DNA of 64,000 nt from Monosiga brevicollis MX1 (lineage: Eukaryota > Opisthokonta > Choanoflagellata > Craspedida > Salpingoecidae), in NCBI RefSeq assembly GCF_000002865.3, contig NW_001865049.1, forward strand, positions 776,774-840,773, read 5' to 3'. Shown here in pieces: positions 1 through 64,000 of this stretch. The notes under the pieces were generated by a model that made no database searches, was not told the origin of the DNA, and saw only the letters and a program-made list of their open reading frames with translations. Position numbers and translations under genes: made by a program. Numbering within the stretch: position 1 is the stretch's first letter; each line of letters opens with the position of its first letter.

Positions 1-82
<82 letters not shown>
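1..82. repeat. (CA)n microsatellite
   Basis: An uninterrupted CA dinucleotide run opens the window and is cut by the window edge, so its full length is unknown. Confidence 0.97.
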
Positions 83-88
<6 letters not shown>

Positions 89-236
89 GAATGGAGAGAG
101 GATCTTGTAAGCTAGGCCGCGTTACACATGGACTGGACATGATGGTGCGTCATGATGATGGAAGGATTCTTTCTCTCTTCTCTCTCTGTGAAACGCTCTC
201 CCTCTCTCACAAACTCTCAACACACATCCTCTCAAA

Positions 237-304
237 CCGACCCAACAGCGAACGCTCTCTCTCTCTCAAACTCTCTCTCTCTCTCTCAAACTCTCTCTCT
301 CTCT
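237..304. repeat. CT-rich tract with CAAA interruptions
   Basis: CT dinucleotide runs are broken by AAA. The tract ends about 190 bp before the oxidase start codon. The same type of tract recurs upstream of several other genes in the window. Confidence 0.85.
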
Positions 305-495
305 GATGTTCACATGTCAAATCCATGCTCGAAAGGGCAGTGGCATTTGAAGAACAAGAATTCCGTTGGCATATGCACGACGCAGAGGAGGGAGCTTCAT
401 GGCAATAGAGGCAACGGGTTGACGTGGAGGCACGACGCGTCAAGCAAGCTCATCCTGTGGACGCAGGCGTTGGCCTGATTCGGCTTGGGTACACG

Positions 496-1359
496 ATGCG
501 GCAAACAAGCCTCCTGGGCCTTGTGGCCCTGCTGCTGTGCGGGCTGGCCACGGGGCTGCACTCGGCGGAAGATACATCGACAGATGCTGCAGCGACGGCA
601 GATCGGGCACGAGCCATGCAGATGCTGCCGGCCAAACGCTTCTCCGCCAGTCATCCCGCTGCGCTTCCTGAAGTGCTGAACAGCCACCTTCGTCGCCACG
701 CCGCACGTTATGGGCACGCGGTGCGCGCCTGCGAGGCCTGGTCGACCTCAGACCTCAACGCCGTACTCGCAGAGTTGGTGCAGCAAGGTTTGGCTGACGA
801 CGGCGCTCGCTCGCTTCTGGCCCTATACGCACAACGAGGCGAGCCACGGCGCCTTCGCCTCTCCTCCCTGGCCGCCTACTCGGCCGCTTGGCAGCAGGAA
901 GAGGAGCTCATCGACCGTCTAGGCGCGGCTTCTCGCGAAGCCCAGCTCCTGCGTGCCGGTAAATGCTACGAAGCCAGCATGCTGTACATCCATGGCGCCT
1001 CCTCCAAGGTCAAGCAAGGGCTTAGCACGGCCTTCAACGTCCCGCTTCTACCCGAGGGGCCCCTGGCCACGTTGGTCACTGATCACATCTCGGCCATGCG
1101 TTTGACCCCCACCGCCGACCCTGCCACATCGAGCCCGATTGACTCAAATGTTCTCAACACGGTTCAGGACCAAGTTGTCTGCGTCCGTTGTCACGTCACG
1201 CCCAACGCCACCTTCTCGCCTCGTCAATACGACGTGGTGGTCAACGGCTCGCACCCCCTCCTTCGCTCCCCCCAGGTGCGTTTCTAGTGCTCATCCGGCC
1301 TGAAGAAGCACCGCCATCCTGGGTCGTGCAGCCCGCTTCATTCCGCCTCACCTCTTCTG

Positions 1360-1409
<50 letters not shown>

Positions 1410-4400
1410 TCCTTCTTGCTCCTGCCAACTCCGCTTGACCACACTCGTGTCTTTCGCCTTTTAGGTGTTGCGCTCCGCGCAGGGCGTGCTCAACGCCACC
1501 CTCGACGTGGGCGTGGCTCGGCTCTCGGGTGGCCCCCTCGAATTTAACGTGCGTGCCTACAATGGTGGCACCCCTGGGCCCACGCTTTGGGTCCAGCCTG
1601 GTGACTCAATACACGTGACACTCAACAATCACCTGGAGGCGCCCGACGCTTGTCAGGCCGGCCCATCGGGAGCCGGCCCAGACTCCAACTTTTATCGCTG
1701 TCCCAACACCACCAACATCCACTTGCACGGCCTCTGGGTCACCCCGCACGACGTCTTTCGCGGCATCGGCCCAGGTGGTCGTCTCACTCAAACCTACAGT
1801 CTCACGACCGACCATGCGCCAGGCACCAATTGGTACCACCCCCATTTTCACGGCTCCGTTTCCCTCCAACTTGCCATGGGTATGGCCGGTGCAGTCGTGG
1901 TGGATGACCCCCCCAACAGTTTGCCCCCGGCTCTCGAGGCGCTTCGAAGCCGCGACCACGTCATGCTTCTGCAATCCATCGAATACTTCAACTACACGCA
2001 AGATGACATCAACTGCCCCTATGAAGATGGCCTCTCTCATTGCCACAACATGGATGGCGCCGGCTCGCTCGCCACCCTGCGAGCCTTTAGCTCTGACGCC
2101 CTGCCGCTCAATATGGAGCGCCGCGACCCGGGTTACGGTTATCCCATTGATGGCGTCTACTTTCTGCTCAATGGCCAGTTTCAGCCCGTGGTTACCATGC
2201 AACCCGGGGAATATCAGCGCTGGCGCCTTGTCAATGGCGCCCATCAGGCGAGTCTCTCCCTCAGCGTTCCAGGATGCACCGTTTGGCTTTTGTCCATGGA
2301 CGGCGTGTACCTTAGCAGCCCCCGTCTCAAGAACACATCTTACCCTCTTGTTCTTGCCCCCGGGGCGCGCGGTGACGTGGCCGTATCCTGTGCAATGCCG
2401 GGCCTCTTTGAGCTTCGGTCCAACGAGAATCCAGACGTGTGGAACCTCGGTGCTCAGGAGGGCTTCAACACGGGTGTCATCGCCCTTGTCAACGTTTCGG
2501 GACCTAACCTCAACATGTCCGCGCCCACACGCTTGCCCTCCCGCCCAGCTTATCTTCAAGATCTTCGGCCTGCATCGGTTCCCGCAGGCAACACGCGCAA
2601 CGTGTCCTGGGATCTCATTCGCCTCATCAACAACACAGCTGGTTTGACCGACGTGCCCATTTACGGCGTTTCGCAGCAAGCTTTCAATGCTTCAAACCCT
2701 TCACGAGACTGCATCAACGCTCGCAGTGGCGTGCAAGAATGGCAGCTTGTCAACCCAATCTGGATCTGCAATGCCTCCGTCACAACGTGCCTGTCCACCA
2801 TGGACCGCAATGCCGCTTCAGGGGCACTTTTACGGGACTACCAGGAGCCCGTTACGCTGTCGCACGGCTTTCACCTTCACACCTTTAAGTTTCAGGTGGC
2901 CAGCGATAGCAACGGTGGAGTCAGCGCCGACTATGAACTCGGTGACTGGCGAGACACGGTCACCACCCCACTCGCGGGGTGGGTCCGGATCCGCTGGCAG
3001 CCCCAAACGTTTGAAGGTGTGATTCCCTGGCACTGCCATATGTCGGTGCATTCAGACCGCGGGATGATTGGAGCCTCTACGGTGGCATCGCAATGCCCCG
3101 CCGCACCAAATGCCGTGTCCCGAGCACGAGCTGCCGCTCAGGCACGCGCGCGCCCTGCCATGGCCCATCTCGCCTCTGGTAATTGGGAACCTCGCTTGGG
3201 TAATTTCACTTGGAACGTCAGCACGCACAGCCCAGCCGCGCAAGCCCTCTTCAACGAGGCCACCATGATGGCATTTGGTTTCGCCCGCGATGCCGCCAGT
3301 GCCACCTACCTCCGTGCCTTGCAGGCCGATCCTACTTGCGCCATGTGTGCCTGGGGCGTGGCCTATGCCAACGGACCCTTCTTGAATCATCCGGAATGCA
3401 GCAACGCCACCTGTGGACTGGGCTTTGAGTATGCAGAGCTAGCTGCGACGCTGGCTGCTAACCACAGCGTCACTGCCGCCGAAGCAATGCTGATCCGGGG
3501 CATGCAACAGCGCTACAGCCAGGATCCAAAGGCAAATCAGACGGCCCACTTTATGGCCTATGCCCAAGCCCTCAACGCCACTGCGCTGGTCCACAGCGAC
3601 CCCACACTTGCTGCCTTTGCAGCGGAGGCGTATATGCTTCTTCACTGCCAAGATGACGGCTATCATTTCAACTTTCCCAACGGGACGCCTGTGCCAGACT
3701 TGGCCTGGGTAATTGACCTGTTGGGGTCCTATCTCTTCTACCCCAACACCAACGATGTCCTGCCGGGCCCCCGACACCCGTTTGTGTCGCACCTGTACAT
3801 TCATGCCGTCGAGCCATCCGGTGCAGGCATGGGTCCCAATGCCGCGGGTCGTGCCTTCGGCGTGGCACAGCGCCTGAGCTCGGTGCTTCCCAACGTCACC
3901 AGTCTCTGGCAGCACCTGCAGCACATGCCGGCGCACATTTTCTTGCGCACGGGCTACTATGGGTTGGGTGTAGCTGCCAACATGATTGCGCACGCTTCGG
4001 ATGCCACCTGGCTCAACCACAGCCTTGTCCCCTACGGTCCTGGACATAACTTGATTTTCCTCATCTATTGCGCCTGCATGGATGGCCAATCAAGCACTGC
4101 TATCCACTACGGCGAGGTGGTGCGCCAGGTGTACCAGGCTGCTCCAGGTAGGCACGGGACTCTACTCGTGTATTGCGGCATGTATTTGGTTAATGCCATG
4201 TGCTTTGTGATACCACGTTGCTTTGTCGTGGCGAACCTTCCTTGTTGCCCCATCTCTTCCTCACCGAGTTTGCCTGGTGTGCCTATGCGTGCCGCATAGA
4301 TCGCCCTGACGGACCCGGGGCAGATCTGGCGTACAATTGGCCGGCCACTACGTTTGTACGCTTTGGCAGTTGGGACGCCATTCTGGCTGCTGACTGGTTT

Positions 4401-4952
4401 ACCATGCCACGCCCATTTCCGTACCAGCAGGCTCTGGCGCACTACGCCATCGGACTTGCGCAAGCCCACACGGGCAACGTGACTGGCGCACGCGCCTCGC
4501 TTCAAAACTTGCAGCGCGTCCAGGCTACTCTGACGGGACGAGCGGCCACGTATTGCCGTGTTGCCAACTGGACGTTGGGCGCTGCAGTGGCGCGGGCCAC
4601 GGGTCCCGCAGGTGTGCCCACCGCGTTGTCACTGCTCAGCACAGCCGTGGCTGAGCAGATGGGCTGGCCATATGATGAGCCTCCAGACTTTCATCAACCC
4701 ATCCAGCAGTGTTTGGGACAGCTGCAGTTGGAGCTGGGCAACTATTCGGCCGCCTACGACACGTTTCAGGCCAATCTGGCCCACTATCCCAACAACGGCT
4801 GGGCACTCTGGGGCTTGCTACAGGCAGTGCAACACCTCCCCTACGACCCCAGTCGTCCCAGCGCCGCAAGTATTACAACCCGGCTGTCAGCGGCCTGGGA
4901 ACGTGCCGATGTTCCCCTAACCAGTGCCTGTGCGTTGATCCACTTTCCATAA
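496..4952 (+). CDS. Secreted multicopper oxidase fused to a C-terminal TPR domain
   Basis: Exons 496-1275, 1465-4147 and 4300-4952 join in phase to give about 1371 residues. The start at 496 is chosen because a signal peptide follows directly (MRQTSLLGLVALLLCGLATG). Residues up to about 230 match no domain I know. A laccase-like oxidase follows with four copper-site motifs in order: HLHGLW (near residue 347), WYHPHFHG (about 383), HGFHLHTF (about 727) and HCHMSVHSDRGM (about 783). Such enzymes oxidise phenols or metal ions and reduce oxygen to water. From about residue 830 the sequence changes to a TPR-type helical repeat with the motifs CAMCAWG, HLYIHAVE and HMPAHIF, known to me from bacterial TPR proteins. 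Many N-glycosylation sequons support secretion. Intron 1 contains a 47-nt T run. The oxidase call is firm; the joint role of the two halves is unknown. Confidence 0.9.
1362..1408 (+). repeat. Poly(T) run inside oxidase intron 1
   Basis: A homopolymer of about 47 T lies between the donor at 1276 and the acceptor ending at 1464. It is long for a polypyrimidine tract and probably length-polymorphic. Confidence 0.9.
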
Positions 4953-5685
4953 GCCTCCCACCTGTCACAACGAGTCGATGCAAGCAGGCCTTCCCCCTGT
5001 TCTCGTTAGTTTCTCGTGCTCCCTTTTACGAATTGACATGCGCGTGCACATTCTGTGGCGTCACGGCGATCACCTGCGTGCGCCCCATCGTCGTCTTTAT
5101 GTCTCCTCTTGTCTGTACAAAATGTCAAGGTGACAACGCCGCGTCAATTGCTTGACGTTTTCCATGTAATCTTCTCTCAAGGATGAAACGACAAGAAGGG
5201 GGAAAAAAAAATGCCCACACACTTTGGAACAAAATTTGAAAGACCTGATCCGTTTTTTTTAGGCATTTGGCACGATCTGGCGTCAGCAGCAGCAATGTGA
5301 AATCAGGCCCTGATCACCACCAGGGAGTATCATGTGTCGACGATCGCGCCAAGCAGAAAGAGCAGCAAATCATCTCTGGCGCAGTTGCACCACAAAATTG
5401 ACCCTGAAAATTCATTTTTTTTTTCGCCTTTCTGTTTTTCGGAAGCTAGCTTGCATGCATGAACTTTGTCAGATACTTCTTTCCTCTGACATTGCGAACA
5501 CGGCATTTTTTAGAACGACAAGTTGAGCGACAGGCACAGGTGGATACGAGGCGACAACGGCCGGCTCCTGGGGTCGTGTGTCAAGGTGGCAACTGAAAGA
5601 CGGAACCGCAATAGCATTACGACTGCTCGGGGGTTGTATGGGCTTGTGAGTGAACGTCTGATCCTCCTGCGCGTGGTGCGCCACC
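4953..5685. other. Intergenic region, oxidase to exchanger
   Basis: No supported coding sequence is seen. The stretch holds short A and T runs and should contain the oxidase 3' end and the exchanger promoter. I see no distinctive motif. Confidence 0.6.
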
Positions 5686-8600
5686 ATGGCGCCCACGGCT
5701 CTGGCCGTTGGGCTCACCACCATGAGCCTGTGCGCACTGCTGCATGCCGTGGCCTTGCCAGAGGGCGCACGAAACGGGGGCGCCCATGTGATTCATCCAC
5801 AGGAGCTGCGGCCCATCCCCAAAGCGACAGAGGTAAAGCACGACTTGTCGGATGATCGGGGTGCCGAGGGGCGCCATGCTGTACAGTTTGGTCTTGCGAC
5901 CATATCGAGTTTTTAATCCGTGCTCGCTCTAACCTGGATTGTTGCGTTGCTTCTCAGGCTCCCGCTGCATCAACTATGCTCAATGTCAGGTCAGAAACTC
6001 GTGCAAAAGCTTTGCAGTCGCTTTCTTTTGAAGTGACGTAAATCTTGTACAGACGCCGCTCTTGGCGGATGCACAGCGGTTGATGCGCACGTGTGCGTGC
6101 GCGTGTGTGTGTGGATGTGACGAGTGTTGGTGTGCGAACCCGGGCCTTGTCTTGGCTGTCCTGGTCCCGCTAGCTGACACGCGGCTTTTTGATTCCTGCA
6201 ACTACCAATATCACGTGTACATGTTTTAGCAGCCAGGGCAATGCCTCCGCTGCGCCGGAGAAGGACAGTCAGACGGGATCAAGCAATCGGCTGCTGGATT
6301 TCAATACACTCGTACGATGAATATTCTGCACGCGAGCCCAGCGCAGCAGCCTTTGTCGTTGCTCAGACACCTGACATGCGCCATGACTGATTATAGGATT
6401 CGGCTGAAGTAGAGACCAACGCCAGCTTGCACCTCTTCCTGGTCATTGCTGCTCTGGGTAGCTCCCTGTTTCTCATCTACTGGCTGGCCAAGAGCCGATG
6501 GAGCTTTCTGCCTGACTCGGTGGCCGTCATTGCGTTGGGTTCGTCGTTACCAGAGGCCGCAGAGAGGACTTCGCTTTGACGGGGTTTGGAGGCTCAAAGG
6601 AGTCGTTCAGTGGTGGGCTCGAGACTCAGCTTGCTCTCCTACGCACCTCTCCTAGGGGCCCTCATCGCCGTGGTCTTTCGCTTCGATGACATGGGCTGGG
6701 AGCGTGCCGAAGCTTTTGACCCCACTGTGTTCTTCTTGTACCTCCTTCCTCCCATCATCTTTGAATCAGGGTACGAGTAGGCGGCAGGCTACTCTTGTGA
6801 CTCTAAATCCCTCTCAGTTTCATGCTTCACTTCCTCTCACCTGGCCGGTCTTGTGCTTGTGCAGATACTCTCTACAGCGAGGTGCTTTCTTCAGCAAATT
6901 GGGCACTATTCTGATATTTGCTGTGATTGGCACCATTCTCTCTACGATTGTTGTTGGGGGTGGTTTCATCCTTCTCATGGAATATGGCTACATTCCCAAC
7001 TTTGGCACCATCCAAGTGTGCGTCAAACTGCCGATGCCCCAATTCGCTTTCGCGGCACACATTGCTGTTTTGCACGATGACTCATGAAGAAAAAAACAAA
7101 CAACACCCCCCTCCCCCCCGACGTCCTGGGGCTATTCTTCATGCTTGCCGAGGCAGGTTTGCATTTGGTTCTCTGATCTCTGCGGTGGATCCCGTGGCGA
7201 CGCTGGCCATTTTTCAAGCTCTGGACATTGATGCGAGCCTCTACATGCTGGTGGGTCAAGTCAGCTGGTGACTACATATGTAAATACATGCACTGTGCGT
7301 GCTTACAACACACATTTGCTCATTCCCGTCTCGTAGGTGTTTGGCGAGAGCGTTTTGAATGACGCCGTGTCCATCGTTCTCACTCGAAGTATCATTGAGA
7401 TTGGTATCAAGCACCACTTCACATCTGGACTGCTGTATTCCGTGCGTGAATGTTGCACCGCTTGTGTCGTGCGGCTCCGGGCCCTCGTCTTTTCTGGATG
7501 AAGCGTTTTCCCCATTGATGAACCGGGGCCCGCTGTTTCGCGACGCCATGCTCTGGGATATTGCGTTGATAGGTTTTTTGGGAATTTATCGTCGCTTCAG
7601 TGGGATCAGCCTTGATCGGCGTTTTGGCTGGCTTCTTGTGCGCCCTCGTGACGAAGCATCTGGACTTGTTTCAACTCCCTGCCGTCGAGTTTGCTTTTGT
7701 GTGCATTTTTGCTTACTTGTACGTCCAGTCAGCCTGGTCACGGCTTGCCAGAAAGTTTGCGACTGCTCGTGATATTGCCCCATAGCTTCCTCGCTCGCTT
7801 CTCGATCCTTGCTGTATTTCATCACCGGGATTCCCTACCATGCAGGCCCTATCTCTTGGCGGAGGGCTGGGATTTGAGTGGCATCATGGCAATTCTCTTT
7901 GCCGGCATTACCACAGCACACTATGCGCACGGGAACCTGTCCCCCACCACCAAAGGTATCGTGCTCAGATTGACGATGCGAGCTGGCTGCATTCTCCTCA
8001 ACACCTTGCTTCAAGGCACTGAACCCATATTGCTGGCTTGTGGTAACAGTGACAGTCAAGCAGGCATTTCGAACCACCGCCCTTCTCGCCGAGACGGCCG
8101 TCTTCTTGTATATTGGTACGGGTGCCGATGGCAAAAGTAGCCACAGCTCACGCCCAAGACTTGGCTCACCCTCTCTTGCTTTATCTGGGGCCTGTGATCA
8201 GGCATGGCTCTTTTCAGTTTTCGCTTGGACATCCGGGTGGACATTGTTTGTTACAGGTAGCTTAATTGGCCCACCAGGGGGGTAGAGGAGTTGGGGTTGG
8301 GGTTGAGCAGCTGCTACCACACGTGACATTCATCATCTCATTTGCGGCACCTCTCTGGTGTTGGCTGTGCCTTCCAGTTTGCTGCTATGTTTGCTGGGCC
8401 GAGCTGCTAACATATTTTCGCTCTCCATGTCGGTCAATGTCTTTGCCAATGCACAAATCAGCTCCAAGCACCAGTTTATCATGTGGTTTTCCGGCCTGCG
8501 CGGTGCCATTGCATTTGCTTTGGCGCTGCATCTTCCGCTCGAACTATTTGACGTCGAGGTCAAGAATGTCTTTGTGTCAACAACGCTCATGGTGGTGCTC

Positions 8601-9185
8601 TGCACCATCGTGCTTTTTGGCTGTTCAACAATGCCATTGCTTCAATGTTTGCGCTCCCGCCGCAAGGGCAGTGGTAGCAAATCCCCGACACGAACTGCGT
8701 CGCAAGACGGTATGCCCTCTTCGCCGGGGTAGCTTGTGTTGTGCCCTAAACAGCAATGCTTGTGGTACTGTCACTCCCCCATGTTCATCACATGCCCACA
8801 CTCGCAAACGCAGCAGAGGAGCCAAACTCGTGGCTGGTACGCGTGGACACCAAGTACTTGCAGCCGCTACTGCGTCGACGTGGTCAACGCCTAGGGGTAC
8901 GTAGGTGGGGCATCCAAGGACCATTTTTTATTTTCATTCTTTGGAAATGGATGTGACTTGGACACATGTATCAATATTTCTGTTTTTTAAACAGACATGA
9001 ACTAATTTTTTTTTTCCTTTTGGGTGGATGTTTCATCGCCTTACTAGGCCAACTCTTCAGAGCAGGAACAGGAGCTACACGCCCTTACTGAGCAGTGGCA
9101 GCAAAAGTTGGAGGAGTTGCAGAGTGAAAGTACTTTCATTCGCTCTCGTATCAGCGACGAGGGCCTGGAGCAACCTGTGAGCTAA
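5686..9185 (+). CDS. SLC9A6/7/9-like: Na+/H+ exchanger, organellar NHE6/7/9 type
   Basis: A many-exon gene that opens with a signal-like leader (ATG at 5686) and ends at TAA 9183-9185. Exons include 5686-5832, 5958-5989, 6230-6311, 6397 to about 6538, and others near 6656-6777, 6865-7017, 7155-7250, 7337-7440, 7580-7720, 7845-7975, 8067-8115, 8200-8256, 8378-8708, 8815-8890 and 9048-9185. Diagnostic CPA1 segments appear in the usual order: LPPIIFESGYSL, FGSLISAVDPVATLAIFQAL, VFGESVLNDAVSIVL, YLLAEGWDLSGIMAILFAGI and FIMWFSGLRGAIAFALAL. A late segment, TKYLQPLLRRRG, matches the tail of animal NHE6/7/9, which exchange Na+ or K+ for H+ in endosomes and trans-Golgi. The last exon is acidic and Gln/Glu-rich, likely a cytosolic tail. 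Some exon ends are approximate. Confidence 0.92.
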
Positions 9186-9639
9186 TGTCCAGCATTAGCA
9201 GCCGTCACTGACATGTGAATCGATTTTATCCCGTGAGCCAGATCTCACTGTGCTTCATGGCAGCAAATGTTTCCATTTGTTCTCATGAAGTGCGAGAGGT
9301 GCAGCAGCATTATCTCAATTATTTTTTATGTTCATGTTCGTTGCACAAGGCCAAGCCTCGACGGTCAGCAGGAGGCTCGACTCTCAGGACATCATCAGAT
9401 GCATGGTCAGAAGTCAGACAGGCCAGTCAAAAGAAAACGCAATGGCTTATGTTCAAAGACAAACCCGCGCGCAATAATATTAGGTACATACAAAGATGAG
9501 GGTTCAAAAACGTCCCGCAAAAGAAAATGAAACGAAAAACACAGAAGACAAAAAAAAAATAAACGGCGAGGGTGGGGTCATGAAGGAGAAAAAAATCAAA
9601 ACGAAAAGATTAACCGAGCTTTCGACAGCGAATATGGGG
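9186..9639. other. Intergenic region between convergent genes
   Basis: A gap between the exchanger and the large minus-strand gene. It is A-rich near 9530-9610. No coding sequence is supported; it should hold both 3' ends. Confidence 0.55.
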
Positions 9640-12600
9640 TCATGCTTCATCGGGTGCAAACGCATTGATGAGCTCAGGTTGATCGGCAAATTTAACACGC
9701 GTCCTAGCCGTTGCTGAAGTACCAGCTGCCTGGCGACGGCGACCCCGTCGCTGTGCTGGATGCTGTGTTTCCATCAAGGCTGCACTTTCCTCGAAAAACT
9801 TGCTGTGAGACAACAGCTCAAAGATTGCAGTCAGCTCAGGGTTGGTGCCATGGCACAAGCGCAGCTTGACGCACATCTACCACGACAGGCGTGCATAATT
9901 GACTTGAGGACAGCCCCTGTGCATGGAAAAGCAAGATGCGGACCAGCAGCGAATTGAAAGCTTTTTGACACCAACCTCGGGGATGCGAGCACATGATTTC
10001 GCGTGGATGCCAGCAGCCTCGCAAAGTTCGAGTTGATCTCGAAGCTCAACAGCCATGCTACGATCAGAGAGGTTGAATGCAACATTGTAAGATGGTACTT
10101 TGCTCAGCCCCGATTGCAAGAGGCATCTTGGACCAGGGCAGACTGAAGAGGTAGTACATACCGACACAGGGTGTAGGATTGGGACTCGGTACGCATCGGC
10201 AGCTCAGCGAAGGCCAGAATGCGTTCAAGACAATATTGCATGATGAGCTGACGCGTTTTGGCTTCAATGTCGTCGCCACAACTGCGAACCAAACCCAAAA
10301 GTGCTTCTTGCAGCCAGTCATGCCGCAATATGATACGGTCATCTGGGGTATGCCAGAGCAAAGCGCGAAGGCAAAAGACGGCATGGCGAAAGGCTTGGTG
10401 CGTGGAAAACAGCGCGTGGCAATCGCACGCTCGCCAGCCACGCCCTTGAAAGACAATCAAGCACAACAATTGCAGAATGGCATCCTGTTCCTCCTCCTCC
10501 TCCTTCTCCTCCTCCGTGTCATCTTCACTGGCATCTTCATCGCTGTCGTCGTTGCTCTCATCGTCGCCACTGCCATCACTGCCATCGTCATCATCTTCCT
10601 CGTCGCTGCTGATATCATCAAGCTGAAGCAACAGGTAGCTATCGAGATCACTCTGCGGCTCATCCGAGGGCCGATCCACGTCCTTTTCCTTCTCGCTTGG
10701 GCGGCGTGAAGTGGGTTGGGTCCGGGCATTGGCCAAGGTCGGGCAAAGGGTTGACAAAGCCTCAACCAGCGCCAGACTAGCGATGGTCCGCAGAGAAGCA
10801 CGCGGCAGGCACGTCCGAAGCTCAGCCTTGATTGAGCTCCAGACTTCCATATCAATGCCCATGGCGCAGAGTTGAAGCAGCACCGAGCCAATGTCTGGGG
10901 AGTGCTTCGTGAGGTGGCTAAAGGTTCGAGAACGTCCGATGCGAGAGCGCACGTCGCCATTTACCACAACAGCGTTGCGCTCATGGTCAAAACTGCTGCG
11001 CCGGTGGGTGGGATCGTCGTTGGAAGGTTTGTAGTCAAGGTCCACCGTGGTGATACCGGGTGTGTATTCGAGGCCTCGGCACGCGTCGGGGTTGGCATCA
11101 GTAATCACGGTCACGTTGTCGGGCCACCAGCGGGGCAAGATGTGGCGCCAACGACTGACGTGGGTGCAGCCTTGCAAAACCAATACAAAGTGCGACTGGG
11201 GCTGAGCCATGACCAATTCCTGCAAGGAGCTGCGCATCATGTACTCAACGTCACGTGGGATGCGCCGCATCGAGCAGGGCTCCAGGGCTTGTTCCATGAC
11301 AGGGCCCAACTGGCCGGTTTCAAGGGACTCGACCTCAACCAGCCGCATGAAGGATGGCTCTATCAACTCGACCAGCTCATTGTGCTGAATGCTGGACTTG
11401 TGGACGCCGTTGGGCGTGCCTATGGCACCGAGATAGGAGCGACGATAATTGAAGAAATAGTGAGCCGGTGTTTCGGTTGTCTCAAACATATTAGGGCTTG
11501 CTGCGTTTCCTGGATGGTGCAAAAGGTCCATAGCTTGCGTTGCCACGAGGTTGACAAAGCTGGTTGGCACGATGTGGCAGTACTCGCGGCTGTAGGCTGC
11601 CTCCGTCAGGTTTTGGTGTGAAACGCACACGCAAGGCACTTTGTACCGATCCTGGTCAAGAATGGGTGGTGGCTCATGGGCTTCAGCTGTTGTTTCAACG
11701 TTGGCTGGCTTGCTCCCATGGCCAGAAGAAGTCTCCTGAGATTCACTGGACTGGCCCTTCGCCTCTGGAGTCACGGCGGTGGTGCTGATTCCCGCTGACA
11801 TCGAGTTGATAGGACCAGAGGCCGAAGCCATGGCAGTGGCGAGGGAGGAGCCAGGCACTGTGGCTGAGCTGCTGTATGAGCTTGTTTCACTGATGTTGCT
11901 GGCAGCCAGAGATCCAGCAGAGGAACGCGGCGAAACGCGGCGGCTACTACTCTCGCTGCCCGACTCTTCGCGAATCATGCTCAGAGGCAAAGGGGAGAAG
12001 GCACGCAGGGGCGTGCTTGGAACTGGCAGCGAGTTGGCCAGGATGGGCGGGCTGCCAGCATTCTGCGGTGTGGGCGTGGCCCCGGGGCTGGCGACAGCGT
12101 GGCTGCTGAATGAACTTCGAGCAGACACGTTTGCTGGTGGTTGCCAACCGGGGACTGGCTTCATCTTGCCGAGTTGCATGGCTGCACACACGTCGCCGGT
12201 GCGCCGGACAGACTCGCCTGTGACAAAGTGGCAGTTGATAAGATTGCGAGACACACGAATACGGAGATTGCATTCGCTGGCAATAATGGTGCCCTTGGCC
12301 ATGCGTGATGGCGACCGATTCATGAGCCGATTGCGCGTTCCGGGCGAGCCCGGGTGGCGCCGCGGCAACGGAATGGTGTTGTCTAAGGGCAGCGGGGTGG
12401 AAAGGCCCCGATCCATGCCAGAGCTGGTCACAGCCACGAGCATGCGTTCGACGCCTATTGCCTTGGCATTGATATTGTCGTCACGCGAGGCGACTGATGA
12501 GCCATAGCCCGTATTGGTAAAAGCACGGCGCCTTGGGTACTGTGTGGGGGCTGCAGTGCGCGAGATACCGCGCAACGGGCTGGCCTGAGAGTCACGAAGC

Positions 12601-14968
12601 AAGTCTGACGGGCTACGATGCTGCAAGCTTGACGGGTATCCTTTGCCAAAGGCGTGGGTCTCAACGTTGTCTGTGGTGCTGCTGCGACCACCTGCTGTCG
12701 CGAGAGGGGGGCTGCGCGAGCCCACTGAAGAGCTATCGATGATGGACGGTCGGGAGCGGGTCGATGTCCAAGTGGCGGCACGTTTGCGCCGCTGGGAGTG
12801 CTTGAGGCTGCTGCCTCGTTTGGGTGAGGGGGACAGGCTCCGTTCACCGCTACTACTACTGAAAGACAAGCGCGGGGGGCTGTTGGAGGTATCTCTTGAA
12901 GTGACAACGGAGGTTCCGATACTGCCTTCGTTCAAATAGGCGCGGTTGGTGTGCAGGCTCGGAAACCAGCCCATTTCGCCGGTGGCAAGGTTGCGGACAT
13001 AATAACAAGGCACGGTACGTCGACCCAAGGCCGGCCAGGTAGAAGATTCTCTGAAGCCAAGCGGCATTTAAGAAGCCGGTAGACAGAGAACGTGAAGACA
13101 AAGAGCGCAGAGATGAGGAAAGGAAAAAATAAAAAATAAAAATAAATAGATAAAAAAATAAAAAAATTGGAGAGCATCCTCATGCCTCGGTACACTTACG
13201 GAAGATCACAGGCAAAGTTGGCGTCATCCGTGTCGCAGCGAACAAGGAAGCGCGTGGTCGCCGTGGCGTCAGCAATGTCAATATCTAGGTACTCGCTGAG
13301 GACCAGCACTTGGCGCTCTTTGTACCACAGGTGGATGTACTCGCGATTATCTACGAGGCAGACCTCAAGACGGTCATGCTTTCGAAAATGAGCATATTCC
13401 TCATATATATCCGCACGATGACGGGTAGGTGTGAGCAGAGTCTCGACGTTTTGAGTGTGGTGATGGAGATCGAGGGCATGCACAAAATGCTGAGCGGCCT
13501 CGATCAAGGCCTCATCCTGTCGTAAACCATCTTGTGGGCCAAAACGATGACGCAACAGCACCAAGTTGGATTGATCCAAGCTCTGGCGCATCCACTCTTG
13601 AATCACGGCCACGCGTTCTATGACAATGCAGGCCGATATCAGACGTGAAATGCTGAAACAATTGACGACAGCAGATCGTAGCGAAAGAGGGAAGCGTGTA
13701 AAACCAATCGGGTGACGGGGAGAGGGCGGGGTGGAACGGAAAATAAATAACACGTACGGGCTGAACTGCGTGAGCTCAGAGCAATCAGAGGTTTGCGGCG
13801 AGCCACATCAGGGCCCGAGGATGTGGAAGAAGGCGAGGTGTAGGCCGACGAAAACGCCGCAGAAGAGGGTGAGTCGGGCGGGCTCGTTGTCGACGACTTG
13901 TTGTTCCCGGGTGCAGGCATGGAGTGTGGTGCAAGATGGCATGCCGAGGATTGGTCGGCAATTTGAGCGTCCATAGTTGCGGCAAGGAGCTGGCGACCTT
14001 TCTCAATGGCAGCCGGAGGTACAGCGGCATTTTGAGGCGTTGACACGGGGTCATACCTGAGAAAGGCGCGGGTGTGAACGCAAGGATGAGGGCATGCGTG
14101 TGCACAATATGAAACGTGTCACGGGCGCGAAGGTGAGTGTACATGGGGTAAGAAGGGAGGGGATGACAGGGACGCACGAGAAGGACTCGAGGATGGACGA
14201 GATGCGGTGCGCATTGGACACGAAGCGCGGCGGCGACAGGTTTTCGCAGCAGAGGGTGGGCCACTCCTCGTTTTGAAGGGCTTGCAGCTCCCAGCGCAGT
14301 CGGCCGCTCGAGGTAGCAGATTGAGCTTCGTGTTGGTCAGCAACGTCTGGAAGCCAGGAGGCAATGCGGGCGATGGCATCCGCAGCACCCTCATCGAGAA
14401 CAACGAGGCGACACTGCGAATGGCGCAAAGCAAAACGGAGCAAAAGAGCAATGCGGCCGAGACTATTGGTGGCTTGTGGGTTCGCATCGGGTGCACCAGC
14501 AGCGTCTGTCAGCTGCGGATAGAAGAGACTGGCTTCGGTGAGGTGAGCCGCAAGGTATTCCTCGGCCGCTGTCACGGGTTCGGTGGCTGACAGGTTGAAA
14601 ACCGCCAAGTGGCAGCGCAGGAGGGCATCGGCGTCAAGCAGAAAGGGGCGGTCTTCATCTTCAATATCTGAATCCGGGCTGTACAAATCGAGGTCAAGCG
14701 CGCCATCGGCTTGGATACAGGCTTCCCTGATGGCCTGGCTCAGGGAAACCAGGGCGGGTCGGTTGGCTTCGCCAGCAAAAAGCGCAACGGCAGGAACCGT
14801 CACGGTGCTGCCTGTCCCGCCACAATTTGTTGGCGAGGATGCGGTGGCCGCTAACAAGGGTCTGGACGCGGGTGCCCAAGCCACCTTGGGGCTTGCGGGG
14901 GCAGCGGCCGCCATGGCATCTGGCGTGCCTGGCGTGCAACGTCGGCTCGCGCAGTACCGAGGCAACAA
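9640..14968 (-). CDS. Large serine-rich protein with an SH3-like signature, unrecognised family
   Basis: A long minus-strand gene. Its main exon (about 10140-13050) is open for over 950 codons. Earlier exons lie near 14180-14968, 13750-14057 and 13205-13650; later ones reach the stop at 9640. The start may be the ATG ending at 14968 or the inner one at about 14914. An N-terminal helical, leucine-rich part precedes a charged exon with LEVCLVDNREYIHLWYKERQ. The main exon opens with YYVRNLATGEMGWFPS, whose G-x-x-G-W-F-P-S pattern resembles the end of an SH3 domain. A Ser/Pro-rich disordered region of about 350 residues follows, then a folded part with VLVLQGCTHVSRWRHILPRW, a long Asp/Glu tract (near 10480-10620) and a leucine-rich C-terminal part. 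I cannot assign a family. A scaffold or exchange-factor role would be a guess. Confidence 0.75.
10485..10625 (-). repeat. Low-complexity acidic codon tract
   Basis: GAG/GAC/GAT-rich coding DNA gives a near-continuous Asp/Glu/Ser stretch within the large minus-strand protein. The opposite strand is open only as a shadow of this bias. Confidence 0.8.
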
Positions 14969-15371
14969 GGATCAGGGAGGAAGACGGCGATTTGCAGGTT
15001 GTCGGTTGTCGAGCCTGGCGGCGGGCGGCTGGCGGTGAGTGTCCACAGAGTGCAAGGCGCGTGTGGGACTGCTTGCGGTGAAGGCGTGTGCGGTGGGAGG
15101 AAGGGAAGGGACAGGACAAAAACAGCTCGCTCGACAAGCGGCGGTGCAACGATGACCTGAACAGTTGCACCACACACTCGTCAGTCCGTGCCCTGCGGCA
15201 GCTCGCGTTGCTGATAATCAGCGCTGCCAGCCAAGCAATGGCCAACCCAACGCCCCACCGCTCGTCCAAAAGTCAGCCAGCTCAATCAGGCTCCTCTGTA
15301 AAAACATAAAACCAGACGCCAGAGTAGTATCGCGCGGCCTCTTCTCCCCCCGGATCACCCTCGGAATGGCA

Positions 15372-15373
<2 letters not shown>

Positions 15374-15433
<60 letters not shown>
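15374..15433 (+). repeat. (CAG)20 trinucleotide repeat
   Basis: Twenty perfect CAG units lie between the divergent large minus-strand gene and GLMP. A short reading frame gives poly-serine but shows no other sign of coding, so I treat it as a microsatellite. Confidence 0.93.
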
Positions 15434-15436
<3 letters not shown>

Positions 15437-15461
15437 GGTCACAAAATGATTTTGGTGGCGC

Positions 15462-15600
15462 TCAAAAGAGAGAGAGTTTGAGAGAGAGTTTGAGAGAGAG
15501 AGAGAGAGTTTGAGGGAGAGAGAAATGAATTGGTAAGGCAAAGAGAGAGGGAGGCAGAGAGAGAGACAGACAGAGAAAGAGCCAAAGAGAGAGAGACAGC
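15462..15600. repeat. GA-rich tract with GTTT interruptions
   Basis: Runs of GAGAGA are broken by TTTGA. On the minus strand this is the same (CT)nCAAA pattern seen at 237-304 and 53041-53220. Confidence 0.85.
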
Positions 15601-15685
15601 ACACACAGACACACGATTTTCGTTAACAACGCTTTCTCTCTCTCGTATCGATGTCCTTGACCCTACCAACCCCGCTTTTCGTTGC

Positions 15686-15722
15686 AGATGTCAGATGTCA
15701 GATGTCAGATGTCAGATGTCAG
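15686..15722. repeat. Tandem heptamer ATGTCAG, about 5 copies
   Basis: Five near-perfect copies of a 7-bp unit lie in the gap upstream of GLMP. No function is seen. Confidence 0.9.
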
Positions 15723-15837
15723 CAAAATGTGAAGGCAGCAAAGTTCGTCTTCACAGAGACAAGGAGACTCACTCTCAGCCCTCGTTGAACGCTCTCTCTC
15801 TCACTCTCTCTCTTTTTATGTGTTCGAGCAGCAAACG

Positions 15838-15906
15838 TGTGTGTGTGTGTGTGTGCGCTGACCGTCTGGGCCGTTCGTCTCATCTCGTCTCGTCTCGTCT
15901 CATCTC

Positions 15907-15931
<25 letters not shown>
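15838..15931. repeat. (GT)n, CTCGT and (CTG)n runs
   Basis: Three short simple repeats sit close together: GT units at about 15838-15855, CTCGT-like units at about 15880-15905 and CTG units at about 15908-15931. All lie less than 250 bp upstream of the GLMP start. Confidence 0.85.
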
Positions 15932-15937
<6 letters not shown>

Positions 15938-16064
15938 TGGTGGCTGTGACTGACAGCTGATGCTGGGTGTTTTGTTGGTTTTGTAGAGGGAGGAAGTACA
16001 GGTCAGCAGGTGATTTGTTGGCGTCGTGCATCGGGTGACACGCAGCGTCTGGCGCCTGGCTGAG

Positions 16065-18038
16065 ATGAAGGCTTCTCCGACGCTCTGGTGTACGTTCCGC
16101 TTCACACCTCGTTCGCCACCCGTTGTCTTTTTCACTCCTCTCCCAACTCCTTCCCTCCCATCTTTGACTTGCAAAATGCGTGCCTGCACCTTCTCCCACA
16201 GTTGCCCTCGCCGCCCTGGCCATGACGGCGCAGGGTGGCTGGGTCCGTAATCCAGGACGGCCGGCCGATATGACCACCTCGGTTGAAATTGCCATGGGCT
16301 CGCTTGATGCGCAACCTGGCACCCTTTTTTTGGCCGTCGCCAGCCAAGACTTTACCTACTTTGCCCTCAACTTTGACGATCACGTCGATCCGGGGGCCGT
16401 CGCCATCAATTGGACCCTTTTCCGCAATCCCACCATCACCCCCGCCCTGTGAGCCATTTCGGAGAGCCCATGTCCTTTCGTGCCCTCTTTTCCTCTTCTT
16501 GCCAGCCCTCACGATATGGGACCATGTCTTGCAGCGTGGCCGAGGCCATCACCATCAAGTCTGGCAATCGGCTGCAGTACGGCCAAGCCTTTGTTCTCGA
16601 CGCCCTGCTCGAGTTTAACGATACCAAGGTTGGATGGATGCACATCCCTGCTTGTGTCTGGTCCATCCGCGTTTGACCGACGAAGAAACGCATTGTCAAC
16701 CACTCTTGCAGTGGCTGCATGACCATACCCTCGAAGCTCAACCTCACCCTCTGTGCACACCCTCGCACGCATGCTAGGTCGAAGCTTTGCATCGTGAAAT
16801 GCCCCTGAGCTTGCGCTCGAGTGCGTGGACCGTAAAGCCGGGCGCCACCTCCGACACCCTCACCTTCAACACCTCTTTCACGCGCGACTGCAGCGTGAAC
16901 GTCTCGGTATGACCCTTGTCCGCCTGCATTGGCCTTTGCCTCTTTGCCTCGTACTCGCTCCTGCCCTCACCCCTAATCTTGCTCCGCCCGCCTGTCAATC
17001 TGGCTGTCCATCTATATCTGGTCTTGGTTTAGCTGCTTATGCACACGGGCAAGGGTTACGCAGCAGTGGCGCCTGCCATCCCAATCATGCCCAATGCTTC
17101 GGATATCAACCTCATCCTCTTGGGTTGCAATGCGACAATCAAGAACTCGCGCTTTGGCACCCGCAACCATGTCTACACCAGTCGCACGGTCCGATCTACG
17201 ATCGCCCCACTCTCTCGCGAAAGGCACTTTTCGAATCTTATGCCGTTCCTCCAAACCGTCTTGGTATGGCTCATACCCCGTTTCTGCCACTCAAATTCAT
17301 AAACTTTTGCAGGCAACTGACATGAAGCTCAAGACGGAAATGAGCATCGATGACGAGCACTCCCCCGCTGTCTTCAAGCTGTCCATCCTTGGCACGGAAA
17401 AGGCTCCTCAGGCTCCCAGTAACCAGGTTACTCATGGCTACCTTGCTTTCAAGCCAGTTGTCTACGGCTCGGCCAGCCGTGGCAGTAGCAACATGACCTC
17501 AGTCCAAACCAACGTCTCCTCGCTTGTTCCTGTGGACAATGCCACCCTGCCGTCTTCTCTCTTTGGTGGGGCTGGGGAAGGCAGCGAGCTAATCTTGTTG
17601 TTCGGCAGCAAGGGCGATGGGTAAGTGCTACTTTCAAGTCACTTTTTACGTCGTACCTGCAGCTGTCAGTCCTTGCCTGGCTGTCTGGCCCAGTTTCTCA
17701 TCAGTTTTTGCCACAGGTGGGAGAATGCCTCGTCATATTACATGAGCGCCGTTCTGGGCACGGGAGACCATGGTTCAAATCAGTTTAGCTTTGCTCTTCT
17801 CATGACCACCATCGTCAGCTTCGGTGTTCCCTTCATTGCGTTCATTGGTATGTCGCTTTGGCAATCGCCTCCCTACTACCCACCCCACCTCCTTTTTGTC
17901 TGACTGTGAATGAATTGCCTCATCCTGGCTGACGAGCATTGTTGTGTCGTCTTGCTCCTTGATCCTGCAGTGGGCGGAGTCTACGCCGTGTGGAAGCGCT
18001 CACGCCTCCAGCGAGCCAACTATCACCAAATCAACTAG
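16065..18038 (+). CDS. GLMP: Glycosylated lysosomal membrane protein (NCU-G1 family)
   Basis: The start is set by splicing. Exon 1 (16065-16089) ends at GTACGT, and joining it to the exon from 16202 gives a clean signal peptide (MKASPTLWFALAALAMTAQG). Further exons lie near 16507-16629, 16779-16909, 17032-17262, 17315-17619, 17717-17848 and 17971-18038. Family landmarks match human GLMP along its length: AINWTLF (human VNWSLL), ALLEFNDTK (LLEFDST), SIDDEHSPAVFKL (SIDDEYAPAVFQL) and YYMSAVLGTG. One transmembrane helix (near 17785-17850 and 17971-17990) precedes a short tail ending NYHQIN. That tail parallels the human EYQSIN ending, a Yxx-hydrophobic lysosomal sorting signal. Several Asn-X-Ser/Thr sites fit a heavily glycosylated lumenal domain. 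In animals GLMP partners and protects the lysosomal transporter MFSD1. Confidence 0.93.
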
Positions 18039-18768
18039 GTCTTGGTTTTTCTTCCCCTCTCGTGCAGGTGCTCCTTGTTTGCCTTTGCTCTGTGGCCGCG
18101 GGTTCCTTTGTCGGCGGCTCGCCCTGCGTGTTTCCTAGTCATTTCGGATTCTAGAGCCCTTCTTCTTTTTTTTTCCGTTACTTCACTCCCCTCGTTTTCC
18201 GCTGTCTATCTTTGTTGTTCCTCCGCCTGTTCATTTTTTTTTTTTTCCCTTCCATTACGCCGCTTTGATTTTTTAATCGAGACTGCAAGCATCCAAGACT
18301 GCAAGCGTCCAACATTTTTCTGCATCAGCCCCGACCCCCATACCGCCGTCCTCAGATGGCTTCATCGCGCATGGGATCATGATTTAACCCCCCTCTTGCT
18401 TCAAGTTGTTGTTGTGCGTACTTCACTTGCTGTCGCATGCGTACGATATTGCCTCTCTATTCCTATTGACTTTGTGCAGTTCTTTTACGACTTAACGTCA
18501 GTATCGATGCTGTTGAACTACATGTGCCGGCCGGTAGGGGGGTGGAGTGGGGGGGCGGAGTTGGAGGGCGGCGTCAGGGTCTCGACCGTTTTGACCGGGT
18601 CTTGACCGGGTCCTGGCCAAACGTGCGGGGGGAGGCATAAGTGGATGGATGGCCCTTTTTCTGCTGGCTCATCGTGCCGATGGTTCTTTGCTGCTCTTGC
18701 CACTTATTCTCAACAGGACATTCGCATCTGAAACTCTCGACGGGAGGGACGGACCCATTACCAGCGCC
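18039..18768. other. Gap between GLMP and SH2 gene
   Basis: Pyrimidine-rich DNA with several T runs (18165-18250). A G-rich element lies at 18535-18570, about 200 bp before the SH2 start. No coding exon is supported. Confidence 0.5.
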
Positions 18769-19718
18769 ATGTCCATCTACGCCGCGGTCGTGGATGAGAG
18801 TGACACGTATATCGAAGGGCCCTTCAACAACCCCAATGGCCAAGCCCATAGCAGGGCTCCCGTGGCGGTTGCACCGGCTCAGTACACCGGCATCCTGACA
18901 GAGGATAGCACGACGGCCAATCGCGAGCCCTTGCCCCCGCGTCGCTCGCGTCCACCCGCCGCACCGCCCGTCACGGCCCAGCGGCCCCCACCCCCCATCT
19001 ATCGTTCCATGGCGGAGGCCCCAGCCCCTGCGCTTGGACCTTTCAACCCGCGAGAGATGCACCCGGCAGAACGTGTCATTGTTGAGGAAGATTGGTACTA
19101 TCGTAACGTCACGCGTCAAGACGTTGAAGTCATGCTCCAAGACGTGCGTCTGCGCTGGCAATGTGCCCGTCCTTTCCCTGATTGTGCTCATGCAGTTTGC
19201 TGCCTTATGCGCGTGAAGAGCATCGCTCACTGTGCACTGTGTGCCGCTGCCACTCTTGGATCGTGCTATGTGTGACAGGAGCCCGCGGGCAACTTTGTCG
19301 TTCGCCCGGCTCGCCAGGCCGGCCAATTTGTCCTTTCTTTCAAGTTTGTAGCACAAAGCGCCTCCCCTCTTTTTGTTGCTTGGTCGAGCTACGTCTGGCT
19401 CATCATACCAAACGCACTTGCACCTTAGGGATGCGGATATGCGCTATGCTCACATCCACATCACGCCGCTCAACGGCTCATTTTCCAAATGGCAACTCGG
19501 TACGCCAGCTAACTTACGCTCACCCCATCGACGTTCCGCACCTCAACTGATTCTGGGGCTCAGTGCTCACAGCGCCAACTGGCCTTTGCTTGCGGTATAC
19601 AGGCGATACAACTGCTGTGCACGCATCCATTCCCATGCTGATTCAGTACCACCGGCAGATTCCCATTGAGCTGCCACGGCGGTCACCCACACTCCTGGCT
19701 TTGGCGCAAAAGCGCTGA
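18769..19718 (+). CDS. Small SH2-domain adaptor with proline-rich N-terminus
   Basis: Exons 18769-19143, 19279-19343, 19429-19499 and 19603-19718 join in phase to a protein of about 208 residues. The first 75-100 residues are rich in Pro, Ala and Arg, with PPRRSRPPAAPP and QRPPPPIYRS as possible SH3 ligands. From about residue 108 a single SH2 domain follows: WYYRNVTRQDVEVML (first strand and helix), GNFVVRPA (the FLVR strand, with the phosphate-binding Arg), QFVLSFK, YAHIHITP (with the His after the conserved Tyr) and a final segment ending in SIPMLIQYH. No kinase, phosphatase or SH3 domain is present, so it should act as a phosphotyrosine-binding adaptor. The start at 18769 is the first in-frame ATG after a likely 5' leader; an earlier in-frame ATG at 18649 cannot be excluded. 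Confidence 0.88.
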
Positions 19719-20305
19719 GACTTGCGTCTGTTTTCTATCTTGCTACAAAAAGGCTCAATTTTTCCTCTGCCAAGCTCTGACGAGCTTGCTTAAGCCTTTT
19801 TTCCCATCTTGTGCCGCGCTGAGCGCGATTGGCTGCCCTGTGTGGGATTGACGTTTGGATGCTTTAATCCCTTTTATTTCCTGACGCGATCTCACCGTGC
19901 TCTGTCTTTACACCATGCCCAAGCATCGCGTGCCCTTTGTCCATCTCTTTGATACAATGCAATTGATACAATTTTTGTGCGATTTGATTTGAAGATCTGA
20001 CAGAATGAGCGCCAGCTGCCGGCCAAGCAGGCGTACACGTGCTCGGCTGCGCCCCACCGTTGTTTTGGACAAGCTTCAGGCCCAGTTTCTTCACGTCAGT
20101 GATGTGCAAGAGAGCCAGCGTTGCTGAGCACCAACGAATGGGTCGTTTTGGCTTCAAAATCTGTGCATGGGGTGGCGTCTAGAGAGCGTCCATTGCCAGG
20201 GCCACCTTCGCCGTCTCTCCTGATGTTGGCATGATCAAACAGGCAAAGGACGTGCAGCCGGCAGCAGACATGGCACTCGACAAAGGATGTGGAGCACAGC
20301 TCAAT
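19719..20305. other. Gap between convergent genes
   Basis: The SH2 gene and CCDC12 end toward each other here. A minus-strand frame at 19864-20157 has no family features and is likely chance. No other structure is noted. Confidence 0.55.
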
Positions 20306-21183
20306 TCAGCTTTGGGCCTTCGCCTTAACCTTGGCAAACTCCTCTGCCTCAGTGTCATCTTGCAGACGCTCACGAATGAGCTCGGCAATAGCACGCTTTG
20401 TTCGCTTCTCCAATTTGGCCATCTTGGGTTCCAAGTCGCGCTTGAGATCCCTATGATCCGAGCACACCATTCGTAAGCTCGCGCACAACGGCGAGATGGG
20501 GTGGGGGGGACGGTGCGGTCAGATTGTGGCTCCCACGCTCTGACTCAGACGTACCAGTCTACCTTGCGAGGTGCCAAGGACAGGACGTCCTGCAACGCGC
20601 CGGACCAAACATGGGCCACGCATGGGTTTGCCAATACTTGATGAGAAGAGCATGCCACGCCCACTCCGAGAACCAAAGCAGGCAGGAGACAGCAACGAGA
20701 AAGATGGGCAAAAGAGGTGGTGGGCAGACGGGATGACAGTCTCTCAGACGCTGAACAAACCTCGATGGCCTGACCCTTGGTGACTTGCTGCAGCACGTCA
20801 TCATTCGCCTTTTCTTCCAGAACTTGCACCACGGCGTTTTCCACTGTCGGAATCATACACGTTGTCAGTCGTCACGAGTGTGCAGGGCTGAGCTCTTGGT
20901 GGGTACTCGCCACATGAACACTGGTGCACATTCCCAAGCCATGCCACGATTGATGCGCACCATTATCATCGTTGGCCAACTCAATCTGCTCTCCCTCAAT
21001 CTCCGTTTGTGGTCGGTAGTTGCGAAACTTGAGCTGAGGCTCCGAACTGCTCTCAGACTCCTGTGGCTCTGCCTCAGAGACTGCAGAAGATGTGTCCTTG
21101 TCCTCTGCCTCAGGCGCTGAATCCATGAGATTGGCGCGCATGGCCTTGAGCCGGGCCCGACGTTCTGCTGCCGCGTCCTCCAT
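20306..21183 (-). CDS. CCDC12: CCDC12-like spliceosome-associated coiled-coil protein
   Basis: Four exons, read on the minus strand, join in phase: 21183 to about 20963, about 20846-20763, about 20586-20552 and about 20450-20306. The first exon begins MEDAAAERRARLKAMR, as in animal CCDC12, and ends near the conserved LKFRNYRP. The second gives the acidic, coiled-coil-like VVQVLEEKANDDVLQQ. The third holds LAPRKVDW, and its final Trp codon is split by the intron. The last carries DLKRDLEPKMAKLEKRTKRA and IAELIRERL, nearly identical to the human protein. CCDC12 is a small protein of activated spliceosomes, homologous to Cwf18 of fission yeast. It is divergent from the cap-binding gene at 21806, with about 620 bp between starts. 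Confidence 0.92.
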
Positions 21184-21805
21184 CGTGGCGACAATTTTTT
21201 TTATTCAGAGCAAGAAAGGGAAGCAAACCGCCGTAGAGCGTCCTCCTAGCCAGGCCCTCCAACGCCGCACCTACAATCATCCCCGACCACCATCCACATT
21301 CAACCTGATGAGCACCGCGCTCACCCCGCCCAACCCAAGACAGCGAGCAAACGCCGCGAACGCACGGCTGCCATTTTCAAGCTTACAAGCTTACCAAGAA
21401 GAAACTTGACCGAGACTCGATCCAAAACCGGATAAAGTTGTCAAGTGGCGTTAAAAGCAGGGCGATAGACTTACACTTGGTACCTTTTCATGCATCAGGT
21501 CTCCTCTCTATTTTTGATAATCTCTTCTTCATTTTTGCTTGATGCTGTTGTCAGAGTGAGAGAGCGAGAGAGCGAGAGAGAGAGAGTGAGGAACGATCTG
21601 ACGGCAGACCGACAAACGGCAGCTCAGTGGAACTTGAAAGACGACGGCAGCGCTGTTATAAAAGGGGGATAAATTGTGAGCGAGCTTGGCTAGGCGTGTG
21701 CGCCGTGTTTGGGCGTGTCTGGTGTCGGCTTCGTCAGTGAAGCTCTCTGCGATTCCCATCATCAGCTTCTCGGGCGCGTGACCCTTGTTTTACTCCGCTA
21801 CCATC
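21184..21805. promoter_or_regulatory. Shared divergent promoter region, CCDC12 and eIF4E2-like
   Basis: A 620-bp gap between two genes transcribed away from each other. It holds a GA-rich tract (about 21555-21590). No TATA element was confidently placed. A promoter role is inferred from the divergent layout only. Confidence 0.5.
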
Positions 21806-23005
21806 ATGTCGGACGTGAGTTGTGCGGTGTCCGTCCCCCTTGATGGTCCAATGCCGAGGCTGGGTGGCCTCTTTACTGCCAGCTCAACCCGTCTCCCTCT
21901 TGCTCCTTTTGCTCGATAGGAGATTCCGCTCCGCTATTCCTGGACCTTCTGGTACTCGAACAAGAAGCAGCGTGTTCGTCCTCCATTCACCTCGCTCGCT
22001 CGCTCACTCCATTCTATGACAAGCGTTGCCCATCCCGGGCGGAGCTCGCTGCTGCTGCCTCATCGCGAGCTCTTTTCTTGTTGTATTGGCCCATCAGAAT
22101 CGCGATAATTTCGACGCTTCAATGCAGAAAATGTGCACCGTGTCCACGGTATACCCGGCCAGACTGAATTACCTGCTCGGCGTGCTTGCTCTCACCATGC
22201 GTGCCGTGTGATGGTGCACTGGTGTAGGTCAAGGAATTCTGGAACGTTTACAGCTTTCTGCAGCGTCCGAGCGAGCTTCCCATCTGTGACCTCATGCTCT
22301 TTCGCGATGGTATTCGCCCCGTCTGGGAGGTTAGTTGGTGCTGCCAGGCCTCGTTTTTTTTTTTTTTTTTCCACTGCCCAATGCAAATGCATCGTTGCTG
22401 CCTTTGACTCTGGTGGTGCAAACCAGGACGACAAGAACAAGAGCGGTGGCCGATGGAGCCTGCACTTGAAGAAGGGCATTCAAGCCTCGTCTCGAGCTTG
22501 GGAAAATCTACTTCTGGCCATTATCGGCGACCAGGTTCGATGCGGCTTGCCCGGTCAAATCCGAACCCCAACCACCGCCCTGCTTTCTCGACTGGCAGGG
22601 GCTAACGCTTGCTTCAAATGCCCAAACCCTAGTTTACCCATTCTGAGGAAGTTTGTGGCGTTGTGCTCAAGATTCGCCAGAGCGATGACTCTTTGTGCCT
22701 CTGGAACCGCACAGCCAGCGATGCCGAAACGCGAACAACCATCGGGTAAGCTCGATGCCTCCTTGCTTTACTCTGAGTCTTGGTGAAGCCAGCAAAAACC
22801 GCAACATCCAGGTTGCATCTCTGCCATTTTTTCTTCTCCCCCCCCGCCCCTCTCCTTCAATGGTCAATCTCATTTGTGTGCATTGCTTTGCCCGACCTTG
22901 CGCAGCAAGGACCTTAGGAAAGTGCTGCGCTTGGACAGCGGCGTGCTGATCAAATACAAGTTTCACGAGCAAACCGAGCAGCCTGAGGATGAGATTACTC
23001 TGTAG
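21806..23005 (+). CDS. EIF4E2-like: eIF4E-family cap-binding protein, 4EHP (class II) type
   Basis: Seven exons: 21806-21814 (only Met-Ser-Asp), 21920-21973, about 22099-22149, about 22230-22330, about 22427-22533, about 22633-22744 and about 22906-23005. Conserved pieces run in order: YSWTFWYSNKK, EFWNVYSFLQRP, LFRDGIRPVWED, NKSGGRWSLHLKKG, WENLLLAIIGDQF, CGVVLKIR and LCLWNRTASD. The end (LRKVLRL..IKYKFHEQ) is closer to animal 4EHP than to eIF4E1. The second cap-stacking Trp (in RPVWED) is kept. By eye, the first one is replaced by Phe in DNFDASMQ, where 4EHP has Tyr and eIF4E1 has Trp. 4EHP binds the cap weakly and represses translation. The very short N-terminus lacks the usual disordered leader. 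The donor after exon 2 (GTTCGT) is less standard. Confidence 0.9.
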
Positions 23006-23427
23006 CTCTTGCTAGCCGCACACGATCTTTTGCTCTCTATTTCCATATCTCCTGACAGTCTTCTCTTTCAACCGGAGAGGGGAGGGCCCCAGCCCGAGGC
23101 CAAGCCTGTGGCCATTGACAACGAGCGTCGCACCACCTGTCACACATCCAACCAAACTCAATTCAGCTGACTCTTCTTTCTCTTCCACCTCACACTCGAC
23201 GCCTCAGCCTTGACCCGCCTTCTGATGATGGCATGCCGATGATATCAGGATCTGAGGAGCCACACTCGCTTTTAAACAAGTTCATGCTGATTTTCTTGAA
23301 GGAAAATTTCATGTAGTTGCGCGAGCGGCGCCCTTTTCCAGACTGGCTTGCGCCTCATCTAAAAGCTACAAGCAAGACAACCCAAGAGGGCAGCTACGCA
23401 TGAGATTTCAACGAAAGTTGCCTGATC
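23006..23427. other. Gap between convergent eIF4E2-like and HIRA genes
   Basis: About 420 bp of unremarkable sequence in which both 3' ends should lie. No coding sequence is supported. Confidence 0.5.
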
Positions 23428-26400
23428 CTATTCTATCATAGAGTAACACACCTCCTTCATGTCCTCGACTAGCGCATCTTGATCGGATCGACTGGCCAAG
23501 AGCATCAGCACCCGGCGCAGCACAAGCAGCGTGTCACAGCCCGTGCAGCTGTAGCAGGCCTGCTCAAGTGGAGAGGCTGGTGGTCTTTGCAAGAGCCCTC
23601 GACAAAGGGCACGCAGTGGATCAACAGCTCCAACCTCGGCGCAAATTCGTGCGAATTGAAGTACGGCATGCTCAAAGGCTGCCACGTCCCCAATCACGCG
23701 TGCTGTAACCACATTGGCCTCGGCTTGGCTGACCTTGACAAGGCGCTGCGTGGACACGGTTGCATGAGTGTGTCCCTGTCCTCAAGCTCACCATACGAGA
23801 TGGGCAGAAGAAAAGCGAGGTTCCTGTCAAGGATGCCATACAAGTGTGCCTAGGACTGACCAGGGCTGATTCGTCCAGCGCGGCGGCCTCGCGCATTTGC
23901 GTAGCGGAAGCGGCAACCACATTGACCCGGCTTTGAAGGCGCAAAAGGGCTGAATCGGTATTCTGCACCGCGGCGCTCAGCGCCCGAGGAGGAGCCAACA
24001 CAGATGGAAACGGATGTCGAGCTGCCAGCTAAACCATATTGCGTCCACCCCAAAAAAAATACAGGCGCGTGTTAGAAGCCAGCCTTGCGGCAGGTAAGCA
24101 AGAGAAAAAAAAACATGGATGATGACCATGGTGGTAGACGGAAATACGATGTTTCAAAAGTAGACACGAAGAAAATCAAAGGCACGAAGGGAAAGAGGAA
24201 CAGCAGCCTACCTCCACCCAAATCTCAGCCTGTGGTTCCCACGCATAAGCACGGCTGACGGTCTAGGTCAAGTTCCAACGCTTGAGCACGGTCTCGCGGC
24301 AGTCAAGATAGGTCAATTCAGAGGCATGATGGGGTGGCTTACCCCTTTCATCTGCAGATATACGATCAGCGTCGTATTGTCCAGCAAGTCCACCCCAGCA
24401 AGGGTGCTACTATTGGATCGGCCTGCTGACAAGCCAGGAGTATCCAAGGTCAGATGAAACAGATGCCGAAACACAACACGGACTAATCCCCGCCGAATGT
24501 TGTGTCGTCTGATCGCGCTTTTTCTCCGAGGCACATACCGGGAAGGACGGGCTGGAGATCAACATTGGCATACAGCTTGCTGAGGGCACCCTTAGAGTCG
24601 ACACGCCTGACGTGGTGTAGTACAACGCCCTGGCATGAGTCCGAAACGGCAAGTACCACACGTGTGGGATTCAAGTTGTAGGAGAGGATGAAAAGACGTA
24701 CCAAGCGTAAACGCGCGCGCTTGATGTTACGACAATGAGAACGTCCTCAACAAAGCGCATCAACGCCACAAACGGCGCAACGCGAAAGGGGGGCGATAGC
24801 CTGCTTGAACACCGAGCAGCCAAGGCAGTGTGAGCTGACCAAGATCAAGGCCCCATGACCCGTACTCTCTTCACAACACAGCTTGCATACCGTAGGCCTG
24901 CTTGCAAGCTGAAGAAGTGAAGATGGCCGTCCTGGGAGGCTAGAGCCAAAACCGTTGTGCTGGTGGCACAGCATGCAACCTTTTCGCCAACAACCGCTTC
25001 CCAGATGGGAGTGGGTGGGGCTGCTTGTGTTACGTCAAGCTGTGAAGCGCTCCTTGTGGCTGAGGTTGGTTGGGTGCTACTTGCAGCTTCATCCCCAGCC
25101 ATGCCATGGCTTGATGACGGGAGGGGCGCGGTGTTCTCCTCTGGACCAAAGCATTGGACTAGGCCCATCACGTGGGACTTTTTATGCTCCGTGTACTTGA
25201 CCTGCGATACAGCAACAGGCGATGCAAGTGACCGTGAAGCCATGTCAGATGCCAAAGGCCAGCGTAGTGGCAGCCGTCTACAGACCCAAGTATTGTTAAT
25301 TTCCAGGCGAAGCTTTGGTGTGGTTGCGGTCTGATCGGCAGCCACGTGGCACGTGAAAGAGTCGCTCAGAGCCGCCGCACTCAGCTACGGCCGAGCCGAC
25401 GCAAAGAGATGGGGGATCAAAAAAAGTGAGCGGTGGAGAAGGGTGCGATAAGAAGCACGTGGTGCCAAGCCAGCTCCAAATCTACCGTTTGTAACCGGGG
25501 GATGGTTCCCAGAGCTGCCGGTGCCAATCCAGCTGCCGTTTGGCGCTACAAAAGCCGGAGCGAGGAGTTGTTATGTCTCGAGACGGAAAAAAAAAACGTA
25601 GCGGGCCTTGTGCCGCACGATGCAGGATGCAAGCAAGACCTACGTCAACCAAAGGGCCGGCAACATGGGCCACGGGCTGAGCCGTGGTGGTGATGACGCT
25701 GTTTGCGGCTGGGTCACTTGACGTGTTGCCGACGACCGACGTGGCCAAGCTATTCGACGGCGGGCGCCAAGGTGGGTAAGCCTTGATTTAAGAGGTCGCG
25801 AGGTGCACCATTTATCCTGCTCAGAACGTACGGTGTGGAGGTTGAGCTGACAATGCCGACCATTGGCTGAATACGCCTACGGTTGTCAGAGGTGCGCCTT
25901 TCCCGTTGATGCGTATATGTCATGGCGGCAGCACTGGAACCCATTGACACAGGTTCCAAGCGGCGTTTGGCAGCCGGAGACCCATCGTGCTGCTCCAGAC
26001 GACCCGGCTCGCTGCTTCGGCTTGGCTATCAGACATCATAGCAGGCGTATTAATCAAAACAGAAGGTATGCACGGACATGTGGCCAATTCTGGCACCACA
26101 GCACACACGGGGTGAGACCAAGGGCAGAAGTCAATACACGAGCATCCGTACGCACACTGTCGGCCTCCGGGCCATGCGAGGCCGCGACCGCATCAACGCT
26201 ACGAGCCTGATAACACGAGCAAAGCATGCGAGGAATCAGTCATGCCACCGCAATCAATTTGCGATTGCCCACCACGCATCTCCGATGCGTCTCACCCACC
26301 AATGCGAAAGCAGCTGAATTGGCTGCCATGACAGGGCGTTCAAAGACGCCTGGCCCATAGAGCTCCTGCAAGCGCCTGTACGTTGGCAATTCAAATGCCC

Positions 26401-28795
26401 AACGATGAGCGACAATGAGCTAGGTTGCCAGGGGGCCATCACCGTGCTTCACATGAACGTACTTGTGTTGGAGCGCGTTACTGAAAGGAATACCAATCTC
26501 GCCTGGGCTCAGTGAAATTAAGGCAACGGAACCATCGACAGAGACGCAGACACACTCGCCGGCTACCAAAACACACGAAACAGCACGACATCCTTGAGGT
26601 GAGCGTGCACGCTTGGATACAGGCATCGGGCTGATCGTGAATGACTTACCGCCCAGTGGGCTCCAAGCGATATCGGTCACGCTGTTGCTAAAAAGATTGC
26701 GGATGGCAGCGAGCGGTTGCTCATATCCCGAGCGCTACGATAGATACCAAAAACAGTGAAAGCAATCAATGGTGATGACAAGAATTGAAACTGATTTGCA
26801 AGCCAAGGAAGATTGCGAGCTCATCGCTCATGAACCGACCCAGATGGAGACTGAGCCATCTTCACCGCCGAGCGCAAGGCAGGAATGATGTTGCTTGCTG
26901 TGGCGCGCTGACTCCAGAGAGCGAAGCAGTTTGCGGCACGAGCGCTGGCAAGGGTTATAAAAAAAAACCAAGACATGAGCTCGCTGTGCAAAGGCTGACG
27001 CATTGGGCATTGCTGAACGGTACTCACAGCCACGGCCACAGGCCCTGTATGACCCACAAAATCAAAAGCTCGAGCTTTCTCCTGCGAGGGTCGGGGAGCG
27101 CCGATAAGGTGTGCAAAGTTGCGAAGGCAATGATCAGCCAAGAAGATAACATTGACATGTCAATCCCACCTTGCGATCAATGGAAACAGCGACGGGGAAA
27201 TGATTGTTTTGGCCATGTACTGCAGGAACGCAAAATGCAGGTGAACGTGGCAACTGAAATGGGGATGGCGCGAGGCCCAGAGCATAGCCAGCGCCCACCG
27301 CAACAAAATTTTGATGGCAGACAAGATTTAAAAAACGAGGAGACAAAACAGACCAGCAATGAGACCCAAGCCATCTGCAGTCCAGTCAAGTCGATAGAAC
27401 ATGCCCGAAGCTCCTTGCTGTCAAAGTGAGTTTAAAAGGAGATTGCGCGGGGTTTGTTACGTGCACACACGTGGTACAAGTAGCCCAGGACACGGGTGTG
27501 CCGTGAGCACGGACAGCGAGGTGACATTTGCACCAGCGGAACAAGGGCGCAAGAGGAGAAAGGGGCTCGACCTGGCTAAAGTGTTCAGTGACGACAGCCT
27601 CCTGCTTCCAAGTTGTCGTGTCCCAGATGCAAACCTTTTGATCTTCGCCCTAAAACCGAGGGGTACCAAGGCAAAGAGCATCAGAGGGGTCTTAACGTCA
27701 CCGCGCAAACAAAGACATCGAGGCAGTCTGCAAGCACAAACTTGTGAGGCGACAAAAGCCCCCAGAGGATCCCAGCTGATGCCGCGCACAGGGGCATCGT
27801 GACCCTCAAGCTCGCAGATCTTGCCTGGCAATCAGCAAACGCACGTGACAGCGGTAAGCATGGCCATAGAGACTCCACGTCATGAGGAACCCAATGCCAT
27901 GATACGGGGGGTTTGGAACAGATGGCTTACGAGCAGTGGACGTTTGCCAGACGAGGATGCGGTGATCAATGGCACAGGAGATGAGGCGATCACCGTCGGG
28001 GGACCAGGCTAGGCTGACGATATCAATTTCACCGTGCCCACGCAGCACGGTCTGCGGACGCCAGCCCTCGGTCGACTGCTCTTCCCCAAAGTTGCTGGCA
28101 AAGGCACCTGCACAGCGAGGCGTGAACACGCGAATGACACTGGGGCAGCGAATCATTATTGACAGTTGATGGAATATAGAAGCGTACCGGTCATTGGTTG
28201 CCAGAGAAGGATTAGCCCGTCATCACTGCACGATGCCAGAAGGAGGCGATAGGGATGCCAGCGCACGCAGTTGACCGAGGCTATGGCGTGAAACGGGAAA
28301 TTACAAGCAGTAAGTAAGAAAACGTCAGCCAAGCGAGACGAGAGACCAGGTAGGGGAAAAAAAGAATTAAAAAAAAAATAAAAATAACGTGCATCGAACG
28401 AACCACTATGTTCAGAGAGGGATGCCAGGATGCCCGAGTGCTCGTCCAGGCCAGAGGTAGCCAGAAGGCGCAGGGCCCGCATGTCCCAGATCCGTACTTT
28501 ACCATCTGTCGAGACAACGAGTAAAGCATCACCGGCGCGGCCAATCAGTGTGGCAACCACAGGGTTCAACAGGCAGCCGTTGGCGTAGCGTCAGCTGGGC
28601 ACGTACCCTGTCCGCCGGTGGCCAGACGGGTACCATCATGACTTATGTCGACCGAATAAATTGGGCTGTGCTCTACGACAGGGCAAGGCGAATTTGAATA
28701 AATGAAGCAAGGGGAAAAGGAGGGCCAAGCGCCGGGGATCGGGGATCAGGCGACCCCGGACCATGGTGGAGCCACTTTGGCTTGATGAGCTTCAT
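23428..28795 (-). CDS. HIRA: HIRA histone H3.3 chaperone subunit (WD40 plus Hira domain)
   Basis: Many short exons on the minus strand. Exon 1 (28795-28762) encodes MKLIKPKWLHH, matching the human start MKLLKPTWVNH. Exon 2 (28672-28607) gives PIYSVDISHDGTRLATGGQ, then DGKVRIWDM. WD repeats follow: ASVNCVRWHPYRLLLASCSD, VSLAWSPDGDRLISCAIDH, GHDAPVRGISWDPLGAFVAS and DIAWSPLGGKS. The segment VCVSVDGSVALISLSPGEIG matches the last blade of HIRA. Near 25890 RRRIQPM fits the B-domain motif (human RRRITPL), which binds ASF1. The C-terminal Hira domain ends near 23430-23757 with a helical FEHAVLQFARICAEVG segment. HIRA deposits H3.3 independently of replication. Many middle exons were not delimited; the limits and both ends are firm. 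Confidence 0.9.
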
Positions 28796-29465
28796 GCTGC
28801 GGTTTGCTGATCGGACCAGCCGCTCCTGCGCACTGAGACGCGTGCCACGACGCCCGCGCGGCAATATCAAATAGAAACGGACACAGCAGTCCAAGGCTTC
28901 TCAGTTCAGGCAGGCAGACGCGATGCAATGCAATGCTCGATGCTGTCGAGCGCACATGCAGCAACGGTGCTGACGTCCAAAGTGGAACACGTTGTGTCAG
29001 TGGAACGATAAAAAGAGGGGTGCTGGGAAATGCACGGAGGCCTGGTTCCTGGAGAGATAGAAACACCGGCGCCCACATTGAAGGAACGAGCCAAGGACGA
29101 TGCCACAAGAAACCGAGGTGAGGGAGAGTCGTCATCAGGTTCCAAGGGCCCGGAGGGGTGAAGAAGCCAAAACCGCTAAAACGTCACGGACCGAATATGC
29201 CCAAGAGTTGGGAGGGGCAGCAAAGCAAGGGTCAAGATCTGCAGCAACCAACGTGGGAAGGCAAAGACCAGACGGGGCGCCCACAAGCGCTTGAGATGCC
29301 TCGAAGGGTGAGTGGTCGGGGCGTGCTCGGGTCGCGCAGCGGCAGCGACTTAACGGTCACTCGATCAAATCGTTTAGCGAATACAGTGACAATAATCTCA
29401 TACTGTGAACACGAACGCAGTGACCAGTTGTACGGTAAGTCACAGTGGGCGTAAGCAGTGAAAAC
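28796..29465. promoter_or_regulatory. Divergent gap between HIRA and desaturase gene
   Basis: About 670 bp between starts on opposite strands. Frames here are short and lack family features. It probably holds both promoters, and possibly a 5' exon of the desaturase. The role is inferred from layout. Confidence 0.45.
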
Positions 29466-31433
29466 ATGATCCTCATTTTGGCAGAGAACGAAACCAGTGA
29501 AAGCTGTGTGATGGCGCGCGATGCAGTAGGGTCGGCGACGGCACGGGCCGAGCTGCCGTCACAACGGGCACACATTCTCGCCCCGCGCGTGGCTTTGCTA
29601 CCAGCCAGTCCGGCCAAATGGCTGGCGGAGAAGAATCAGCGGGATCAGGCGGTCTTTGGCGTTCCGGCGCATCTTTGGCAGGTCCACGGGCAGCTGTATG
29701 ACCTGACCGCCTACCTGTCACGCCATCCCGGTGGGCGCGAGTGGCTCGAGATGACACGGGGTTCAGATGTCACGGTGTTCTTTGAGACCCACCATCTGAA
29801 TCAGGCCAAGGCTTGTGCCGTCTTGCAGCAATACCGAGTTGATCGTTCCACGCCTCCTCCTGCCACCAGCTCCGACGCCTCGGCTGATGCCTATGAGTGG
29901 CAGCCGGACGGCTTTTACTGCACGTTGCGTGACCGCGTTCGAGCCACGTTGCAGCAAAACGGCACGTCTGAAGCACCCACGGCGGTGATGCTGGCCTACT
30001 GCTACACTTTTGTGGCGCTATGGTTCTTGGGCTTGTTTGGGACGCTGTTTTGGTGCAGTTGGGCTCTATCCGTCGTCACGGGACTTCTCACACTCCCCGT
30101 CATGGGGATTGGCCACAATTTCATGCACAAGCGCAATCATATCCTGCGATATACCTTTGACCTCACCTGCTTTGGGCACCACCAATGGCGGATCAGCCAC
30201 GTTCTCAGTCACCATTCGTATCCGGTCTGTGACATAATCGGCCAATGACCCTGCCCTTCCAGCAGGCATCGGCTGGCTGGTGCTCACGTCGCTGCTTGCT
30301 GCATCTCAGAACTTGTATCCTGATATTGAAGCCTCGCAGGTGGAACCCTATGCCACTTTTTTCCGAAGCCAGCCCAGCCAGACCATGCTTAGCGCCATCA
30401 TTGTGTGCGTACCAATTTGCGTTATATAAAGAGGGAGCAAGAAGCCAGGGGTGACAGAGTCTACGCTCACCACTGGCGGGTGAAGGTCAATGGGAAAGCG
30501 CCCTTCAGACAAACGGCTCTGAAGACTCATCTCAACGCGATTGTCCGACAGCGTGCCTGTGTTCTTTTGCATGATCCCAGTCATGGAAATGGTCCGGCTC
30601 GTGATGTACGGGCTGACGCGGGAGGAGCCGTGGCGTCCCGAGGTTTTGATCAAGGTGGCACAGGTTTGTCCAGATTGATGCCTGTTGGTCTGGAGTGCTT
30701 GTGTTGTTCTCTCTTTAAGGTGATCGCAGCCTCGGAAGCGTTGTACTTTTGGTTCTCTGATCCTGTCTGAATTGCCCATTCTCGGCACGGTGTCACCCGT
30801 GCATACAGCTGGCAATCTTTTATGCCGTGCAAGGTGGGGTGGGCTTGGCCCAGCTATGGTTGATCCATACCATCGGTGTGTGGCTTCTGTTTATTACTTC
30901 GCTCATCGTGCATCGAAGTGAGTTCGGCTGGACCGAAGGCTGTCAGCCGCTGGTCGCCGAGGAGCGCGATTTTGGACGGTAAGAGTGACCCCTCCCCGAG
31001 TGCCCGGGGCAAGCAAGCGAGTTTGATGGAGAAGACACCGCCTCATCAACACCCCGGGTACGTAGCCATACCATTTTAGCTACGCAAGATTATGCTGTCA
31101 ATGATCTGGGCTTGCTGGGCAAGCTTGTGCTGGCTGGCTCCTTCAATGACCACATCTGCCACCACCTCTTTCCAACCCTGGATCTGAGCAAGCAAAGCCT
31201 CGTGCGACCTGTCATCGTCGAGACCATGCGTGAATTCAAGGTAATGATGGCTCAAAAGCAGGAGGCTTCAGCTCGAGCAGCATTGATCGCTCACTTGTTG
31301 TTGCTTGGTTTATGTCCACGCGAAGGTTCCGTATGAGGAGCGTAGCTTCGGAGAGCTGTTCTGGCGTACCGCAACAACACTCGTTCGCTCTCCTGACGAA
31401 GGCCTGAAATACCGACCTCCACGAACCTCGTAG
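29466..31433 (+). CDS. Cytochrome b5-fused fatty acid desaturase, Cyt-b5-r type
   Basis: Exons 29466-30224, 30310-30404, 30552-30663, 30809-30978, 31066-31240 and 31326-31433 join in phase. An N-terminal cytochrome b5 domain has WQVHGQLYDLTAYLSRHPGG, whose HPGG supplies a heme ligand, with the second His likely in FETHHL. The membrane desaturase part holds three His boxes: HNFMHKRNH, HVLSHH and NDHICHHLFP. Box three is H-x-x-H-H, not the Q-x-x-H-H of classical front-end desaturases. Together with EMTRGSDVT, this matches the cytochrome b5-related group (Drosophila Cyt-b5-r) better than delta-5/6 enzymes. Hydrophobic segments lie near 29985-30115 and 30555-30620. It should sit in the ER and modify an acyl or sphingoid chain; substrate unknown. 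The true start may be 29466 or 29511, or lie in a 5' exon, as TTTTGGCAG at about 29480 could be an acceptor. Confidence 0.88.
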
Positions 31434-31978
31434 TGAGTCGCGTTGCGTGATGATTACAAAACTTGAATGGTCTGAAAGATGTGGAAAGAAAAACCTCCCT
31501 TCAAGAAGAAACCCAGGAATAAAAGACGAGGTGAATGAAAAGGTTTCAATTAAAACCGAATCTCTCGACGGAAGAAGTTCAAGAGGACGGGTATCTCGCT
31601 TAGAAAACGGAAAACAGAGAAAGAGGCACCGAGAAGGGCATTAAGGCTCAACAGCAAGAAACAGGCAACAGTGAACGTCAAGAAATCGATGAGCACCCAA
31701 AAAGAAAAGAAAGAAGCACGAAAAAGGGCTCGACCCAGCGCCGCGTGGTCACTTTCATAAACTCAGGAAAAGACACGCGGTCAACACAGACAGAAAAAAA
31801 AAAACAAAAAATAAGAGTACAAAAGGGCTCTCAAGCGCACCCGGTGCGCACTCATCACGCCAACGCCCATTGCATTGGAAATGGGCGAAAGCGTGTGCCA
31901 AGGGACAAAGGCGAGGGACAGAAAACCCAAACGCGAGAACATGCATGCATTAGCGACAGAGGAAGACCAAGCAGTTGC
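31434..31978. other. A-rich gap between convergent genes
   Basis: Purine-rich, A-rich DNA, including A runs near 31795-31815. It separates the stops of the desaturase and HMG-CoA reductase. No coding evidence. Confidence 0.6.
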
Positions 31979-33839
31979 TTAGGGGACAACAAGCATGGGG
32001 CCTTCACCATAGAGGTCCTCATCTGAGACAGCTGCCATCTCCACACCAATAGGGCAAGGAATGTCCATCGTCTCGAGGGACATGCCAGGGTAGAAGTACA
32101 GGCTGGGCTCATCATGGAGAGCGCTCGAGACGTGCTGGCCGTGCTGAACAGGGCCACCGGCTGAGGGATGGCCAATAAAGGCGGCGTAGTGGCGCTGAGG
32201 ACCAGTGTGCAGCTGACGGGCATCGGTATGCATACCGCGCTTCTGGGGCTCGGCCGGGTTGCTGGGAGTGGGTGCCTTGCGGTTGAGCTCAATGTGGGCC
32301 TTGAGAAGATCATCCGTGGCCAGGGCAGCGATGAGAGACAGCTCGCCGGCCATGACGGAGGAAGCAACGACGTGAGCCAAAGTGTCGGCGTTGGCACCGG
32401 TTTGTTCACGGTTGGCACCCTGGCAGCCAAGCATCTTGAGAGCAGCAGCCTGGGCGGGCAGGCTAGTACCACCACCAACCGTGCCGACCTCAATGGCGGG
32501 CATGGTCACCGACACGTGAAGGTCGTCGCCGTCCTTTTCGAGAATGGTCAGGCACTGAGAAGATTCAACCACCTGAGCGGGATCGTTGCCGGTGGCCAGG
32601 AAGACAGCCGCGACAATGTTGGCGGCATGCGCGTTGTAGCCACCCAAAGTACCAGCAATGGCAGAGCCGATGAGGTTCTTGTTGATGTTAACGGAGATCA
32701 TGGCATCGGGGGTGGTCTTGAGAACAGAGCGGACAATGTCGTTGGGGATGAGGGCCTCCGCCACGACGGAGCGGCCGCGGCCGCTGACCCAGTTGATGGC
32801 AGCTGCCTTCTTATCCGAGCAGGCGTTGCCGGACATGGAAATGAGCTGAGCATCGGGGAAGTTTTCCTGGAGAAGGTTGACGGCCTTGTGACAACCCTTG
32901 GTGACCATGTTCATGCCCATGGCATCACCGCAGTGGCAAGCAAAGCGCACGTAGAGGTTGCGACCAGCGACCCAAGCATCGATGGACTGAAGACGACCAA
33001 AGCGAGTAGTGCTGTTAAAGGCCTCAGTGAGAGCAGCCTTGTTCTCGGGCTGCTCAATCCAGAGGCGGACTTGCGCGGCAGCCGAGGCACTGGGCAGACG
33101 GAGAAGGGGGGCACGGGTCATGCCGTTCTTGACAATAATGGCCTTGGCACCACCCGCCTTGGAGATGGCACGGCAGCCACGGTTGGTGCTGGCCACGAGG
33201 GCACCCTCAGTGGTGGCCATGGGCACACGGAAGGGCTGCTCGTTGATGACAAGGGGGCCCACGACGCCCACGGGGAGTGGAAGGTAGCCAATGACGGCTT
33301 CGCAGTTGGCACCCTCGATTGAGCCGTAAAAGTTTTGGTAATCAAAAGTATCGGCGGGAAGGTCCTTGAACGTCATTTGGCTGTCGTCCGAGCCCTTGCC
33401 TTCGAGGTGGAGGCAATCGGCGAGGTATGCACGTCGCACATTAACGGCACGATGGCAGTCACGCAGTTCCTAGAGAAAATTGATGGCGAAGAGGAGTGAC
33501 ATCGTTGAGCTGGTGCGACAAGAGGCGACGCAGACGGGTGGTGGTACAGGTGCAGGGGCAGGGGCAAGAGCGGAGCGGGGCGTGGCGCCTCACCTTTTCA
33601 AGGTTGTGGAGCTTGATATCACCGTTGTGCAGGGCTTGCAGCACGGCCTCATCAGTCATGTTGGCAAAGTCGGATGAGGCATCCATGCTGGTAGCGGCCG
33701 CCAAAGGGTGTTGGTCACGCGTGGTAGTTGCCACGTTGCGCTGGTGGGCCAAAAAGTTGGTGGCAGCGCGGTGCTGCTGCAGGTGGCGACGCACCGGGGC
33801 GCCGAGGCGCATGGCAGCGACACGAAGCGCGGCAGCCAT
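31979..33839 (-). CDS. HMGCR-like: HMG-CoA reductase, class I catalytic domain without membrane domain
   Basis: Two exons, 33839-33594 and 33469-31979, join in phase to 578 residues. This enzyme makes mevalonate from HMG-CoA with NADPH. Eukaryotic class I motifs are all present: VIGYLPLPVGVVGPL, EGALVASTNRG (catalytic Glu), DAMGMNM, ACSDKKAAAINWVSGRG (catalytic Lys), GTVGGGT and VMAGELSLIAALA, followed by KAH with the catalytic His. The dimerisation helix (ALHNGDIKLHNLEK, then LRDCHRAVNVRRAYLA) is intact. The N-terminus has no transmembrane helix or sterol-sensing domain. It begins MAAALRVAAMRLGAPVRRHL, which is Arg/Ala/Leu-rich with no acidic residue for about 40 positions, like a mitochondrial presequence. 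The Ser that AMPK phosphorylates in animals (HNRSK) is absent (LNRKA). A C-terminal extension of about 85 residues is unusual. Confidence 0.95.
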
Positions 33840-33984
33840 TTTCGAGGTTGGTAGCTGTGTGAGGCGGCAGGCAAAGCTGATCCTTGGGTTCCGTCACGAG
33901 TGACCACCTCCAGCCACAGGACGAGTCGGCGTTCAGCAAGACCAACGAATCGTGAAAATGCCCACAGCAGACCGAGCCAGAAGG

Positions 33985-33987
33985 AGG

Positions 33988-34020
<33 letters not shown>

Positions 34021-34108
34021 CGTTGAAATGTTGAATGTGCAGTGTCGACGAACGAACGCGTGACTTTCTCGTTCTCTTTCTCTCTCTCTCGTTCTCTTTC
34101 TCTTTTGT
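33985..34108. repeat. GA and CT simple repeats upstream of HMG-CoA reductase
   Basis: A GA run (about 33988-34020) is followed by CT/CTTT runs (about 34075-34108). They lie 150-270 bp upstream of the reductase start on the minus strand. Confidence 0.85.
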
Positions 34109-34109
34109 T

Positions 34110-35805
34110 TTGAGTGTGTTTGCTGGGCTGTCCTTCAGATGGAATGGGGGGAATACCAAAGAAGGCCATATATGAACAAACACCTTACCATCATCACCTT
34201 ACCTGACCTGACCTTACTTCCCCACGCGTTACGTTGCTTGTGGTTTGGGCCACGCGTGTGCGAGTGCGGGGTGTGGGTGTGGGACATCAAGTTTATTATG
34301 CCTTGGGAAGGGGTGTGGAGGTGTGGAAAGTGGTGATCAGCAGATTATGCGACGAGCTGCGAGAAAGGCAAGAGACGCCTCAACAAAGAGGTGGCGTGAC
34401 ATCGCACGCGACGCGATTCGCCACCAGACAAACGTATGTGTATCAAACGTCACACTTTAAACATATAAAAAGCGTGACGATCATTCCACTTGTTTTCGAA
34501 ATATTTTCGCGGGGGTCGCGTGACTTTAACGGCGTTGAATCATCATGGTGGTGCGCACTAACATGAATTAGGCAATCGGATGATTTGTGTCGGAGTAGCG
34601 GAACATTGTCACTGCCTTGATTTGAAATCGGCCGAGCTGATGAAGCGTGTCTGTGTGAGTTGGTCGACCGTGCTGGACGAGAGAGTGCCGGTTACACTGA
34701 CCAGATACATGGCAGCCAGAAGCCATGCATCTCGTGTCCCATGTACCAGGAGAGAGCCTGGACGGGCGCTGCCATTGATGTGGCGCCGAGACCACGCCCC
34801 TCAACGACTGACGCAGTTTATACTTTGTCGCCCCTGCGGAGTGGGAGGAGAGGTCAGCTGATCACCTGATGAACGAGCACATTCTGCGATATCCACAACA
34901 ACAGGAACACCTCACATCACGTGATGTGGAAGGCGGGCTTCATCTGATATTATCTGACATTCAAGGTGCTGACATCTCTCCTGAAGAGTCTGGCTAAGTC
35001 TTGTCCGACGAAAAGGGGTCCATCGAACAACACACATGCACAACAGCTGTTCTAACGATTACACTATATCACACTTCAGACTCTAAGCATCCCGAGGCGT
35101 TGTGTCGCCTCGACTTTGCCCACGGGATTCTCCCCCTCCCAGCACCAAGTAAGCTTTAGTAAGCATGTAGGCTTGGAAAAAAATCTTTTACAAGCCTACA
35201 ACGTTGTGCAAGCTTATCTTTTCAGTATTGTTTTTTTTTTACTTTGCGTGTTTTTTTCCCTATTATTATTCAAGCCTACATCGTTGTCTTAAAAAAACCC
35301 CCATCACTTAGAATTCAAATTAACTAGTTTTTGTCAGACTCGAGAAACAGCTGTCTCTAAGCCAAAAACACCTGCAAACGACTTTTGAAGAGTTGAGTTT
35401 TGCGCATCTGATCATGTAAAATTTTTTTTCTGGGCTTGATGTCTGAGACAAGTTATGGTTGTTTTATGCATGCGAGCTGCAAGGGGTAGTTGTCTCTGAC
35501 TCATCTGTAACTCGAGAACGCGAACGAAATGAAAATGTCAGACTTTTTGGCAGTCGTGGTGGCAGCGTCGTGGCGCGTCACAGGAGTACCCTATCAAGTT
35601 CGGGTTTTTTTGGAGGCTGCGCGCACCTCACCAACGCTCGCTAACTCCATTCGTCAGAAAAACAAGTTACTAGGAATTTTGACTGCGCCTCACACATATA
35701 GTCACATGAGTCTCCATGGAGACGAAGTGGTCAACTTGGGCGAGGTCGTGAAATTTTTAGTCAACTTAGGAAGAGTTGACTGTATTTCATTCCAACCTAC
35801 GCGAC
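34110..35805. other. Gene-poor AT-rich region
   Basis: No supported gene. The stretch 35150-35480 is markedly AT-rich against the rest of the window, with T runs and a short direct repeat. It marks a change in base composition and may be mobile-element-derived or simply young intergenic DNA. Confidence 0.55.
35191..35287. repeat. Short direct repeat, CAAGCCTACAWCGTTGT
   Basis: A 17-bp sequence occurs at 35191-35207 and 35271-35287 with one difference. An inverted fragment (GTAGGCTTG) lies just before at about 35167-35175. Confidence 0.85.
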
Positions 35806-36285
35806 ATGGGCGGCACAGAGAGCACCCCAGAACACCAAGACCACGACCGGCGCACCGTCGCCGCGTACACGCTGTACGGGTTTGGTTGTACACGCTGCTG
35901 CGCTTCGCCGGCCTTTGTGACCGGAGCACCAGCCCCAAGCTTCTGCGGAGCCTCCTGCGGCTCCAAACAGTTTGACGGCGGCGAAGGAGACGGAGACGGC
36001 GGTGGCGGCTCGCTGCTGTATGGCCCGTTCCGCCAGGATTTGGAAGCAGATCTCGAACGAGCGGCCGAAATAGCCAGGAATGATATCACCTGGTGCAGCC
36101 ACATTTTCTGCAGCGGCTGCGACAGTACGGCCAAGGCGGCCGCCAGGCGCCTCAACGAGTCTTGGTGCGCCGAGTGGAACCGGGGCCGCCTCACCGGAAG
36201 CGGCCTGCAAGTGCAGGCAGTGGAGGAAGTTTACGGCTTCGGAAGATCACGCGCAACCTTCCTGCTTCTGCGCGTCATGAGTGCG
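35806..36285 (+). CDS. Intronless ORF of unknown function, possible retrocopy
   Basis: An uninterrupted frame of 159 codons starts MGGTESTPEHQDHD, a context that could be N-myristoylated. It has many Cys (YGFGCTRCC and CGASCGS near the start, WCSHIFCSGC in the middle), a Gly/Asp-rich linker and a basic C-terminal part (NESWCAEWNRGRLTGSGLQV). No family is recognised. It has no introns in a window where nearly every gene is split. It is followed after about 410 bp by AATAAA (36695-36700) and a genomic A run. An in-frame ATG also lies at 35776. It may be a functional single-exon gene or a processed copy. Confidence 0.5.
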
Positions 36286-36447
36286 TAGGCGTGCTTCCCC
36301 AGCGAGTCGCACGACACCCCTTGTTCCAGTGGTTTTAAATATTGCCAAGGCCCACGAAGAAGAACATGGTCGTAGTAATCCACTGGGCTAGCCTAGCCAG
36401 GGTAGCCCAGTGTCCTGGAGAACGTTTACCATGACCAACAAGTAGAG

Positions 36448-36689
36448 TTTGAACACACGAGCTTGATTTTTCTGAGTATTGCCACGTTGAATCGAATGCT
36501 CAGTTTTTATAGAAGGACGTTTACATTACTTCAAAAAAAGGGAAGGGCCTAATTGAGTTCCGCACGCCCCCGCCGCTAGAAGAAAGGTGGAGCCCAAGAA
36601 GTTGGAGACAAGCTAGAAGGATTACTTTGAACACACGAGCCTTATTTTTCTGGGTATAGCCAAGAAGAACCGAATACCCAGTTTTTATA
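36448..36689 (+). repeat. Pair of diverged 64-bp direct repeats
   Basis: Units at 36448-36511 and 36626-36689 both run from TTTGAACACACGAGC to CAGTTTTTATA and have equal length with scattered differences. The spacing is 178 bp. They lie between the intronless ORF and the A run. Confidence 0.88.
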
Positions 36690-36694
36690 CAAGA

Positions 36695-36732
36695 AATAAA
36701 GACGAGGAAGTCTCGAAAAAAAAAAAAAAAAA
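36695..36732 (+). other. AATAAA signal followed by genomic poly(A)
   Basis: The hexamer AATAAA at 36695-36700 is followed after 15 nt by about 17 consecutive A (36716-36732). Hexamer plus spacer plus A run is the mark of a reverse-transcribed, polyadenylated RNA inserted in the genome. Confidence 0.65.
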
Positions 36733-36735
36733 CGA

Positions 36736-37128
36736 AGCGCTCAGGAGAAGCGCTGCTCTGTTCTCAACCGCCACAACGCAGTGGCCCGCAGCCTTGTCCG
36801 CATTGCCGAGGAAGCAGGGGTGACGGCCAAGTTTGAGCCGCGGACCATCCCTCGCAAGCGGGAAATGAAAGGACCAGCCAAAGCAGCGTTCGACTTCGTG
36901 GCCATTGGCCGCACAAGCATCAGGTACGGGGACGTCACATTCTCCAGCAACGAGGCGCGGTCCAACCGCAAGTACATGCCAGAACAGTTGGTGCAAAGGG
37001 CGACGAGGGTGAAGCACAACAAGTACGGCCCCGTCATCGAGAAGATGCTCAAGGACGCCGGATACGTCGAACCAAGAGACAAGCACAAGTTGCAGCTGCA
37101 GGTGATGGCATTTGTCGAATCACGTTAG
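36736..37128 (+). mobile_element. Fragment resembling the C-terminal end of a non-LTR retrotransposon protein
   Basis: Directly after the A run the frame is open through RCSVLNRHNAVARSLVRIAE to a TAG at 37126-37128. The RHN-A-V-x-x-L-x-x-x-A start, then FDFVAIG, RYGDVTF and VKHNKYGPVI resemble the region after the reverse transcriptase in LINE-like proteins. There a Cys/His end is followed by a small domain with an R-H-N motif, a D-V strand and a K-x-x-K-Y helix. No reverse transcriptase core is present, so this is a 5'-truncated remnant at best. The call rests on motif memory only; an orphan host gene is the alternative. Confidence 0.4.
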
Positions 37129-37380
37129 ACCCTCGGCCATGCAACTTTATTATGGCCGGCGGCCCAGTCAAATGACCTTGTTTTTTTTACTATACATATA
37201 TACTACGTATATATGGCCCCTATCTGCGGGGGGGTTCTAAGAACATTCATTGTGGCCTCTATATATGGCAGACACGCCCACGCGCGCGCGTAGGACTAGT
37301 ATGGCACGACAGGGCAGCCGCGGGCAGTGCTGCCCAGTGTCTGCTGCCGCGCCTAACTTGGTTGTGTTTGATCCAAGTAG

Positions 37381-38207
37381 AGTACTTTGCACCAGACGCC
37401 TCTTGGGTGGCGCAGTACGGCGAGCTGCAGCCATCGTATATTGCCGAAACGTTGGACTACGAGGCGGCTACCAACAACACCAACATGACCATTGAATTTG
37501 CGGCGCTCAAGACAGCCTTTGGCCTGCGCCTCGCATCGTGTATGTGGGGACGAGCAGGCGCCGGGTCGTGTTCATGGCATACATGGCTCTGTGGCCAGGG
37601 CCACAAGACTAGTGCTCTCTCACATCACTCACAACGTGGCATTGTCGTGCACAGATGAAGCAGGTACGGGCGATGACGTCGGGGGGCAGTTTGACAAGGC
37701 CGGACTCGAGCTATCCGCCTTTATCCTTGCTAACCGGTACGTGAACCAAACTGAGGCACTGCGTCCTTGGTGGGACGAGGATGGGTGTTCTGCCGGCCAT
37801 TTGACGTCTACGCTGGCTCGCGCTGGGCGGCACGAGTAGGGATGCCAACATCCAAAGGGCGCTGGTGCACGACATCAAGGACGTGGCCTGGGGCAATGGT
37901 GTCGACATTTATCACCAGTTTAGCGTGGTCGGGAAGTGTTCACGCTATGGCTGCTGGGGAGCGACCGAGTTTTACACAGATCCTCCGTCCCCCAAGGCCA
38001 AGGCCATTCAAGAGGTCCTCGGTAAGGCAGCTTCAGCAAGCGCCATCACATGCACTCACTCGCTCGTCTCGTGACAAGCCCAGGCTGATGGTGGTTCGTA
38101 TGGATGTTGGGGCGGTCGCAACGGGGTTGTACCTTTTGATAGGTACCACTGCTGCCCTCCGGGCCGAAGCCGTAGCTCGACGAACTCCGGCCCGAGTGAC
38201 TTGGTAG
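37381..38207 (+). CDS. 3' part of a glycosidase-like secreted protein gene
   Basis: Four exons splice cleanly in phase: about 37381-37539, 37655-37736, 37840-38021 and 38143-38207, ending at TAG. The protein reads YFAPDASWVAQYGEL, LRLASYEAGTG, LELSAFILANRDANIQRAL, VDIYHQFSVVGKCSRYGCWG and SPKAKAIQEVLG. The order Y-E-x-G, then A-N-R-D, then G-x-D-x-Y-x-x-F and Y-G-x-W-G and S-P-K is typical, in my memory, of the C-terminal half of secreted carbohydrate-active enzymes. I cannot name the family. No start codon, signal peptide or catalytic N-terminal part is found upstream; retroelement-like DNA occupies that place. The gene may be truncated, or its 5' exons may lie beyond a long intron. Confidence 0.6.
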
Positions 38208-38894
38208 ACGGGTGCAGCTTTCATGTTCTCACACACACATACACACACACACACAAAGTCGCACGGGCTGTGATTGCGTAATCCGAGTGCTGACGATATC
38301 ATCATCATCACTGCTTTCTTGTTCTTCTAACGAAAACTTGGCAAGACAGGAGTGATACAAACTTCGGAATGCAGTTGGCGCAAGGGGTGAACATAAAAAA
38401 TGGATTGGTGCTATCCTGGCGCCCTTGTGCATGTGGATCGTTTTCTGTCCTGGGTGGTACTGTATCACCCATGTCGCAATTCTGCACCACGGTGACGTGA
38501 TATATGCCATTCAGATGCGCCGGGGTGTCGCAGGCGTGTGTTTTGGGGCTATTCGTGGTGCATGGCGAATGTGAGAGAGATCAGAGCGCATCAGACGCAT
38601 CCTGATGTGCCCTCGCAGTGCAGGCCCGCGGGGTTGATTCGAGGGCCAAGGGCCGTCGGCAGTGGCATCAGATTATTCAGGGCGCCAGGGACAGCGCCAT
38701 GGCCTCAGGGGCTGCAGCATAACATGCATATTCGTGGCTATGGAGTCCTCAAGAACTTTGACACACGAGTGGACGCGAGAATGGCGTCCAGTCAATTTGA
38801 GGGAAAGCAGAAGCAAGAGACAGCAAGGACCCCAGCCTTGCAGCAGCAAGCGGAGAAGAAGTAGAACCCTAAACCAGAACCATAGGAAGCAAAG

Positions 38895-38945
38895 GAACAA
38901 GAAGAACCACAAGAAGAAGAAAAAGAAGCAGAAGAAGAAGAAAAA
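38895..38945. repeat. AAG/GAA-rich simple repeat
   Basis: Imperfect AAG triplets extend for about 50 bp. No coding evidence in any frame. Confidence 0.8.
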
Positions 38946-39836
38946 ACAATGTAAAGGTTTCCAGAATCATCGCCAGTTGGGCTAGCCAGGCCAGCCAGAT
39001 TCGCAAGGCCTCCAAACCATTAATGACGAATTGAATGTCTTGTCGCACATCGCCGTCGCCACTGTCGCCCACCGCCGCCGTTTATGTGTCCCCAAGCCAT
39101 GCATGTGGTGTTATCGACGTCAGCACACGCCTACAAAGGAAGCCCTTGGTGTTCTCATTGGCCGCCCGACGCTTCTCGACAGGTCAATGCATCGCCGAAC
39201 TCGGCTGATAATGATGCTGATGACCACCATGCACTTGACAGCATCAGAATACCCCTCTCCGCGACCGTGCACCGCGTTGCCAATCGCTCTTGCCCCTGTA
39301 TCACACCACGCGCGTGAGGGCGCCCGGCGCTGTGCACCACAAGACATGCAAGGCACTCACACACACGGACATCTCATCTACATCTTCCATCCTGCCCAAG
39401 CACCCACAACCGTCCCATGATCCAAACTTGTAAAGACATGCTTTTGTTTCACCCATTGAAGCTGCACCATGTTGTGGGTTCTGCCTCAGGAACTGCGACG
39501 GGGGTCGCTCTTGTGTATCACCCCTGTCCCCCTTTATGACTTCTGCGTTTGTCCTTAGGGAGCTTAGAAACCCACACACACCCACACGCACAAGAAAAAA
39601 AACCGAAAACGTAAACGTGTCGCCGCGTCTCTCTCTCACTCTCTCTCTCTCTCTGCTCTTGTTGTCGCACGGGCCACGATGAGAAGACACCCCCCCTTCA
39701 CCTGGCTGCTGTTTGGGCCTGGTTGGCGGCCGTCCCGTCCCATGGATTCCCACCACCAGAGTCGGTCGGAGTCAGGCGCGCACTCCAGCCCCCACGCCTG
39801 CCCCATTGCAAGAAAATTTCACACACCAGATTGGAG

Positions 39837-39837
<1 letters not shown>

Positions 39838-39870
<33 letters not shown>
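39838..39870 (+). repeat. (CAG)11 repeat
   Basis: Eleven perfect CAG units. The frame reading poly-Gln has no family features around it, so coding status is doubtful. Confidence 0.9.
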
Positions 39871-39873
<3 letters not shown>

Positions 39874-40497
39874 ACGGGACGACCACACACAAGCTCCAAG
39901 CTCCACCAACACTCTTGCCCCACCTCTACCACCTCTACCTCCCCAGGCATAACCGACCGATGCCAACAGGGATCAGAGAGACCTCATGTGTCTTCCCGGG
40001 GGTTTCAAGTGGCATTTTACATCAACGCGGTCAACCATCATCACACCTCCACCTCCCGCTCTCCCTGACCTGCACTGGCAATACCCCTCCACCTGCCCGT
40101 GTGTGTGTGAGAGAGAGAGTTTCAGGACATTGGGGCTTGCCCCTGTCCACACCGGTGACGCCCGCGTCGCCGTCACTGCCCTTCTCCGCGCCAAGGCCAA
40201 CGACGCAACCACAGGTGCTTGCTCTAAACCCCCCATCCCCGACGAGCGCGCGCGCGTGCAAGCCTCCCCAAGCCCATCGTCCCCTTTTTTTTTCCCCTCT
40301 TCCTTCTTTCCTTTTTTTTGTTCCGTGGTCTCTCCAACCCCACGGGCATCACCTCCAGCCTGGCCGTACCGCGATCGCCTTACCCTTTTTTGCTCTCATT
40401 GTAGAGGCTAAACCCAAAAGTACGCGGCTTTGCACGCTGACTTGACTGCATTTCGCGCCGCCACCCCGCGCCCGCGCCCGCCTTTGCACCCGTCGCC

Positions 40498-43400
40498 ATG
40501 TCCGCCTCGCCACCCGCGTCTGCACCTGCATCCGATGGCGTCGGTCCCCACGGTCCTCGGCCTGCTGCCTCCGTCGATGGCAGGCACAATGGCACATCTA
40601 CCCCTGCCAGCCACGCAACACCACAGTCGGCAGCTCCCGGCTCCCCCTTGGCCCGCTCCCGCGTCAGCTTTAGCATCGTACGTTGGGCCCCGGCCAATCA
40701 GCCCCAGGGCTCCCACAAATCCCCATCCCCCGCCCCTCGCACCGCCTTATCGCTTGTTTCTCACCATAGCTGCCCGCTTGATGTCCACACCAGGGCGCCC
40801 CCGCTCAATCCACCGACCCGGCCCCACCCACCAAGCCGACCCCGCCGCCGCTGACAGGTCGTGAAGCCATCCAGCGCTATGGCAGCGATGACGGTCTCTC
40901 CCGTCACAACTCGTCCAGTTCCAATCGCCTCTACGAGCACCACCACCACTACCACCATCACCATCACCATTACTACGGCAGCGTCCCCAACTCGGCTCAC
41001 TCAGGCCACCACAGCCCCGGAGGCCACCACAGCTCGGGCCATCACCTCAGCCACAGCCAAGGCCTGAGTCACAGTCACCACAGCCTACACAGCCTTCACA
41101 GCCACCATAGCCACCATCATCACGGTCACCACGGTCACCATGGGCATGGCCACCACGGCAGCCACGGCCATAGTCGTGGCCCAGGCCGCAACCACAGCCA
41201 TAGCAGCCTGCACAGCATCCAGAGCCACCTTAGCTTTGGCTTTGGACGCCGCCGCCCCCCACACTCGGAAGAGGATTACGGCATTCGCCTCACCCAGCTC
41301 GTTCGCCTCATCGCTGATCGCCACGAGGATGGTGTCAATCATCTCAACCGCGACTTTCAAGGCCCCGAAGGCCTGGCCGCCCGCCTACACTCGGACCTCG
41401 AGCAAGGTATCCCCGGGACTGAGCAAGATCTCTGGCAGCGCCGTCACGCCTTTGGTGCCAATCAGACCCCACCCCCAGCCGCCAAAGGGCTTTTCCAGCT
41501 CATGTGGGACGCTGCCCAGGACCCCATCCTCTTTGTCCTGACCATTGCCGCCATCCTCTCCCTGTTCCTTGACGTTTACGTCAGCAACAAGCCGGACACG
41601 GGCTGGATCAAGGGTCTGGCTCTGCTCATCTCCGTCGCCATTGTCATCCTTGTCACCGCCATCAACGACTTGCAAAAGGAGCGTCAATTCCGCGAGCTCA
41701 TGGAGAAGCAAGAATCCGGTCTCCAAGCCGACGTCATTCGCAACGGCGAACAAGTGCGCGTCAAGTACCAGGACCTCGTGGTGGGCGACATTGTGCAGAT
41801 TCACGCTGGCCTTGTTCTGCCCGCCGACGGCGTCCTCTTCCGCGCTGACCACATCAAGTGTGATGAGTCGGCCCTCACGGGCGAGTCCCTGGACGTACCC
41901 AAGAGCCTCGAGGAAGACCCGTGGTTGTTGTCCGGCACCAGCGTCAAGCAGGGCTCGGGCACCATGATTGTGACCTGTGTGGGCCTCTTTTCCGAAGAGG
42001 GCATCATTCAAAAGCTCATCACCGGCGTGGGCGAAGAAGAATCAGACCGCTTGCTTGAACTTGACAACGCTCACACGCCAGCCCACGAGCGCCAGACGGA
42101 TAGTCACCTCGCGCTGAGCACGCTCAACGAAACAACGTCTTCTCATGAGCAGGAACGCTCCAGCCTGGAGCCCAGCTCCAACAGCGACGGCGTCTCCAAG
42201 GCCCGGTCCGACAGTGAGAGCAGCAGCGACTACGAAGACGAGGGTCCCGACAAGAAAAAGGTGAGGCGTGTACCACCTCGTTGGTTTGCGCCAGCCACGT
42301 ATGTGTGGTGGTCACCAAAAGAATGTGCAAGTAAAGATTTATTTTCACCCCTTTCCCGCACTCGGACATTGACACGCGTGCTTGTGTGATTCTCCGCCCT
42401 CGGTGCTCTCTAGTCAATTCTGCAAGCCAAGCTGCAGCGCATGGCCTTGCAGGTGGGCTACGCCGCCACAGCGGTAGCGCTTTTGACCCTCGTTGTCCTC
42501 GTCGTCTCCTTTTCCGTGCAATACTTTGGCACGGACGGCAACTCTTACTCGGCCGACGTCTGGTCTGATTACGTCGAGGTACGCGTGATTTGACGCCCGG
42601 ATATTCGCTTGGCCCGCCACAACCCGCCTTGATCAGTAGCCACACTCTCACTGCAACGGCCAACGCCCGGTTCCAAACAATCCCGCAGTTTATCACGACA
42701 GCCATCGTGGTCCTGGTCGTGGGCATTCCGGAAGGCCTGCCCCTCGCCATTACCATCTCCATGGCTTACTCGGTCAAGCAGATGATGAACGACCACAACC
42801 TTGTGCGCGTACCTGCCTCCTGCGAGACCATGGGCAATGCTACGACCATCTGCTCCGACAAGACTGGCACCCTCACCACCAACCGCATGACGGTCGTCAA
42901 GGCCTGGATTGGCGGTCGTGTCTTCAACGAGATTGAGGACGCCCGTGACCTGCCAACTGACCTCATTGAACGACTCAAGGCCAGCATTGCCCTCAACAGC
43001 AGCCGCTCTGCCAACTACAGCATTGATCCCGAATCAGGCCTCCCCATCCAGGAGAACAACAAGACGGAATGCGCGTGCCTCAAGTTTGCCGACGACCTCA
43101 GCGACCGTCCGTACACGGCTTACCGCGAGGAGACGCCCGTGGAAGACTACGTCAAGGTGTACCCCTTTGATTCGGCTACCAAGCGCATGGAGACGGTGGT
43201 CCGCCTGCCCAGTGGCAAGTACCGCGTCTACGTCAAGGGTGCTTCGGAGATTATTCTCAGCTTTGCCACCGCCTACGACGTGGGCAACGACCAGACCAAG
43301 CCCCTCACGGCGGATGACCGTGCGGCACTGGAGAGGGACGTCATTGTGCGCTTTGCCGAGCAAGCGCTGCGCGTCATTTGCATCGCATACAAGGACTTTG

Positions 43401-45019
43401 ACGAGGCGCAAGACTGGGAGCAGGAGGAAGAGTTGCTCACTGACCTCGTCGTTTCAGCCTTTGTTGGTATCCAGGACCCTGTCCGGCCCGAAGTGCCCGA
43501 CGCCGTGGCCACGTGCCAGCGCGCGGGTGTGACCGTCCGGATGGTCACGGGTGACAACATGATTACCGCCCGCGCCATTGCCATCAACTGCGGCATCATC
43601 ACCGAGCAAGACGATGGCGAAGGCGTCGTCATGGAGGGCCCCGACTTCCGCCGTCGCGTTGTGAAAGAGGATGGCTCGCTGGACTACGAAGAGATTCAGC
43701 GCATTGGCACCAAGCTCCGCGTCATGGGTCGCTGCTCGCCCTCGGACAAGTTCAACCTGGTCAAGGGGCTCATCAAGGCCGGCGAGGTTGTAGCCGTCAC
43801 CGGTGATGGTACAAACGATGGCCCGGCCCTGGCCGAGGCCGATGTGGGTTTTTCCATGGGCATTGCCGGCACCGACGTTGCACGCCAGGCCTCCGACATT
43901 GTCATCACCGACGACAACTTTAGCTCGATTGTCAAGGCCATCTCTTGGGGCCGAAACGTCTATGACAGCATTTCCAAGTTTATCGTGTTCCAACTGACCG
44001 TCAACGTGGTGGCCCTCACCGTGGCCTTTGTGGGCGCCTGCGCCATTCGTGAATCACCCCTCCGCGCTGTTCAGCTGCTCTGGGTCAACCTCATCATGAA
44101 CGTGTTTGCGGCTTTGGCCCTGGCCACTGAGCGCCCGACAGCCGAACTGCTCGAGCGTGCCCCCTATGGGCGCTCTCAGCCCCTGGTCTCGCGCATCATG
44201 ATGCGCCAGATCCTCGGTCACGCCCTGTATCAGCTACCCGTCCTTCTCTTGCTCATCTTCTACGCGGACGAGATGTTTGACATCCAGAGTGGACGGCGCT
44301 ATGACCTCACCGTGCAGCAGCGCGAGGACGAAATTTTGACACAGCACTACACGTTTATTTTCAACACCTTTGTGTGGATGCAAATTTTCAACGAGTTGAA
44401 TGCTCGCGTGGTGAACGACAACCTGACCGTGCCCGGCCTGCCTCGCCTGCTGGGTAACTTTTGCCGGCCCTTTGTTGGCTTTTTCTCCAACCCCATCTTT
44501 GTGAGTGTGGTGCTGGGCACCATTGTGGCCCAGGTCCTGATTGTCCAGTATGGCGGTCTTGCCTTTGAGACAACACCTTTGGGTGGTACGCTGTGGGGTG
44601 CCTCGATTGCCTTTGGGGCGGGCTCCCTGATCTGGAACGTGGTGCTCCACTACATTTTCCCCTGGCACTGGATTCCAGCTTGGCTTGTTCCCGGCTCTTA
44701 CCCAGATTTGGATCCGAACCGCTCCGCCGAAGTGGATAGCATTCAGGGTCCTCCCGACTCCCCGACCCCACGCCCTGAGGACTTTGTCACGGTGGCCCTG
44801 GACAGCCCGGACCTCGACCCCACCGTTCCGCATCACCATCACCACCACCACCACCACCACCCACATCACAGCCAGCATCGTAGCCCTGACCAACCATCGT
44901 CACAACAACAACAACAACAGACGCAGCCGCAAGAGCATGCGCACCCTGTTCGGGGCCTGGGCAGCACCTCCCGCATCATTCTCCCCCAGTCCATTAGCCA
45001 ACAAGAGACCATCGTCTAA
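40498..45019 (+). CDS. ATP2B-like: Plasma-membrane-type Ca2+-ATPase (P2B) with His-rich termini
   Basis: Exons 40498-40677, 40794-42260, 42414-42578 and 42689-45019 all join in phase 0 to about 1380 residues. The catalytic set is complete: ALTGES (actuator), VVGIPEGLPLAITI (TM4 calcium site), CSDKTGTLTTNRMT (phosphorylated Asp), VRMVTGDNMITA and VTGDGTNDGPAL (hinge). LLWVNLIMNVFAALALAT is the TM6 signature of P2B pumps. An acidic/Ser-rich insert (about 42040-42260) sits before TM3, as in animal PMCAs. The N-terminus is Pro/Ser-rich, then has about 43 histidines between 40900 and 41250 with runs of four and six. The C-terminus has a run of ten His near 44830, then Gln-rich sequence. A classical calmodulin-binding segment is not obvious. 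The upstream start at 40498 was chosen because it splices in phase into the His-rich frame. Confidence 0.95.
40896..41250 (+). repeat. Histidine-rich coding tract in the Ca2+-ATPase N-terminus
   Basis: CAC/CAT-dominated codons, mixed with Ser and Gly, encode some 43 His in about 118 residues. The frame is continuous with the pump and has no ATG of its own, so it is coding only if spliced to the exon at 40498-40677. Confidence 0.88.
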
Positions 45020-45318
45020 AGTGCAGCGCTTCATCCATTGTGGTGCGCTCCCCACGCCGAGCCCAGGCTGCCTCTTGCGCTTCGATCTTATCGACCTGAC
45101 CTCTGATTGATAACAATAAAGAAGTAACTATTAAACGCTTGTCTATGCACATGAAGGGGGTTCCTTCGGGCCCGTCTGCGTTGACCCCCCAATGCCGTCG
45201 CGTTACCAGTGATTTGTTCTTGTTTTTGTTTTGTATTTGTTTTTTGTTCCATGGGGTTGAGTTTTTTCCTGCAGCAACCGCTGCCCCCCGTCCCCCGAGT
45301 TGATACCTCAGCAACCCC

Positions 45319-45378
45319 CTCTCTTTCTCTTTCTCTTTCTCTTTCTCTTTCTCTTTCTCTTTCTCTTTCTCTTTCTCT
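45319..45378 (+). repeat. (CTTTCT)n tandem hexamer
   Basis: About ten near-perfect CTTTCT units lie about 300 bp upstream of the NGLY1 start. Confidence 0.92.
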
Positions 45379-45560
45379 CCGCCCGGCACCCCCGTCACTT
45401 TCCAACGCCCGTTCTGTTGCAGCCAACTCCTCCCCTAAGAAACGCACACACACGAAATCAGAAAAAACGAAAACGTCAGACCGTTTGCTTTTTTTTCTTT
45501 TTTCGGTTTCTCTTTTTTTTTTTTTTCCGTTTTCTTCTCCATCAAGAGTTCATCGGCTTC

Positions 45561-45630
45561 ATCGGAGCTTATCGGGGCTTATCGGGGCTTATCGGGGCTT
45601 ATCGGGGCTTATCGGGGCTTATCGGGGCTC
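45561..45630 (+). repeat. Tandem decamer ATCGGGGCTT, 7 copies
   Basis: Seven 10-bp units; five are identical and the first and last each have one change. The array ends 44 bp before the NGLY1 ATG. A 10-bp period is close to one DNA turn, so each copy would show the same helix face. Confidence 0.95.
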
Positions 45631-45674
45631 ACTGTCAGGACCGGATACGTTGGGCGACATTGCATTTAGGAGGC

Positions 45675-48063
45675 ATGAAGATCACGCCAGCTTTGCGCCG
45701 GTTGCGCGAGAGCAACGGGTCGGAGCGCACCCTGGTGGCGCTTAAGACTGCGTTGGTGTACGTGCGTAACCTGCTGGACCATCCCGATGACGACAAGTTT
45801 CGCAGCATCAATCTCGCCAACATGAATTTCCAGTCTCGCGTCTACCAGGTGGTGGGCGGTGAGGAAGTCATGGTACGCGCTCGTCCCTCTACCGGTTCAC
45901 CCCTCTAAGTGGCTGGGACTCTCGTCCTGGCGCTTTCCTGCACCTTTGCATGCTCATCCTCGCCAATGCCACCCATCCAAGGCTGCGCTCGGCTTCGTCA
46001 AGGAGGGACCACGACTCGTCTTCAGCGGCGGTACGGCCGGCGCATCACAAGAGTCGCGCAAACCTGCATTGCTGGTCCTGCGTAGCTACCCCACCCATAG
46101 CATCCAAGCCCGGTGCTCATCCAGCTGTGTGGGACATTAGAACCACGCCAACACCATGATGATCTGCGTCAAGCAACTGGCCTGCTGCAAGCTGAAATCA
46201 ACTCCCTCAACGTATGGTTGTTCACCACAGCTCGCTATGCCGACCAAGACGGTTGTGTGCCTTGATCTGACCCCTACGTCACCTCTACGTCTTTCCAACA
46301 CATAGAGAGCAGCCGCCGCAGAGCGCGAGGGCCCGGCCCGACGCGAGGTCGGTCTTTTGTGCGCACGAATGTTTTTGCTGCTCTCCATGACAAGAAAAAT
46401 TGTTCTTTTACGCCGTGTTCTCTAGACAATCAGCCGCCTCACCAGTTTGCAGCGCAAAATGCACGAATACGAAGTCAGCTCGCTCCTGTCCTGCCCCGCT
46501 TCTACTCATCTTTGCCCGGGACCCGATGCATCACGTGGCTGGGTGCTTGACTGACAGCCCGCCTCCTTCCTCTTGCTGACAGAGCCCGTCGCTGCAGGCA
46601 GAGGCAAGAGCATGCATTCCCATCACGACGCTGAAGGAGCGCGCCAGCAGCCGAGAGGATGTGGCCGAGCGGTCTGTTTCCTTTTCTGCTCCACCTGTGG
46701 CCTCGCCCGGGTTCTCCAAAGCTCATTTCACTCACATTGTTTGGAACGCTCCAAGGTCGGAACGTGATCGGCTGCTGCTTGAGCTGCTTGCTTGGTTCAA
46801 GAACGAATTCTTCACCTGGGTCAATGCTTTGCCTTGCGCCAATTGCAACGGCGAGACGCACGTCGAAGGGGGGGTAGCACCCACGGATGATGATTTACGC
46901 TGGGGCGCACGTACGTCTTTTCTGCGGGGTTCGTGCGTCATAAGCGAGTGCCCCTCGTGTCCTCACAATCAGTGATACGGGTTCCGGGCAGATCGCGTCG
47001 AGCTTCATCGATGCAAGACGTGCGGGTTTGCCAACCGCTTCCCGCGCTATAACCATCCGGGCAAACTGCTGCAATCTCGCCGTGGTCGTTGCGGAGAATG
47101 GGCCAACTGTTTCGTCCTATGTGCTCGTGCGCTGAGGTTGGCCCGTTGCCCTCTTGCCTTTCAGTTGCGCTGCGCGCGCTCAGCAAGCCTTCAAACCGTG
47201 ATTTTTCATGCCGCACCGTCTTGTTGCATTGCAGTTTTGAAACGCGTTACATTTTCGATTACACGGACCACGTCTGGGCGGAGGTGTACAGCGACGCACA
47301 AGGTCGTTGGCTTCATTGTGATCCATGCGAGAATGCATGTGATACGCCGCGCATGTACGAGACGGGCTGGGGTAAGAACCGCAAGCTGGGCTGCTGCTTA
47401 ACTCAAGACATCAGAGCATTTGGTTGATCGCGGCCGCATTCACAGCTCTTGTCTGCATACAACGGGCCCACACTACGTGCAGGCAAAAAGCTATCGTATA
47501 TCTTTGCTTTTACGTACGAGGAGGTGGCCGACGTTATCTGGCGGTACAGCGGAACGCGCGGCGAGACGCTTGAGCGACGAACTCAAGTGGCCGAAGACTG
47601 GCTCCGCGAAACCCTGCACTTTATCAACACTCAGGTACATTGCACTCGGCCGTGTCTCTCTCTTTCAAAAGCACGTACAGGCAGTCTGATGCATCTTTGC
47701 GGTACTACCCAGCTGCAAGGCCGACTCTCCCCAAGCCGGCGCCAAGAGCTGGAAGCTCGAAGGCAAGCCGAGCAGGTTGAGCTAGACGAGGATGTGCGCC
47801 GTGAGCTGGCTGCTCAAGAACTGCAAGGTCGACAAAGTGGTGAAGAGGCTTGGCGTCGGCAGCGTGGAGAGCTTGGTGCAGCTGCACCGGCAGCGGCTGC
47901 CGTAGCATCGCAGCCGCTGGATGTCGTCTTGGAGCAAGAACAGAATGCTGCTGCCCACGCTACCTCAGCTGAGCCCCTGGCCAGCGCCGTGTCCCGCGTG
48001 GACAGCTCGGCTGTTGACGAGGAAGCCGCTGAGGAAAACCCTTTTGCCGCTTTGCTCAAGTGA
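45675..48063 (+). CDS. NGLY1: Peptide:N-glycanase with PUB domain
   Basis: A multi-exon gene, ATG at 45675 and TGA at 48061-48063. The N-terminal PUB domain is recognisable ([40 protein letters not shown]); in animals it binds p97/VCP. A coiled, charged linker spans exons to about 46470. The transglutaminase-like core then reads [20 protein letters not shown], a zinc site made by CANC and [16 protein letters not shown] with the nucleophile Cys, [13 protein letters not shown] with the catalytic His and [12 protein letters not shown] with the catalytic Asp. [20 protein letters not shown] closes the core. The enzyme removes N-glycans from misfolded glycoproteins exported from the ER. The C-terminal PAW domain of animal NGLY1 is missing; an Ala/Glu-rich, coiled-coil-like tail takes its place. 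Small exons at 46150-46470 are less certain. Confidence 0.93.
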
Positions 48064-48321
48064 CAGTCGCTCCATTGCCAACAGCCCAGACACGTCCCCT
48101 TCCTGTTGACCTGGACTTCAACTGAGGGTGCTTGTGTGTTGTACAGTACACTCTTATTTTTTATCCCGAGACAACATGCAATTGAAAATAGAACAGCCAA
48201 GGGTCACTTTGCCTGCAAGGCCCTCATCTTGAACAAACGGAAAACTCCGCGCCACCCTTGTGGCCCAAGAATGGCGTACGGCTGACGTGGCAAGTACACA
48301 CAAGCATTGCAGACCAAGGTT
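48064..48321. other. Short convergent gap
   Basis: NGLY1 and the DUF2009 gene end tail to tail about 260 bp apart. No other feature is seen. Confidence 0.5.
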
Positions 48322-51300
48322 TTAATCTTGAAACTCGCCATCAAAAGACGTAAAGCCTGCCAAGCTGAACGCGGCGTAGAACCGCTTTTGCGGTAGTTGC
48401 TGGCACCAATTCCACGCCGAAGTGAGGCGCCCATCGATACAGGAACCCGCGTCGTAAAAGTTGTCGGCTCCTGAGCCATCAAAGCCTTTGGAAAAGAAGT
48501 CGTGGCAGATGGTCTTTTGCAGCGTCTCCACGTTGCCATACGTCGACTCGATCCAGGTTTGCACGTCGCGCTTCTCGGCCAAACCAGGCAAGGCCGCCAA
48601 CGTATGGGCAATGGGGCCGAGAATTTTGGCCACCTGCGTATACTTGTCGATGAAAATGAGAGCGTTGGGCACGTTGTTGTCGCCCAAGTGAATCACCGAA
48701 CTGCCGATCCAGGTGCCCAGCTCGGCCTGGGTCTGCTGAAGAATAGCACGCTACAGGAGAAGAGCATGAAAACAAGAACTCGTGAATACACTTGACGAGA
48801 TAGAGCGGCCAAGGCTGCTATCCACAGCAGATGACGAGCCACCAAAACAAACGCTTGACATATGAAACATGCCGCCCCTACCATGGCAGCTTCAATACGA
48901 GGTGCGCGTTTTTGCCGCTGGTGTCCCTGTCCCGTGTCAACAAGCTTGTAGCTGGAGAGAGGAGGAACAAAAAAAAGGGGAGATGATGAGATGGCCTCTT
49001 GCAGCGGCTGAGGTGCTTGCTTGCACCGCGTGAGAAGAACGCCGTGAGAACGGGTTGGCTTTGGACAACCAACCTGCGCGGATCGAGCAAGTCCTGTTCA
49101 GCCAGGTGCCATAGGCGAAAGAAGTCATCCAGGATCTATACGCGAGTTGTCAGCAATGCGTGTTAGAGCCCGCCACGCAAGAGCCGCCTCTAGACCGGAC
49201 AGACAATGTCCACACACGTGAACAGACCTTGCTCCACAACGCCAGAGTTTGATAAACGTAATGGTATTGATGCTGGTGTGAATGTGTCAGCCGAGCTGAA
49301 CCCTGGCCCGCTGCAATGCTGAGGTCAAACCTGATGGTATGGATTCAAAGAGACACCAGAATTAAGCGTTGACGCAAGTCCCACAAGAGCACCATTCGTG
49401 CACACAGCAAAGACAGAGGCAATAGCCAAGTATTGTTGTGAGAGCGCAGGCTCAAACCAAATGCTTACGATTTCTCAATGTTCTCCGGGTCAAAGAAGCG
49501 GCGCAAGAAGCCCAGCATACGATCCACGGGAAAGCGATTGACACGCAAAAAGCTGTTGTTGTCGGACATGGAGTATAGACACCACTTGATGTCATCCTTA
49601 AACTTGCTAGAGCCACCTGCATACTTGCGAGCGATGCGCTCCTGAGCACTTTCTTTGGCCTTGATTTCTTGTTGAATCTGATGCCGCGGCTTGCCTGAAA
49701 GTTGCGTGCGATGCAGCATCAGAGCAAGTGCAGGCCCAAGCGAGTTGTCACCGGATGGTGATCAAGATTAGCGCGGGACTGGACTCAGAGTAGGACGACG
49801 CCCACGCCCGTGTGTGATTTCAAAGGCACACAATCCAGGGTCGAACCTTCAGGAAGAATCTCCATTGTGGCTGTCTTGAGATCCTTTTCCAGGAGCACGT
49901 CAGCCACACCGTGACTATCTAGCCAGCTGTAGACGGTCTCGATATCCTTGATGGGTTGCATCTCAAAGCAATCTTGCACCTGCAGCCGACCATAATTGAA
50001 CAACCAAGATGAGCAAGCTGGTCCGATTCAAGCCCACTGGGACGCAAGTACAGCTGCAAGCGACCACCACACAGCAGCGAACCTCGGGCGAGGCAAAATC
50101 TTGCAAAAGGTGGATCAATTTGCCGTACTGTGTACGCATGAGCTCTGTAGACGAGATGTTGTGAGCAACAGCAGCACGTCGCAGCGGGGCTCCAGCCGAG
50201 CGTCTAAAAACAAAAGCGTGGTCCATGCGCTCAATAGGGGCAGGTGGGCTTTTTTGTGGACTTACCCGGGTTCATGATCTTGTAACGACGCACATATTCC
50301 AGGCTGCCGGCATAAAACTCGGCATAGCGCGCAAAGCTCTGTTCCTTGGTTAACTTGACGCCGACGTCGTAGTCTATGTCCACGTGCACAAAATAGGATT
50401 TGAGCAGGCGATCAGGTTTCTGCCGACCCGGCAATCCTGAGAGGAGATGGGACTGACTCTTGGCCAGAGCGATGCCTGTCAAAAAGGAGGTGATCTCTGT
50501 GGCAATCGCGCGAAGGCGGCGCGCAGGCTTGTTAAGCTCTGGCTGATCCACAACATCCGTGTACGAAGAGATGGCCAGCGCGGCCAACACGCAGCGCAAC
50601 TATTTCAAAACGTAGAGGACCCACGCAATGAGTGGCGGGCGTAGCACGGGCCAATCGAGGGAAATGGGTCATAAGAAGAGGTCGAACCGTGGAGCGTTGC
50701 TGGTGCTTCAGGCGAACGGGAATGTGCTTCGCTCGTTCAACAAACCACTAAAAGTGCAAAAGGGGGAATCGAGGTCGCTGAGTACATCGTTGTTGGAAAT
50801 GGAACCTGAACAAACCCAATCTCCTCCCAGTCTACGGCAGAGATGCAGCACGCAGTCTGACCTCGGGGCTGTTACGCTCGAGCTGGAGAAGTTGAAACGA
50901 GTCCAGTTCTGTCTCCTGTATCGTCCCAAAACGCATGCATGGGAGTGAAAGAGGGGGGTTCTTGAGCGAGCTGATGTGACCCTTTGGGCTGTTGTTTGTT
51001 TTGAGGACCACTGTGTCATGTTGGCGTGCAGCATGCTCACGTCCGATGAGCCAGCATTTTGCATGGGTGAATATCGGATGATATTATGAACAAACCTTGC
51101 GAGACTGGTCATTCCCTTCGACGGCTTGATCGTGAATGACCGCAGCCGAAACCAGCTGGCGCGGCGCAACTGTGGCTGGTTTTCGCTCATAAGAGTGGCC
51201 GGCCCGCCGCCCTAAGATGTGCGTGGGCAAGGCATGAACAAACGCGTACCAGCAAGAGGACGGCTGGGTCTGATGACAAGTCAAACCTTTTCGGTGCAGG

Positions 51301-52239
51301 GATTGAAAGCATTGTGGGCAATATTCATCCTGGCACTCGTGGCATTCCAGCGTGGCGGGGCGCTCCTAAGACAGACTTTATGAGACGGGTGCAAACCGTG
51401 ACTTTAGCGAGGGCCAAATATAGAGGTACCTCGCATTCAATGCAGTAGCCCGGAGTATGGTCCTCGTCTTCGTCCGACTCGTGCCCTTGCTGTGCGCTGG
51501 CATTGCCGGCGTCTGCAGCTGGGTCCTGGTTCGCTGGCTCTCCGGCGTCTGCAGGGTCGGCGGCCAGGAGTGAAGCCAGCTTATGGCCGGGACGCGGCGG
51601 GCCTTCGGGCTCCTGTTCATCATCGGAGCTTGCGCTTGGTGGAGCGGGTGGGGCGGTGGCGGATTTGCCAGAATCACTGGATTCACTGGCGCGGGTGGAG
51701 GCAGGGGTGGACCCCGACCCATTTGCAGGCGGTGGCACTTCCGGCTCGTTCTGGCTCGTCTGGGAGGTCATGGCTGCGGGGTTGGGATATACGCGCCAGG
51801 AGTTGGTCGCAGAGGTGTCCGGTGGGCAGATTGGAGTGCCCAGTAGCTTGGGCTTTTTGGTATGTTGGCCCTTGTGGCTACTAGATGCGCTGCCGTGGCG
51901 GTGTTCCTCGTGGTCGTCGTTGTCGTGGTGGTGACGCTTGTGCTTCTTTTGCTTCTTCTCGGCCTTTTCGGCCTTTCTCCTGGCCTTTTTCTTGCGCTTC
52001 TTCTCCTTCTTCTCCCAGCGTTTCACTTGAGCCAACGTCTGGGCCTGCTGCTCACGGTCCTGGCCCCGGCTGCTGTCGTCGTGTGATTGCGAGGGACGGC
52101 GGGAGTGCGTGTGGGAGTGACGGTGCGAGTGCTGGGAAGCAGAGGCGACTGCTGAGGCTCGGGAAGCTTCGGTTTCATGGAACTTGAGGCGCTGCTTGTC
52201 CGAAGAGCTGCTCCAAGAGCGTGCAGAGATGGGCGGCAT
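48322..52239 (-). CDS. B-box zinc finger plus DUF2009 (UPF0652) protein
   Basis: One long minus-strand gene of many exons. The first exon (52239 to about 51430) encodes a Ser/His/Lys-rich, probably disordered leader with a basic block (KRWEKKEKKRKKKARRK). It ends in GYCIECE. The next exon supplies ECHECQDEYCPQCFQSLHRK, which together form a B-box-like zinc site. Later exons give ETELDSFQLLQLERNSPE, then the DUF2009 region: LRCVLAALAISSYTDVVD, SLEYVRRYKIMNP, MRTQYGKLIHLLQDFASPEV, KFKDDIKWCLYSMSDNNSFL and RMLGFLRRFFDPENIE. The last ones are GDNNVPNALIFIDKYTQVAK and RFYAAFSLAGFTSFDGEFQD before the stop at 48322. The function of this family is not known to me. Joining the B-box part and the DUF2009 part into one gene follows from strand, continuity and the absence of another stop or start; two adjacent genes remain possible. 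Confidence 0.78.
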
Positions 52240-52377
52240 GGGGCTCCACGCCCTAAGGCATGCGAGCTTTCAGCCCACGCCTGGGATGCACGGCCTGCCT
52301 CCTTGGCGACGCAGAAGCGAGACGTAGAAAGGCAAAGTTGTAATCTAGCCCACACCGCAACGAGTCAAAAAGGCAGC

Positions 52378-52500
52378 AAGTGACCAAAGCACCAAAGCAC
52401 CAAAGCAGCTAGGCACCAAAGCAGCAAAATAGCAAGACAGCAAGTCACCAAAGCAGCAGGACAGCAAGACAGCAAGACAGCCAAGCAGCAAGACAGCCAG
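52378..52500. repeat. Degenerate minisatellite of CAGCAAGA / CACCAAAG units
   Basis: Imperfect 8-10 bp units such as CACCAAAG and CAGCAAGACAG repeat for about 120 bp, 140 bp upstream of the B-box gene start. All frames look low-complexity. Confidence 0.85.
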
Positions 52501-52984
52501 AGGTCCGAGCCCACCGCCGCTGCCCTGAAGAAGAAGCAACAGCAGCAGCTCCACTTACTCACGAACAGGTGCTTAGTGAAACTGTGCCATATATCACACT
52601 TTGTTGATTGGTTTTGGAACCACGTTCACTGGTTTCGTCAGTTGAGCGCACTGGTGCAAAGTTGATTGGTATCCTCTTAAGTTGAATTGGTTGTGTAAGG
52701 GAAATTTGTATTGTTGGGCACCAACTTTTGACCCGAGTTTGATAGTGTTACACCCATAACGCACAAACAGACCGGAACAAGCGGCGGGCTCTGTCAAATG
52801 GCAGCGCCGAGCCCATCGACAAGGGAGTAGAGGATCCACTTGGCCCAGGCATGAGCCCGCAGGTCTTCATGGCCGTGCGACTCGACTTGAAAACAGGTCT
52901 ACCGTTCAAGGAGGGGGCGGTGGAAAACAACGTCAATCACAACAGCTGTTGTGACCAGCTCCTTTTTGTTGTCCAACACCACAC

Positions 52985-53221
52985 ACTGACAGACGTTCTC
53001 TCTCTCTGTCTTTTCCTTTGTGTCTTTGCTCTTTATTTCTCTCTCTCTCAAACTTAAGCTCTCTCTCTCTGTCTCTCTCTCTCAAACCCTCTCTCTTCAA
53101 CTCTCTCTCAAACCCTCTCTCTTCAACTCTCTCTCAACTCTCTTCAACTCTCTCTCTCTTTCTCTCTCTCTCTGTCTCTCTCTCTCTCTTCAACTCTCTC
53201 TCTCTCTCTCTTCTCTCTCTT
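52985..53221. repeat. CT-rich tract with CAAA and CAAC interruptions
   Basis: Long CT runs are broken at intervals by AAA, AAC or GT. The tract ends about 260 bp upstream of the ArfGAP start. It resembles 237-304 directly and 15462-15600 in reverse. Confidence 0.9.
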
Positions 53222-53481
53222 TGTGCCTTTGGAGGAGGGACGTGTGTTGTGCAGTGGTGAACTACTGTCCCTGGGACCTGACCGACTCGGCCTCAGACCC
53301 CTTGGCCGCCTTTTTGTTGTATCCCTGCTCTGTGGCTTGCTGGCTGGAGGGGAGCTGTGCTTGGTGTGCATACGCGTGCGCGGGTGCAGGCATTCAAGCT
53401 TTTAGTCTGTGACCAAACCAACACGTTTTCAGTTTTGACTCTTCCCTTGTCTCCTCAAAGCCGTCCGTTGCAACCAGCATC

Positions 53482-55943
53482 ATGCCGGAAGAAGTGAGCA
53501 AGGAAGACCGCGATCGCGTTTTTGCCAAGCTGCGCGCCAAGGCCGCGAACAAGGTTGGTGCTTGACGGGTGTTCCAGCCGCAACTCGTAAGCCTGATCTG
53601 CCTGGCTAACCTTTCACCCCTTCTGTCCAAAGGTGTGCTTTGATTGTGCCGCCAAGAACCCGACCTGGACGTCCATTCCCTATGGTACGTGCGTTCGTGC
53701 AACCGGGCGGGGAAGCTGTCATGAGCAGGACCCTGATGTGTGCTGGTGAAACACCGTTGTCTCCCGCAGGCATCTTCCTCTGCTTCAACTGCTCGGGCGT
53801 ACACCGCAGCCTTGGCGTGCACTTGTCATTTGTCCGAAGCTGTGGACTAGACTCGTGGACGCTGGATCAGCTGCGTCACATGCAGGTGTCTGGCAACGCC
53901 AAGGCCAAGGCGTTCTTTCAAAGCCACGGCGTTGACTCGCAGGTGAGTCACGTGCAGGGACGCAAAGCCTGCTGTGGTCGCTATGCAGATGACGCATCTT
54001 CATCGCGCGCCCTGTGGTCTACACCTTGTTTAGGATCCCCGCGTCAAGTACAACAGCCGCGCCGCCACCCTGTACCGTCAGCAGGTGCAGCGCGATGCTG
54101 AAACATTGCAGCGTCAGCTCAAGGATGAGTTGTTTGAGCCCGAAACAGCCGAAGGTGCGGGCAAGGACGAGGTCGATTTCTTTGATGACAAACACGATGC
54201 CGTGATGGGTACCCAGGGTGGCGCAAAGCTCTCCAGCTTCACCCCTGCTGACCACTCTGGTGCGTCCACCTTCAAGCTTGCCGAAGCCGATGGTGCCAGC
54301 GGCGCCGCCACGGCCAGTACTTCTACCCGAAAACCTTCAGGTCTGGGCGCCAAGAAGGGCCTGGGGGCTGGCAAAAAAGGTGGCCTCGGAGCCAAGAAGA
54401 AGGGCGGCCTGGGCGCCAAGAAGGTCAACAAGGAAAGCTTCAGTGCGGCTGAGAGCCGTGTCATTCAGAGCGAGGAGGAAGCTGCCAAACAAGCCGCTGA
54501 GCCTAGCCAGCAAGAGGCCGAAGTGTCCCTCTCCACCCGCCTCGTTTATCAGGAGCGCCAGGTGACCAAGATGGACAGTGCAAAGCGTGAGCAGGCCGAA
54601 CGCTTGGGCATGGGCTTTGGTGCCGGTCGCACATCCAACGTACACTCGCACTCCTCCAAGACCACCATGAAGGTGATTGAGCAAACGGGACAGGCCGCGC
54701 CGGCTCAAAAAACGTAAGCATGCCGTGTCTTTGCGTCGTTTTCCGCGTCGCCTCGAGTGCTTGTCTCCCCCTCGTCCTCACATCTGTCTGGCCTGCGTGC
54801 AACAGGGGTTTTCTGGATGCGGAACCCAGCTCCCGGTATGGTGCGAGTGGCCTCGGTGGCTTGGAGCGAGAGCTAGGCTCAACCTCTATTTCTCGTGAGA
54901 CGGACGATTTCTTTTCCAACTTTGAACAACCCCGGTAGGCGCGACGCGCACTCATACCCGTGCCTGCCCACCGGTTGGGGAGGGCCTGGGTGTTGGAGGG
55001 TCATTGGCCCGTTGCATGGCACTGTGGAACGATGGCTCCCACCCCGTCCGCACGCACAACCCCTCCAACAAAAGCCACGCATGGTTGCTGAGGGATTTTG
55101 TATGAGTGAAGCTGCACGGAGATGTCAGCGTGTTGGCTAGTGGACTGAGTGATGAGGAGCAGCAGGGCAAGGTCATCATTTTTGACAAACGCCACCCCAC
55201 CCCATCCTCGCTTGATTCATGAAGGACAATCGACTTTTTTTTTTTTTTTCCACTGGCTGTTTGGGCTGTTTCTTTCTGGGCATCTGAACATGCATCTTGT
55301 TTGTTTTGGTCGCGTCTTGGTTGTCTGGTGGCTCCGAACCGCGCGCGCCTGGCTGCAAGTTGGGCAGGGGGTTGGGGGATTGACACAAGAAACGGGTCTT
55401 CTCTGGCGAGCGTGACTTGTTGTGACGAGGCACCAAAGCGGCCTTATTTGCAGTTTGCTCGGAAGCCTGTCTACCACGACCATCCTTGACGCCCACCTTT
55501 TTGTTTGTGTCCCACCAGGCACGAGGAGCGCAAAACGCCAGCACGCACTGCTGCTAGTAAACCCACCTCTTCGGCTCCCCCGCGTCGGGTCACGCCCGCT
55601 GCCGCACCATTGTCTGACGTGGACGGTGGGGATACAACGCGTTTCGCGAGCAGCAAAAGCATCTCATCGGACCAGTTTTTCAATCGTGCAGAGGTACGCG
55701 TGTGGAGGCTTGGCATGACTCTTGTTTTGTGGGCTTGTGTCGCGTGCAATTGAATGTTGGCCTCACCTGCCGATGTAGACGCCCGAAGAGAGCCAGCAAC
55801 GTTTGGACCGTTTTTCCGGGGCCGGCGGCATCAGCTCGGACGCCTACTTTAATCGACCAGACAGTACCAAGCCCCGCCGCGTGGACAAGCTGCAAATGTT
55901 TGCCAGCAACATGGCTGACAAGCTCCGTGATATGCGACACTAA
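53482..55943 (+). CDS. ARFGAP2/3-like: ArfGAP2/3-type ARF GTPase-activating protein
   Basis: Exons begin at 53482 and lie near 53482-53552, 53633-53683, 53769-53942, 54034-54713, 54806-54936, 55519-55693 and 55779-55943. The GAP domain spans the first 120 residues: RAKAANKVCFDCAAKNPTW, FLCFNCSGVHRSLGVHLSFV and DSWTLDQLRHMQVSGNAKAK. The zinc knuckle is C-x2-C-x16-C-x2-C and the Arg finger is in HRSLG. YNSRAATLYRQQV follows, typical of ArfGAP2/3. The middle has repeated GLGAKK units (near 54345-54425), likely basic membrane or coatomer contacts. The end has two Glo3-type motifs, SSDQFFNRA and SSDAYFNRP. The protein stimulates GTP hydrolysis on ARF1 on Golgi COPI coats. Confidence 0.95.
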
Positions 55944-56429
55944 ACCCAAATGGGGTTGTTTTGTGGCTGACCCTGGTGTCTTTAAACTGTGCCCTTGACA
56001 AGGTTGCTGCGTTTGGGATTCTTTTGTTTCAAGCACCCACCTGTTCATAAATGGCAAGCCCACACCCTTTTCCGTACAGGCCCCGCAATTGAAGAAGTCG
56101 TGTATCCGTGTCATGCATGATCAGGGGCTTTTCATCATCAATCATCCAATTAAGCTAGCTACACGACACAGGTAGCTGGCATCTCAACGACACAAGATCA
56201 TTTTCATCAATCACAACACTTGAGAACAACTGGGGTTAAGGCTAGGGGGCTAAATAGGGCTAAGGGACGAGAACGCATCGTTTAAAAGAGGCTGTTAAAA
56301 AAAGGAAAGGGGGGGTGGGGAAGTACATGGGGAAAAGGGCATCAAGCCAAGACTCAAAAGCACACACGGCGTGGACAAGAATAGAGGCTGCCTAGTATGC
56401 AGAGCTGCTTTGCGGGCGAAGAGAGGGCT
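55944..56429. other. Convergent gap
   Basis: About 490 bp between the ArfGAP stop and the ankyrin stop. It has a purine-rich stretch (56270-56340) and no coding evidence. Confidence 0.55.
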
Positions 56430-57383
56430 TCAATCGCGGACGGCCAAGTTGGCGTCTGAGGTTGCCTGTTTCAGGAGGGGCCAGAGGATGCGCTCGAATT
56501 TGCGACGATAGGAGCGATCGTCATGACGCTCGCAGCGGCTGAGAAGGGTGTCTCGCATGGAGGCCATGTCAAACTTGCGAGCCACGAAGACTTGCCGGGC
56601 TTCACCCCAAATCCACTCGGTCATGAGCACGTCACCAAAGGCTGCGGCAAAGTGGAGAGGCGTCCACTTGTCCTTGTTCAGGCGGGTCAGATCCACTTCA
56701 CTGTGGGCCTGCAGGCACTGAAGCATCTTGAGGCTGCCGCTCCAAGCCGCAAAGTGGGCAGGCGTGTTTTGCAACTATAAAGTCGAAGCGGGGAATCGGT
56801 AAGCTGACTGTGGCGTTATATGCATGATCATGATCTGCTGGGGCACAATGCATGGGCCATGAACGAATTTGCAGCTTACGTCTTTGTCGGCGAGATTCTG
56901 ATCAGCACCGTGGCGCAAGAGAACTTCGGCGTGGCCCAAGAGGGCGTTGCAGCAGGCATGGTGCAGGAGGGTGCGCCCGAGCTCATCAAGGTGATTGATG
57001 ATGGCGGGCTTGCAAATGAAATCAAGCGGTTCGAGCAAGCGCTCGAGCTCTTCGGCGGTGCCCTCCACAATGATGGTTTTGAGCTGACGGTGTGTCTCGA
57101 GCGCACGGTGGCGCTCGAGGCCCTGAAAACTGTCGATGGTTACGTCACCAAAGAACTTGGAGCGCTTGCGGGTGGGGCGGCCATCGCAGGATGGGGAGGC
57201 CGGAGCGCCGTAGCTGAGGCTGCCGCCGCTCGCCAGGGGTCCGCTGAGGGTGGGTGAGCTCAGGGTCGGGGACGAGCAGCCCAGACTAGAGCTTGTTGAG
57301 GAAGCCAGCGAGGCAGAGGAAGCAAACTGCATCAAATCGGATGAATTCCAATTGACAGGCAGGGCTTTGCGTGATCTGTGCAT
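56430..57383 (-). CDS. Small ankyrin-repeat protein
   Basis: Exons 57383-56880 and 56774-56430 join in phase to 282 residues. The start is taken at MHRSRKALPVNW; an upstream in-frame ATG at 57443 would add 20 residues. The first 90 residues are Ser-rich with a basic patch (RPTRKRSKFFGD). At least three ankyrin repeats follow: LGRTLLHHACCNALLGHAEV with LLRHGADQNLADKD, then NTPAHFAAWSGSLKMLQCL and WTPLHFAAAFGDVLMTEWI. The last 60 residues are charged. The ankyrin fold suggests protein binding; no partner can be inferred. Confidence 0.88.
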
Positions 57384-57820
57384 GATGGCGATGGGGTAGC
57401 AAATGGCTGGCCAAACACGACAACTCGAGCGAATTGTGGCCAATGGTCAACGAACAAGTCGGAGCCGGCTGGGCAGAAAATGACAATCGGGGGAGATGGG
57501 ACGCCCGGCGTATGTTCAACGCGTCGAGACCGTTTGGGGGTTGGGGCAGACGGCGGCAAGCAATGTTGACGTCGGGGTTGGGCAGTGGGCGTTGACAGAG
57601 AAGGAACGTGCGGTTGGGGCGCTATCACAGCTGCAACCAACACGGGCAGCCGATATAGGGCTGGATGGTTCAGCCTTGTCGTAAGGAAGCGGTCGGTTCG
57701 TCGGAACTGACCCGTCAGCCACAGGTTGGGCGCAGGAATCAAAACACAGAACAGGTAGAGAAGGAGACGAAATCGCCGGGTTGGTCTGAATGTGAAAAAT
57801 GACCACCTCGCCCTCTCTCG

Positions 57821-57821
<1 letters not shown>

Positions 57822-57872
<51 letters not shown>
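57822..57872. repeat. (CT)n microsatellite
   Basis: An almost perfect CT run of about 50 bp lies about 440 bp upstream of the ankyrin gene start. Confidence 0.95.
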
Positions 57873-57877
<5 letters not shown>

Positions 57878-58170
57878 TATTGTGCGCGCTTTCCACTTCT
57901 TACCCTGGTATGGGGAGTGGCCGCAAGGTCCTGATGCGAGCTACACCTGCAGCATAACGTACGTATGTGTGGTGGCAGAAAGCCAAGAGACATTCTCGCG
58001 CACGAAAAGGGGGTGCTATGGAGCCGACCCATACCAAGGTGTCAACCGTGTGGGTACTGGGACTCGGGCTTTGTTTAGGAGAGTCGGGTGGCGACGCAAT
58101 GGTGGTTTGTTGGAGTGGGTTTGAGTGTCGGACTTGGGCGGACATCCTGTGCCATTCGCGTCGTTGTTTT

Positions 58171-58315
58171 GGGAGCAAAGAGCGTGACCTTCTTCTGGTC
58201 GAGGACCGGCCATGAGTGCCATTCTCGCATGCTCTGCATCACTGGTCCTGGTCGTAGTTTTCCTTTTCGCCTCGGGAGCAAAGAGCGTGACCTTTTTCTG
58301 GTCGAGGACCGGCCA
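58171..58315. repeat. 42-bp direct repeat, two copies
   Basis: The copies at 58171-58212 and 58274-58315 both start GGGAGCAAAGAGCGTGACCT and end GTCGAGGACCGGCCA, with one base difference. The period is 103 bp. Near identity indicates a recent local duplication. Confidence 0.95.
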
Positions 58316-59639
58316 GCTGCCTCGGTTCACGAGTGATTGGGACTGATGACTCCTGCCAGTCTTCCATTCCAAACCCAAACCTCATCCACACTACGACCAG
58401 AACGAAACCAAGGCAGGAGGCGACACGTCCCCGCGAGTTGGACGCATACACTTCTGTACAACAACGCACACAAGTCACACCAAGCGCGTGCATGGGACAA
58501 CGAGAAACCATCACGTAAAGGCGTAAAGGTGAAAATCATCATGATGGGTGGAGATGAGGTGGTTGGCGTGGGCAGAGGATCAAGGCACATGTTTGGACTC
58601 TTGCCCATGGTATGGGGGGAAACATGATACGAAGTTGGGGCAGAATGATGGGGATGCACGGGTTTGTGTGGGACATCTTTGTAACCACCTGCGACATTCC
58701 ATTCTCCACTTCACACACCACCACCAGCGCATGAAGTGGGTTGTGTGTCTTTACAACACAACAATCGATTGTCAATGGTCTCGCTTTCGGGACCAGGACA
58801 GACCCCGCTTTTTGATTCGCACCAAAAGAACCTAGCTACGCAACTCTTGCTGCTTGCGCTCGAGTTGCGACGCTTTGTCATCATCGCTATTGGGCAGGGA
58901 CGACTCCACTGTGAACTGGAGCGGAGGAGGCGGGGAGGTGCATCGAATCGGGTTTGGTTACCAAGTCTGTGAACACAGTCATGAAGACAAACGGCAGCCC
59001 TGCCGGCCAGCGTGAAAATTCACGTGTCGATCATCTCAAGGTCTCAAGCCGCCAACGCACTTCAAAACGCATTGGATTCCAATGTACCCAACTGCACCTG
59101 ACCACTTCAGCTACGTGATGACGGGTCCAGCCTGCTGTAATCACTATACGTCACCGACTTGTCTGGTCAGGGCCGAAAGCGCGCGTCAACAGCAGCAAGA
59201 GATCCGACCGAGCGAGACGTGATACACAAAATGGACATGCCCCTCAACCCGCAAAAACAACGTGTCGAGCGCCCCAACCCTTTTTGGCCCTTTTGTCAGC
59301 AGTCCTTCATTCGGCAGGCGTGACGACTCGCGTTTCTGGCTTTTCTTTTTCTTCCCTTTGCCTGCCGCTCACGCCAGATGAACATGTAAGCAGACTGCTC
59401 CTCCTTTTCGTGCCGTTTTCACGTGCCGGCAGTTCCAACGACAACGCCCAAAACAATATCTTGCACAGTGCGAAACAGTATATAACAACAGTAGATGACA
59501 ACACTATAAAGCAACAACAAAATTTAATTCAGCACACACGAAAATGCACACGTCTGAGAAGAGGGTAAACACCTGTTGCCAACATGTCATACTCTTGGAG
59601 GGACACACCGTGTGACAGCAAGCGACTTGCTCTCATCAC

Positions 59640-59642
<3 letters not shown>

Positions 59643-59703
<61 letters not shown>
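59643..59703. repeat. (CA)n microsatellite
   Basis: A perfect CA run of about 60 bp ends about 180 bp before the NUFIP1 start region. Confidence 0.97.
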
Positions 59704-59706
<3 letters not shown>

Positions 59707-59819
59707 GTCGCCTTCGAAGACGAGACGGCAGCCGGCTCTGATCGCCCCGTGAGCGCTTGGTGTTGACGCTTTGAGGGGGGAGGAATCGAAAGGCGTGGTA
59801 TCACGCACACAAAGATATC

Positions 59820-61819
59820 ATGTTTCCCTGGCTGGCAGGGCGAAAGAAGAATAGTGCCGCGTGTTTCGGTGCTGCAAAGCCGCCCATGGCGACCACGAGC
59901 GCAGCTCAGCCTCCGCTCCCCGGACCGGGCGGCCCACAGGGGCTGAGCCACCAGCCACCGCCGACAACGACCATGCCCCACCACCCCGGCATCATGCCAC
60001 CTGGACCCATGCAGCACCAGATGCACCAGCAACAACAGCACATGCAGATGCAGATGCAGCACATGCACCAGATGCAGATGCAGATGCAGCACATGCACCA
60101 GATGCAGCAGATGCAGCAACACATGCACCAGATGCAACACATGCACCAGATGCAGCACCCCATGCACATGCAAGCTATGACACCTCCCGGCCTTCCTGGT
60201 GGACCCGTCATGTCTCAGTCACGGAATCAAGGCCAACCGATGCCCTGGCACAACTTGCCACCAGCGGGTGAGCCCGGAAGCGCCCGTGGTCGCGGTCGCG
60301 GTCGCGGTCGTGGGCATGGTCGAGGTCGCGGTCGCAGTCGTGAATCAGCCGGCAGCCCTGGTCACGGTGGCGCCACTCCCACGATGAACCCCACCAATGA
60401 GAACCCGGTTGAGCACACACCCCTCCAGTCCCAGTCCCCCACAGCTGTGCCTTCTGCACCCGCCAACAATCCTGTCAGCCCCGAAGCTCCCAGTCATAGC
60501 GGCACTGAGAGTGAGGTGTGTCATGCAACAAAGGACTTTTTTTTTTTGTTTTGTTGTTTGCAAGTGATTCTTGAGCCTGCATTCTCACCCAAGCTGGTCG
60601 TGACCCAGGAGGAGCAAGACACAACCAACACCAAGCCCGTGGTATGGGCCTACAGCGCAGAGGAGATCGAAGCCTGGCGCGCCGAACGCCGTCGGTACGC
60701 CGCCCGCGCCCCCCTTTTGAGACATGGACGCCGCCGCTTTGGCTCTCGCTCGCAAAGACCAGCCGGCTAAATGCCTGCTGATGAGAGAGCAAACGCTGAG
60801 CCTCCTTTGTCCCTTTTGCTCAGTCAATATCCCACCGCCGCTAACCTGGCCCGCAAGCAGCAAGAGGCCTCGGAAAAGGTCAAACAAGGCATTGCGGCTG
60901 AATCAGAATCATTCAGGTCGGAACCTCAACCCCGTGCATTGCCTCAATTTCAAACTGAACTGACGACTCGCCTTGCCTATCCTCCCTCATCTCATGCGCA
61001 CAGATGGTCTGCCGCCTACAAGCGTTTCATGCCTGTTGCGAAACGCACCAAGACCTCCGAACCTCCAACACCATCCACAGCAAAACAAAACACGACTGGC
61101 CCCAACCCGGCATCCGAGCCCACCTCGCTGGCTCTTGTGGCCGATTATGCAGCCTCCGACTCAGACTCGAATCCCCCCGACTCGCTGGACCGCGATGAAG
61201 ATGATGGTGCGCCCACCTGCGTGACCAGGCTGCCCTTGCCACAATAAGACAATAGCAATGACAATGACCAGAAAAGGCGAAAAGGCCACAGCCAGCCCCA
61301 AACCTCACCATGACCCGATGCTCGCATGTGGCCATGACTGCAGACGAAGCACCCGAGGAAATGTCGGCCAAGGGCCCTCAACCACAGGAAACATTTGCCG
61401 CCCCCAACCCCCTACTCGGTCCGCACGCGCTTCCCAAGAGCGGCTCACTTCACCCCTCCCCTAATCCGACATTTCTCCGTCAGTTCGCCATGCTCATCGC
61501 AATGCGCAATTGTTCCGCACGCTAGCCGGTGCTGCCGAAGGACAGGGACAAGGTCGCTCACACCGCGAGAGCCACCCCCGCGCGAACAACCATCGCAACA
61601 ACAAGCCTAGCCACCGTTCAAACCGCCAATGGCCACCCACCTTGCTGGAAATGGTGAGCACGGCGTCTAGAATGTTATAAGAATGGTCCAGAGAATCGTT
61701 CTGCCCTCACTCAACTTGACTTCCCACCATAGCTTGTGTCTGATCAGATCCGTCGCGAAACCAACTACTTGTTGCAAACCATCCGCTACCTACGTCAGCG
61801 CAATTACTTGCAAGACTGA
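59820..61819 (+). CDS. NUFIP1: NUFIP1-like snoRNP assembly factor
   Basis: The first exon begins at ATG 59820 or 59887 and runs to about 60514. Further exons lie near 60563-60694, 60825-60880, 61003-61205, 61342-61412, 61484-61653 and 61733-61819. The N-terminal part has a Met/His/Gln repeat, then an RG-rich stretch (RGRGRGRGRGHGRGRGRSR) fit for RNA binding. The NUFIP core spans an intron: YSAEEIEAWRAERRR joined to YPTAANLARKQQEASEKVK. Next comes LALVADYAASDSDSN, and the C-terminal helix is WPPTLLEM joined to LVSDQIRRETNYLLQTIRYL, matching human RPTLLEMLLAPDIR. NUFIP1 works with R2TP in box C/D snoRNP assembly. The animal C2H2 zinc finger was not seen. Exon limits in the middle are approximate. 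Confidence 0.88.
60013..60178 (+). repeat. Met/His/Gln-rich tandem coding repeat
   Basis: Units of the type CAGATGCAGCACATG repeat and encode alternating M, H and Q (for example QMQHMHQMQMQMQHMH) for about 55 residues in the NUFIP1 N-terminus. The three-base phase is kept throughout. Confidence 0.92.
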
Positions 61820-62269
61820 AGAAGAAAGTTGGTAAGTATCTGCAAGGAAGCTGGACTCCTCGGGAGCCTCCCTCCCAAGCTCCTTTACTTTTCTGGGCCA
61901 TTTCGTCGCCCTCTTTTTGCTTGCCGAGCAAGCCCACTGAAATGATTGATATCTTTTCCCACCACCAGCCCCCTTTAAATGTGTTCTTGCGCTTTGAGCA
62001 AATTGTTTGAAGGAATGGCAATTATAATGGAAACTAGCCCTCGCTCCTTTCTCCCTTGGCATCTCAGCTCAAGGACAGCGTTGACAATCTACACACTTGG
62101 CGCGACAAACCACAACCACAAAACGCGCAGACACCGGGAGACAGAAAGAGCTGGACCGTGCGAAAAGATACATTGATGGGCAAAGGCTGAGAAAACTGTC
62201 AAAAAAAACCCCCCCCAGCGGAAGATTGGGCACTGCACTCAAATCAGAACCAACCATCGATTGGCTGTT
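61820..62269. other. Convergent gap
   Basis: About 450 bp between the NUFIP1 stop and the EF-hand-like gene stop. No supported feature is seen. Confidence 0.5.
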
Positions 62270-64000
62270 CTATTGGCTGTTGACAAAATCTCGGTGGAGG
62301 ACCTCGCCGTACTGCTCCACATCGTCGATAAACTGACGGTAGTGCACATCCCAGCGGCCACCCACGCGGGCCGAGTAATGTTCTGCAAGCTGTTCGCGCT
62401 CCTCGTTTGTCAGAAGCTGGCCCAAGTTGAGATCTGTGAGCACACGGAAAAACTGGTCCTTGGTCACCACGCCACGATGAATTTTATCAAAATCCTTGAA
62501 ATCGTGCTGCAGTAGCATGCGACGACGCTTGACCTCGGCTGCAATCACTTGCAGCGCCTTGTTCTCGTGGCCCGACTTGAGCTCCCGCATGCGCTCCTGC
62601 GCCGCGAGCTCAACGCCGACAGGTGGAATCGTCTAAGAAAGGGCCGATCACCAAAGCGCCAAGTTAAAAAAAAATAGAAAACAAGAGCACACGCAAGCAT
62701 TCATATCAAACTTTAGACCATCAACCATCACGAACTGCCCCACCAGATCACAAACAAAAAAAAAAAAGAAACATGGGTCGGGCGTAGCAAATCATCGTAC
62801 CGGTACGGCATCGGCCAGGGGCTGCGTGTGCAGGTCGTCCAGCGTGAACACTGACTCGACATCCCGGCAAAAACGTGTGTAGGCCACAAAGTCATTGCCT
62901 TGATCCATGATATGATAGTGCTCTTCCAGAGCACGCATTTCTGGCAAGGTGAGCTCAACTTTGGCCATGGACAGGCCGGCTCGGAACTGGTTCGCGGTGA
63001 TCATGCCCCGGCGCAGCTTGTCAAAGTCACGTAGGTGCTCAGAAATACGCATCCGCTCTTTGGCCACCAAGGTCTTGACTTTGGCAAGCACGGCCTCGAA
63101 GAGGGCTGGCTCGGCTGCCTCAATGGCCGCGCGGCGGTCCTTGTTCAAAGCATTGAGGCGTTGCGTGCCTTGCAGGGTCTTGTTTTCAAGCTTCTCCGAC
63201 GGCTCAATGTCCTCCAAAAAGTCGGCGTAGTTGATCCGATCCCCATCCATGTAGTACGTCGTGACGAGCGTCAGTTCGCGCTCGGAGAGGCGGAACCCAG
63301 CCGTGTCGAGCGCTTGTTGAAACTGGCGCGGCGTCACGCGGTTCTGCCTCGTTCGATCAAAATCGCGCAAGATACCCCGCACCTCCAATGCCTGCAATTG
63401 ACATGCGCACCACTTAATGAGCGATGTAATGTGCTGAGACCTCATCTCTCATTTTGAATTTGGGGCACGCTGCATAGAGACCCACCCGATTCCGCTTTTG
63501 TTGGCGAATGTTGTCCATGGCATCGTCGTACTCCGCAAAGGTCTCATCGGTAAAGCCTGTACACAAAGCATTGAAGGATAAGCCAGTTGCACAGCCCGCT
63601 GGCAGTTATGCGCCAGTGCCTCCTTGCAAAGAGGGGGTCTCGACAAACATGTAAAAGACAAAGTGCACAAACCCCGGCCATGCGCTTACCACGGGCCTCG
63701 GGTGGCTGGATGGTGGCACGAGCCAGTGATCGGGCCGTCGAGTTCAGATCGGGCGCCACGCGAGAGGCATCTTTCTCAAGCGCCGCACCGCCGTTGAGGG
63801 CATCATCCACATCGTGCACAAAGCGCCGCCAGTCCACCGTCGTGGGTGCCGGCCGGCTCGGATCGGTATAGGCGACTGTAAGGGATCGCAAAACCTCTGT
63901 CGGAATCTGCGGCACCATTACACGCAGTCCTTGTTGGAACTGAGCCGGCGTAATGAAGCCCCGACGAAGCTTGTCAAAGTCGCGCAAGTACTCGGCAGCG
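62270..64000 (-). CDS. EF-hand-like repeat protein, C-terminal part (runs off window)
   Basis: Exons read leftward from the window end: 64000 to about 63691, about 63558-63490, 63391-62801 and 62632-62270 (stop at 62270). At least three to four units share one pattern, LRDFDKLRRGFITPAQFQQG, LRDFDRTRQNRVTPRQFQQA, LRDFDKLRRGMITANQFRAG and FKDFDKIHRGVVTKDQFFRV. Each is followed by a helix and a second, looser unit (for example YYMDGDRINYADFLEDIE). The D-F-D-x-x-x-x-G-x-I/V-T-x-x-Q-F core resembles an EF-hand loop in which several calcium-binding acids are missing, so calcium binding is doubtful for most units. Such arrays occur in ciliary and cytoskeletal EF-hand proteins (EFCAB6-like). The start lies beyond 64000. 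Confidence 0.8.

Follow-up and report, generated by a model that had tools for sequence, protein, structure and literature searches.

The question raised by positions 496-4952 of the window (the whole analysed stretch of 64,000 nucleotides from Monosiga brevicollis) is whether a multicopper oxidase (MCO) and a tetratricopeptide repeat (TPR) module are joined here in one secreted protein and, if so, what such a protein could do. The initial annotation had placed both in a single protein with their junction within one exon. Its exon coordinates proved right, and three exons on the + strand join through GT..AG introns into a single open frame of 1371 aa, which includes both modules. The encoded protein consists, in order, of a signal-like start, an unmatched region of ~235 aa, a three-domain MCO, a linker of ~32 aa, and a TPR superhelix of ~530 aa. 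The parts of the gene are the following:

496..1275, + strand: exon 1, with a signal-peptide-like start (residues 1-24, by eye) and the ~235-aa region; defined by frame and splice sites
1276..1464, + strand: intron 1 (GT..AG) with a poly-T run within it; read from the sequence
1465..4147, + strand: exon 2, encoding the complete MCO, the linker, and the initial part of the TPR half; open frame from 1465 and splice sites
1471..3099, + strand: three-domain MCO, residues 263-805; Pfam and alignment to Thermus laccase and 3zx1
3100..3195, + strand: Ala/Arg-rich linker, residues 806-837; sequence, with model pLDDT <50 at residues 821-837
3196..4147, + strand: exon 2 part of the TPR half carrying the histidine motifs (His-TPR), residues 838-1154; homology, AF2 model, and TPR superhelix matches
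4148..4299, + strand: intron 2 (GT..AG); splice sites
4300..4952, + strand: exon 3, C-terminal TPR repeats up to the stop; sub-cut-off TPR matches and alignment with the C-terminus of the bacterial proteins

The MCO/TPR junction is located inside exon 2. The stop-free frame 1465-4299 comprises 944 codons, with the splice site after codon 894, whereas 300 first-order Markov sequences of 4457 bases reached at most 479. The motifs HLYIHAVE (3790-3813) and HMPAHIF (3922-3942) share an identical frame and exon. The codon usage of the MCO half correlated with that of the TPR half at 0.82; the yardstick was 0.73-0.94 between six exon sets of the window, and shifted frames yielded 0.52 and 0.67. The G+C content of the window is ~56%. 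In the genome, 150 cadherin-domain matches were obtained (150 of 288 candidates scored), in frames as long as 11470 aa; this pattern and the G+C content agree with a choanoflagellate, although 1 of 14 prokaryote controls also responded.

Sequons were enriched in both halves of the protein. The TPR half contained 11 versus 2.5 expected, a number reached in none of 2000 shuffles, and the MCO half contained 10 versus 4.2 expected (11 of 2000 shuffles as high). With 2.02 sequons per 100 aa, the TPR half exceeds all of its 86 bacterial homologues, for which the median density is 0.18 and the highest 0.73. This enrichment, combined with a signal-like start recognized by eye at residue 1, argues for a single chain that takes both halves through the secretory pathway, and the fusion protein is probably secreted. 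Exon 1 showed no enrichment (2 sequons versus 0.9 expected; 452 of 2000 shuffles as high), which counts against this reading.

Exon 1 had no Pfam or NCBIfam match, and no further match to it was found in the M. brevicollis genome by a single-sequence six-frame search. Its fold, predicted from the single sequence, had a pLDDT of 43 and was uninformative. A heme-c-like CxxCH motif (CVRCH, 1180-1194, residues 229-233) is present at the end of exon 1, directly before the oxidase; in a eukaryotic secreted protein it probably occurs by chance. Repeats comprise a CA repeat (1-82), a CT-rich tract upstream of the gene (254-304), and the poly-T run within intron 1 (1361-1408).

The domain search proposed in the initial annotation revealed three MCO Pfam domains in the oxidase half, all above cut-off: PF07732 (Cu-oxidase_3, 57.5 bits), PF00394 (Cu-oxidase, 23.9 bits), and PF07731 (Cu-oxidase_2, 54.0 bits). 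Alignment to 2xu9 and 3zx1 showed that all four copper motifs are retained, with ten histidines, a cysteine, and an axial methionine at the copper sites (H346, H348, H385, H387, H727, H730, H732, H783, C784, H785, H789, and M794); in the MCO family, these 12 positions serve as the T1, T2, and T3 copper ligands. Among the best 60 of 102 PDB matches, the top ones were Thermus laccase (105 bits) and 3zx1, presumably McoC (83 bits), followed by copper efflux oxidases including CueO (~50-60 bits), and, lower, by bilirubin oxidase 8z59 (46 bits), ascorbate oxidase (27 bits), and 6klg, a chain named laccase (22 bits). Five bacterial MCOs, drawn from earlier hits and thus good matches by choice, scored 156-175 bits at 26-28% identity. 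The NCBIfam cut-offs were reached neither for CueO (74.5 vs 525 bits) nor for laccase (47.3 vs 558.9 bits).

The other sizeable MCO of the genome (G000 C42:787620-787916) showed the reverse pattern, matching ascorbate oxidase with 158 bits and FET3 with 142 bits but the window MCO with only 34 bits. By its sequence, therefore, the oxidase half is of bacterial type and of a different lineage from this ascorbate oxidase/Fet3/fungal laccase-type MCO. The suggestion that a bacterial gene had been fused to a host oxidase is not supported, since the oxidase half scores far higher with Thermus laccase than with ascorbate oxidase. The genome contains three further MCO matches, two on C38 and one on C24; no second copy of the MCO half was found by the single-sequence six-frame search. 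The window protein shares three cupredoxin domains and the full set of ten histidines, cysteine, and axial methionine with bacterial three-domain MCOs (2xu9, 3zx1, CueO), but differs from them in the N-terminal extension and the C-terminal His-TPR module.

The TPR half did not reach the Pfam TPR cut-off: TPR_2 scored 14.7 of 27 with the full protein and 22.3 of 27 with exon 3 alone. Its TPR nature is instead indicated by its bacterial homologues, the majority of which score above such a cut-off, and by the predicted fold. The AF2 model (pLDDT 85, pTM 0.86) is a TPR superhelix, in agreement with its structure matches. Homology extends end to end, at ~30% identity, along a bacterial protein that is apparently exported and has a length of ~570 aa; at the 80 bacterial loci retained, the match ran from query residue 1-5 to 474-486 of 487 (E values from 1e-56 to 5e-47), and identity was ~28-38%, varying by stretch. 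These homologues are named "tetratricopeptide repeat protein" or "hypothetical protein", and a hydrophobic segment directly precedes the domain in 75 of the 80, but was seen in none of 80 control segments. Throughout the prokaryote collections that were searched, the TPR half occurs without an attached oxidase, which bears out its likeness, pointed out in the initial annotation, to a stand-alone bacterial protein. Compared with these bacterial proteins, the window's version shows full-length homology and has all the family-invariant His, Met, and acidic residues, but it is fused, sequon-rich, and strongly diverged.

No curated name was obtained for the family: three of four members scanned had NCBIfam matches, all sub-cut-off, and Pfam gave only generic TPR, plus AhpC/TSA where this domain is fused. 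A PDB sequence search with the exon 2 TPR part yielded no match. With the family profile, 17 PDB matches were obtained, by name generic, designed, or TPR-containing proteins, and no solved family member was recognized among them. In the M. brevicollis genome, the TPR half had no further match by the single-sequence six-frame search. In a quick tree of 87 rows, the end branch of the window row was 3.18 long, compared with a median of 0.3, and joined another long row. Consequently, the separate phylogeny that had been proposed for this half shows its divergence but does not indicate a donor, and we name none for either half. The low identity and the very long branch mean that an altered function is possible. 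The Flavobacterium saliperosum homologue (L047, 10001-11422) has one in-frame TAG stop inside the match.

Since the genome scan itself had used the pattern H..HM..H, conservation was assessed in a set of 39 homologues fetched without it, comprising 6 plasmid homologues, 13 frames from the planctomycete set picked by length, and 20 places in Pseudomonadota and Bacteroidota. This set spans deep subfamilies, and all 39 members could be aligned; a mild bias remains, because the 33 genome members were found by a profile containing the motif. The conserved elements are the following:

3790..3813, + strand: motif H1036-x3-H1040-x2-E1043; both His in 39/39, Glu or Asp in 39/39
3913..3936, + strand: motif H1077-x2-H1080-M1081-x2-H1084; each residue in 39/39
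4045..4047, + strand: H1121, invariant in 39/39

Thus, six histidines and one methionine were identical in all members, position 1043 was occupied by Glu in 27 and Asp in 12, and the fusion retains all eight residues, including the acidic one. The only other columns conserved in 39/39 were D882 and position 875, which is Phe in bacteria and Tyr in the window. In the model, the eight residues are placed on helices 1032-1042 (with E1043 just beyond), 1073-1089, and the start of 1120-1132; their order suggests that each of these three is the inner helix of its repeat, in consecutive repeats. On the first two helices each set is one-sided, and only 25 of 20000 random draws were equally so. In 86 bacterial rows, 80 of which came via the motif scan, 140 columns were at least 80% conserved, and the window retains 97 of them. 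It is changed at H868 (98% in these rows), W989 (100%), and H1124 (95%); in the wider set of 39, H868 was found in 21 and W989 in 20. The invariant histidine set favours an active or metal-binding module over a passive scaffold; in the favoured reading, the TPR groove would hold a second site that probably binds metal.

The MCO-TPR layout was searched for in genomes positive for the TPR family. The TPR alignment was run against five sets of 294, 299, 198, 149, and 148 genomes and gave matches in 77, 27, 50, 62, and 4 of them (threshold 1e-10 for the first three and 1e-20 for the last two); ~5-10 candidates were scored per genome, and every set contains its starting genome, which had been picked for matching. 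No MCO was found in the fetched flanks of any of the 80 bacterial TPR loci, nor in the five frames of at least 1000 aa from the 220 family-positive genomes of 1088, two of which carry AhpC/TSA and three TPR only. The part of the 700-1000 aa frames that was checked likewise contained no MCO. Viral contigs yielded 16 pattern matches with the TPR alignment, none of them confirmed, and no pattern match with exon 2. Among annotated plasmid homologues, the neighbours in four TPR and two MCO regions included no constant partner; two further TPR regions carried no annotation. The layout, which according to the initial annotation would have to be rare in known laccases for the proposal to stand, is not common as far as the bacterial data go; it was seen in the genome of M. 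brevicollis, the sole eukaryote in scope.

A different fusion was found in distant family members from planctomycetes. Thirteen long frames were fetched and ten scanned, of which eight (L096, L099-L104, and L108) had AhpC/TSA and Redoxin matches, the AhpC/TSA domain following the TPR part in one frame, and two had none. These proteins have the same His motifs as the window protein and likewise a redox partner in one chain, but their partner is a thioredoxin-fold, peroxidase-like domain placed after the TPR part, whereas that of the window is an MCO placed before it. Because the His-TPR family has been joined separately to a thiol-redox domain and to an MCO, a redox context for it is suggested.

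The titles and opening parts of abstracts on MCO-TPR fusions and on Monosiga or choanoflagellate MCO or laccase contained no such fusion, and none describing a TPR metal site of this kind was found in the parts of the literature available. Nor was the fusion found described in the titles and opening parts of abstracts on horizontal gene transfer in choanoflagellates. PMC4046809 and PMC4133162 were covered as well, and the main text of PMC4046809 mentions neither TPR, nor copper, nor fusion.

We favour, with a probability of about 55%, the reading that the locus encodes one secreted glycoprotein with two working modules, a bacterial-type MCO and a His-TPR with a second site, whose halves are bacterial and were joined in a eukaryote. 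The probable course of events is an ancient uptake of both halves from bacteria, followed by their joining within the eukaryotic lineage. Counting against this reading, no bacterial neighbour or fusion joins the modules at the 80 loci or in the five frames of at least 1000 aa. These same results make it improbable that the fusion was formed in a bacterium and transferred as a single unit, although both halves are bacterial-type, bacterial forms of the TPR partner look exported, and bacterial MCOs of this type are presumably exported too. A weak further point against a bacterial fusion is the seemingly different spread of the modules in planctomycetes, where TPR matched 77 of 294 genomes and the MCO 3 of 199, the latter with a single-sequence query less sensitive than the alignment. 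A wrong gene model, with the oxidase and downstream TPR genes as separate transcripts or an assembly chimera, is hardly credible. GC3 does dip to 0.58 in the linker stretch 3070-3249 versus 0.68 in the flanks, but no stop interrupts the frame at the junction, codon usage is alike, and sequons are enriched on both sides, though by eye the signal-like start is found only on that of the oxidase; the opinion expressed in the initial annotation that mis-joining is unlikely is thus upheld.

As to function, tethering, an idea already raised in the initial annotation, is possible. A reading in which the TPR half serves as a common binding scaffold, anchoring the oxidase to a matrix or another protein while the invariant histidines play a structural role, seems unlikely, because the histidine set suggests a module that is active or binds metal. 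Tentatively, with the odds somewhat against it, the TPR half could belong to a widespread and undescribed family of exported metalloproteins built of TPRs, whose superhelix groove contains a six-His/Met/Glu site; the fusion would then be a secreted two-centre metal redox enzyme that joins this centre to an MCO.

MCOs couple the reduction of O2 to substrate oxidation. In the favoured two-module protein, the oxidase would take electrons from a substrate (a phenol, Cu(I), or Fe(II)) and reduce O2 to water, and the TPR superhelix would present the six-His/Met/Glu site on helices of three successive repeats. This site may serve to bind copper, iron, or zinc, or it may itself be a redox or catalytic centre in addition to that of the oxidase. 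With the linker holding the two centres near each other, substrate, metal, or electrons could pass between them outside the cell. If so, the fusion would tie an uncharacterised bacterial family that spans phyla to copper redox chemistry. This "guilt by fusion", backed by the separate AhpC/TSA fusions, would provide a testable first hint of His-TPR function, and two bacterial-type modules would have been combined into a new secreted protein in a single-celled, apparently close relative of animals.

Elsewhere in the window, an open frame of 987 codons without a Pfam match is located at 10107-13067 on the - strand, and an exon at 6580-6777 (+ strand) has a weak, sub-cut-off match to a sodium/hydrogen exchanger. 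A long HMG-CoA reductase exon (PF00368, E value 8e-135) occupies 31982-33469 on the - strand, and two long exons at 40782-45016 (+ strand) encode a P-type cation-transporting ATPase.
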